This document shows, one piece after another, positions 1 through 40,513 of a DNA stretch of 40,513 nucleotides. This DNA comes from Candidatus Methylomirabilota bacterium (lineage in GTDB: Bacteria; Methylomirabilota; Methylomirabilia; Rokubacteriales; CSP1-6): contig DASTFB010000051.1 of assembly GCA_035709005.1 (NCBI GenBank), positions 1-40,513 on the forward strand. The letters run 5' to 3'. Every line of letters starts with the position of its first letter. The first letter of the stretch is position 1. The position numbers and the translations under genes were made by a program. The notes beneath the pieces were generated by a model, which worked only from the letters and a program-made list of their open reading frames with translations, was not told where the DNA came from and did no database searches.

Positions 1-111
1 GATGCGCGAGGGCGGTGCGGCGAGCACGATGTCTCGTCCCAGCATGTCGACGAAGGTCAGCGCGGCCGCCGACCCGGGGATGCCGAGCACCCAGATGAGG
101 GCGAGCAGCAC
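1..111 (-). CDS. BtuF-like periplasmic cobalamin-binding protein, N-terminal fragment
   Basis: The gene runs off the left edge; only the first 37 codons are present, from a GTG at 111. The start of the translation is a signal peptide (MLLALIWVLGIPGSAAA), followed by DMLGRDIVLAAPPSRI. That second stretch is the usual mature N-terminus of BtuF/FepB-type binding proteins, where D-x-LGR-x-V-x-L-x-x-PP-x-RIVSL leads into the first ligand-binding lobe. BtuF delivers corrinoids to a BtuCD ABC importer, and its position downstream of riboswitch-cobU-cobT on the same strand supports a cobalamin role. A haem- or siderophore-binding relative cannot be excluded from this fragment. An upstream in-frame extension is open but has no better start. 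Confidence 0.6.
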   Translation of the reverse strand, partial: MLLALIWVLGIPGSAAALTFVDMLGRDIVLAAPPSRI

Positions 112-132
112 CGTGATAGCATCGCAGCGCGC

Positions 133-579
133 ATGCCCCGCTTCTTCGAGTCGGACGAGGCCGCCGGCCGGCCCTCGCTCGGGGTGCTGCCCTTCGTGAA
201 GCTGCCCCTCGCCTCCGCGCCGATCGGGAGCGAGCGTGTGGAGCTCGCCAGCATGGATCTGCCGTGGGCGCTCGCGCTCGACGCCAACGCGGGGGTCGCG
301 GCGGTGGGTCAGCGCCGGCCGGACGGCTTCGTCGTGCAGGGGCTGACGTCGGCCTCGCTGGCCCGCCGCGTCCTCGAGCGCCTCACCGTGTTCGGGGAGC
401 TCTCTTTCGCCTCGCGTGACCAGCACGACGGCCGGGACCGGCTCGGGGCAGATGTCGGCGTGGGCATCCTCGTCACCCGTGCCCTCGCCCTGGACGGAGC
501 CGTCGAGACGACGTTGAGGGGCGACGGTCCCGACTACGCCGTGCGCGCGGGGCTCAGCGTGCGCTTCGGCAGCCGCTAG
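133..579 (+). pseudogene. 5'-truncated outer-membrane transporter-like (phenol MetA-type) remnant
   Basis: The 148 codons from ATG 133 resemble the C-terminal half of the 'MetA-pathway of phenol degradation'/putative outer-membrane transporter family. Features seen are a LGVLPFVKLPLA strand, an IGS-x-RVE turn, alternating beta-strand segments and a terminal AGLSVRFGSR strand ending in an aromatic, as beta-barrels do. The family is usually about 250-300 residues with a signal peptide. Here there is no signal peptide, and homology seems to begin mid-protein (around FFESDEAAGRPSLG). The reading frame stays open to the window edge, but that upstream part is antisense to the btuF-like gene and looks like shadow. 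I read it as a remnant whose 5' half was lost by rearrangement beside btuF. It converges on cobT with an 8-nt gap. A short functional barrel protein is less likely. Confidence 0.5.
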
Positions 580-587
580 CGCCCGCG

Positions 588-1679
588 TCATCGCGGCCCT
601 CCGAGCGCCGGCTTCGCCGTCGAGGCCCCCTCCGACGAACTCACACCGGCGGACTTGAACGTGGCCATCTCGGCATAGAGCGCGGCGGCCGCTCGCGCCA
701 GGGAAACGAACAGCGCGCCGCCGGTGCCCTCCCCCAGGCGCAACGAGAGATCCAGATACGGACGCAAGCCGAGGTGCTGGAGCATCAGGAGATGCCCGGG
801 CTCGGCCGAGCGGTGCGCCGCGAACAGCGCATGCCGAGTCGCCGGCGCCAGCGCGACGGCGACCAGCGCGGCGGCCCCCGCGATGAAGCCGTCGAGCACG
901 ACGGGCAGTCGCCGCGCCGCCCCGGCGAGGACGATGCCGACCAGCCCGGCGATCTCGAAGCCGCCGACCTTGGCGAGCACGTCCACCGGATCCGAGGGCT
1001 CGGGTCGGTTGAGGGCGATCGCCCGGCGAACGACCTCCACCTTCCTCCGCCACCCCGCCTCGTCGACCCCCGTACCGCGTCCGGTGACCGCTTCCGGTTC
1101 GGCGCCGGTGAAAACGGCGGTGATGGCGCTGGCCGCAGTCGTGTTGCCGATGCCCATCTCGCCGGTGACGACCAGGTCGGCACCGTCGGCCGCGGCCGCC
1201 TCGACCAGCCCGACCCCGGCCTCGATCCCAGCGGTCGCCTGCTCGCGGCTCATGGCCGGCCCCCGCGCGAAATTGGCCGTGCCCAGCCCCAGGCGGCGGT
1301 CCACGAGGCCCGCCACGACCGGCCCCGGCGTGGCCACGCCGAAATCGGCCACGACGACGCGCGCCCCGACCTGGCGGGCCAGCACATTGATCGCCGCGCC
1401 ACCGCGCAGAAAGTTCTCGAGCATCTGGGCGGTCACCACCTGGGGGTAGGCGCTCACGCCCTCCGCCGTCACTCCGTGGTCGGCCCCCAGGACGAAGACG
1501 ACGGGGTGGTCCACGTGGGGCGGCCCCCCGGTCAGCGCCGCCAGCGCGACCGCCACCTCCTCGAGCCGGCCGAGGCTTCCCGGCGGCTTCGCGAGCTGAT
1601 CGAGGTGGCGCTGCGCGACGGCGCCGGCCGCCGGGTCCGGCCCCGCGATGGCGTCAAGGAGCCTGGGGAGTGATCTCAT
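588..1679 (-). CDS. cobT: Nicotinate-nucleotide:dimethylbenzimidazole phosphoribosyltransferase CobT
   Basis: CobT transfers the phosphoribosyl group of nicotinate mononucleotide to 5,6-dimethylbenzimidazole, giving alpha-ribazole phosphate for the lower ligand of B12. The 363-residue product matches the family length. It carries the KPPGSLGRLE motif near residue 31, the LGADHGV motif near 64, the GEMGIGNTT motif at 173-181, and LRLGEGTGG, in which Glu317 aligns with the catalytic glutamate of Salmonella CobT. It begins 26 nt before the end of cobU, so the two are translationally coupled, and both lie behind the cobalamin riboswitch. The last 15-20 residues are a low-complexity tail. Family assignment is secure. 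Confidence 0.96.
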   Translation of the reverse strand: MRSLPRLLDAIAGPDPAAGAVAQRHLDQLAKPPGSLGRLEEVAVALAALTGGPPHVDHPVVFVLGADHGVTAEGVSAYPQVVTAQMLENFLRGGAAINVLARQVGARVVVADFGVATPGPVVAGLVDRRLGLGTANFARGPAMSREQATAGIEAGVGLVEAAAADGADLVVTGEMGIGNTTAASAITAVFTGAEPEAVTGRGTGVDEAGWRRKVEVVRRAIALNRPEPSDPVDVLAKVGGFEIAGLVGIVLAGAARRLPVVLDGFIAGAAALVAVALAPATRHALFAAHRSAEPGHLLMLQHLGLRPYLDLSLRLGEGTGGALFVSLARAAAALYAEMATFKSAGVSSSEGASTAKPALGGPR

Positions 1680-2217
1680 GAATCAGCGGCGGTGATGGTG
1701 ACTTCACGGCGAGGGGCAGCCCGGCGACCATCAGCGTCACCTCGTCGCAGGCGGCGGCCACCCGCTGGTTGACGAGCCCCAGCACGTCGCGGAACCGGAT
1801 GCCGTCCGCGGTCGGCGGATGCACGCCCTGGCCCACCTCGTTGCTGACGACGACGAGGGCGACGTGCCTGCCCGCGACGAATCCGGCGAGCCGCTCGGCC
1901 TCGGCGACGATCCGCGTGTCGTCGTCGCCGCGCAGCATGCGGTTGGAGACCCACAGGGTGAGGCAGTCCACGATGATCGCGTCGGGAGCCTGGCCGGCGA
2001 GTCGCTCGAGCGTCGGCACCAGCTCGCAGGGCTCCTCGACCGTGAGCCAGTGGCGCGGCCGTCCGGCCCGGTGCTGCTCGATGCGCCGGGTCATGTCGGC
2101 ATCGCGGGCCTCGGCCGTGGCCACGAAGGCGACTCGCGCGCGCGCGGGCTGCGTGGCGATGGCGAAGCGGCTCTTGCCGCTGCGGGCGCCGCCGAGGATC
2201 AGGTGCGACGAGGCCAC
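1654..2217 (-). CDS. cobU: Adenosylcobinamide kinase/guanylyltransferase CobU
   Basis: CobU phosphorylates adenosylcobinamide and converts it to adenosylcobinamide-GDP, the substrate of CobS. The 187-residue protein starts with a P-loop, GGARSGKS (residues 9-16). The RIEQHRAGRP segment follows, in which His49 probably corresponds to the guanylylated histidine. VDCLTLWVSN and VVVSNEVGQGVHP are the other family signatures. The GTG start at 2217 was chosen because the P-loop strand begins right after it and a GGGAGG lies about 12 nt upstream. That purine run sits between two CCCGGG sequences described with the riboswitch. First gene of the riboswitch-controlled unit; overlaps cobT. Confidence 0.96.
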   Translation of the reverse strand: MASSHLILGGARSGKSRFAIATQPARARVAFVATAEARDADMTRRIEQHRAGRPRHWLTVEEPCELVPTLERLAGQAPDAIIVDCLTLWVSNRMLRGDDDTRIVAEAERLAGFVAGRHVALVVVSNEVGQGVHPPTADGIRFRDVLGLVNQRVAAACDEVTLMVAGLPLAVKSPSPPLIHEITPQAP

Positions 2218-2257
2218 AATCCCGGGTCCTCCCTCGAAGACCGTCGTGATGACGCGC

Positions 2258-2412
2258 GCCCGGGCAGGTCTCCTGGCTCTCGGATCTCCCTACTCCCCGC
2301 GCCTTCCCGGCCTCACGGCCAGTGGCCCTCGCGGGTTTCGTCCCCGATTACAGTGACGGGGTCGCGGCGGCTTCGCACCGCCTTCCCTGGCGCCCTCTGG
2401 GGCACCCTGAGC
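2258..2412 (-). promoter_or_regulatory. Cobalamin (AdoCbl-type) riboswitch
   Basis: Read on the minus strand, the region contains the hallmarks of the B12 aptamer in order: a GGGAAGGCGGTGCGAA core, a CCCGTCACTGTAA segment, a GCCACTG segment, GGGAAGG, and the B12 box AGCCAGGAGACCTGCC (2263-2278). The box ends 45 nt before the GTG of cobU. CCCGGG occurs at 2259-2264, at the edge of the B12 box, and again at 2221-2226 beside the cobU purine-rich ribosome site. Because CCCGGG is self-complementary, the two copies could pair and enclose the site. This suggests translational control when cobalamin binds (inference). The regulated genes would be cobU-cobT and perhaps the btuF-like gene. Confidence 0.93.
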
Positions 2413-2427
2413 GCGAACGACGGCGGC

Positions 2428-2456
2428 AGGGTAGCAAACGGGCCGGCTCACTGCAA
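2428..2456 (-). promoter_or_regulatory. Sigma-70-like promoter for riboswitch-cobU-cobT
   Basis: On the minus strand, TTGCAG (2456-2451) and TACCCT (2433-2428) are separated by 17 nt. Transcription would start near 2421, just upstream of the riboswitch aptamer. Spacing is ideal and both boxes match the consensus at four positions. Confidence 0.5.
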
Positions 2457-2469
2457 CGCGGCCCGCGGA

Positions 2470-2844
2470 TTACCGCCTGCGCAGGCGGTCGGTCTGGCGC
2501 CGCTCCAGCTTGGTGGGACGGCCGCTGCCCGGCGCACGATAGGGCGGCCGGGCAAAGCGCGGGCGCGGCGGCGCCGGCGGCGTGAGGTCCTCCCACAGGG
2601 CCCGCGCCTCGCCGGCGGGACCTCGGCGGTCGCTCAGCCCGAGCACTCGTCCGATCCGCTGGCCGCCCGGCAGCGTGACCGTGATGCGGTCACCGGGACG
2701 CACCGCGCGAGCGGGCTTGGCCGCTTCGCCGTTGACGTCGACCTTGCCGCCCGCACAGGCCTGGGCGGCGAGGCTTCGCGTCTTGAAGAAGCGAGCCGCC
2801 CACAACCATTTGTCGACCCGCAGCGTGGCCGGCGCGTCGCTCAC
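2470..2844 (-). CDS. hslR: S4-domain RNA-binding protein, Hsp15 (HslR) family
   Basis: The 124-residue protein has an N-terminal S4 RNA-binding domain (about residues 8-65): LRVDKWLWAARFFKTRSLAA, then GGKVDVNG and the basic-acidic turn VRPGDRITVTLPGG. In E. coli, Hsp15 binds 50S subunits carrying stalled nascent chains; the same role is inferred here. The C-terminal half is rich in Pro and Arg and ends in a strongly basic tail (LERRQTDRLRRR), also typical of the family. The start at 2844 sits 11 nt downstream of a TATGAT box with no clear Shine-Dalgarno, suggesting a leaderless mRNA. It is divergent from the DUF3047 gene and is not part of the B12 pathway that surrounds it. Confidence 0.9.
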   Translation of the reverse strand: MSDAPATLRVDKWLWAARFFKTRSLAAQACAGGKVDVNGEAAKPARAVRPGDRITVTLPGGQRIGRVLGLSDRRGPAGEARALWEDLTPPAPPRPRFARPPYRAPGSGRPTKLERRQTDRLRRR

Positions 2845-2854
2845 GGGGTGACGG

Positions 2855-2861
2855 TATCATA
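2855..2861. promoter_or_regulatory. Shared symmetric -10 element between hslR and the DUF3047 gene
   Basis: TATCATA reads as TATCAT on the plus strand (toward 2894) and as TATGAT on the minus strand (toward hslR at 2844). One element could therefore serve both divergent genes. No good -35 is visible on either side. Confidence 0.4.
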
Positions 2862-2893
2862 GGCGGCAGAATCGGCCGGCACGGAGGACCCTC

Positions 2894-3562
2894 ATGAGAA
2901 GGACTGCGGCGCTCACCCTCGTCGTGCTGCTCACGGCGGCCAGTGCCGGGGCGGCGAACCGGGTGGTGATCGAAGACTGGCGCGCGCACCCGGTCGGCAC
3001 GCGGGGCATCCCGCCGGGCTGGCAAAGCCAGAACTGGGGCAGCCCGGCCTACGACTTCACGGTCGTGGACCACGGCGGCCAGCGCACGCTTCACCTCAGG
3101 AGCCGCAACGACAGCTCCACGATCAGCAAGGAGGTCAAGGGCGTCCCGCTCAAGGAGACTCCCGTCCTGGAGTGGCGCTGGAAGGTGATCGCGCTCCCCG
3201 AGGGTGGAAACTCGTGCAAAAAAGCGACGGACGACCAGGTGGCGCAGGTGTACGTCACCTGGCCGCGGTTCCCCACGGCGGTCCGCTCGCGAATCATCGG
3301 CTACGTGTGGGACACCACCGCCCCCGTCGGCACCGTGTGCAAGAGCGAGAAGACGGGGATGGTGACCTACATCGTCATCCGATCGGGGTCCAAGGATCTC
3401 GGCACGTGGCTCACCGAAAGCCGCGACGTCCGCGCCGACTTCACGAAGATCTACGGCGAGGAGCCCGAGGATCCCGGGGCGATCTCGATCGCCATCGACA
3501 CCAACGACACCCGGAGCAAGGCCGAGGCGTACGTGGGGCCGATCTTGTTCCGCGCGCCCTGA
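2894..3562 (+). CDS. DUF3047 family secreted protein
   Basis: This 222-residue protein starts with a Sec signal peptide (MRRTAALTLVVLLTAASAGA, cleavage after the Ala-x-Ala near residue 20). The pattern that follows is that of DUF3047: a VLEWRWKV strand, the LPEGG loop, DDQVAQVYVTWP, a YVWDT strand, W-x-x-x-x-RDV-x-x-D, and a final IAIDTNDT-x-x-x-AEAYVGPI-x-F segment. No enzymatic function is established for the family as far as I know; the fold looks like a beta-sandwich. The start is well supported by GGAGGA (2883-2888), five nt before ATG. Three cysteines include one in NSCKK and one in TVCKS, which could form a disulfide after export. The gene converges on cobC. Confidence 0.8.
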   Translation: MRRTAALTLVVLLTAASAGAANRVVIEDWRAHPVGTRGIPPGWQSQNWGSPAYDFTVVDHGGQRTLHLRSRNDSSTISKEVKGVPLKETPVLEWRWKVIALPEGGNSCKKATDDQVAQVYVTWPRFPTAVRSRIIGYVWDTTAPVGTVCKSEKTGMVTYIVIRSGSKDLGTWLTESRDVRADFTKIYGEEPEDPGAISIAIDTNDTRSKAEAYVGPILFRAP

Positions 3563-3607
3563 GCGCCGCGCGCCGCCGCGGCACGGAGGAGCGCCGTCTG
3601 GACGGCG

Positions 3608-4225
3608 TCAGCCGAGCCGCGGTGGCTCGTTCAGCCGGTGCAGCCGCCACCGGCCGTCCTCGTGCTCGAGTACCGTCAGCGCGCCGTAGTCCTGGCTGAA
3701 GCTGAGCAGCCGGGCCAGGGGCAACCCCAGCGCGTGGCACAGCAACACGCGGTTGGTGCCCCCGTGCGCCACCACGGCGATCCGCCCGCCGGCATGGGCG
3801 GCGATCAGCGCGGCGAACGCCGGCCACGCCCGGGTCAAGAGATCGCCGGCGCTCTCGCCCCCGGGAAAGGGGACCTCGGCGATCCGGGCCATCCAGGCCT
3901 CGAAGGCCGCGGAGTTCCGGGCGGTGATCTCCGCGGCGGTGAGCCCGTCCCAGCGGCCCATGTTCATCTCGCGCAGAGCCGGCACGATCGTCGGCCTGAG
4001 CCCGAGGGACGCGCCGATGATCTCGCCGGTGCGCCGAGCCCGGGCCAGATCGCTGGTGAAGATCGCCTTGAGTCCGACGGCGCGGAGGCGGCGGGACTGC
4101 GCCCTCGCCTGGCGCTCGCCGCGGGGGGAGAGCGCGATGTCCACGTGGCCGATGAAGCGCCGCTGCTCGGCGCCTTCGACCTCGCCGTGACGCAGCAGGT
4201 AGATCAGCGTCCCCACTGCTCCCAT
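3608..4225 (-). CDS. cobC: Histidine phosphatase, probable alpha-ribazole-phosphatase CobC
   Basis: This is a 205-residue histidine phosphatase with the phosphate-binding motif LLRHGE (catalytic His13) near the N-terminus. RPTIVPALREMNMGRWDG carries the acid residue, PFPGGES follows, and VVAHGGTNRVLLC holds the second histidine. CobC removes phosphate from alpha-ribazole-5'-phosphate, or from cobalamin-5'-phosphate after CobS acts. The gene overlaps the end of cobS by 22 nt, which favours the B12 role over a generic phosphoglycerate-mutase-like activity. I start at ATG 4225; the frame is open far upstream (to 4849) but that stretch is antisense shadow of cobS. Sequence alone does not separate CobC from related sugar-phosphate phosphatases. 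Confidence 0.85.
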   Translation of the reverse strand: MGAVGTLIYLLRHGEVEGAEQRRFIGHVDIALSPRGERQARAQSRRLRAVGLKAIFTSDLARARRTGEIIGASLGLRPTIVPALREMNMGRWDGLTAAEITARNSAAFEAWMARIAEVPFPGGESAGDLLTRAWPAFAALIAAHAGGRIAVVAHGGTNRVLLCHALGLPLARLLSFSQDYGALTVLEHEDGRWRLHRLNEPPRLG

Positions 4226-4944
4226 GCCGAGACGGTGAGCAGGGCCCCCGCTTCCGCCAGCTCCACGGCCGCGCCCAGGACGTCTCCCGTGATGCCACCC
4301 AGAGTAGTGGTGAACATCCGCCCCAGGGCCAGACAGAACACGCAGGCCACGATCAGGGCGATCAACCCACTCCATCCCAGCGCCGCCACGGCGATCGCGG
4401 CCGCCACCGCCAGACCCACGAACACGCCGCTCCGCCGAACGCCGGCGGCGAATGCCGCGCCCCGGCCTCCCGGCACGGCCGGGAAGCACAGGCTGAGCAG
4501 GGCCGGCATGGCCCGGCCGATAGCCGGCGCCGCCAGGAGGACCTGTCCGCGCAGCCCGGGGGCGAGCTCGGCGAGGGCGGCGATCTCCAGCAGCAGGAAG
4601 AGGATGAGCCCCACGGCCCCGAAGGCGCCGATGCGGCTGTCCCGCATGACCCCGAGCCGGTGCTCGGGATCGGCGGCCACGAGCCCGTCCATGCAGTCGG
4701 CAAGACCGTCGAGGTGTAGACCTCCAGTCACAAGCTTCCACACGGTGACGGTGAGGAGAGCGGCCAGAAGCGCCGGAAACAGCCAGTCGGTGAGGCGGTC
4801 GGTCAGGGCCAGCACGACTCCCAGGGCCAGCCCAACTACCGGAAACCACGGGGCCGCCCGCCCCAGGGCCAGTTCGTCCTCGTGGCTGGCGGCCCTCACG
4901 GGAACGATGGTGAGGTACCGCGTGGCCACCAGAAGGTCCCTCAC
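4204..4944 (-). CDS. cobS: Adenosylcobinamide-GDP ribazoletransferase CobS
   Basis: CobS joins adenosylcobinamide-GDP to alpha-ribazole (or its phosphate) in the inner membrane, completing the nucleotide loop. The sequence opens with VRDLLVATRYLTIVPV, the usual CobS start. It contains the metal-binding signature GGLHLDGLADCMDGL followed by RLGVMRDSRIGAFG, then several membrane segments and GGITGDVLGA near the C-terminus. GTG 4944 gives 246 residues, the normal family length. An in-frame GTG at 4962 and an ATG at 5058 are alternatives, but they only add sequence unlike CobS. The gene is coupled to cobC and divergent from pckG. Together with CobU, CobC and CobT it makes a complete nucleotide-loop assembly set. 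Confidence 0.94.
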   Translation of the reverse strand: MRDLLVATRYLTIVPVRAASHEDELALGRAAPWFPVVGLALGVVLALTDRLTDWLFPALLAALLTVTVWKLVTGGLHLDGLADCMDGLVAADPEHRLGVMRDSRIGAFGAVGLILFLLLEIAALAELAPGLRGQVLLAAPAIGRAMPALLSLCFPAVPGGRGAAFAAGVRRSGVFVGLAVAAAIAVAALGWSGLIALIVACVFCLALGRMFTTTLGGITGDVLGAAVELAEAGALLTVSAWEQWGR

Positions 4945-4997
4945 GGTGACGGATGCTAGCACGTTCGGCTTGACGAGCGCCCCGCGCCGGAGCAGGC

Positions 4998-5003
4998 TAC
5001 AAT
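4998..5003 (+). promoter_or_regulatory. Candidate -10 element for pckG
   Basis: TACAAT at 4998-5003 would give a transcript with about 70 nt of leader before the pckG ATG at 5083. TTGACG at 4970-4975 is a good -35 sequence but lies 22 nt away, too far for a standard promoter, so the -35 remains unassigned. Confidence 0.35.
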
Positions 5004-5082
5004 CGTCATCGGGGGCGTGGACGACAGGCGCGGGCTGCGGCCCCCTCGCAACACTCACCTCAACGCGGGCGAGGATGCACTC

Positions 5083-6831
5083 ATGAGCATCACTACTGTG
5101 GCCGAGAAGTGGGTGGACGAAACCGCAGCGCTCACGCAGCCCTCACGGACGGTCTGGTGCGACGGATCCAAGGCCGAATACGACTCGCTCATCGAGGGCA
5201 TGCTGGCCGACGGGACGTTGATTCAGCTGAATGCCCGCACCTTTCCCAATTGCTACCTGCACCGCAGCCATCCCCAGGACGTCGCGCGCACGGAACAGCT
5301 CACGTTCATCTGCACGCGGGAGCGTGACCAGGCCGGGCCCACCAACAACTGGATGACCCCGGCCGACGCCAAGGCCAAGGCCGGGGCCTGGCTGCGGGGC
5401 GGCATGCGGGGACGGACGATGTACGTGATCCCCTACCTGATGGGCCCGGCCGGCTCGCCCTTGAGCCGGACGGGGCTGATGGTCACCGACAGCGCGTACG
5501 TCGTGGCCAGCATGCATCTCATGACGCGGGTCGGCCAGGTGGCCATCCAGCACATGCGCGATGAGCGCGATTTCGTGGCCGGCCTGCACTCACTGGGTGA
5601 CCTGTCCCCCGACCGCCGGCTGATCTTGCATTTCCCGGAAGAGAAGCTCATCTGGAGCGTCGGCTCCGGCTACGGCGGCAACGCCCTGCTGGGCAAGAAG
5701 TGCCACGCGCTGCGCATCGCCAGCTGGCAGGCGAGGCAAGAGGGCTGGCTCGCCGAGCACATGCTGATCCTCGGCGTCGAGGATCCGCAGGGCGAGATCA
5801 CCTATCTGGCCGCCGCCATGCCGAGCGCCTCGGGCAAGACGAATCTGGCCATGGTCATCTCGCAGCTGCCGGGCTGGCGGGTGTGGACGCTGGGGGATGA
5901 CATCGCCTGGATGTACGTCGATGGCCAGGGCCAGCTCCGCGCCATCAATCCCGAGCGCGGCTTCTTCGGCGTGGCGCCGAACACCAGCCCCAAGACCAAC
6001 CCCAACGCGATCGGAATGGTGCGCTCGAACACCATCTTCACCAACGTGGCCTTGACGCCCTCGGGGGAGCCGTGGTGGGAAGGGCTGACGCCCGAGCCGC
6101 CGGCCGGGCTCCTGGACTGGCAGGGCCGGCCCTGGCAGCCGGGCGGCGCTGCAGCCGCGCACCCCAACTCGCGCTTCACCGTGCTCGCCGAGCAATGCCC
6201 CTCGATCGCCCCCAACTGGGAAGACCCGCAGGGCGTGCCCATTTCCGGCCTCATCTTCGGCTCGCGGCGCTCGCAGGTCATTCCGCTCGTGTTCGAGGCG
6301 TTGGACTGGACCCACGGCGTGTTCCTCGGCTCGGCGATGAGCACGGAGACGACTGCAGCCATCACCGGCAAGGTCGGCGTCGTGCGGCGTGATCCGATGG
6401 CCATGCTGCCCTTCTGCGGTTACAACATGGCCGACTACTTCGCCCACTGGCTGGCCATGGGGCCGCGGCTGGCCAAGGCGCCCCGGATCTTCCGCGTGAA
6501 CTGGTTCCGGCGCGATGCCGACGGGCGCTTCCTGTGGCCGGGATACAGCGAGAACGTCCGCATCCTCAAGTGGATGGTCCAGCGGATCCGCGGGACGGCG
6601 CGCGCCACCGAGACCCCGGTGGGCGCGGTGCCCACGCTCGACGCGCTCGACCTCGACGGCCTCCGGGTGTCGCCCGCGCAGCTTCGCGAGGCGGTGCGCT
6701 GCGAGGCCTCCGAGTGGCTGCCGGCGCTCGACGACCTGGCGACCTTCTATCGTGAGTTCGGCGCCCGGCTGCCCGCGCCCATCGCCGCGTCGCTCGCCGA
6801 GACCCGCCGCCGCTTCGAACGCGCCGCCTAG
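5083..6831 (+). CDS. pckG: Phosphoenolpyruvate carboxykinase (GTP)
   Basis: GTP-dependent PEPCK interconverts oxaloacetate and phosphoenolpyruvate, linking the TCA cycle to gluconeogenesis or anaplerosis. The product from ATG 5083 has 582 residues, close to the family's roughly 600. Recognisable blocks are GPTNNWM, GRTMYVIPY, the PEPCK P-loop around residues 246-254, the kinase-2 motif GDDIAWM, GFFGVAPNTS and VNWFRRDADGRFLWPGY near the C-terminus. In the P-loop the sequence is MPSASGKTN: Ser250 occupies the position of the hyper-reactive cysteine (SACGKTN) of most GTP-PEPCKs. The frame is open to 5017, but that extra sequence is unlike the family and MSITTVAEKWV is a normal start. It converges on the carboxyltransferase gene. 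Confidence 0.96.
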   Translation: MSITTVAEKWVDETAALTQPSRTVWCDGSKAEYDSLIEGMLADGTLIQLNARTFPNCYLHRSHPQDVARTEQLTFICTRERDQAGPTNNWMTPADAKAKAGAWLRGGMRGRTMYVIPYLMGPAGSPLSRTGLMVTDSAYVVASMHLMTRVGQVAIQHMRDERDFVAGLHSLGDLSPDRRLILHFPEEKLIWSVGSGYGGNALLGKKCHALRIASWQARQEGWLAEHMLILGVEDPQGEITYLAAAMPSASGKTNLAMVISQLPGWRVWTLGDDIAWMYVDGQGQLRAINPERGFFGVAPNTSPKTNPNAIGMVRSNTIFTNVALTPSGEPWWEGLTPEPPAGLLDWQGRPWQPGGAAAAHPNSRFTVLAEQCPSIAPNWEDPQGVPISGLIFGSRRSQVIPLVFEALDWTHGVFLGSAMSTETTAAITGKVGVVRRDPMAMLPFCGYNMADYFAHWLAMGPRLAKAPRIFRVNWFRRDADGRFLWPGYSENVRILKWMVQRIRGTARATETPVGAVPTLDALDLDGLRVSPAQLREAVRCEASEWLPALDDLATFYREFGARLPAPIAASLAETRRRFERAA

Positions 6832-6886
6832 GCCCAAAAGCTAGATTCGCGCACGGTCGTCGCACCTCGCGCGAGCGGGGGGAGGT

Positions 6887-6918
6887 TTGGAGGGGGCGCG
6901 TCTCGTGCCCCCCTCCAA
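6887..6918. terminator. Hairpin between convergent genes, possible bidirectional terminator
   Basis: TTGGAGGGGG (6887-6896) pairs perfectly with CCCCCTCCAA (6909-6918), with a short extension into the loop. It lies midway between the ends of pckG (6831) and the carboxyltransferase (6953). There is no T-run on either side, so this is not a canonical intrinsic terminator. The upstream segment 6848-6866 weakly resembles part of the palindromic repeat found at 13.9 and 40.4 kb. Confidence 0.45.
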
Positions 6919-6952
6919 CTCAACAGTCGGACGTGGGGTCCTACGCCAACCG

Positions 6953-8482
6953 TCAAACCGGGTACACCCCGTTCCGTCGACGCGGGAACTCCTGCTGCTT
7001 GGTCTCGGCATAGGCCAGCCGCTTGATCACCTCGGCCCGCAGCTGACTGCCGGGGACGATGTCGTCGACGAGCATCCGAGAAGCCAGCTTGTAGACGTCG
7101 ACGTCGCGCGCGTACTCCTCGCGCTTCTGGCGGACCCAGGCCGCGCGCTCGTTCTCGGGCAGCTCCATGATCTTGTTGTAGTAGACGGCGTGCACCGCCG
7201 GCTCCGGCCCCATGATGGCGATCTGCGCCTGGGGCAGCGCCAGGGCGGCGTCGGGTTCGAAGGCGGGACCGCTCATGGCGTAGAGGCCGGCCCCGTAGCA
7301 CTTGCGGACCACGATGGACAGCTTGGGCACCGTGGCCTGGGCGGTGGCAAAGATCATCTTGGCCCCATGGCGGATGATCCCCTCCCGCTCGACCTTGCTG
7401 CCGACCATGAAGCCGGCGATGTCGGCCAGATACACGAGCGGGATGTTGAACGCGTTGCACAGCCAGATGAAGCGCGCGGCCTTGTCGGAGGAATCGACGA
7501 AGAGGACGCCTCCCTTCACCTTCGGCTGGTTGGCCACGATCCCGGCCACGCGGCCCCCGAAGCGGGCGAAGCCGGTGATCACCTCGGCCGCGAACAGCCG
7601 CTTGAGCTCGAACCAGGAGCCGGCATCGACGAGACGGTCGATGACCTCGTACATGTCGAAATACTTCCGCTGATCGTAGGGGACGATGTCGTCGATCGCG
7701 CGGCCGGCCGACGGCTCCACCGGCTCGCGGGAGGCCGGCCGCTCGCGGTACGACTGGGGCATGTAGGCCAGGTAGTCGCGGGCCAGGGCGATGGCATCCT
7801 CGTCGGAGGCGGCCAGGATGTCGCCGCATCCGGAGACGGTGCAGTGCATGCGGGCGCCGCCCAGCTCTTCCAGCGTGGTCTTCTCGCCGATGGCCATCTC
7901 CACCATGCGGGGGCTGCCCACGAACAGGGAAGCCTTGCCTTCGACCATGATGACCACGTCGGTCAGGGCCGGCAGGTACGCCGAGCCCGCCGGCGAGGGG
8001 CCGAAGAGCACGCACACCTGGGGCACGACGCCCGAGAGCTGGACCTCGTTGTAGAAGATCCGGCCGGCGTGGAAGCGACCGGGAAAGACGTCGACCTGCT
8101 CGGAGATCCGGGCGCCCGCGGCGTCGACCAGGTAGAGCAGCGGTACCTGCAGACGCGCGGCTTTCTCCTGGACGCGGACGATCTTCTGTACCGTCTTGGC
8201 GCCCCAGGAGCCGGCCTTCACCGTGTAGTCGTTGGCCATGATGCAGACGGTGCGGCCGGAGACTCGCCCGACTCCGGTGACGACGCCGTCGGCCGGTGTG
8301 TCGGCTTCGTCGGCTCGGGCGAACAGCCAGTCTTCCTGGAACTCGCTTCCCGGATCGAGCAGTCGCTTGAGACGCTCGCGCACGAAGAGCTTGCCTTCGG
8401 CGCGCAGCTTGTCGCGATACCGGGCGTGGCCCTGTTCGATGCGGGCCCGCTCCCGGACGTACCGCTCTTCCCCTTCGCTCAA
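6953..8482 (-). CDS. Acyl-CoA carboxylase, carboxyltransferase (beta) subunit
   Basis: This 509-residue protein is a two-domain crotonase-fold carboxyltransferase of the PccB/MccB type. It moves a carboxyl group from carboxybiotin to acetyl-, propionyl- or methylcrotonyl-CoA. The N-terminal domain has MANDYTVKAGSWG, LLYLVDAAGARISEQVD (first oxyanion-hole loop) and GPSPAGSAYLPALTD. The C-terminal half has PYDQRKYFDMYEVID, GFARFGGRVAGIVANQP, LADIAGFMVGSKVE (second oxyanion-hole region) and KCYGAGLYAMSG. No biotin carboxylase or biotin carrier gene is adjacent, so its partner must be elsewhere, and the acyl substrate cannot be assigned with certainty. It lies 15 nt downstream of the sigma-factor gene on the same strand. 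Confidence 0.92.
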   Translation of the reverse strand: MSEGEERYVRERARIEQGHARYRDKLRAEGKLFVRERLKRLLDPGSEFQEDWLFARADEADTPADGVVTGVGRVSGRTVCIMANDYTVKAGSWGAKTVQKIVRVQEKAARLQVPLLYLVDAAGARISEQVDVFPGRFHAGRIFYNEVQLSGVVPQVCVLFGPSPAGSAYLPALTDVVIMVEGKASLFVGSPRMVEMAIGEKTTLEELGGARMHCTVSGCGDILAASDEDAIALARDYLAYMPQSYRERPASREPVEPSAGRAIDDIVPYDQRKYFDMYEVIDRLVDAGSWFELKRLFAAEVITGFARFGGRVAGIVANQPKVKGGVLFVDSSDKAARFIWLCNAFNIPLVYLADIAGFMVGSKVEREGIIRHGAKMIFATAQATVPKLSIVVRKCYGAGLYAMSGPAFEPDAALALPQAQIAIMGPEPAVHAVYYNKIMELPENERAAWVRQKREEYARDVDVYKLASRMLVDDIVPGSQLRAEVIKRLAYAETKQQEFPRRRNGVYPV

Positions 8483-8497
8483 TGCGGCCTCCGCAGG

Positions 8498-9502
8498 CTA
8501 GGGGCTCGGCGAGACCACGATGATGAGCACACCGTCACCGTGGCGGGGGCCGCCGATGACGGTCGGCGCGCCCGGCGCAGCCTCGATGCTGGCGTTGACC
8601 TCGGCCAGGCCGCCCCGGACCAGCCGGACCCGCAAGCGCACCGGCGATACCGACTCCGGAGTGATCTCGAGCTGCCGATCGCCGGGCACGCTGAAGCGCT
8701 GCGAGGTCCCGACCGAGGCCTGACCGGTGTAGCGGCTCACCAGCGTGTAGTCGCGGTAGCGCAGGGTCTGGCGCAGGCGAGGCATCAGCGCTTCCAGCTC
8801 GGGTGGCATGCGCTCGCCGCCGCCCGGCCCGTCGGCGGCGACCAGCACCTGGGCGCTGAAGCGCACGAGCGCTTGCGCGGAGGCCGAAGCCGGCAGGAGC
8901 AGGCCGAGGGCCAGGAGCACGAGCAAGAGCCGTCCCAGCACCCGGCGCAAGCGCTTGCGTGCGTTATGCAGCCGGGACATCACGGTTCCGATGGGGATGT
9001 TCAGCACCTCGGCGATCTCGCGGTACGAGAGCCCCTGGAGGTCACTCAACATGATAATCGCCCGGTGACGCTCCGGTAAAGTATCCAGGGCCTGCCGGAT
9101 GCGCGCCCGTTGCTCGGCGCTCGCCGCCACGGCGTCGGGCGACGCCTGGGGATCCCCCGCCACTCGCTCCCATTCCTCCTCCGGCACCTGCTCGTTCCCG
9201 AAGGCGCGCCGCCGGGCCGCGCGCTGGCGGGCCCGGTCGGTGGCCACGTTGACGGCGATCCGGAACAGCCAGGTGTAGAACGCCGACTGCCCGCGGAAGG
9301 ACGGCAGCCCCTGCCAGGCGCGCACGAACGTTTCCTGGGCGACGTCCCAGGCGTCCTCGCGGTCGCGCAGGTAGTGGTACGCCAACCGCCAGACGCGCTC
9401 GCGGTAGCGTTCGACGAGGGTCTCGAACGCGGCCAGGTCGCCCCGGCGGCAGCGCTCGATGATCGCCTGATCGTCGATGTCGACGGGGTGTCGCTCGCTC
9501 AC
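8498..9502 (-). CDS. ECF-type sigma factor fused to a signal-peptide/TM segment and extracytoplasmic domain
   Basis: Residues 1-185 are a standard ECF sigma factor: region 2 (about 20-90, with DAWDVAQETFVRAWQ and FYTWLFRIAVNVATDRAR) and region 4 (about 134-185, with LPERHRAIIMLSDLQGLSYREIAEVL and the HTH GTVMSRLHNARKRLRR). Instead of ending there the frame continues through a hydrophobic stretch (191-206, LLLVLLALGLLLPASA) into about 125 residues of beta-rich sequence of no recognised family, ending VLIIVVSPSP. From Met175 the segment also reads as an ideal Sec signal peptide (basic n-region, hydrophobic core, SASA|Q), so an internal start at 8980 could yield a 160-residue exported protein. 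No anti-sigma gene is adjacent. A CGTCTAA motif resembling an ECF -10 lies at 9525-9519, upstream of the GTG, which would allow autoregulation. Confidence 0.85.
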   Translation of the reverse strand: MSERHPVDIDDQAIIERCRRGDLAAFETLVERYRERVWRLAYHYLRDREDAWDVAQETFVRAWQGLPSFRGQSAFYTWLFRIAVNVATDRARQRAARRRAFGNEQVPEEEWERVAGDPQASPDAVAASAEQRARIRQALDTLPERHRAIIMLSDLQGLSYREIAEVLNIPIGTVMSRLHNARKRLRRVLGRLLLVLLALGLLLPASASAQALVRFSAQVLVAADGPGGGERMPPELEALMPRLRQTLRYRDYTLVSRYTGQASVGTSQRFSVPGDRQLEITPESVSPVRLRVRLVRGGLAEVNASIEAAPGAPTVIGGPRHGDGVLIIVVSPSP

Positions 9503-9630
9503 CCCGAACCGTCACGGGTTAGACGCCCCCGGCCGGGCGTCGATTCATTTGTAGCGAAGCCGCGAGCCCGCCTCCCGTCGAGGGTGGCCTGGCCTGGGTG
9601 CGGCGTGGCTGCGTTCGTCTCCCCGATTGA

Positions 9631-10158
9631 TCATCTCGAACGCTTCGAGCGGGGCTGGCGTCGTGGCCGCGCCGCTCGAGCGGTGCGCCGCGCCGGGCGT
9701 CGTCCTGCTCGGGCGTCGTCCTGGAGCAGCAGGAGGGCATCGAGACCCAGCAGGTAGCTGTGAGGACCGAAGCCTGCGATCTGTCCGCGCGCCACCGCGG
9801 CCACCACCGACTGCCGGCGAAACTCCTCACGTCCGTGGATGTTGGAGAGATGGACCTCGATCACGGGCAGCCGGATGGCGGCCACCGCATCGCGCAGTGC
9901 GATCGAGTAGTGCGTGAACGCCCCGGGGTTGAGGACCACACCGGTGAAGCCGTCCCGCTCGGCGCTCTGCAGCCAGTTGATGAGCTGGCCCTCGAGGTTG
10001 GACTGCCGGCATTCCACGCGCATCCCGAGCCGGCGGGCATGGGCGGCGATCAGCTGATCGAGGTCCCGGAGCGCCAGCGACCCATAGATGGCAGGCTCCC
10101 GGCTCCCCAGCAGATTGAGGTTGGGACCGTGCAGCACCAGGGCGGCGAGCGCCGGCAT
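9631..10158 (-). CDS. aroQ: 3-dehydroquinate dehydratase, type II
   Basis: AroQ removes water from 3-dehydroquinate in the shikimate pathway. The protein opens with [20 protein letters not shown], in which Arg20 and Tyr25 match the catalytic arginine and tyrosine of type II enzymes. It continues with [15 protein letters not shown] and [14 protein letters not shown], where His103 and Arg110 match the active-site histidine and arginine. The usual length is about 145-150 residues. Here a 25-residue Arg/Ala-rich tail follows residue 148 and is probably not structural. A TATTCT box (10172-10167) lies 8 nt before the ATG, and there is no Shine-Dalgarno. It sits between the ZIP transporter and the sigma-factor gene on the same strand. 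Confidence 0.95.
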
Positions 10159-10190
10159 CGCGGCTCAGAATACCATCGTGGCGCGGGAGG

Positions 10191-10922
10191 TCAGCGGCTG
10201 TCGGCGAGGCCGAGCGTCCAATCGGCCACGATGAACAGCAGGAGCCCACCGAAGACCGTCCAGGCCAGCGCCGGTCCGCCCTCGCGATTCACCTCGGGAA
10301 TGAGATCGGAGGCGGCCACGTAGATGGTCACGCCCGCCGACAGGGCCAGCGCGTACCCGACGTGCCCCTGGGCCAGCAGCCCGGTGGCCAGCGCGCCGGC
10401 CAGCGTGCACACGCCGAGCGCCGCCCCGGCCCCCAGCGCGGCCGCCCGCGAGCGCCCGGTGGCCAGCACGATCGACGCGATCGTGAACCCCTCGGGCAGC
10501 TTGTGCAGCAGCACGGCGAAGAACAGGAGCAACCCGAGCGTGGGATCGATCATGAAGCCGGCCGCGATGGCGACGCCGTCGAACAGCGTGTGGACGCCCA
10601 GCCCGAGCAGCGCCAGATAGCCGGCGGACGGCCGCAGGAAGGCGTCGGCGTGGACCTCCTCACCGAAGTGGAAGTGCGGGGCCACCGTGTGCTCGAACAG
10701 GTGGATGCCGAAGTAACCGATCAGGACGAACAGGAACGCGTGGGGCACCTGGGCGCTCTCCGGCAACATTCGCACGAAGGCGGCGGCCAGCATGAAGCCA
10801 GCGCCCAGCGCCAGGAAGTATCGGATCGGCGCGCGGTTGCGCCGGTGCGCGCCGGTGACGAGCGCAGCCCCGGCGACGTCGGCCGCCGCTGCGACGGCCA
10901 CCAGGACCCACTGTGCTACCAT
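10191..10922 (-). CDS. ZIP family metal transporter
   Basis: This 243-residue membrane protein has about eight hydrophobic segments and the ZIP signature helices: HTLFDGVAIAAGF (TM4) and LHKLPEGFTIAS (TM5), whose His, Asp and Glu residues form the binuclear metal site. A histidine-rich loop (APHFHFGEEVHAD) lies between the third and fourth helices, as in other ZIP proteins. The family moves divalent metals such as zinc into the cytoplasm; substrate preference is not readable here. The gene is divergent from gspE with only 17 nt between the start codons. A TATGCT box lies 9 nt before its ATG, so the transcript may be leaderless. Confidence 0.9.
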   Translation of the reverse strand: MVAQWVLVAVAAAADVAGAALVTGAHRRNRAPIRYFLALGAGFMLAAAFVRMLPESAQVPHAFLFVLIGYFGIHLFEHTVAPHFHFGEEVHADAFLRPSAGYLALLGLGVHTLFDGVAIAAGFMIDPTLGLLLFFAVLLHKLPEGFTIASIVLATGRSRAAALGAGAALGVCTLAGALATGLLAQGHVGYALALSAGVTIYVAASDLIPEVNREGGPALAWTVFGGLLLFIVADWTLGLADSR

Positions 10923-10939
10923 GATCGCTGGAGCATAGC

Positions 10940-12634
10940 ATGGCCACGACGACGGCGACCCGCCTCCTCGGAGAGATCCTCGTCGACGAAGGCGTCACCA
11001 CCTCCGAGATGATCGCGATGGCGTTGAGCCGCACTCGAGACACGGGCGAGCGTATCGGCGAAGCGCTGGTGGCCCTGGGCGCGGCCACCCGGGAAGACGT
11101 GCTGTGCGCCCTCGCCTTGCAGCACAACCTGCCGTATCTCTCGCGCGACGAGCTGCCCTCGCCGCTGCCGGTGATCAAGAACCTCTCGGCCAAGTATCTC
11201 CGCCAGTACGTGGTCTGCCCGGTGAGCGTGGAGGGCAACGTGCTGACCGTGGCCACCGCCGAGCCGTTGAACCCGGTCATCGTCGACGACCTGCAGCAGG
11301 CGACCGGCCTCACCATCCGCATCGCGGTGAGCTCGCCCGAAGGCATCCTGGAATCCATCGACCGCGCCTACGACGGCGCGGCCACTCCGCTGCAGCGCAT
11401 CGTCGAAGGCATGGAGGACGAGCGGGCATCGGAAGGCGAGGAGGACGTCAGCCACCTGCGGGACATGGCCTTCGAGGCGCCGGTGGTCCGGCTGGTGAAC
11501 CTCCTCATCGAAGGCGCCATCGGGGCGGAGGCCTCCGACATCCACATCGAGCCCTTCGAGGACACGTTGAGGGTGCGCTACCGGATCGACGGCATCCTGT
11601 TCGATCAGGAATCGCCGCCGCGGCGGCTCCGCGACGCCGTCACCTCGCGCATCAAGCTGATGGCCGAGATGAACATCGCCGAGCGTCGGCTGCCCCAGGA
11701 CGGCCGCATCCGCGTCTCGCTTCCCGGCCGCCGCATCGACATCAGGGTATCGACGATTCCCACCGTGCACGGCGAGTCGATCGTCATGCGCTTGCTCGAC
11801 CGGGCCAGTGTGTTCCTGCCCCTGGAGCGGCTGGGCTTCGCGCCGGCCACGCTCAAGCGTCTGGAGAGCCTCATCCTCCGCCCGCACGGGATCATCCTCG
11901 TCACCGGCCCCACCGGCTCCGGGAAGACGACGACCCTGTATGCGGCGCTCGACAAGATCAACTCGCCGGACCGCAAGATCATCACCATCGAGGACCCGGT
12001 CGAATACCAGCTCAAAGGCGTCAACCAGATTCCCGTCAAGCCCAAGATCGGGCTGACCTTCGCCACCGGGCTGCGCCACATCGTGCGCCAGGACCCGGAT
12101 GTCATCCTGGTCGGCGAGGTTCGAGATCTAGAAACCGTGGAGATCGCCATCCAGGCCTCGCTCACCGGCCATCTCGTTTTCTCCACCCTACACACCAACG
12201 ACGCCCCGGGGGCCATTCCCCGGCTGCAAGACATGGGGGCCGAGCCGTACCTGGTCGCCTCGGTGCTGGAGGCGGTGCTGGCTCAGCGGCTCGTCCGCCG
12301 CATCTGCGAAGGCTGCCGGGTCCGACACACGCCCTCCTCCGCCGACATCCAGGCCCTGGGCGTCACCGCGCCGGCCGGCACCCAGCTCTACCGGGGACAG
12401 GGCTGTGAAGCCTGCCGGGGCACCGGCTATCGGGGCCGCACCGGTATCTACGAGCTGTTCGTGATCACCGAGGACGTGCGGAGCCTGATCCTGCGCCGGG
12501 CCTCCAGCCGAGAGATCCGCCGCCAGGCCATCGAGTCGGGCATGGTCAGCCTGCGGCAAGATGGCTGGGCCAAGGCCTGCGAGGGCGTCACCACGATCGA
12601 CGAAGTCCTCCGAGTCACCCAGGAAGACGCCTGA
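10940..12634 (+). CDS. gspE: Type II secretion ATPase GspE
   Basis: GspE is the cytoplasmic hexameric ATPase that powers the T2SS pseudopilus. Its 564 residues comprise an N-terminal MshEN-like domain (1-150), then the N2 domain with EASDIHIEPFE and RLPQDGRI, and the P-loop GPTGSGKT (323-330). The Asp box (IITIEDPVEYQ), Walker B (DPDVILVGEVRD) and His box (SLTGHLVFSTLHTND) follow. A four-cysteine zinc site (about residues 456-492; CEGC and CEAC) distinguishes GspE/PilB from retraction ATPases. It is the first gene of an eleven-gene operon and is followed after 5 nt by gspF. PilB/MshE-type pilus ATPases are close relatives, but the downstream pseudopilin set decides for T2SS. Confidence 0.96.
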   Translation: MATTTATRLLGEILVDEGVTTSEMIAMALSRTRDTGERIGEALVALGAATREDVLCALALQHNLPYLSRDELPSPLPVIKNLSAKYLRQYVVCPVSVEGNVLTVATAEPLNPVIVDDLQQATGLTIRIAVSSPEGILESIDRAYDGAATPLQRIVEGMEDERASEGEEDVSHLRDMAFEAPVVRLVNLLIEGAIGAEASDIHIEPFEDTLRVRYRIDGILFDQESPPRRLRDAVTSRIKLMAEMNIAERRLPQDGRIRVSLPGRRIDIRVSTIPTVHGESIVMRLLDRASVFLPLERLGFAPATLKRLESLILRPHGIILVTGPTGSGKTTTLYAALDKINSPDRKIITIEDPVEYQLKGVNQIPVKPKIGLTFATGLRHIVRQDPDVILVGEVRDLETVEIAIQASLTGHLVFSTLHTNDAPGAIPRLQDMGAEPYLVASVLEAVLAQRLVRRICEGCRVRHTPSSADIQALGVTAPAGTQLYRGQGCEACRGTGYRGRTGIYELFVITEDVRSLILRRASSREIRRQAIESGMVSLRQDGWAKACEGVTTIDEVLRVTQEDA

Positions 12635-12639
12635 GGCCG

Positions 12640-13851
12640 ATGCCGGTCTTCGTCTACCGGGCGGCAGACCGCCGCGGGCAGACCATCGACGGAGTCATGG
12701 AAGCGCCCGACGCTCGCTCCGTCGTCGAGCGCCTGCACCGCGACGCCTACTATCCCATCCGGGTCACGCCCCACGCCGAACGCCGGGGCTGGCTGGCCAT
12801 GCCCGCGTCGGGCCGCATCCGGCAGCGCGATCTCCTCGCCTTCACCCAACAGCTGGCCACGCTGTTCGAGGCCGGCGTCCCGCTGGACCGCGCGCTGGAG
12901 ATCCAGGGCCAGCTGGCGTCGAACGCCCGTCTGCGCGCCATCGTCACCGATCTGCTCAACACCGTCCGCGGGGGCGGCTCCCTCAGCGACGCGCTGGCCA
13001 AGCACCACCCGCGCCCGTTCTCTCGCCTGTACATCAACATGGTCCGGGCCGGTGAGAAGGGCGGCGTCCTGGAGGTCACCCTGCGGCGGCTGGCCGAGTT
13101 TCTCGAATCGCGGGCCGCCTTCACCGAAGCGGTCGTCTCGGCGCTGGCCTACCCGCTGGTGGTGACCACGGTGGGTGCCGGCGCCATCGTCTTCTTGTTG
13201 ACCTTCGTCATCCCCCGCTTCGCCTCGATCTTCGCCGACCTGAAGCAAACCGTGCCCCTGCCCACCCAGATTTTGCTGGCCCTCAGCGCCGGGGTGCGCG
13301 AGTACTGGTGGGTGGCCGTCGTGTTCGCGTTCGCGGCGATCCTGGCCTGGCGGGTGTGGACCGGCACGCCCGAAGGCCGGCTGGCCTGGGACCGCTGGCA
13401 ACTGCGCCTTCCCCACGTGGGAGCTCTGCGCGCCAAGATCGAGACGGCGCGCTTCGCCCGGACGCTGGGGACGATGCTGAAGAGCGGTGTGCCCGTGATC
13501 GGCTCGCTGGCCGTAGTGGCCGAGATGATGTCCAACCAGATCCTGGCTCGCGCGGTCGAACGGGTGTCCGACAGCGTGAAGCGGGGCCGGACCATCGCGG
13601 CCAGCCTGGCCGAGCACCCGCAGTTCCCGCTGCTGGCCGTGCACATGGTGCGGGTCGGGGAAGAAACCGGTCGGCTGGAAGAGATGCTGCTGAAGACTGC
13701 GGAGACATTCGAGAGCGACGTGCGCACCGAGCTCAAGCGCTTCATCGGGCTGCTGGAGCCCGCGATCATCCTGACCATGGGGGTGTTGGTGGCGTTCATC
13801 GTGGTCGCCATGCTGCTGGCGATCTTTTCGATCAACGAGGTGCCGTTGTGA
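12640..13851 (+). CDS. gspF: Type II secretion inner-membrane platform protein GspF
   Basis: GspF is the polytopic platform protein through which GspE drives pseudopilin assembly. The 403-residue protein has the N-terminal GspF motif (MPVFVYRAADRRGQTIDGVM) and two repeated T2SSF cytoplasmic helical domains. The first begins at RQRDLLAFTQQLATLFEAGVPL, the second at IETARFARTLGTMLKSGVPV. Each is followed by one or two membrane helices; the last is ILTMGVLVAFIVVAMLLAIFSI. The stop codon TGA (13849-13851) lies in the outermost bases of the palindromic element that separates it from gspG. Confidence 0.96.
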   Translation: MPVFVYRAADRRGQTIDGVMEAPDARSVVERLHRDAYYPIRVTPHAERRGWLAMPASGRIRQRDLLAFTQQLATLFEAGVPLDRALEIQGQLASNARLRAIVTDLLNTVRGGGSLSDALAKHHPRPFSRLYINMVRAGEKGGVLEVTLRRLAEFLESRAAFTEAVVSALAYPLVVTTVGAGAIVFLLTFVIPRFASIFADLKQTVPLPTQILLALSAGVREYWWVAVVFAFAAILAWRVWTGTPEGRLAWDRWQLRLPHVGALRAKIETARFARTLGTMLKSGVPVIGSLAVVAEMMSNQILARAVERVSDSVKRGRTIAASLAEHPQFPLLAVHMVRVGEETGRLEEMLLKTAETFESDVRTELKRFIGLLEPAIILTMGVLVAFIVVAMLLAIFSINEVPL

Positions 13852-13997
13852 TTATCGAACAGGGCGCGGGCACCCGGGCGGTTGTTTCGCACGGTAGTCG
13901 CGACTCTGATCGGGCGTGCGAGCAGCCGCCGACAGAGATTCCGGCGGGGCGCGGGCGTGGCGTAAGCCCGGGCCCCCGCGCCCTGTTCGATAATCAC
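13848..13997. repeat. Palindromic repeat element, copy 1, at the gspF/gspG junction
   Basis: A perfect 23-bp terminal inverted repeat (13848-13870 against 13975-13997) encloses 104 nt. The interior contains the 10-bp palindrome AGTCGCGACT within 13893-13906. A second possible hairpin is GGGCGCGGG (13947-13955) with CCCGCGCCC (13975-13983). The interior is shared with 40347-40468. The left end supplies both the gspF stop and the probable gspG GTG. The whole element is open in the gspG frame, so it is probably translated as part of the GspG leader. Confidence 0.85.
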
Positions 13998-14411
13998 GGC
14001 TTCACGCTCGTCGAATTGCTGGTCGTCATCATCGTGCTCGGCCTGCTCGTGGGATTGGTGGGACCGCGGCTGTTCGGGCGGGTGGGTCAGTCCAAGACCG
14101 CGGCCGCCCGGGCCCAGATCGAGCTGCTCGGTGCCGCCCTCGACCAGTACCGGCTCGATGCCGGCCGGTACCCCGACACCTCGCAAGGGCTGGACGCCCT
14201 CATGCGCAACCCGGGCGTCACGAACTGGAACGGGCCCTACCTCCGTAAGGAGGTGCCCCGGGATCCCTGGCAAAGCCCCTACAAGTACCGGTGCTGCCCG
14301 GGCCAGCACGGTGACTACGATCTCTGGTCCGACGGAGCAGATGGGGCGCCGGGCGGCGAGGGCGAGAACGGCGATGTGACCTCATGGGGCGGCGAGCAGC
14401 AGCAGCGCTAG
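13848..14411 (+). CDS. gspG: Major pseudopilin GspG with an element-derived 51-residue leader
   Basis: GspG is the main subunit of the T2SS pseudopilus. The mature part is classic: prepilin site G|FTLVELLVVIIVLGLLVGL, then YRLDAGRYPDTSQGLDALM, NGPYLRKEVPRDPWQ, and a C-terminal Asp-rich calcium loop (DLWSDGADGAPGGEGENGD). An unusual CC pair lies in YRCCPGQHGDY. With the GTG at 13848 (overlapping the gspF stop by 4 nt, as most junctions here do), the leader before the cleavage glycine is 51 residues and almost all of it comes from the palindromic repeat. GspG leaders are normally about 6-15 residues. The only later in-frame candidate is a CTG at 13983, giving the leader MFDNHG. That leader lacks the usual basic residues. 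Confidence 0.9.
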   Translation: MIIEQGAGTRAVVSHGSRDSDRACEQPPTEIPAGRGRGVSPGPRALFDNHGFTLVELLVVIIVLGLLVGLVGPRLFGRVGQSKTAAARAQIELLGAALDQYRLDAGRYPDTSQGLDALMRNPGVTNWNGPYLRKEVPRDPWQSPYKYRCCPGQHGDYDLWSDGADGAPGGEGENGDVTSWGGEQQQR

Positions 14412-14836
14412 CGCCGTCGGGATTCACCCTCCTCGAGCTGGTCGTCACCCTGATGGTACTGGCCCTGGCGCTGGCCGTGGTGGGTCCGACGATCGGCCGG
14501 AGCACGGACACGATCCGCGTGCGGGCCGAGGTCGCCCGCTTCGCGGCGCTCCTGCGACATGCGCGCGAGCAGGCCATCACCTCACGGCGGCCGCACGAGC
14601 TCGTCGTCGAGCCAGCCGAGCACCGGATCACGCTCCGCTCTGGCGAAGAGGTCCGGCAGACGCGCGCCCTGCCCGAGCATCTATCCGTTCAGGCCGACCC
14701 CCCGCCCGCGCTCACCGTGCGCTTCGAGCCGCACGGCACGACCAGCGGCGGGGCCTTCCGGGTGGCCTCGGGCAACATCCGGTACCGGGTGACCGTGGAC
14801 GCGCTCACCGGCCGCGTGCGCACCGCTCGCGAATGA
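14384..14836 (+). CDS. gspH: Minor pseudopilin GspH
   Basis: The 150-residue protein has a prepilin leader (MGRRAAAALAPSG) and cleavage site followed by FTLLELVVTLMVLALALAVVG, with Glu at position +5. A GspH/FimT-like globular part follows (RFAALLRHAREQAITSRRPHELVVE, then beta-strands). GspH is thought to sit near the pseudopilus tip. The gene overlaps gspG by 28 nt and gspI by 4 nt. Identity rests on the FimT/GspH-type segment after the helix and on its place between gspG and gspI. Confidence 0.88.
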   Translation: MGRRAAAALAPSGFTLLELVVTLMVLALALAVVGPTIGRSTDTIRVRAEVARFAALLRHAREQAITSRRPHELVVEPAEHRITLRSGEEVRQTRALPEHLSVQADPPPALTVRFEPHGTTSGGAFRVASGNIRYRVTVDALTGRVRTARE

Positions 14837-15285
14837 TCCGCCGCTCGGCCGGCTTCACGCTGCTCGAGGTTCTGGTCGCGCTGGCCATCCTCGGCGTCGC
14901 CGTCGTCGCGGCCATCCAGGGCTTCGCTCAGGGCTTGCGGCTCTTGAAACTCAGCGGCGACCACCAGCAGGCGATGCTGCTGGCCGACCTCAAGCTGCGC
15001 GAGGTGGTCGCGCCCGAGGAGGGGCAGGACCAGGGACGGGAGGAGCAGTTCACGTGGGCGCGCTGGATCCGCCGTCTGGAGACGCCGGAGCTCATGTCGG
15101 AGACGGGGGTGGCGCGCTGGCACGTCTACGAGATCACCGTCCGGGTGAGCTGGGACGAGCGACGTCACGTGGAACTGGCGACTCTGCGGACGGTGTCGCC
15201 CGAGGCGACCGCCGCTTCGGGGACGACCCCGCGGCGGCCCGGGCAGTCCGCTCGTCCCCCGCAGGGGAGCGGAGGGCCTTCGTGA
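14833..15285 (+). CDS. gspI: Minor pseudopilin GspI
   Basis: GspI is a minor pseudopilin of the tip complex with GspJ and GspK. The leader is short and basic (MIRRSAG), followed by FTLLEVLVALAILGVAVVAAI, the standard GspI start, then a globular part with WARWIRRLETP and a typical VYEITVRVSWDERRHVELATLRT strand pair. The last 20 residues are Pro/Gly/Ser-rich and continue past the usual end of the domain. It overlaps gspH and gspJ by 4 nt each (ATGA and GTGA junctions). Confidence 0.9.
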   Translation: MIRRSAGFTLLEVLVALAILGVAVVAAIQGFAQGLRLLKLSGDHQQAMLLADLKLREVVAPEEGQDQGREEQFTWARWIRRLETPELMSETGVARWHVYEITVRVSWDERRHVELATLRTVSPEATAASGTTPRRPGQSARPPQGSGGPS

Positions 15286-15896
15286 GCCGACGCGACGTGC
15301 GGGGGTTCACGCTGCTCGAGCTCCTCATCGCGCTGGCCATCGTGGCCGCGCTCCTGGCGATCGCGTTCGGGGGCCTGCGCGTGGCCCTGGCGGCGTGGAC
15401 GCAGGGCGAGGACCGCGCGGGCGCCCATCAGCACCTCCGAGGCATCGCGGCGGTGCTGGGGCGTGCGGTCGGCTCGGCGTACCCCTACCGGGCCTCGCGC
15501 GACCAGGCGCCGGACCCCGTCCTGCTCTTCCAGGGCAAGGAAAGCCGGCTTGAGCTGGTCACTCAGGCGCCGCCCTTCCCGACCGCTGGCTCGGTGGCGT
15601 TCAGCGCCGTGGCAATCAGCCTGGAGTCCACCGAGCGGGGACCGGCGCTGGTCATCCGCCAGCGGGTGATGCCGAACCGGGAACCGTTCACGGACGCTCC
15701 CGTGATGCTGGAGGACACCGAGATCGATCGGCTGGAGTTCCGTTATCTCGACGCCGAAGGGACGTGGCAGGAGGAATGGGACGGCGAGGCCAACAACGGC
15801 CTGCCTCGCGCCGTCCGCATCACGCTGGTCAAGCCAGACGGTCGCGGCGAGCGGACGCTGGCCCTGACGGTGGCACTGCGGATGGGATCGTTGTGA
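15282..15896 (+). CDS. gspJ: Minor pseudopilin GspJ
   Basis: Starting at GTG 15282, which overlaps the gspI stop, the product has 204 residues: leader MSRRDVRG, then FTLLELLIALAIVAALLAIAF. A GspJ domain follows with AWTQGEDRAGAHQHLRG, a LLFQGKESRLELVT strand, and an EIDRLEFRYLDAEGTWQEEWD segment near the end. GspJ forms the tip complex with GspI and GspK. The frame is open upstream to 15054 inside gspI, but only the GTG places the prepilin site correctly. Confidence 0.9.
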   Translation: MSRRDVRGFTLLELLIALAIVAALLAIAFGGLRVALAAWTQGEDRAGAHQHLRGIAAVLGRAVGSAYPYRASRDQAPDPVLLFQGKESRLELVTQAPPFPTAGSVAFSAVAISLESTERGPALVIRQRVMPNREPFTDAPVMLEDTEIDRLEFRYLDAEGTWQEEWDGEANNGLPRAVRITLVKPDGRGERTLALTVALRMGSL

Positions 15897-16843
15897 TCGC
15901 CCGGGACCGGACCTCGGATCGGCCTGGCTTCGCGCTGGTCGCGGTCCTGCTGGTTCTGGCCCTCCTGGGTCTGGTCGGTGCCGAATTCTCGTACTCCATG
16001 CGTCTGGAGGCGACGGCCGTGCGGGCCTACAAGGAGGCGATCCTCGCCACTCACCTGGCCGAAGCCGCCGTCGAGCAGGCGATTCGGGAGATCGTGGCGG
16101 AGTCGGCTTTCGTCGCCCCCGACCGGGACGGGGTACTCACCTTCTACAGCCGGGCGCGGACCCCCATCCCCCGGCTCCCGCGAGCGAAGGTGGCGCTGGG
16201 GCCCGGCGAGTTCTCGTACCGCATCACCGACGAAGAGGCCCGGCTCAACCTCAACACCTCGCCATCGGAACGGATCGACCAGCTGCTCCGGAGCCTGAAG
16301 CTGGAAAAGGCCGCCCGCGAGATGATCGTGGATTCAGTCCAGGACTGGCGCGACGGCAACGAGGAGCACCGGCTCAACGGAGCCGAGAGCGATGACTACT
16401 ACCTGAAGCTTCCGCTGCCCTACCGGGCCCGGAATGCCAATCTGGAATCCGTGAGGGAACTGCTACAGATCCGCGGCGTGACTCCGGCGTTATTCTACGG
16501 CGCTGACGAGAACCCGGGACTGGCCGACTTCGTGACGGTCAAGAGCCTGGGTCAGGTCAACCTCAATACAGCCAGGGCCCCGGTGCTCCGGGCGATGGGG
16601 TTGGCCGAGGCCGAGATCGCGGAGATCCTCCAGGCCCGGCGGGAGGCCCCCTACGCGACCGTAGGCCGGTTCGCCGGACGAGGTCTGGCGGTGACGACCC
16701 GGACGTTCCGGATCGAGGCCGAGGGGCTGGTAGAAGGCGAGGTCCGAGCCCGGCTTAGCGCGATCATCCAAAAACGGGCGGCGCAGGGGACATCGGCCGT
16801 CACGGTGCTGGAGTGGATGGGGGTCGGTGAACGCGGTAAGTAG
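15893..16843 (+). CDS. gspK: Minor pseudopilin GspK
   Basis: GspK caps the pseudopilus tip and is much larger than the other pseudopilins; here it has 316 residues from GTG 15893. The leader ends at DRPG and is followed by FALVAVLLVLALLGLVGAEF. As expected for GspK, the +5 glutamate is absent. The body has the GspK features YRITDEEARLNLNTS, SVQDWRDGNEEHRLNGAE, YRARNANLESVRELLQIRG (helix-hairpin-helix-like) and VNLNTARAPVLRAMG. It overlaps gspJ by 4 nt and gspL by 17 nt. Confidence 0.93.
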   Translation: MIARDRTSDRPGFALVAVLLVLALLGLVGAEFSYSMRLEATAVRAYKEAILATHLAEAAVEQAIREIVAESAFVAPDRDGVLTFYSRARTPIPRLPRAKVALGPGEFSYRITDEEARLNLNTSPSERIDQLLRSLKLEKAAREMIVDSVQDWRDGNEEHRLNGAESDDYYLKLPLPYRARNANLESVRELLQIRGVTPALFYGADENPGLADFVTVKSLGQVNLNTARAPVLRAMGLAEAEIAEILQARREAPYATVGRFAGRGLAVTTRTFRIEAEGLVEGEVRARLSAIIQKRAAQGTSAVTVLEWMGVGERGK

Positions 16844-18347
16844 ACTTCGTCAAATGTTCCGAAAGTTTGTGGCTCACGACCACGCCAGCGTATCCTTGGC
16901 CGGCATGGGGTTTCTTCGGGCGGCCGCAATGAGGCTCGCTCCGGCCCGCCTGGGCCTCCTCCTCAGGGGGGATCGCTTGATCGCGGCAGTCACCCACGGG
17001 CCGCGGTTCGAGACGTTCGTCGTCGACGCCGAGCAACCGGCTGTCGCGCTCAGGGCCGAGCTCGAGCATCGCCGGCTGGCGCCCCGCACCATCGCCCTGG
17101 GCCTCGCCCGTGCCAACGTGACAGTGAAGCCTATCGAGCTGCCATCGATCAACGGCGACCTACGGGACATGGTGAAGTTCGAGCTCGAGCGGCACCTGCC
17201 CTACGGCGCCGAGGAGGCATCGTTCGACTGTCTGGCGCTCCCGGACGACCGGGAAGGGGGCGGGACGGGCAGTCGCCAGGTCGTGATCGCGGCCGCCGAC
17301 CGCCGCATCGTCGACGCGGCCATGCGGCTGGCCGAAGACGCCCAGCTCCGTCCGGTCTCGATCACCGTGGCCGTCCACAACCTGCCTGCCCTCGTCCCCC
17401 GCCAGCGGGAGGGGCGGATCGTGTGGGTCCATCGGCTGGAGGACAGCGCCGAGGTGCTCTTCCTCGCCGGCTCGAGTCCCGTCCTGAGTCGGGTCGTGAC
17501 GAACGACGGCAACATCGCCGAAGAAGTGCGGCGCAGCTTCGGGCCCATTCGCTGGCGGAGCTGCGACGCCATCTGGGTCTCGGGCGTCGCGGTCGACGAG
17601 ACGCTGCACGCCCTCGGCGTGTTGGGGGCGCCCGCGGGAGAGCCGCCGTACCGCGACGACGTGCGCGCCCACCTCGACACGGTGCCCGAAGAGTCGCGCG
17701 GCGAGACGATGCTGGCCCTGGCCGTCGCCTGGGGGGGCCGTGGCCGTCCACTGGAGTTGTTGGCGCCGGCCCTGCGCCCGCGTCACCTGACCCGCAACCA
17801 GATGGTCACGGGCGGCCTGGCGGCGGCGGCGGTGCTTCTGGCGATCGGCGCGCTCATGACACCCGGCTGGCGGGCCAGCCGCCAGCTCTCCTCGGTCAAC
17901 ACGCAGATCGCCCGGCTCGACACCGAGGTCAAGGCCGTCGAGAAGGTGCTCGACGAGCTGGGCCGGCGCCGCCGGTTGCTGGCATTGATCCGGTCGATCG
18001 AATCCACCAGCGTCAGGCCGCTGCCCGTGCTCCGCGAGCTCACCGAGCTGCTGCCCAACGATGCCTGGCTCACGATGCTGAGCCTCGACACCAAGGGGGT
18101 GGAGCTGACCGGGCAGGCCCAGGCCGCCGCGAGCCTGATCCCGCTGCTCGAGAACTCGGCGCGGCTGGAACGGGTGGAGTTCTCCTCGCCGGTAACCCGC
18201 GGCCGGGACCGCGAGCAGTTCCGGATTCGCGCCGCCTGGGAGGGCTCGTCCGCGGTCACCGCGGGGCCCGGGACGCCACCGGCCCAGACGACGCCGCCGC
18301 AGCCCCGCCGTCCCAGCGTCCCCGAACCGGTCGGCGGGCAGCGATGA
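16827..18347 (+). CDS. gspL: GspL-like assembly protein with PilM-like and PilN-like parts
   Basis: GspL links the GspE ATPase to the membrane platform. This 506-residue protein has an actin-like cytoplasmic part (about 35-300, with IALGLARANVTVKPIELP and DMVKFELERHLPYGAEEASFD, very like PilM). One membrane helix (about 324-343) and a coiled-coil-prone stretch (350-385) come next. The periplasmic PilN-type ferredoxin-like domain is at about 395-470 (LRELTELLPNDAWLTMLSLD). A Pro/Thr-rich tail ends the protein. In type IV pili, PilM and PilN are separate proteins; here both are in one chain, as in GspL. The GTG at 16827 overlaps gspK; an ATG near 16906 (MGFLRAAAMRL) would remove 26 residues and is also plausible. 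Confidence 0.85.
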   Translation: MNAVSRLRQMFRKFVAHDHASVSLAGMGFLRAAAMRLAPARLGLLLRGDRLIAAVTHGPRFETFVVDAEQPAVALRAELEHRRLAPRTIALGLARANVTVKPIELPSINGDLRDMVKFELERHLPYGAEEASFDCLALPDDREGGGTGSRQVVIAAADRRIVDAAMRLAEDAQLRPVSITVAVHNLPALVPRQREGRIVWVHRLEDSAEVLFLAGSSPVLSRVVTNDGNIAEEVRRSFGPIRWRSCDAIWVSGVAVDETLHALGVLGAPAGEPPYRDDVRAHLDTVPEESRGETMLALAVAWGGRGRPLELLAPALRPRHLTRNQMVTGGLAAAAVLLAIGALMTPGWRASRQLSSVNTQIARLDTEVKAVEKVLDELGRRRRLLALIRSIESTSVRPLPVLRELTELLPNDAWLTMLSLDTKGVELTGQAQAAASLIPLLENSARLERVEFSSPVTRGRDREQFRIRAAWEGSSAVTAGPGTPPAQTTPPQPRRPSVPEPVGGQR

Positions 18348-18913
18348 TCGCGAACCTCTCGCGGCGCGAGCGGCTCGTCATCGGTATCGGGATCGCGGCG
18401 GTCCTGGCGATCGGCGGCTGGATGCTCATCGTGCAGCCCCTGCGCGATCGCAGTCGCCTCGCCGGAGAGCTCGTGCCGGTGCGGGAGCAGCTCTTGACCC
18501 GGCGTCAGGAGCTGATCAGCCGCAAGGCCGAGATCGCGTCCGAGCTGCAGGCCATGAACGCGCGCATCGAAACGCTGAACGCGCGCTTCCTGCCGGCCTC
18601 GACCCCGGCCGTCGCGGCCTCGGAGCTGCAGAAGCTGGTGAAGGAACTGGCCGCCGAGGCCTCCACCGAGGTCCGCAGCGAGCGGATCCTGCCGCCGGTG
18701 GAGCGGGGAGAGTTGCTGGAGATCCCTATCGAGATCACCGTGTCCGGCGAGGTCCGGCAGCTCGTGGACCTGCTCTCGCGCCTGGACGCAGCGCCCAAGC
18801 TGCTGGCCGTCGAGAATCTCCGGGTGCGCGTCGTCAACATCAGCCAGCCCCGCGACCTGCTGGCCACGCTGACCCTCTCCGGCTTCATCCTGCCGGAACG
18901 GACGCGTACGTGA
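18344..18913 (+). CDS. gspM: GspM/PilO-like inner-membrane assembly protein
   Basis: The 189-residue protein has a short cytoplasmic N-terminus (MIANLSRRERLVIG), one membrane helix (IGIAAVLAIGGWMLIVQPL), a periplasmic coiled coil (about 40-85) and a ferredoxin-like PilO/GspM domain (IPIEITVSGEVRQLVDLLSRLDAAPKLLAVENLRV). GspM pairs with GspL to stabilise the assembly platform. The ATG overlaps the gspL stop by 4 nt. The globular domain is closer in pattern to PilO than to enterobacterial GspM. Confidence 0.85.
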   Translation: MIANLSRRERLVIGIGIAAVLAIGGWMLIVQPLRDRSRLAGELVPVREQLLTRRQELISRKAEIASELQAMNARIETLNARFLPASTPAVAASELQKLVKELAAEASTEVRSERILPPVERGELLEIPIEITVSGEVRQLVDLLSRLDAAPKLLAVENLRVRVVNISQPRDLLATLTLSGFILPERTRT

Positions 18914-19641
18914 TGTCCCCGCGCTCCTTCTCCCTGAACGTGGTGCTGGGGGCCATCGCCGTCGGCCTCGTCACGTACATCGCCTGGGAGATGCTCCGCC
19001 CCGCGTCCACCGGGGGCCCGCCGAACCGGCCCCGGGCCGGCGCGTCGGCCTCCGTGGCTTCGGCCCCGCCCCGGCCCGCTCCGGAACCGCTCAGCTCCTG
19101 GGCCGTCATCGCCAGCCGCAACCCGTTCAGCCCGACCCGCAGCGAGGCGCCCTTGACGGCGGCCCAGGTCGGAGCGGCGGCCAACGTGCCCCGGCCGTTC
19201 GTCTACGGCATCGTGGTCAAGGACGGGGCGCCGTTCGCCTACATCGAGGACCCGGTGACCAAGCGCGTGGCCGCCTACCGTATCGGTGACACCGTGGCGG
19301 GCGGCACGGTGCAGAAGATCGCGCGCGACGGCATCGTGCTGGCGCGGCCCGAGGGCGTGATCGACGTGCGGCTGCACGATCCGAGCAAGCCGCGCCCGGC
19401 GGCCCCGGGGCCGGCGACACCGCCGGCCGGTCAGAGCCCGGCGACGCCGCCGCTGCCGGGCGTGATTCCCCCCGCTCCCCAGACACAGGCTCCGGCGGCG
19501 CCCCAGCCGCGTCAGCCCACGGCCGAGGCGCCGGCCGTGCAGCCGACCCAGCCGCCACGGGTTCCCTTCCGGCGCCCGTTGCCTCCGAACCTGCTCCGGC
19601 GACTGCCGCAGCCGCCTCCCAGCGATGATCAGAGCCGGTAG
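18910..19641 (+). CDS. gspC: GspC/PilP-like inner-membrane to secretin connector
   Basis: This 243-residue protein has one N-terminal membrane helix (VVLGAIAVGLVTYIAWEML) and a Pro/Ala-rich linker. A small beta domain (about 75-160) contains VIASRNPFSPTR and FVYGIVVKDGAPFAYIEDPVTKRVAAYRIGD, then a GGTVQKIARDGIVLARP strand pair. This is the HR domain of GspC/PilP, which contacts the N0 domain of the secretin. The last 80 residues are almost entirely Pro, Ala, Gln and Thr; no PDZ domain is present, unlike many proteobacterial GspC proteins. The gene lies directly before gspD, overlapping it by 17 nt. PilP-like would be an equally fair name. Confidence 0.78.
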   Translation: MMSPRSFSLNVVLGAIAVGLVTYIAWEMLRPASTGGPPNRPRAGASASVASAPPRPAPEPLSSWAVIASRNPFSPTRSEAPLTAAQVGAAANVPRPFVYGIVVKDGAPFAYIEDPVTKRVAAYRIGDTVAGGTVQKIARDGIVLARPEGVIDVRLHDPSKPRPAAPGPATPPAGQSPATPPLPGVIPPAPQTQAPAAPQPRQPTAEAPAVQPTQPPRVPFRRPLPPNLLRRLPQPPPSDDQSR

Positions 19642-22006
19642 GGTCGCTCTCGGCGCGCTGACCGCACTGCTGTTGATCTCGGGACTCGGCGGGTGCGCGA
19701 AGAGCAAGCCGCGCCCGATACCGCCCGTCGCCGAGCCCGCGCCCCCGCCTCCGGCCCCGCCACCCGCCGAGCCGGAGGCGCCACCGGCGCCGCCGCCGAA
19801 GGCCGTCGAAGCCCCGCCGCCCTCGATCGGGCCGCGGCCGGAGACGGCCAAGGAGCCGCCTCCCGTCGCCCGGCGTCCCGCCCCTCGTCCCCGGCCCACC
19901 CGGGCGCCTCCCACGGCGCCACCCGTGCCGCCCGGCCAGCGGGGGCGCTTCGTGGTGCTGAACTTCGACAGCGCGGACATCGAGACCGTGGTGCACGCGG
20001 CCAGCGAGATCGTCGGCTTCAACTATGTCATCGCCCCCGACGTGCGAGGCAAAGTGACGGTGCAGACGTCGGGCCGCATCCCCCAGGAGGAGGTGTTCGG
20101 CGTCCTGTTGGCCATTCTCGAGGTGCACGGGTTCACCGCGGTGAAATCGGGAAATCTCTACAAGATCATCCGCATCGAGGGGGCGCGCGAGCGCGCCGTG
20201 CCCACCATCATCGGGAGCGAGCCCGATCCCGGCCGGGTAAGCGACGAGATCGTCACCCAGATCGTGCCCGTCCGCTACACTTCGGTGGCCGACCTGGGCA
20301 CACTGCTGCGCCCCTTGATCTCGGCCCGCGGTACCGTGGTCGCGCATCGCGAGACCAACATCCTCATGATCACCGACGCGGCCTCCAACATGCGCCGCCT
20401 GCTCGACATCATCCGGCTGGTCGACATCGAGGTCGCCCTCGACGAGCTGCAGATCATTCCGATCCGCTACGCGGACTCCGCCGACCTCGCCGCCGTGCTG
20501 ACCCAGCTCTTCACCAGCGGCCGCTTGCGCCGGGTCGCGGGGGACGGCGCGCCGGCGCCCCCGGCGACCACCCCGCCCGGAGCCCCCCGGCCCCCGGCCA
20601 CCGCGCCGGGCGCGGCCGCAACGAACGGCGCGGGCCCCGAGCGCCCGCCGCTGATCATCGCCGAGCGCCGGTCCAACTCGCTCATCGTCTATGCCCGCCG
20701 CACGGACCTGGAGACGATCCGCCGACTCATCGGTCAGCTGGACGTCAACATCTACGGCGGGCGCCGCGTGTTCATCTACTACGCGGAGAGCGCCAAGGCC
20801 AAAGACCTGGCCGCCACGCTCAACGCGATCTACGGGGGCCGCGACACGACCACGACGACCCCCAGCACCACGCCCGGACGCCCTGGCCAGCCGCCACCGC
20901 CGCCGCCCCCGGCGCCGAGTCCGTCGCCGGGAGGAGGACCCATGGCCGGCGAGCTCGGGCTGATCGAAGGCCAGGTGCGCTTCATCCCCGACGAGACCAC
21001 GAACTCGGTGATCGTCACCACGTTCCCGCGTAACTGGGACGAGATCGAGGGGACGATCAAGCAGCTCGACCGCCAGCCCCGCCAGGTGCTGATCGAGGTG
21101 CTGGTCGCCGAGATCACCCTGACCGACGACCTCCGGTTGGGCATCGACTGGGCGCTCAAATCGGGCTCGCTGCGCCTGGCCCAGTCGACCATCTCCCCGC
21201 CCACCATCACCTCGCCCAGCCGGGAGCTGCCCATCCCGGGGCTGCCCCTGACCCTACCCGCGGGCGGCCTCACCGCGTTCGCGCTGGACACCGACAAATT
21301 CTTCGCCATGCTCAACACGCTGGCCTCCGAGGACAAGGTCAACGTGATCTCGAGCCCCCACGTGATGACGTCGGAGAACAAGAAAGCGGTGATCAACGTC
21401 TCCGACTCCATCCCGATCGTGACCAGCCAACAGGTCCCCATCGGCGCCGGGGTGGTGTCGGCCGCCACGCCGACCACCGCCGTGGTGGGCACCCAGACGG
21501 TCGAGTACCGGGACGCGGGCGTGATCCTCACCGTCACTCCGCGCATCGGCGAGCGAGGCACCGTCGCACTCGACGTCAAGCAGGAGGTCAACGACATCGG
21601 CGCGGCCGAGCCGCCCACCGGCTCTCGCCGCATCATCAAGCGCGAAGCCGAGACCGCGGTGGTCCTCAGGGACCAGCAGACGCTCGTGCTGGGCGGCTTG
21701 ATCCGAGACCGCGTGCAGCTGGAGGACCGGGGCATCCCGTTCCTCAAGGACATCCCCATCCTCGGGTACGTGTTCGGGGCCAAGATCCGGACCGTCACCA
21801 AGACAGAGCTGATCATCCTCATCACGCCGCGGGTCATCGGCACGGCGCTGGACGCCGCCCGCATCACCGAGGAGATGCAGCGCGTGACGCCCAGCATCGA
21901 AGACGCGATCCGCCGGGCCCCGCGCCCGCCCAGCACCATGCCGGCCCCGGCCCCTCCGCCATCGCCGGCCCCGCCCGCCCAGTCGCCCGAGACGTCGGCA
22001 CCCTGA
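19625..22006 (+). CDS. gspD: Type II secretion outer-membrane secretin GspD (lipoprotein)
   Basis: GspD forms the outer-membrane channel. The 793-residue protein begins with a lipoprotein signal (lipobox LGGC, Cys24), suggesting that it is self-piloting and needs no separate pilotin. An unusually long Pro/Ala-rich linker (about 28-105) follows. N-domains begin near 107 (FVVLNFDSADIETVVHAAS), 211 (IVPVRYTSVADLGTLLRPL), 275 (IIPIRYADSADLAAVLTQLF) and 380 (VFIYYAESAKAKDLAATLN). The second and third are each interrupted by Pro/Gly/Thr-rich insertions. The secretin core runs from about 485 to 740 (QVLIEVLVAEITL to TELIILITPRVI, including VPFLKDIP-like GIPFLKDIPILGYVFG). A Pro-rich tail ends it. 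It is the last gene of the operon. Confidence 0.96.
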   Translation: MIRAGRVALGALTALLLISGLGGCAKSKPRPIPPVAEPAPPPPAPPPAEPEAPPAPPPKAVEAPPPSIGPRPETAKEPPPVARRPAPRPRPTRAPPTAPPVPPGQRGRFVVLNFDSADIETVVHAASEIVGFNYVIAPDVRGKVTVQTSGRIPQEEVFGVLLAILEVHGFTAVKSGNLYKIIRIEGARERAVPTIIGSEPDPGRVSDEIVTQIVPVRYTSVADLGTLLRPLISARGTVVAHRETNILMITDAASNMRRLLDIIRLVDIEVALDELQIIPIRYADSADLAAVLTQLFTSGRLRRVAGDGAPAPPATTPPGAPRPPATAPGAAATNGAGPERPPLIIAERRSNSLIVYARRTDLETIRRLIGQLDVNIYGGRRVFIYYAESAKAKDLAATLNAIYGGRDTTTTTPSTTPGRPGQPPPPPPPAPSPSPGGGPMAGELGLIEGQVRFIPDETTNSVIVTTFPRNWDEIEGTIKQLDRQPRQVLIEVLVAEITLTDDLRLGIDWALKSGSLRLAQSTISPPTITSPSRELPIPGLPLTLPAGGLTAFALDTDKFFAMLNTLASEDKVNVISSPHVMTSENKKAVINVSDSIPIVTSQQVPIGAGVVSAATPTTAVVGTQTVEYRDAGVILTVTPRIGERGTVALDVKQEVNDIGAAEPPTGSRRIIKREAETAVVLRDQQTLVLGGLIRDRVQLEDRGIPFLKDIPILGYVFGAKIRTVTKTELIILITPRVIGTALDAARITEEMQRVTPSIEDAIRRAPRPPSTMPAPAPPPSPAPPAQSPETSAP

Positions 22007-22125
22007 GGTCACGGGCAGGGCCTCGGCCCCCGTAGCCGACTTCCGCGGCTAACGGATCCCGGTCGCCGGAGCCGTCCCGGACAGCGCACGGGGCCGCTCG
22101 TCGATGAGCCGAGCCGACCGCGTGC

Positions 22126-22131
22126 TACAAT
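22126..22131 (+). promoter_or_regulatory. -10 element for the BtpA-family gene
   Basis: TACAAT lies 12 nt before ATG 22144, so the mRNA would begin only a few nt before the start codon. A convincing -35 is not visible. The rest of the 137-nt gap after gspD holds only short GC-rich palindromes (for example CTCGTCGATGAG at 22098-22109). Confidence 0.45.
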
Positions 22132-22143
22132 TCCGACACCCGC

Positions 22144-22926
22144 ATGCGACTCGAGCGGACGCTCATCGGGATGGTGCACCTGGCGCCGCTCCCGGGTAGC
22201 CCTCGCTGGGACGGCTCCATGGAGCGGGCCACCACGCTGGCCCTCGCCGACGCCCACAGCCTCGTCACGAGCGGCATGGACGCCCTCCTGATCGAGAACT
22301 ACGGCGACGTGCCGTTCACCCCGGGCCGCGTGGAACCCGCCACGGTGGCCGCGATGGCGGTCGTGGTGACCGCCGTGCGCGCCGCCTTCCCCGCGACCCC
22401 GGTCGGCGTGAACGTCCTCAAGAACGATCCCCGCGCGGCGCTGGGGATCGCCTGCGCCACCGGGGCCAGCTTCATCCGCGTCAACGTCCACGCCGGCGCC
22501 GTCGTCGCCGACCAGGGCATCGTGCAGTCCGAGGCCTACCACACGCTGCGCGACCGCCGACTCCTCGCCGCCGACGTCGCCCTGTTCGCCGACGTGCAGG
22601 GCAAGCACGCCGTCCCGCTGGCGCCGGTGGAGCTGGAGCAGGAGGCGCGTGACCTGGTGAATCGCAGCCTGGCCGACGCGCTCGTGGTCTCCGGGAAGGC
22701 GACCGGCGAGGCCACCCCCATGGCCGATCTCAAGCGCGTGCGCAGCGCGGTACCCACGACGCCCTTGCTGGTCGGCAGCGGCGTGACCGCCGACACCGTG
22801 GCCGACCTGCTGTCCGTGGCCGATGCCGTGATCGTCGGCACCTGGGTCAAGCGCGACGGCAACGTGCGCAACGCCGTCGATCCCGACCGCGTGCGCCGGC
22901 TCGTCGCGGCCGCTCGTGGCCGCTAG
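22144..22926 (+). CDS. BtpA/SgcQ family TIM-barrel protein
   Basis: This 260-residue protein belongs to the BtpA family: GMVHLAPLPGSPRW at the start, GMDALLIENYGDVPF, VGVNVLKNDPRAALGIA, FIRVNVHAGAVVADQGI, ADVQGKHAVPL, and TPLLVGSGVTADTVADLLSVADAVIVGTWVKRDG near the end. BtpA is known in cyanobacteria as a factor needed for photosystem I accumulation. Most bacterial relatives (SgcQ-like) are predicted TIM-barrel enzymes of unknown substrate, so no photosynthetic role should be inferred here. The glycine-rich phosphate-binding end of the barrel (GSG and GTWVK) is intact. It overlaps the GH3 gene by 11 nt. TACAAT 12 nt upstream suggests a near-leaderless transcript. Confidence 0.85.
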   Translation: MRLERTLIGMVHLAPLPGSPRWDGSMERATTLALADAHSLVTSGMDALLIENYGDVPFTPGRVEPATVAAMAVVVTAVRAAFPATPVGVNVLKNDPRAALGIACATGASFIRVNVHAGAVVADQGIVQSEAYHTLRDRRLLAADVALFADVQGKHAVPLAPVELEQEARDLVNRSLADALVVSGKATGEATPMADLKRVRSAVPTTPLLVGSGVTADTVADLLSVADAVIVGTWVKRDGNVRNAVDPDRVRRLVAAARGR

Positions 22927-24190
22927 CCGCCGGGCCTCCCCCGCTCTCATGATCGTCCTGGCGCTGGTGGTGGCCGCCGGCTGTCGCACCGGCGCGACGC
23001 CCGAGCGCCTGGCCGTGCTGGCGCCGCAGCTGGGCCAGCTGCTGCTCGTCGGCTTCGCCGGCACCGAGCTCGCCCCCGACGACCGCCCCGTCCGCCTCCT
23101 GTGCCAGGCCAGGGCCGGCGGCGTCGTGCTGTTCGCCCGCAACATCGTCGACGCGGCTCAGCTGGCCCGCTTGACGGCGAGCCTCCGCGAGCACGCCTGG
23201 GCCTGTACGGGGCGTCCGCTGCTCGTGGCCATCGACGCCGAGGGCGGCCGCGTGATGCGCCTGGGCCCTGCCGCCGGGTACACGGAGACGCTGTCCGCCG
23301 CCGATCTGGGGCAGGCCAACGACCTCGCCGTCACCGAGCTGGAAGCCCGGCGCGTCGGCGCGCGCCTGCGCCGGGCCGGGATCAACTGGAATCTGGCTCC
23401 GGTGGTCGACGTGGGCTACAACCCGGCCAATCCCGTCATCGTGGGCCAGGGCCGCAGCTACGGCGCCAACCCGCTGCGGGTCACGCAGCACGCGCGCATG
23501 TTCATCCGCGGCATGCGCGACGCGGGCATTCTCACCGCCCTCAAGCATTTCCCGGGCCACGGCTCCAGCTTCACCGACTCGCACCTCGGCTTCGTCGACG
23601 TCACCGACACCGCCAACCACGACGTCGAGCTACTGCCCTACCGCATCCTCATCGCCGAGGGCCTGGCCGACAGTGTGATGACCGCACACGTGGTGAACCG
23701 CTGGCTCGACCTCTGGCACCCGGCGACGCTGTCCAGGCCCACCGTGACCGGCCTGCTCCGGGAGCGGCTCGGCTACGACGGGCTCGTGGTCAGCGACGAC
23801 CTCCGCATGGGCGCGATCGAGCAGCACTACGGGATCGGCGACGCGGCCGTGCGCGCGCTGGTCGCCGGCGTCGATGTGTTGCTGATCGCCAACGACGAGC
23901 TTTCCGACGGCCGCTCGGCGTCGGAGGTGGTGCTGGCCGCTATCCACGGCGCCCTGGCCAGCGGGCGGCTCGACCCCGTCCGGGTCGAGGGCGCGCTCGC
24001 CCGGGTCGCGTCGCTCAAGGCTCGCCTGCCCGCCGACTCCCCCCGGGGAGGCGTTGGTCTCAGCTTACCCCGTGACCCAGCCGCCGCTGGGATGCAGGAT
24101 CTGGCCCGTGAGGTAGCCGGCCTCGTCGGCGGCCAGGAAGGTCGCGCAGTAGGCGACGTCCTGCACGCCGCCGAAGCGACGCACCGGTAG
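22916..24190 (+). CDS. Glycoside hydrolase family 3 lipoprotein, NagZ-like beta-N-acetylhexosaminidase
   Basis: The family removes terminal N-acetylglucosamine from muropeptides or other glycans. The N-terminus is a lipoprotein signal with VAAGC (Cys23), so this version is membrane-anchored outside the cytoplasm, unlike cytoplasmic NagZ. Key motifs are LLVAIDAEGGRVMRL, NWNLAPVVDV, the KHFPGHG-x-x-x-x-DSH motif that supplies the Asp-His general acid/base pair of NagZ-type enzymes, and VSDDLRMGAI with nucleophile Asp294. The normal domain appears to end near residue 380. The last 40 or so residues are read antisense to the end of the convergent SDR gene (126-nt overlap) and look like read-through. 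It is coupled to the BtpA-family gene by an 11-nt overlap. Confidence 0.88.
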   Translation: MAASRRASPALMIVLALVVAAGCRTGATPERLAVLAPQLGQLLLVGFAGTELAPDDRPVRLLCQARAGGVVLFARNIVDAAQLARLTASLREHAWACTGRPLLVAIDAEGGRVMRLGPAAGYTETLSAADLGQANDLAVTELEARRVGARLRRAGINWNLAPVVDVGYNPANPVIVGQGRSYGANPLRVTQHARMFIRGMRDAGILTALKHFPGHGSSFTDSHLGFVDVTDTANHDVELLPYRILIAEGLADSVMTAHVVNRWLDLWHPATLSRPTVTGLLRERLGYDGLVVSDDLRMGAIEQHYGIGDAAVRALVAGVDVLLIANDELSDGRSASEVVLAAIHGALASGRLDPVRVEGALARVASLKARLPADSPRGGVGLSLPRDPAAAGMQDLAREVAGLVGGQEGRAVGDVLHAAEATHR

Positions 24191-24823
24191 CTCGGCCAGG
24201 CGACGCGTTCGGTACTCGGGCGTCATCACGTTGCGGCTCATCTCCGTCTCGATCCCGCCGGGGGCGATGGCGTTCACGGTGATGCCGTGCTGGCCGAGCT
24301 CGCTGGCCATCGCCCGGGTGAAGCTCTCGATGGCGCCCTTGGTCGCGGCATAGCCGGCGAAGCCGCCCGCCGGGCCGACCGCCCGCTGGGCGAGCTGGGA
24401 CGACAGGTTGATGATCCGGCCGTGCCGGCGCTCGATCATCCCCGGCAGCGCGTAGTAGCTGCAGAGCATGGTGCCGGTGACGTTGACGCCGAACATCTGG
24501 GCATAGCGGACCACGGGGATCTCGCGGAACGGGCCGTGGATCATGATGCCGGCGTTGTTGACGAGCACGTCGAGCCGGCCGAGCTGACGCTGCACGGTCT
24601 GGACGAGCGCCTGCACCTGGTCTTCCCGCGACACATCGGCCTGGACGCCGAGGGCCCGGCGCCCCTGCTTCTCGATCTCGCGCACGGCCTCGGCGGCCGG
24701 CCCGGGGCTGGCGTTGTAGTTGACGGCGACGTCGGCCCCGGCGCGGGCCAGGGCCAGGGCGATGGCCCGGCCGAAGCCCCGGCTGCCGCCAGTCACCAGC
24801 GCGACGCGCCCCTCGAGCCTCAT
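24065..24823 (-). CDS. SDR family oxidoreductase (FabG-like)
   Basis: This 252-residue classical short-chain dehydrogenase has the cofactor loop TGGSRGFG (11-18), NNAG (89-92), the catalytic Ser141/142 (INLSS), Tyr158-x3-Lys162 (YAATK), and a C-terminal GGWVTG that matches 3-oxoacyl-ACP reductase and sugar/polyol dehydrogenase relatives. Asn36, in AVNYNASP after the second strand, is compatible with NADP(H). The substrate cannot be assigned. The start codon overlaps the stop of the deacetylase gene by 4 nt, so it ends the minus-strand unit nucleoside hydrolase-ribokinase-deacetylase-SDR. Its 3' end overlaps the GH3 gene. Confidence 0.9.
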   Translation of the reverse strand: MRLEGRVALVTGGSRGFGRAIALALARAGADVAVNYNASPGPAAEAVREIEKQGRRALGVQADVSREDQVQALVQTVQRQLGRLDVLVNNAGIMIHGPFREIPVVRYAQMFGVNVTGTMLCSYYALPGMIERRHGRIINLSSQLAQRAVGPAGGFAGYAATKGAIESFTRAMASELGQHGITVNAIAPGGIETEMSRNVMTPEYRTRRLAELPVRRFGGVQDVAYCATFLAADEAGYLTGQILHPSGGWVTG

Positions 24824-25641
24824 CGTTGGCTCAGGTAGTGCTCGGCGATCTCGATGGGCCGCGCGATCCAGACGTCCTTCTTGGCCCGGATGTGCTGGAT
24901 CAGCCGCTCCACCATCCGCATCCGCGAGGGACGGCCGATCACCTGGGGATGGCCCATCAGGTTGAAGAACCCGCCCTCCTCGTAGGCGCCCTCGAACTCC
25001 TCACGCCAGATCTCGAAGACGTCCTCCTGACTCCAGATGCCGTTGCCCACCGGGGGCACGGCACTGAAGCCGAAGTAGACCCAGTCGTCGTTGCACCAGG
25101 CAGTGGGCAGCTCCACCAGGTCGCCGTAGCCGGTCTTGTGGCAGTAGGGCAGGTCGGCGTCCATCAGGTTGGAGTGATAGACGAAGTCGTGTTTCCGCAG
25201 CAGCTCCATGGTGTGGCGGCTGGGGTCGCAGGAGGGCGCGCGCGAGCCCCGGGGCCGCACGTCGAGCACTTTCTTGAAGATGTCGAGCGTCTTGACGAGC
25301 AGGGCCTCTTCCTCCTCGGGCCCCGAGAGGAAGAACGGCTTCTCGTGCAGGTAGCCGTGATGGCCGACCTCGTGGCCCCGGCGCACGATCTCCCGGCAGA
25401 TGTCGGGGTAGCGCTCGATGATCCACCCCGGGATGAACCAGCCGGCCTTGATCGCGTAGCGGTCGAGCACCCCGAGAATCCGCGGCGTCCCCGTCTTGGG
25501 CCCGTAGGCGCCCATGCCCATGTGCAGCGGCCGCTCGGCCAGCGCGGGGTCGCGGTGGAGCCAGGGGCTCTCGCCGTCCAGGTCGAAGGTGAGAGCCACC
25601 GCGCAGCGCGCTCCGTTCGGCCACCCGATCGTCGGTCCCAT
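24820..25641 (-). CDS. Polysaccharide deacetylase family protein (PuuE/HpPgdA type)
   Basis: This is a NodB-fold protein of 273 residues with the variant first motif LTFDLDGES in place of TFDDG, followed by RRGHEVGHHGYLHE (metal histidines), RGSRAPSCDPS (motif 3), and a late FNLMGHPQVIGRPSR segment. This arrangement is that of the cyclic-imidase/allantoinase-like and Helicobacter PgdA-like branch, in which the substrate can be an N-acyl sugar or a small amide. No signal peptide is present, so a cytoplasmic small-molecule hydrolase fits better than a wall deacetylase. The start is supported by GGGAGG eight nt or so upstream. It lies 39 nt after ribokinase and overlaps the SDR gene by 4 nt. Confidence 0.87.
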   Translation of the reverse strand: MGPTIGWPNGARCAVALTFDLDGESPWLHRDPALAERPLHMGMGAYGPKTGTPRILGVLDRYAIKAGWFIPGWIIERYPDICREIVRRGHEVGHHGYLHEKPFFLSGPEEEEALLVKTLDIFKKVLDVRPRGSRAPSCDPSRHTMELLRKHDFVYHSNLMDADLPYCHKTGYGDLVELPTAWCNDDWVYFGFSAVPPVGNGIWSQEDVFEIWREEFEGAYEEGGFFNLMGHPQVIGRPSRMRMVERLIQHIRAKKDVWIARPIEIAEHYLSQR

Positions 25642-25680
25642 TCGTTCCCTCCCTTCGCGTTCCTAGGCGCGTAGAGCCTA

Positions 25681-26595
25681 TCATCTCTGCAGCAGCCGCT
25701 CGACCTCGCTCCGCGTGGGCAGGGACGCTTGAGCTCCCCGACGCGTGCACGCGAGCGCCGCCGTCGCGTTGGCGAACCTCAGCGCCGGGGCCAGCTCGGC
25801 TCCCTCGGCCAGCGCCACGGCCAGCGCCCCATTGAAGGCGTCGCCGGCCGCCGTGGTATCGACCGCCACGATGGGGAACGCCGGCGCATGGTGCAGGCCG
25901 GCCGGGCCGTGGGCCAGCACCCCCTCCTCGCCCAGCGTCACGACGACCACACCCGCTCCCCGCTGGCGCAATCGCCCGGCCGCCTGCGCGGCCTCGGCCC
26001 TGTCCCGGACCGGTACGCCGCCGAGCCGCTCGGCCTCGCCCCCGTTGGGCGTGAGGTAATCGACGAGCGCCAGGAACTCCAGCGGGGCATCCGGCGGTGG
26101 CGCGGGGTTGAGGATGGTGATCGCCCGCCGCCGGCGGGCGGCCTCGAGCGCCCAACCGACACTGGCCAGCGGCGTCTCGAGCTGACACACGACGACCTGG
26201 GTCCAGGCGAAGTCCTCGTCCCGCGCTCTCAGGTGCTCCACGTCCAGCGCTCGGTTCGCCCCCGGAGCCACCGCGATCTGATTCCGACCCTCGGTGTCGA
26301 CGACGATGAGCGCGGTGCCGGTCGCCGCCACGGCGCTGGCCACCACACCGTCGACACCGATCCCTTCCCCGGCCAGGGCCTGGCGGATCGCGCGACCCGA
26401 GGCGTCGTCGCCGACGCAGGCGATCAGCCGGACCTCGGCGCCCAGCCGGCGCGCGGCCACCGCCTGGTTGGCGCCCTTGCCACCGTGGTTGACGAGCAGG
26501 GTCCCCCCGCTGACCGTCTCGCCCGGGCGCGGCAGGCGAGCGACCTGCACCGTGAAGTCGACGTTGGCCGAGCCGACTACCAGGACGCGGGGCAC
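25681..26595 (-). CDS. rbsK: Ribokinase family sugar kinase
   Basis: This 304-residue PfkB-family kinase has the N-terminal strand PRVLVVGSANVDFTVQV and the ribokinase signature NHGGKGANQAVAARRLG (about 36-52). The ATP/anion-hole motif DTTAAGDAFNGAL has the catalytic base Asp252. Ribokinase phosphorylates ribose at O5. It overlaps the upstream nucleoside hydrolase by 19 nt, which strongly suggests that it consumes the ribose released by that enzyme. GTG 26595 was chosen because it places the first strand correctly. The frame is open to 27414, but that region is shadow of the nucleoside hydrolase. Confidence 0.9.
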   Translation of the reverse strand: MPRVLVVGSANVDFTVQVARLPRPGETVSGGTLLVNHGGKGANQAVAARRLGAEVRLIACVGDDASGRAIRQALAGEGIGVDGVVASAVAATGTALIVVDTEGRNQIAVAPGANRALDVEHLRARDEDFAWTQVVVCQLETPLASVGWALEAARRRRAITILNPAPPPDAPLEFLALVDYLTPNGGEAERLGGVPVRDRAEAAQAAGRLRQRGAGVVVVTLGEEGVLAHGPAGLHHAPAFPIVAVDTTAAGDAFNGALAVALAEGAELAPALRFANATAALACTRRGAQASLPTRSEVERLLQR

Positions 26596-27488
26596 AACCG
26601 CTCGAGGAGCAAGGGCAGGAAGCGCTCGGTGTCCACGCGCCGGGCTGCCCGACAGTTCGGCGGACCGGGGACGCGGCGCGTCGCCCCGTCCCCGCCGATC
26701 TCCAGGCGCACCGCCTCCCACTCCACCAGCGTGGGATCGAGGGCAACGGCGACCGCGAGGGGATCGTGCAGATACATCGCGTCGCCGTCGATGCGGAATG
26801 CCCGCCGGGTGAAGGCCAGGATTCGGGCGGCGGCGGGCTCGGGCGCGCCGCTCAGCGCGGCTTCGAGCGCCTGCCGCTCGAGCACGGCCTGGCGGGTGGC
26901 GTCGAGGGGAACGAGGTCCAGCTGGAATCCCGCCGCCAGGACCCGGGTGGCCGCCTCGGGGTCGACGTGGATGTTGAACTCGGCGGTCGGCGTCACGTTG
27001 CCCGGCACGTCGACGGCGCCTCCCATCGCGACCAGTCGCCCGAGACCAATCATGGCCCGGCTGTCGGATTCCAGGGCCAGGGCCACGTTGGTCAGCGGAC
27101 CCAGGGCCACCAGCCGGAGCCGACCGCCGTGCCGGCGCGCGGCCTCCACCATGGCGGCGGCCGCCGGCTCGGGCGCCGGCCGCACCGTGACGGGCGGCCA
27201 GTCGTCGAGGTCTCCGAGCCCGTCCTCGCCGTGGTACCGGCCCGCGGTGGTCAGCGGCCTCGACAGGGGCTTGGCGGCCCCGGCCGCTACCCGGGGAAAC
27301 GGCGTGGGCTGGCGCAGCGCCAGCAGACGGAACACGTTGAGCGTGCCGCGCTCGAGAGGCGTGTTGCCGGCCACCGTCGTGAGCACTTCCACCCTGGCCT
27401 TCCGGGAACCCCACGCCAGCAGGAGGGCCAGGGCGTCGTCGATGCCGGGGTCGGTATCGATGAGCAGGGGGATCACGGAATCACTCAT
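26577..27488 (-). CDS. Inosine/uridine-preferring nucleoside hydrolase family protein
   Basis: The family cleaves the N-glycosidic bond of ribonucleosides to give free base and ribose. The 303-residue protein has the calcium-binding signature DTDPGIDD (11-18), TVAGNTPLERGTLN, VALGPLTNVALAL, MGGAVDVPGNVTPTAEFNIHVDPEAA, and a final DAMYLHDPLAVA with the late catalytic histidine and aspartate. It is followed by an overlapping ribokinase, so the pair forms a nucleoside-to-ribose-5-phosphate route. A TAAGAT box (27506-27501) lies 12 nt before the ATG. It is divergent from the selenoprotein gene with 58 nt between start codons. Base preference is not readable. Confidence 0.92.
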   Translation of the reverse strand: MSDSVIPLLIDTDPGIDDALALLLAWGSRKARVEVLTTVAGNTPLERGTLNVFRLLALRQPTPFPRVAAGAAKPLSRPLTTAGRYHGEDGLGDLDDWPPVTVRPAPEPAAAAMVEAARRHGGRLRLVALGPLTNVALALESDSRAMIGLGRLVAMGGAVDVPGNVTPTAEFNIHVDPEAATRVLAAGFQLDLVPLDATRQAVLERQALEAALSGAPEPAAARILAFTRRAFRIDGDAMYLHDPLAVAVALDPTLVEWEAVRLEIGGDGATRRVPGPPNCRAARRVDTERFLPLLLERLCPASW

Positions 27489-27509
27489 CGGGTGCCGCGC
27501 ATCTTAACG

Positions 27510-27515
27510 TAGAAT
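27510..27515 (+). promoter_or_regulatory. Candidate -10 element of the selenoprotein gene
   Basis: TAGAAT lies 31 nt before ATG 27547. Unlike many neighbours, this gene has a strong ribosome site (GAGGAGGG just upstream of the ATG). No clear -35 is visible. Confidence 0.4.
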
Positions 27516-27546
27516 GGCTTAGACTTCCCCACCCGAGGAGGGCGGA

Positions 27547-27774
27547 ATGGACATCCGGATCAAGTACTGCGGGGAGTGAAACTACCTCCCTCAGGCCTCC
27601 AGTTTGCAGGCCGCGATCAAGGAGAAGTACGGGATCACCGCCCGGCTCGAGGAAGGCATGGGCGGCATCTTCGAGGTCTTCATCGACGACAAGAGCGTGT
27701 TCTCCAACCAGACGAGCTATCGGTTCCCCGAGGCCGAGGAGATCTTCGCGAAGATCGACGCCGCTAGGAAGTAA
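27547..27774 (+). CDS. Rdx/SelW-like selenoprotein with an in-frame UGA (Sec11)
   Basis: The frame from ATG 27547 runs MDIRIKYCGE-UGA-NYLPQASS and then to TAA 27774: 75 residues with one internal UGA at 27577-27579. Reading UGA as selenocysteine gives YCGEUNYLPQA, the C-x-x-U redox motif (Cys8, Sec11) of the SelW/Rdx thioredoxin-like family, whose Cys forms read C-x-x-C-N-YLPRA. Conservation continues after the UGA: an amphipathic helix, GMGGIFEVFIDDKSVFS, and RFPEAEEIFAKI, all typical of Rdx proteins. The length matches the family (about 70-95). A strong Shine-Dalgarno precedes the ATG, and a possible SECIS hairpin follows the UGA. Rdx proteins are thought to be thiol/selenol redox proteins; partners are unknown. 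The 3' end overlaps the convergent CoA-transferase gene by 11 nt. The Sec machinery is not in this window. Confidence 0.9.
27586..27624 (+). promoter_or_regulatory. Candidate bacterial SECIS hairpin
   Basis: GGCCT (27594-27598) pairs with AGGCC (27608-27612) around a 9-nt loop CCAGTTTGC. The loop starts 20 nt after the UGA, within the range known for bacterial SECIS elements. An outer helix CTCC (27586-27589) with GGAG (27621-27624) could extend the stem. Within the loop, C27600-G27606 could close an AGUUU apical loop containing the G usually needed for SelB. Confidence 0.55.
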
Positions 27775-29029
27775 CCCCGAGCGCCAGCTCCTCACGAAAG
27801 TCCGGACCGGCCACGGCCAGCAAGGCCGCGGCCCGTTCTGTTTCGCTCCGCCCACGTAACGCGGCGGCCCCGTGCTCGGTGACGACCCAGTCCACGAGGA
27901 CGCGCGGCGTCGTCACCGCCGCGCCCCGCGCCAGGCGGGGCACGATGCGCGACACGCTGCCGTCGCGGCCCGTCGAAGGCAAGGCGATGATCGCGGCGCC
28001 GCCCCGCGAGCGCGAGGCGCCGAGCACGAAATCGAGCTGCCCGCCGATACCGGCCACCTGCCGCGGCCCCAGGCTCTCGGCGGTCACCTGACCGGTGAGG
28101 TCGACCTCCAGGGCGGAGTTGACGGCCACGAAGCGGTCGAGGGCAGCCACGACCTGAGGATCGTGCACCCACTCGGACGACTCCATGTTGACCACGGGGT
28201 TGTCGTGCAGGAAGTCGAAGAGCCGGCGCGTGCCCATGGCTTCGGCGATGTCCATCCGCCCCCGATGCAGGCGCTTGCGGGCGCAGGTGACCACCCCGCG
28301 CTCGACGAGCGTCACGCCGGCGTCGACGAGCAGCGAATGAAGGGCGAGCTCTCGGTGATCGCCGAGAGCCTCCAGGACCGCCTGGGGGATGGCCCCCACG
28401 CCGACCTGGACGGTGGCGCCGTTCGGGATTAGCTCGGCCACGTGCCGGCCGATGGCGCGCTCGACGTCGCCCAGCGGCGGCGAGGGATAGGCCAGGAGCG
28501 GCTCGTCCACCTCCACCCAGGCGTCGATCTGGCTCCGGTGCAGGCAGGCGTTGCCCCGGGAGCGGGGCATGTTGGGGTTGACCTGGGCCAGGACGAGCGG
28601 AGCCCGGCGCGCCGCGGGCAGCGTGATCCCCACCGCCACGCCCAGGCTCAGGTAGCCGCGGGCGTCCGGCGGCGCGCAGTGGACCAGCACGCAGTCGGGC
28701 GCCCACCGGCCACCATGCCCGAAGTCTCGAACCAGGTCGAAGTAGCGCGCCGGCACGAACTCCACGCGGCCGCGGCGGCGCGCGTCCTCCAGGCGCGGCG
28801 ACATGTGCCAGGTCGCCACGCGCAGCGCCGCCATCTCCGGGCGAGCGAACGGGTAACCGCCCAGATGAATGCCGACCATGAGGGCCACGTCCTGGAGCCG
28901 ATCGGCCTGGCGGCAGACCTCCGCCACCAGCGCCACGGGCTCGCCGCAGCCCGGAGGGACCAGGACCTTCATTCCCGGACGCAGCCGGGCCACGGCGTCG
29001 GCGAGCGTGGTGCGGGCGAACGATCGCAT
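27764..29029 (-). CDS. Acetyl-CoA hydrolase/CoA-transferase family protein lacking the usual catalytic Glu
   Basis: The 421-residue protein belongs to the acetyl-CoA hydrolase/4-hydroxybutyrate CoA-transferase family. It has GCGEP-x-ALVAEV early, VQVGVGAIPQAVLEAL, VAVNSALEVDLTGQVTAESLG, GIGGQLDFVLGASRSRGGAAIIALPST, and VLVDWVVTEHGAAALRGRS with a final PDFREEL. The catalytic glutamate normally lies in a GIHTEM/GIHSEM sequence; here it reads LALHSLLVD, so Leu233 replaces it and one residue is missing. A subfamily without this Glu seems to exist, so the protein may be a hydrolase, a transferase with another mechanism, or a CoA-binding protein. ATG 29029 is divergent from the SDR at 29051. The 3' end overlaps the selenoprotein gene. 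Confidence 0.85.
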   Translation of the reverse strand: MRSFARTTLADAVARLRPGMKVLVPPGCGEPVALVAEVCRQADRLQDVALMVGIHLGGYPFARPEMAALRVATWHMSPRLEDARRRGRVEFVPARYFDLVRDFGHGGRWAPDCVLVHCAPPDARGYLSLGVAVGITLPAARRAPLVLAQVNPNMPRSRGNACLHRSQIDAWVEVDEPLLAYPSPPLGDVERAIGRHVAELIPNGATVQVGVGAIPQAVLEALGDHRELALHSLLVDAGVTLVERGVVTCARKRLHRGRMDIAEAMGTRRLFDFLHDNPVVNMESSEWVHDPQVVAALDRFVAVNSALEVDLTGQVTAESLGPRQVAGIGGQLDFVLGASRSRGGAAIIALPSTGRDGSVSRIVPRLARGAAVTTPRVLVDWVVTEHGAAALRGRSETERAAALLAVAGPDFREELALGVTS

Positions 29030-29050
29030 GTCGCGCGGTAGAATGCCGGC

Positions 29051-29839
29051 ATGAAGCCATGCCGGCAAGCCCCGGCGAAGGGGCACGTCGCCTTCGTCTC
29101 CGGCGGCAGCCGCGGCATCGGCCGGGAGATCGCCCTGGCCCTGGCCCGCGCGGGATTCGCCGTCGGGCTCGGCGCGCGCGACCTGCCCCAGCTCGACAAG
29201 GCGGTCGCCGAGGTGCGGGCGCTGGGTGTCGCGGCCGAAGGCGTGACGCTGGACGTGACCGACCCCGACCTGGTGAGCGCGGCGGCCCGGAGCGTGGCCG
29301 CGCAGCTCGGGCCCGTCGGCGTGCTCGTCAACAACGCGGGCGTCGCCGAATCGGCGCCGCTGGTGAAGGCCGACCTCGCCCACTGGGAGCGGCACCTGCG
29401 GGTCAACGCCACCGGCCCCTTCTTGCTCATCCGCGCGATGCTGCCCGGAATGCTGGAGCGAGGCTGGGGGCGCATCGTCAACATCGCGTCGCTGGCCGGC
29501 CTGCACGGCGCGCCCTACGTGAGCGCCTATACCGCGTCCAAGCACGCGCTGGTCGGCCTCACCCGGGCCCTGGCCGCCGAGGTGGCCGGCCGGGGCGTCA
29601 CCGTCAACGCCGTGTGCCCGGGCTACGTCGCCACCGACATGGTCTGGCAGGGCGCGCGGAGCATCGCGGCCCGGACCGGCCGCACCGTCGAGCAGGCCGT
29701 GCAGGCCATGGCCGCGATGAATCCCGGCGGCCGGCTGATCGAGCCGGCCGAGGTCGCGGCGGTCGCGGTGAGGCTCGTGCACGACGACACGAGCAATGGC
29801 GCGACGATCATCCTCGACGGCACGGAGGAATCCTCATGA
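29051..29839 (+). CDS. SDR family oxidoreductase
   Basis: This classical SDR of 262 residues has the cofactor loop SGGSRGIGRE (17-26), NNAG (94-97), Ser147 (VNIAS), Tyr160-x3-Lys164 (YTASK), and PGYVATDM. This is the pattern of 3-oxoacyl-ACP reductase and 3-hydroxyacyl-CoA dehydrogenase-like enzymes. ARD after the second strand suggests NADP(H). It overlaps the RidA-like gene by 4 nt. The RidA-like gene is followed by an OYE-type oxidoreductase, so the three probably act on the same unknown metabolite. TAGAAT (29039-29044) lies 6 nt before the ATG, with no Shine-Dalgarno, indicating a leaderless transcript. Confidence 0.9.
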   Translation: MKPCRQAPAKGHVAFVSGGSRGIGREIALALARAGFAVGLGARDLPQLDKAVAEVRALGVAAEGVTLDVTDPDLVSAAARSVAAQLGPVGVLVNNAGVAESAPLVKADLAHWERHLRVNATGPFLLIRAMLPGMLERGWGRIVNIASLAGLHGAPYVSAYTASKHALVGLTRALAAEVAGRGVTVNAVCPGYVATDMVWQGARSIAARTGRTVEQAVQAMAAMNPGGRLIEPAEVAAVAVRLVHDDTSNGATIILDGTEESS

Positions 29840-30249
29840 CCGAGCGGACCCGCCCCGTCAATCCGCCCGCGCTCGCCAAGGCGGTCGGCTTCTCTCACGG
29901 CGTGGAGGCCACCGGCGGTCGCCTGCTCTTCATCGCCGGCCAGGTGGCCCGCGATGGCGCTGGCAACGTCGTGGGCAAGGGCGACCTGGTCGCCCAGTTC
30001 CGCCAGGTGTGCGAGAACCTCCGCACCGTGGTCGCGGCGGCCGGCGGCCAGCTCGCCGACGTCGTGAAGCTGACGATCTACGTGCTCGACGTCGACGCCT
30101 ACAAGGCCAGCCTCAAGCCCCTGGGCGCCGTGTACCGCGAGTACTTCGGCCGCCACTTCCCGGCCATGACGCTGGTCGGCGCCCGCGACCTCTTCGATGC
30201 TGCCGACGGATGCCTGATCGAGATCGAGGGGATGGCGGTGCTGCCCTGA
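29836..30249 (+). CDS. RidA/YjgF family protein
   Basis: Rid proteins hydrolyse reactive enamines and imines (RidA itself) or act in catabolic pathways (other Rid subfamilies). The 137-residue product has the family pattern: GRLLFIAGQVARDGAGNVVGKGDLVAQFRQVCENLRTVVAAAGG, DVVKLTIYVLDVDAYK, YREYFGRHFPAMTLVGARDLFDA and LIEIEGMAVLP. An arginine is kept in the region of the catalytic Arg105 of E. coli RidA, though spacing differs by two residues. The ATG overlaps the SDR stop by 4 nt, so it is co-translated with the SDR. A position within an oxidoreductase operon favours a catabolic Rid subfamily over general imine clearance. Confidence 0.88.
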   Translation: MTERTRPVNPPALAKAVGFSHGVEATGGRLLFIAGQVARDGAGNVVGKGDLVAQFRQVCENLRTVVAAAGGQLADVVKLTIYVLDVDAYKASLKPLGAVYREYFGRHFPAMTLVGARDLFDAADGCLIEIEGMAVLP

Positions 30250-30287
30250 GCTCGGTCCGGGCCGAGCGGCGGCGCATCCGGCACGCG

Positions 30288-31769
30288 TTGCCCGACGTCC
30301 GCTGGCCCACACGTGAGGAGGCGACGGGCGCGCTGTGGTTCTCCCCCGCCCGCATCGGCGGGCTGGCGGTGGCCGAGCGCACGTGGGTCCCGGCCATGGT
30401 GCCGTGGCGGGCCACGGAGGACGGGGTCGTCACTCCCGAAGTTCTCGAGTGGTACGCGCGCTTCGCCGAGGGTCAGCCCGGCGCGCTCGTGGTCGAGGCC
30501 ACCGGCATCCGTGACATCCCGAGCGGTCCCCTGCTGCGCATCGGCGACGACCGCTTCATCCCCGGGCTCTCCACGCTCGTCGACGTCGTTCGCCGGAAGA
30601 GCGAGGGACGCACGCGGCTCTTCATCCAGATCATCGACTTCCTCGCCGTCAAGCGGCGGCCGGAGCCCGCGACGTTTTTCGATCGTTACCTGGCGATCAC
30701 GCCGGAGCTCCGGCGGCGGCTGGCGACGGCGCTCGGCGCCGACCGCTGGCGCGAGGCCCCCGAGGCCGACGTGCGAGCTCGGCTCGCGGGCGCCGAGCGG
30801 GCCCTGCTGGAAGCGGTCTTGACGAGCCGGGAGCTGGAGGCGCTCGACTACGGCTATCGCGAGCGGGTGAGCGATACGCACTTGCCGTGGATCCGAGACC
30901 TGCCCCGCGTGCTACCTGGGCTCTTCGCCGAGGCCGGCCGGCGGGCCCGCGAGGCCGGCTTCGACGGCGTGGAACTGCACTACGCCCACGCCTACACGAT
31001 GGCCTCCTTCCTCTCCCGCCTGAACGCGCGCGAGGACGGCTACGGCGGCTCGCGCGAGCACCGCGTGCGCCTGCCGCTGGAGGTGCTGGCGGCCGTACGC
31101 GGGCGCGTTGGCCACGACTACGTCGTGGGCATCCGCTACCTCGGCGACGATGTCGTCGCGGATGGCAGCCGGATCGACGATGCGGTCTGGTTCGGGGCGC
31201 GCTTCGCCGCATCCGGCGTCGATTACCTCTCCGTGTCCAAGGGCGGGCGGTTCGAGGACGCCCGGCAGCCCAAGGTCGGCGAGGCGGTCTATCCCTACAC
31301 CGGGGAATCGGGCTACGAGTGCATGCCCACCGTCGTCTCCGACGAGCGGGGGCCGTTCGGGCGGAACGTGCCGCTGGCCGCGGCGATCCGCGGCACCGTT
31401 CGCGAGGCCGGCCACGAGACGCCGGTCGTCACCAGCGGCGGCATCTTCTCCTTCGACCAGGCCGAGGGCATCCTGCGCCGCGGCGAGGCCGACTTCGTCG
31501 CGGCCGCTCGCCAGACGCTGGCCGACCCCGACTGGTTCAAGAAAGTGCGGCTAGGCCTCGGCGGCCTCGTCCGGCGCTGCGAGTTCACGAACTACTGCGA
31601 GGGCCTCGACCAGCGGCACAAGCAGGTGACGTGCAAGCTCTGGGACCGCCGGTTCGGGCCCGGCGAGCCGGCTGTACGGCTGGCTGCCGACGGCAAGCGC
31701 CGGCTGACCCCGCCCTCGTGGCGGCTCAGCGAAAGTGACGCAGCACGTAGCGGTGGTCGCGGTAGCTGA
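30288..31769 (+). CDS. Old Yellow Enzyme-type NADH:flavin oxidoreductase
   Basis: This FMN-dependent TIM-barrel protein of about 493 residues reduces activated double bonds or demethylates substrates. Motifs seen are FSPARIGGLAVAERTWVPAMV at the start, FDGVELHYAHAYTMASFLSRLNAREDGYGGS (the HGAHGYLL...FLSP...R-DEYGGS region of the family, with variant residues), the GVDYLSVSKGG strand and PVVTSGGIFSFDQAEGIL near the phosphate-binding end. A late cysteine group (CEFTNYCEG and VTCKLW) might bind an Fe-S cluster or disulfide. The barrel contains an unusual 90-residue insertion rich in charged helix (about 130-200). The start is uncertain: TTG 30288 is used; CTG 30246, overlapping the ridA stop, is the alternative. 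It overlaps gspB by 44 nt. Confidence 0.82.
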   Translation: MPDVRWPTREEATGALWFSPARIGGLAVAERTWVPAMVPWRATEDGVVTPEVLEWYARFAEGQPGALVVEATGIRDIPSGPLLRIGDDRFIPGLSTLVDVVRRKSEGRTRLFIQIIDFLAVKRRPEPATFFDRYLAITPELRRRLATALGADRWREAPEADVRARLAGAERALLEAVLTSRELEALDYGYRERVSDTHLPWIRDLPRVLPGLFAEAGRRAREAGFDGVELHYAHAYTMASFLSRLNAREDGYGGSREHRVRLPLEVLAAVRGRVGHDYVVGIRYLGDDVVADGSRIDDAVWFGARFAASGVDYLSVSKGGRFEDARQPKVGEAVYPYTGESGYECMPTVVSDERGPFGRNVPLAAAIRGTVREAGHETPVVTSGGIFSFDQAEGILRRGEADFVAAARQTLADPDWFKKVRLGLGGLVRRCEFTNYCEGLDQRHKQVTCKLWDRRFGPGEPAVRLAADGKRRLTPPSWRLSESDAARSGGRGS

Positions 31770-32577
31770 GGACGGCGCCCTCTTCGACGATCTTCTCCAC
31801 CAGGATGCCGCCGTCGAGCGTCTCGCCTTCCAGATAGCGACGGCCGTTGATGAAGACCTTGCGGTCTCCCGGGCTCTGCGCGTACACGAGGGCCTCCAGC
31901 CGCAGCTGGGACACGGCCGCCCGGAACGATGGAGGCAGATCGGCGGGGACCGCGGCCTTGACGCTCGCGCCCGCCGAGCCGGCGGAAGGCGGTGGCGCCG
32001 GGGTTCCCGCGGCTGCGCCGCGCGCGACTTCCACCTCTCGAGCCGCGTCCGAGCCGGGAACCGTGATCCTGACGCGTGGCCCGGACTCGGCGGTACGCAC
32101 GCTCGAGCCCGGATCGGGAATCTCGGGTCCCCCGATCCGACGCTCGTTCGAGGCGCTGGCCGGAGGAGCGGGGGGCGCCGACACAGGCTCCGCCGGCTGG
32201 GCGCCAACGGGAGCAGCCGTCGAGGGCGCCGACGCGACGACGGCCGGAGCAGGCTCGGTTGACGGCGGCGATCCGGGCGGCACGGCAGCGGCAGCCGCCG
32301 CCGAAGCCGGCGCGTCGGATGCCGCCGGTGGTGGGCCCGCCGCGTCCGCAGCCGGTGCTTCGGCCTGCGTCGTCGGCGACGGAGCGGGCGGCGTCTCGGG
32401 GCGGTACCAGAGCAGCAGCGCCAGCAGCCCCGCGTTGACGAGCAGCACGCCCGACACGACGGGCACCCAGATGCGCCGGCCGGCCGCGCTCGGGCCGTGG
32501 ACGGTGGCCAGGTCGGGAATCGCGCGCCCTCGCCGCTGCCGCTCGACCTTTCTCAGGGCTTCGAGGATGTAGGACAT
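31726..32577 (-). CDS. gspB: General secretion pathway protein GspB
   Basis: The 283-residue protein begins MSYILEALRKVERQRRG, the invariant GspB N-terminus. One membrane helix (36-57) follows, then a roughly 130-residue periplasmic Ala/Pro/Ser-rich linker. The C-terminal T2SSB domain contains LRLEALVYAQSPGDRKVFINGRRYLEGETLDGGILVEKIVEEGAVLSY. GspB works with GspA at the peptidoglycan to help the secretin assemble. The gene follows gspA after 6 nt on the minus strand, nearly 10 kb from the main T2SS operon. Confidence 0.92.
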   Translation of the reverse strand: MSYILEALRKVERQRRGRAIPDLATVHGPSAAGRRIWVPVVSGVLLVNAGLLALLLWYRPETPPAPSPTTQAEAPAADAAGPPPAASDAPASAAAAAAVPPGSPPSTEPAPAVVASAPSTAAPVGAQPAEPVSAPPAPPASASNERRIGGPEIPDPGSSVRTAESGPRVRITVPGSDAAREVEVARGAAAGTPAPPPSAGSAGASVKAAVPADLPPSFRAAVSQLRLEALVYAQSPGDRKVFINGRRYLEGETLDGGILVEKIVEEGAVLSYRDHRYVLRHFR

Positions 32578-32583
32578 GCGCGC

Positions 32584-34224
32584 CTACCGTGCCGCCGCCG
32601 ACAGCCGTGGCTTGCCGGGCTCACGAACCGCCGCGCTCAGATGGGCTAGCGTCTCCTCGCCGGCGATGCCGTCGTCGGCCAGTAGCCGGCTCCGCTGGAA
32701 GGCCGTGACCTCGCGGATGACGTCGGGGTCGTAGACGTCGCTCTCGGTGTCGAGGGACGCGCCGTTCACGGCGACGAGCTGGCGCCGCAGCCATCGCACG
32801 TCGGGGCCCCGCTGGCCGGGCACCAATACGCTGTCTGACAGCGGGGCCGACCAGAGCAGCACGAACGCCCCGTTCCAGTACTGGTCGATCTCGGCGAGCG
32901 GGAACATGAGCTGCTGACCCCCGAAGTCCAGTGTGGCCCGCTGCTCTTCCAGAGCGATCACGGTGGCGAAGTACTGCTCGCCGGCCCGCATGCGCAGCTC
33001 GATGACGGCGGGCAGATCCAGCCGGCGCAGCCAGCCCCAGGTGCCGTTGCGGGCCAGGCAGCGCAGGCCCGCCGCCTGCCCGAACTGGCACACGTCGGCG
33101 GCGTCGGAGAAGCGAAGCCCCCAGCGGGCGAACAGGGTGGAGAAGGCCTTTGGCCTGTCCGTCCGCATGGAAGGGCTCGTCAAGACCTCCTCGAGGGGGA
33201 TCTCGAGCCCGGGCACCGCGGGCGGGCCCGCCGCTCCATTGCCGGACAAGGCCGGCGGCATGTCGGTCGCGGTCACCAGCGCGACACCGCTCACGTCGCC
33301 GGCAGGCTTCGAGGCGCTGAACACGTCGGGCAGCCGATCGGTGGTGACGAGCACGGCCGCCAGCGCCAGCACGCTCACCCCAGCGCCCAGCCACGGCCAC
33401 CGGCGGCGTGCGATCCGGGCTCCCCGGACCTCCCGCGCCGCCCGCCGGACCGTGCGCGCGTCGACCCAGCTCCTCGTGCTCGCGTAGGCTCCCAGCAGCG
33501 CGCGGTCGCAGATGACGTTGATCAGGCGCGGCACGCCGCGGGACAGACGGTGGATCTCTCGCAGGGCCCAGGGCGAGAAGAGCATCCGCGTCCGACCGGC
33601 CACGGCGAGGCGATGGATGATGTAGGCGCGGGTCTCGTCGAAGCTGAACGGCCGCAGGTGATAGCGCGCCGTCACCCGCTGGGCCAGCTGCCGCAGCTCC
33701 GGCCGCTCCAGCAGGGCCCCGAGCTCGGTCTGGCCGATGAGGATGATCTGCAGGAGCTTGTCGCGGGCGGTCTCGAGGTTGGTGAGGAGCCGCACCTGCT
33801 CCAGCACGTCGGCGCTGAGGTTCTGGGCTTCGTCGATGATGAGCACGGTGCGACGGCCGCGTTCGTGGGCGCTCAGCAGGTGACGGTACAGGCTGTCCAC
33901 GAGCAGCTTGACGCTCGTGGCGCCCGGCTGGTAGGGCACACGCAGCTCGTCGCAGACGGCGGCGAGCAGCTCGTGGCTGGTGAGGCGGGGATTGAAGATC
34001 AAGGCCACGTCGACGTCCGCGGGAAGCTGCTCGAGCAGACAGCGGCACATCGTCGTCTTGCCCGTGCCCACCTCGCCGGTGAGCTGCACGAAGCCGTCCC
34101 CCTGACTGATCCCGTAGATCAGGTGGGCCAGGGCCTCCCGATGGCGCTCGCTCATGTAGACATAGCGAGGATCCGGGGTGAGGGAGAACGGCAACTCGGC
34201 GAGGCCGAAGTGCTCGGCGTACAT
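32584..34224 (-). CDS. gspA: General secretion pathway ATPase GspA (ExeA type)
   Basis: GspA is an AAA+ inner-membrane ATPase with a periplasmic peptidoglycan-binding part. The 546-residue protein starts with the canonical MYAEHFGLAELPFSLTPDPRYVYMS. It has Walker A GEVGTGKT (50-57), Walker B VLIIDEAQNL (about 128-137), sensor GQTEL and arginine-containing AQRVTARYHL. A membrane helix lies near 276-295 after a basic cluster (ARIARRRWPW). The periplasmic part contains a degenerate C39-peptidase-like section (CQFGQAAGLRCLARNGTWGWLRRLDLPAVIEL) and ends in a peptidoglycan-binding domain 1 (PDVRWLRRQL ... AFQRSRLLADDGIAGEETLAHL). It lies 5 nt after the FAD monooxygenase. Confidence 0.93.
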   Translation of the reverse strand: MYAEHFGLAELPFSLTPDPRYVYMSERHREALAHLIYGISQGDGFVQLTGEVGTGKTTMCRCLLEQLPADVDVALIFNPRLTSHELLAAVCDELRVPYQPGATSVKLLVDSLYRHLLSAHERGRRTVLIIDEAQNLSADVLEQVRLLTNLETARDKLLQIILIGQTELGALLERPELRQLAQRVTARYHLRPFSFDETRAYIIHRLAVAGRTRMLFSPWALREIHRLSRGVPRLINVICDRALLGAYASTRSWVDARTVRRAAREVRGARIARRRWPWLGAGVSVLALAAVLVTTDRLPDVFSASKPAGDVSGVALVTATDMPPALSGNGAAGPPAVPGLEIPLEEVLTSPSMRTDRPKAFSTLFARWGLRFSDAADVCQFGQAAGLRCLARNGTWGWLRRLDLPAVIELRMRAGEQYFATVIALEEQRATLDFGGQQLMFPLAEIDQYWNGAFVLLWSAPLSDSVLVPGQRGPDVRWLRRQLVAVNGASLDTESDVYDPDVIREVTAFQRSRLLADDGIAGEETLAHLSAAVREPGKPRLSAAAR

Positions 34225-34229
34225 TCGGG

Positions 34230-35993
34230 TTATTCCATATCCAGCAGACAGAGGTCCGCCCGGCCGGCGGCGACGATCGAGTTGACGTCGGCGGGCGTGG
34301 CCGTCATGGTCGGCACGCCCGCCTCGTGGCGAATGCGGTCGCTGAGGGCTATCCGGTCAACGGAGATCACGTCACAGCCGCGGGCTTTCAGCATCCGGGC
34401 CGCCTCCACCGAGGCCTCTGGCGTCTTCATGGCGATTCTCGCGGACAGGGGCTTGCCGGCAGGCCAGACCGCGCGCACGGCGTCGACCAGGTCGAGCGAG
34501 GCGCCGTGAGCCAACTCGATCTCGAGCAGGTCGAACCCCGTCTCGCTCGCCATTCGAGCGGTACCCGGTGCCCTGGGGCCGGCCACCCGCAGGCCGACCG
34601 CCGCTTTCGGCTGCTTGTGAAGGGCGTCCCGCCGCCAGGCCGTCAGGCGCCGGGGCTCGCACGTCTCCGTGGTGTGGGGCTGCCGGCCCGCGTCGCTCGG
34701 CGCGGCGATCACCAGCCCCGCGTCACCGGCGGCCGGAGATGCCGGGTCTGCTGCAGAAACGACGAGCCGGTTGCTGAGGACGAGGTCCCGCAGCCGGAAG
34801 GGCGTGAGCGCGGGAGGCGGGGCCGGCTCGACCGGCACCGCGGCGCCGCTCTGCTGGGCGGCCACGTCGGCGAACCAGCGCTCGAGCGTCTCCACGAACC
34901 TGGCGTCGCGCGCCCGCAGCGTGTCGTACGTGACGCGCAGGCTCCGCGTGAGCAGGCTGAACGCGAACTGCAGCGGCTCCAGGCGGCCGACGTAGCGCTC
35001 GGTCTGCTCGAACCACTCCAGGCTGGCCTGGGCCGCCCGCTGCAGGGCCTCGACGTGGGGCCGCCGCTCGCGCTCGTAGGCCGCCAGCGCTTCGGCCACG
35101 CGCGGGGACCGGCGCAGCGCCGCGCTCAGCGCGATGGCGTCCTCCATCGCCAGCCTGGTTCCCGAGCCGACGGAGAAGTGGGCGGTGTGAGCGGCGTCGC
35201 CCACGAGGACGATGTTGCCCCAGTGCCAGCGGGTGTTGCGCACGGTCGGGAAGCGCCGCCAGAGCGAGCGGTTCTTGAGGATGCGGTGGCCGCCGAGCTC
35301 ACGAGCGAACAGGCCCTCCGTGAAGGCCACGGTGTCGTCCTCGGTGGCCGCGTCCAGGCCGGCCCGCACCCAGGTGGCGGGGGTCGTCTCCACGATGAAG
35401 GTCGACAGCCGCTGGTCGTAGCGGTAGGCGTGCACCCGCCAGAGGCCGTGCTCGCTCGCCTTGAAGAAAAAGGTGAAGGCCCGGAACGGAAACGTCGTGC
35501 CCAGCCACACGAAGCGATTGGACCGCCAGTCGATCTCGGGGCCGAAGCGCTCGGCATGGCGGGTGCGGAGGGCGCTGTTGACCCCATCGGCGGCGACGAC
35601 CAGGTCGGCGTCGGCGAGCTGCGCCGGATCGGCCACCTCCCGCTCGAACTGGAGCCGCACGCCCAGCTGCCGGCAGCGGCGCTGCAAGATGTCGAGCAGC
35701 TCCTGGCGGCTCAGCCCGGAGAACCCGTGCCCGGCGGAGGTGAGCACCTGACCCTGGTAGTGGATGTCGATGTCGTCCCAGTGGGTCAGGGCCCGGCTGA
35801 TCTCGGCGCCGCTCTCGGGGTCGGCCTCGGTGAAGTGCCCGAGCGTGGCGTCGGACAGCACGACGCCGAAGCCGAACGTCTCGTCGGGCCGGTTGCGCTC
35901 GATGACGGTGACGTCGTGGGCGGGGTCGGCCTTCTTCATGAGGATGGCGAAGGAGAGCCCCGCGGGTCCCCCACCGATGCTCACGATCCGCAC
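34230..35993 (-). CDS. FAD-dependent monooxygenase, salicylyl/anthraniloyl-CoA hydroxylase-like, with shrunken OYE-like C-terminus
   Basis: The N-terminal 400 residues form an FAD aromatic hydroxylase: the dinucleotide site VRIVSIGGGPAGLSF, the middle DLVVAADGVNSALR, and GNIVLVGDAAHTAHFSVGSGTRLAMEDAIALS, the sequence typical of salicylyl-CoA 5-hydroxylase and anthraniloyl-CoA monooxygenase. Those enzymes (about 770 residues) continue into a full OYE-type reductase domain. Here the second domain begins normally (TPFRLRDLVLSNRLVVS) but is only about 185 residues, lacks the usual flavin and substrate loops, and ends at LCLLDME. The product is probably only a hydroxylase. Start GTG 35993 puts the first strand at the N-terminus; TACAAT lies 5 nt upstream. 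It is co-directional with gspA (5-nt gap). Confidence 0.85.
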   Translation of the reverse strand: MRIVSIGGGPAGLSFAILMKKADPAHDVTVIERNRPDETFGFGVVLSDATLGHFTEADPESGAEISRALTHWDDIDIHYQGQVLTSAGHGFSGLSRQELLDILQRRCRQLGVRLQFEREVADPAQLADADLVVAADGVNSALRTRHAERFGPEIDWRSNRFVWLGTTFPFRAFTFFFKASEHGLWRVHAYRYDQRLSTFIVETTPATWVRAGLDAATEDDTVAFTEGLFARELGGHRILKNRSLWRRFPTVRNTRWHWGNIVLVGDAAHTAHFSVGSGTRLAMEDAIALSAALRRSPRVAEALAAYERERRPHVEALQRAAQASLEWFEQTERYVGRLEPLQFAFSLLTRSLRVTYDTLRARDARFVETLERWFADVAAQQSGAAVPVEPAPPPALTPFRLRDLVLSNRLVVSAADPASPAAGDAGLVIAAPSDAGRQPHTTETCEPRRLTAWRRDALHKQPKAAVGLRVAGPRAPGTARMASETGFDLLEIELAHGASLDLVDAVRAVWPAGKPLSARIAMKTPEASVEAARMLKARGCDVISVDRIALSDRIRHEAGVPTMTATPADVNSIVAAGRADLCLLDME

Positions 35994-35999
35994 ACTTGA

Positions 36000-36028
36000 T
36001 TGTAGGCCCAAACCCCCGCCTGTACACT
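36000..36028 (+). promoter_or_regulatory. Sigma-70-like promoter of the Lhr-type helicase
   Basis: TTGTAG (36000-36005) and TACACT (36023-36028) are spaced by exactly 17 nt. Transcription would start about 2 nt before the GTG at 36037. On the other strand TACAAT (36004-35999) overlaps the -35 box and serves the FAD monooxygenase gene. Confidence 0.5.
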
Positions 36029-36036
36029 CAACCATC

Positions 36037-39000
36037 GTGCTTCCAGCCCCTCAGGCCGGCTTCCTGCCCTTCGTCCGCCGCTGGTTCGAGGCGGCCTTCG
36101 CCGAGCCCACCCGGCCGCAACAGGAGGGCTGGCCAGCGATCGCCTCCGGCCGAGACACGCTCATCGTGGCGCCTACGGGCTCCGGCAAGACCCTGGCGGC
36201 GTTCCTGTGGGCCCTGGACCACCTCCACCGGCTGGGGCTCGAAGGCCGCCTCGAGGATCGCGTGTACGTCGTGTACGTGTCGCCCCTGCGGGCGCTGAAC
36301 AACGACATCGAGAAGAACCTGCGCGAACCGCTGGCCGGGATCCGGGCCGCCGCCGCCACGGACGGCCTGTCGCTCCCCGAAGTGCGCGTGGCCGTCCGCA
36401 CCAGCGACACGCTGGCGGCCCAGCGCCAGGCCATGACGCGGCGGCCGCCCCACGTGCTCATCACCACGCCCGAGTCGCTCTACATCCTGCTCACCGCCGA
36501 GCGCTTCCGCCCGGCGCTGGCCCAGGCCCGCTTCGTCATCGTCGACGAGGTGCACGCCTTGATGGCGAGCAAGCGCGGCGCTCACCTGGCCCTGTCCCTG
36601 GAGCGGCTGCAGGCCCTGGCCGAGTCGGAGGACGGCGGCCGCCGACCGCAGCGGATCGGGTGCTCGGCCACCGTGCGACCGGTGGAGGAGGCCCTGGCTT
36701 TCCTGACCGGCACCACCGGGCGCGAGGCCGTCGTCGTCGACGCCGGATTCTCGCGTGAGCTCGAGCTTCACGTGATGGCTCCGGTCGACGACTTCCTGAC
36801 GAGCCCGAGCGACACGATCTGGGACGCCGCCCTGCAGCAGATCACGGACCTGGTCGAAGCTCACCGCACCACGCTCGTGTTCGCCCAGAGCCGGCGCTCG
36901 GCGGAGCGCCTGGCTCGCGACCTCGACGACCGGATCGGCGGCGGACGGGTGGCCGCTCACCACGGCTCGCTGTCCCGTCGGGCACGTCTGGAGGCGGAGG
37001 GCCGGCTCAAGGCCGGCGAGCTGAAGGCCCTGGTGGCCACCTCGTCGCTGGAGCTCGGCATCGACGTCGGCGCCATCGACCTGGTCGTCCAGGTCCAGTC
37101 GCCCCGGAACATCGCCGCCGGCCTGCAGCGGGTGGGCCGGGCCGGTCACCAGCTCTCGCGCGTGTCCCGCGGCCGCATCGTGGTCACGAAGGGCGAGGAG
37201 CTGATGGAGGCGGCGGCGGTAGCGCGCTCCATCCGCGAGCGCACGCTCGACCGTCTCACCATGCCGGAGGCGCCGCTCGACGTCCTGGCTCAGCAGATCG
37301 TGGCTGCCGTCGCCGCCGAGTCCACCGGAGTGGACGCGCTCTACGCCCGCTTCCGGCAGGCCGCCCCCTACCGCTCCCTCGGGCGCGAAGACTTTCTGAG
37401 CGTCGTCCGCGCGCTGGCCGACCCGTTGCCGGCCGAAGTCAAGGGCGTGGCCCCGCGGATCCTCTGGGACCGCATCAATGACCGGCTGCACGCGCGGCGG
37501 GGCAGCCGCTTCCTGGCCCTGACCTCGGGCGGGACCATCCCCGACGCCGGGCTTTACGACGTCTTCGTGGCCGATACCGACCTGAAAGTCGGCACGCTCG
37601 ACGAGGAGTTCGTCACCGAGAGCCTGCCCGGGGACGTGTTCCTCCTGGGCTCCAACGCCTGGCGGATCGTCAAGGTGCGGGGCAACCGGGTCCTGGTCGA
37701 GGACGCTCAGGGGATGTCTCCCACGATTCCCTTCTGGAAAGGCGAGCATCCTTCGCGGTCCTGGGACCTGGGGCTGGCCGTCGGGCGCCTGCGCCGCGAC
37801 GCCGCCGAGCGCCTGGACGCTCCCGACTTCGCGGCGTGGGCGGCCGAAGAGTGCGGGCTCGATTCCCGCGCGGCCGCCGCCATGCGGGCCTGGCTGGTCA
37901 AAGCGGGTGAGGTGCTGGACGGCGTCCCCGACGACCGCGGCATCGTCGTCGAGTCCTTCGCCGACGAGATGGGCGGCCGCCACGCCATGATCCACTCGGT
38001 CTTCGGCATGCGGGTGAACGGGGCCTGGGGCATGGCCCTGCGCGAGAAGCTGCGCCGGGTCTTCGGGCTGGTCGCCGAGGCGAGCCACGTGGACGACGGA
38101 ATCTTGCTGTCCTTCGCCCCCGGCCAGGTGCCGCCGTCGCCGGAGCGGCTGGTCACGCTGGTGACGTCCGAGGAAGTGGACGCGCTGCTGGGCCGGGCGC
38201 TGATCGGCTCGCCGCTCTTCGGCACGCGGTTCCGGCACGCCGCGGTGCGGGCGCTGTTCATTCCGCGGACCCAGGGCGGCGAGCGGGTGCCGGCCTATCT
38301 GCTGCGGCTCAAGGCCGATGCCCTGATGGAATCCGTCGGCGGCCAGGCGGAGTTCCCGATCGTCGCCGAGACCCTCCGGGAGTGCTTCGCGGACGCCCTC
38401 GACGTCCCTCGCCTCAAGCGGCTCCTGGAGCGGCTGCACGACGGCGAGCTGTGGACGCGTCACGTCGACGCGGCGCTGCCGTCCCCCTTCGTCTATCCGC
38501 TGCTGCTGGCCTGGGACTGGGCGTACCTGGACGCGGGCCATGCCGAGGAGCGGCGCAGCGACGCCGTCGCCATGCGCAAGGCCTGGAGCGTGGCGCCGGG
38601 GCCCCTGCGGCCCGACATCGTGGCCGGGGTGGAGGCGGACCTGGGAAAGACCAGGCCCGAGCGCCGGGCCCGCAACGCCAACGAGCTGGCCGCGATCCTG
38701 GACGACCTCGGCGATCTGACCGACGACGAGGTCGCCGCCCGCGTGACGGACGCGCCCGAGCTTTTGATCGCCGCGCTGGCTGCGGAGGGCCGCGTGGTCG
38801 CCATCGCCACGGGCGGACGGCGGGCCTGGATTCCCGCGACCGATGCGGCTCTCTACGCGTCGCTGGCCACCGACGAGGGCCTCGAGCGCGTGACGCTGCG
38901 CACGGTGCGCACCCGAGGGCCGCTCACGGCCGGCTGGCTCGCGGAGCGGTACGGCGTCGCAAGCGCCGACGCCGCTCGGGTCCTGGAGCGTCTCGCCGCG

Positions 39001-40371
39001 CGCGGGCTCATGCGTCGCGGCGAGTTCCTGGCCGGCGCTGGCGAGCCGCAGTACGTGCACATCGCCGTCCTCGACGAGGTGCAACGCCGTCAGGTCCACG
39101 CGCGCCGGGTCCCCCGGCCGGTCGCGAGAGCCGACCAGCTCTCGGCGGCTGTCCTGCGCCGTCACCACCTGCACCCCGATCATCGTCTGGTGGGCCCCGC
39201 CGGCGTGCTGGCCGCGCTGGAGCTGCTGCAGGGCGAGGACTTCGCCGTGCGGGTGTGGGAGCACGCGCTGCTTTCGGGCCGGGTGGAGGCGTACGAGCGA
39301 GACTGGCTCGACCGGTTGGGGCTCGCCGGCGAGATCGTGTGGACCGTCTTCGAGCCGCGTGGGGCGGACCCCCGGCGCTGGGGGCGAATCGGGGTGGCGC
39401 TTCGGGAGAACATCGGCTGGCTGCGCGGTCGCCCGGCCGCGCCCGAGCTCGACCCGCGCACCAAGAACGTCCTGCGCCACCTGCAGCTGCGCGGCGCCTC
39501 GTTCGTCCAGGACATCGCCCGGGTGGCCGGCCTGAGCGGCGCGGACACGTTGACGGCGCTGTGGGACCTTTTCTGGGCCGGGCTGGTCAGTCCCGACTCC
39601 TTCAGCGCGCTCGCCGCCGGCATGGCTCCCGCGCGGCACGTGCCCTCCCGGAGTGTCCGGCGACGCCTCGGCCAGGCGCGGGGAGTCCTGCCCCGCCTGC
39701 CGTCGGTGGGCCGCTGGAGCGCGCTCGGCGAGGAGGACGCGTTGTCGCCCGAGCAGCGTGAAGAGGCCCGTGCCCAGCTGCTGCTGTCGCGCTATGGCGT
39801 GCTGGCCCGCGAACTCGCCGACGACTGGGGCAGTCTGCGTCACACGCTGCTCCGCATGGAGTACGGCGGCGAAGTGGTGCGCGGTTATTTCGTCGAGGGA
39901 CTGTCGGGCGAGCAGTACGCGCTGGCCTCCGCGCTGGACGACCTGGTGGCCTCACCGCGCCGGGCCGAGCCGCACGTGCTGGTCAACATGGTGGACCCTG
40001 CCAACCTCTGGGGCCGGGTGTTCGTTCTGTCCCGGCCGGACGGCACCCGTGTGGCCGCACCGCGGATTCCCCAATCGTGGCTGGTGTTCCGCGACGGCCG
40101 GCCCGTGCTGCTCGCCGAGGGGCACGGCCGCGACCTCACCCCGCTGGCCGGCTGGGAGCCAGTTGATCTGCCGGGGGCCGTGCGAGCGCTGGCGGGCCTG
40201 GTGGAACGGCCCCTGGCTCTCCGACCACTGCGCCGGCTGCACGTGCTGACGTGGGCCGGGCAGCCCGTGCGCGCGACCGACGCGCTCGGCGCATTCCTCG
40301 ACGCCGGCTTCACCGCCGACGGCCCCCGCCTCTCCTACGACGGCTACCCGGGCCCCCGGGCGTGGCGATAG
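36037..40371 (+). CDS. lhr: Lhr-family DEAD/H-box helicase
   Basis: Lhr is a large superfamily-2 3'-5' helicase with roles in DNA repair. The 1444-residue product is close to the usual 1450-1550. Helicase motifs are Walker A APTGSGKT (45-52), YVSPLRALNNDIEKNL (Ia), TPESLYILL, DEVH (170-173), GCSATV (III), TLVFAQSRRSAERLA (IV), LELGIDVGAIDLVVQ (V) and LQRVGRAGH (VI). These are followed by the Lhr winged-helix and Lhr-core regions and a long C-terminal part with an AAHRHHLHP-like segment (LRRHHLHPDHRLVG). GTG 36037 is chosen; the frame is open to 35764 but that part is antisense to the monooxygenase. The last codons and TAG abut the second palindromic repeat. Confidence 0.95.
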   Translation: MLPAPQAGFLPFVRRWFEAAFAEPTRPQQEGWPAIASGRDTLIVAPTGSGKTLAAFLWALDHLHRLGLEGRLEDRVYVVYVSPLRALNNDIEKNLREPLAGIRAAAATDGLSLPEVRVAVRTSDTLAAQRQAMTRRPPHVLITTPESLYILLTAERFRPALAQARFVIVDEVHALMASKRGAHLALSLERLQALAESEDGGRRPQRIGCSATVRPVEEALAFLTGTTGREAVVVDAGFSRELELHVMAPVDDFLTSPSDTIWDAALQQITDLVEAHRTTLVFAQSRRSAERLARDLDDRIGGGRVAAHHGSLSRRARLEAEGRLKAGELKALVATSSLELGIDVGAIDLVVQVQSPRNIAAGLQRVGRAGHQLSRVSRGRIVVTKGEELMEAAAVARSIRERTLDRLTMPEAPLDVLAQQIVAAVAAESTGVDALYARFRQAAPYRSLGREDFLSVVRALADPLPAEVKGVAPRILWDRINDRLHARRGSRFLALTSGGTIPDAGLYDVFVADTDLKVGTLDEEFVTESLPGDVFLLGSNAWRIVKVRGNRVLVEDAQGMSPTIPFWKGEHPSRSWDLGLAVGRLRRDAAERLDAPDFAAWAAEECGLDSRAAAAMRAWLVKAGEVLDGVPDDRGIVVESFADEMGGRHAMIHSVFGMRVNGAWGMALREKLRRVFGLVAEASHVDDGILLSFAPGQVPPSPERLVTLVTSEEVDALLGRALIGSPLFGTRFRHAAVRALFIPRTQGGERVPAYLLRLKADALMESVGGQAEFPIVAETLRECFADALDVPRLKRLLERLHDGELWTRHVDAALPSPFVYPLLLAWDWAYLDAGHAEERRSDAVAMRKAWSVAPGPLRPDIVAGVEADLGKTRPERRARNANELAAILDDLGDLTDDEVAARVTDAPELLIAALAAEGRVVAIATGGRRAWIPATDAALYASLATDEGLERVTLRTVRTRGPLTAGWLAERYGVASADAARVLERLAARGLMRRGEFLAGAGEPQYVHIAVLDEVQRRQVHARRVPRPVARADQLSAAVLRRHHLHPDHRLVGPAGVLAALELLQGEDFAVRVWEHALLSGRVEAYERDWLDRLGLAGEIVWTVFEPRGADPRRWGRIGVALRENIGWLRGRPAAPELDPRTKNVLRHLQLRGASFVQDIARVAGLSGADTLTALWDLFWAGLVSPDSFSALAAGMAPARHVPSRSVRRRLGQARGVLPRLPSVGRWSALGEEDALSPEQREEARAQLLLSRYGVLARELADDWGSLRHTLLRMEYGGEVVRGYFVEGLSGEQYALASALDDLVASPRRAEPHVLVNMVDPANLWGRVFVLSRPDGTRVAAPRIPQSWLVFRDGRPVLLAEGHGRDLTPLAGWEPVDLPGAVRALAGLVERPLALRPLRRLHVLTWAGQPVRATDALGAFLDAGFTADGPRLSYDGYPGPRAWR

Positions 40372-40468
40372 CCGGTAGTCGCGACTCAGATCGGGTATCC
40401 GAGCGATCGCCGCGGGCGATTCCGGCGGGGCACGGGCGTGGCGATAGCCCGGGTGCCCGTGCCCTGTT
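40347..40468. repeat. Palindromic repeat element, copy 2, after lhr
   Basis: The segment aligns with the interior and right end of copy 1. It shares GGTAGTCGCGACTC (40374-40387), ATTCCGGCGGGG, GGGCGTGGCG and CCCTGTT. The inner hairpin GGGCACGGG (40428-40436) with CCCGTGCCC (40456-40464) differs from copy 1 by one compensatory pair (A-T in place of G-C). The left end falls within the last codons and stop of lhr. The remaining 45 nt to the window edge show no recognisable gene. Confidence 0.8.
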
Positions 40469-40513
40469 AATGTAGTGTGCCGCGGCTACCGCGCGCGACG
40501 TCTCATCGCAGTC

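Follow-up and report, generated by a model that had tools for sequence, protein, structure and literature searches.

A Rokubacterial ECF sigma factor joined through a signal sequence to an exported domain, and its unlinked anti-sigma gene

Why should a sigma factor, whose work is transcription, be continuous in one reading frame with an export signal and a domain predicted to lie outside the cytoplasm? The question is raised by a gene on the minus strand of the window (the whole stretch of DNA analyzed, 40,513 nucleotides from a Candidatus Methylomirabilota bacterium), at positions 8498..9502. The gene consists of one open frame encoding 334 aa, with a GTG start, a TAG stop and no interruption between 9502 and 8498. 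The initial annotation described its product as a complete sigma-2/sigma-4 protein running into a hydrophobic helix and a beta-rich domain, a description that the intact frame, Pfam and AlphaFold2 have all borne out. Sigma-70 region 2 covers residues 29-95 (9218..9418, minus strand; Pfam PF04542, Sigma70_r2, E 1.1e-19) and region 4, including the motif GTVMSRL, covers residues 133-185 (8948..9106, minus strand; PF08281, Sigma70_r4_2, E 8.3e-20), while the protein as a whole scores 132.4 bits in the NCBIfam model sigma70-ECF, for which the cut-off is 42.9. With regions 2 and 4 only and a short linker between them, the sigma half is an ECF (group 4) sigma-70 factor. Behind it lies a hydrophobic, signal-peptide-like transmembrane (TM) segment (residues 189-209; 8876..8938, minus strand), with a mean Kyte-Doolittle value of 2.2 over approximately residues 189-206, which ends in an A-S-A signal peptidase I-like site (A207-S208-A209 before Q210; 8876..8884, minus strand) where a cut is predicted after residue 209. 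For the full-length protein AlphaFold2 predicts, at low confidence, that the end of sigma-4 and the TM segment share an unbroken helix (model residues 170-201).

The exported part (residues 212-334, 123 aa; 8501..8869, minus strand) is predicted with confidence to fold as a mainly-beta domain that includes two short helices (pLDDT 91, pTM 0.83; AlphaFold2 with a 30-sequence alignment). The C-terminal 145 residues of the fused protein, after residue 190, have no match in Pfam or NCBIfam; the extension begins with the TM segment, and Pfam detects neither zf-HC2 nor any other anti-sigma domain in it. A fold search of the PDB with the exported domain returned nothing below E 0.001, with TM-scores of ~0.3-0.37. 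Three candidate identities were considered and set aside. The fold search lent no support to a marginal Secretin match in Pfam (5 of 23 members, best E 0.013) or to weak sequence similarity with PDB entries of the PDZ protein sorting nexin-27 (E 0.002). RseB/MucB was detected neither by Pfam nor, as a significant match, by the fold search, and RseB was absent from the PDB sequence matches.

A survey of homologs, which had been proposed as a check on the fusion, showed that 55 of the 60 genomes examined from the same order (Rokubacteria) carry the domain fused in frame to the end of the sigma factor, far more than chance would give, the orthologs listed being 54-77% identical; the five genomes of the order without the domain are 64-87% complete. 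In pairwise comparisons dN/dS was low both for the sigma half (0.03-0.30) and for the exported domain (0.11-0.30), indicating that each half of the gene is under purifying selection. The 21-residue signal segment evolved faster in seven of nine pairs (dN/dS 0.13-2.96 overall), a fast drift that is as expected where a segment is kept for its hydrophobicity. At the cleavage site, the -1 residue, which precedes Q/E, is Ala in 34 of 35 orthologs and Gly in the other, and the -3 residue is small or aliphatic in nearly all; the segment has the sequence characteristics of a signal peptidase I substrate with a predicted cut. One member of the family (G028:C120:74557-74945) carries a frameshift within the exported domain that is absent from its intact congeners, and this may be either an assembly error or recent decay.

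The initial annotation also called for a search for stand-alone copies of the C-terminal domain, and these were found as the third gene of an operon in other groups. The exported-domain profile matches such genes at E 1e-12 to 1e-22. In families f7-f9 of the same class they lie ~0.5-0.6 kb behind the nearest relatives of the fused sigma factor and, where complete, encode their own signal peptides. The gene in the middle encodes an anti-sigma factor: zf-HC2 is recognized in 10 of 11 members, and the protein has a single TM and a short tail on the periplasmic side with a conserved VMVF..VIWxFE motif. Outside the phylum, the same order of sigma, anti-sigma and domain genes recurs in MAGs labelled Deltaproteobacteria and in the class to which Cerasicoccus arenae (Verrucomicrobiota) belongs. 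At 39 stand-alone-domain loci, a sigma gene is found upstream on the same strand in 38, and an ORF with an HxxxCxxC zinc-finger motif stands between the sigma and domain genes in 29. This operon of sigma, zf-HC2 anti-sigma and exported domain (L107-L117, L121-L123, L130-L168) is present in at least three phyla, is apparently undescribed, and mostly has a promoter of the type TGAAT-N16/17-CGTCNAA. The exported domain is absent from the 17 genomes of families f5, f6 and f10. Two-gene versions also occur: in Cerasicoccus arenae (L126:3282-4288) and at L133 the sigma and domain genes overlap, the overlap in Cerasicoccus being ATGA, with no anti-sigma gene between them and no matching promoter. Two fusion-bearing Rokubacteria (L116, G013:C60; L117, G032:C206) additionally possess a separate, paralogous three-gene module in which the anti-sigma factor is shortened.

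The fused gene shares with this module a homologous exported domain and a related sigma factor with a TGAAT-N16/17-CGTCNAA promoter; it departs from the module in that the three genes with an anti-sigma in the middle are not separate, two of them being fused and the anti-sigma gene unlinked. In a tree of the sigma factors, built by a quick method and containing long branches, the fused proteins formed one clade (SH-aLRT 99) beside the module sigmas and apart from the other ECFs of the same genomes. Comparison of the fused and unfused loci shows, as far as gene content and order can be read from sequence, that Rokubacteria have fused genes one and three of the module via the signal sequence of the partner.

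What became of gene two can be traced elsewhere in the genome. Synteny across 36 loci revealed no anti-sigma gene beside the fused gene. Its conserved upstream neighbor (9631..10158, minus strand), present at 34 of the 36, is presumably aroQ (type II 3-dehydroquinase), and its conserved downstream neighbor (6953..8482, minus strand), present at 35 and directly adjoining in most, is presumably an acyl-CoA carboxylase carboxyltransferase-type gene. The earlier observation that no anti-sigma gene is adjacent is therefore true of the locus but incomplete, because an orthologous anti-sigma gene with the same promoter type sits unlinked to the fused gene in the window's genome (G000:C47:71084-71563), where it is matched by the profile of the module anti-sigma (G000:C47:71102-71563, E 1.5e-23). 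Most Rokubacteria genomes hold one full-length match to this profile, tail motif included. A profile made from the orphan anti-sigma factors aligns with that of the module over 166 columns (E 4e-35) and in families f7-f9 picks out the module's own anti-sigma; it matches strongly in 53 of the order's 60 genomes, and the fusion is present in 50 of these, with an anti-sigma ortholog going undetected in five fusion-bearing genomes (G008, G014, G019, G020, and G084). In the 17 genomes of f5, f6 and f10 anti-sigma matches are partial, lacking the tail, with E ~1e-15 or worse. The periplasmic tail of the orphan anti-sigma is short and conserved (..VMVYxxPExDxxVVWVFG), and no sigma or domain gene was present within the flanks inspected at nine loci. 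In most of the loci inspected (L173-L181) the anti-sigma gene follows closely behind a conserved gene for a small membrane protein, which we take by eye to be DUF502-like.

In the window, an ECF-type promoter TGAAT-N17-CGTCTAA (9519..9547, minus strand) ends 16 nt before the start codon of the fused gene. GTCTAA is present in 28 of 34 upstream regions of the fused gene (after shuffling, the core GTCTA is expected in only 1.8 regions), and the bipartite motif or a close variant was recognized at 32 loci, 31 of them with identical spacing; GGAAC-type RpoE promoters showed no enrichment upstream of the fused gene. The same promoter type precedes the orphan anti-sigma gene by 7-33 nt in all nine genomes inspected (empirical p 0.0006 to 0.038 for each site, two of the nine being weak at p ~0.04), and in most three-gene modules elsewhere it lies 5' of the sigma gene. 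The promoter type that the fused gene shares with the anti-sigma gene makes it very probable that fused sigma and distant anti-sigma are parts of a single autoregulated unit. The regulon was sampled by promoter pattern in ten genomes, in which a scan with GAATN{16,18}CGTCYAA gave 38 matches against 4 in the reversed control; the 4.6-Mb genome G000 contributed five, of which one belongs to the fused gene and another to the anti-sigma gene. Matches in another genome, 65 nt before a clpX-like gene (L182, G003:C1:93297-93324) and 53 nt before a TraR/DksA-like gene (L209, G003:C34:96379-96406), mark possible regulon members.

These features point to a sigma factor that is probably tethered by its own extension, regulated by an anti-sigma in trans, and probably released by signal peptidase I and a site-2 protease. 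The fused protein would be inserted N-in/C-out, with the sigma half inside and the partner domain outside; the sigma half would bind the cytoplasmic zinc-finger domain of the unlinked anti-sigma, and the outer domain would meet the short periplasmic tail of the same protein. An envelope signal, for which envelope stress is the natural guess, would lead to degradation of the anti-sigma. Signal peptidase I might then cut at A-S-A before Q210, and an RseP-type site-2 protease would free the sigma half to transcribe its own gene and the anti-sigma gene, giving a feedback loop. The initial annotation had suggested a membrane-tethered sigma factor, perhaps released by proteolysis, and a search for a protease partner. 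The architecture it proposed is upheld by the conserved fusion, the TM segment and the signal-peptidase-like site, while release is a step that we infer; the search was productive in that a single signal peptidase I gene and a gene for a full-length RseP-like M50 protease were found in G000. A more particular version is quite possible, if just short of probable: that the sigma factor has become a bivalent substrate of the secretory pathway, gripping its trans-encoded anti-sigma on both sides of the membrane and itself being cut by signal peptidase I and the site-2 protease.

Several of the same features would also be accommodated if signal peptidase I always cut at once, so that the fusion gave equal amounts of sigma factor and soluble partner. 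The sigma factor would then remain on a signal-peptide remnant or be cleared by a site-2 protease, a class of enzyme that does clear remnant signal peptides (PMC9044953; PMC6066255), and control would be exercised solely via the unlinked anti-sigma. The signal sequence is of the cleavable type, with A-x-A or V-x-A followed by Q/E in nearly all orthologs and a drifting hydrophobic core, and in relatives the domain stands alone as a normal secreted protein; the conserved -1 Ala could have been inherited from the signal peptide of the partner and be cut constitutively. Such an arrangement leaves unexplained, however, the order-wide retention of a TM-linked sigma factor, where overlapping genes of the kind seen in Cerasicoccus would serve, and we regard it as unlikely.

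The other proposal of the initial annotation, a nested gene starting at Met175 (8978..8980, minus strand), has fared less well. Translation would also begin at or near this codon to yield a separate exported pre-protein, with the sigma-4 helix serving as its n-region, and the full-length product would be minor or inactive. The peptide from Met175 is a plausible signal peptide, and the codon for Gly172 (8987-8989), 7-9 nt 5' of the ATG, is GGA/GGG in 34 of 44 fused genes vs 26 of 59 unfused genes, counts that are not phylogenetically independent and in which a few fused genes stand among the unfused. The excess might reflect weak ribosome binding within the gene, or simply drift in codon use. 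Against a nested gene, Met175 lies within GTVMSRL, a motif common to virtually all unfused relatives; the codons of Gly172, Thr173 and Val174 are free to vary, with neither unusual synonymous constraint nor the mark of a ribosome site; and in no lineage among the 55 genomes has a stop been restored between the sigma and exported parts. Since Met175 is an ordinary sigma-4 residue, the nested reading is weak and we consider it improbable; weak internal initiation may occur but is not needed to explain the sequence data.

It is more doubtful still that the sigma factor works while anchored, in the manner of CadC or ToxR, with the outer domain as a direct sensor and no proteolysis. Conservation of the TM segment and the outer domain would suit such a protein, but conservation of the cleavage-site Ala would not. 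An anchored form is also hard to reconcile with the need for a sigma factor to associate with core RNA polymerase at promoters. Furthermore IutY, the only studied ECF with a membrane extension, is proteolytically released, and others are expected to be so (PMC8999054). Finally, although separate-gene homologs do exist in relatives, the loss of a stop through a sequencing error, which the initial annotation envisaged, is rejected as exceedingly improbable, as is an assembly error joining two neighboring genes, because the fusion is kept in 55 of 60 genomes, each a separate assembly, with purifying selection on both halves, and the anti-sigma gene that separates the two in the module is missing here and lies at another locus; the fusion is an old evolutionary event.

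The preferred reading, a self-tethered sigma factor with its anti-sigma in trans, has partial parallels among known systems. A membrane-crossing C-terminal extension is likewise present in IutY of Pseudomonas putida (ECF243), where a transmembrane anti-sigma is fused to the ECF sigma, and in the groups ECF48, ECF52 and ECF53 (SCO4117), with proteolytic release shown for IutY, by Prc and RseP, and proposed for the remainder (PMC8999054). Their anti-sigma domain is in cis, whereas the fused Rokubacteria sigma has none, its anti-sigma being in trans and unlinked, and what follows sigma-4 directly, unlike in IutY and ECF48/52/53, is a signal sequence leading to an exported partner. The SigV/RsiV and SigP/RsiP systems of Bacillus and Clostridioides similarly display A-x-A or V-x-A after the TM, with signal peptidase I as the site-1 and RasP as the site-2 protease (PMC9044953, PMC6066255, PMC8844934). 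In SigV/RsiV, the two act in that order to remove the anti-sigma (PMC9044953; PMC6066255), whereas in Rokubacteria it is the sigma factor that would be the substrate. The unfused module has the gene order of rpoE-rseA-rseB in E. coli and Shewanella (sigma, membrane anti-sigma, periplasmic third protein), but its exported domain has no RseB/MucB match, and in the window that third component is part of the sigma gene. The closest likeness is to the unfused module of Methylomirabilota, Deltaproteobacteria-labelled MAGs and Verrucomicrobiota, with homologous sigma, domain and anti-sigma and the same promoter type; in Rokubacteria, by contrast, sigma and exported domain form one gene and the anti-sigma is unlinked. 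The open-licence papers searched contained no sigma factor linked to an exported partner by way of a signal sequence and paired with an anti-sigma encoded in trans behind the same type of promoter. Membrane-bound ECF sigmas described so far carry their inhibitor in cis, while that of Rokubacteria carries an exported partner instead and has its inhibitor in trans. The locus represents an operon rewired with its regulation kept, genes one and three being fused, gene two residing elsewhere, and the promoter type being found at both. More broadly, in several phyla an exported domain family without a Pfam model is encoded together with an ECF sigma factor and an anti-sigma of the zinc-finger type, and it offers a testable periplasmic partner for a widespread module.
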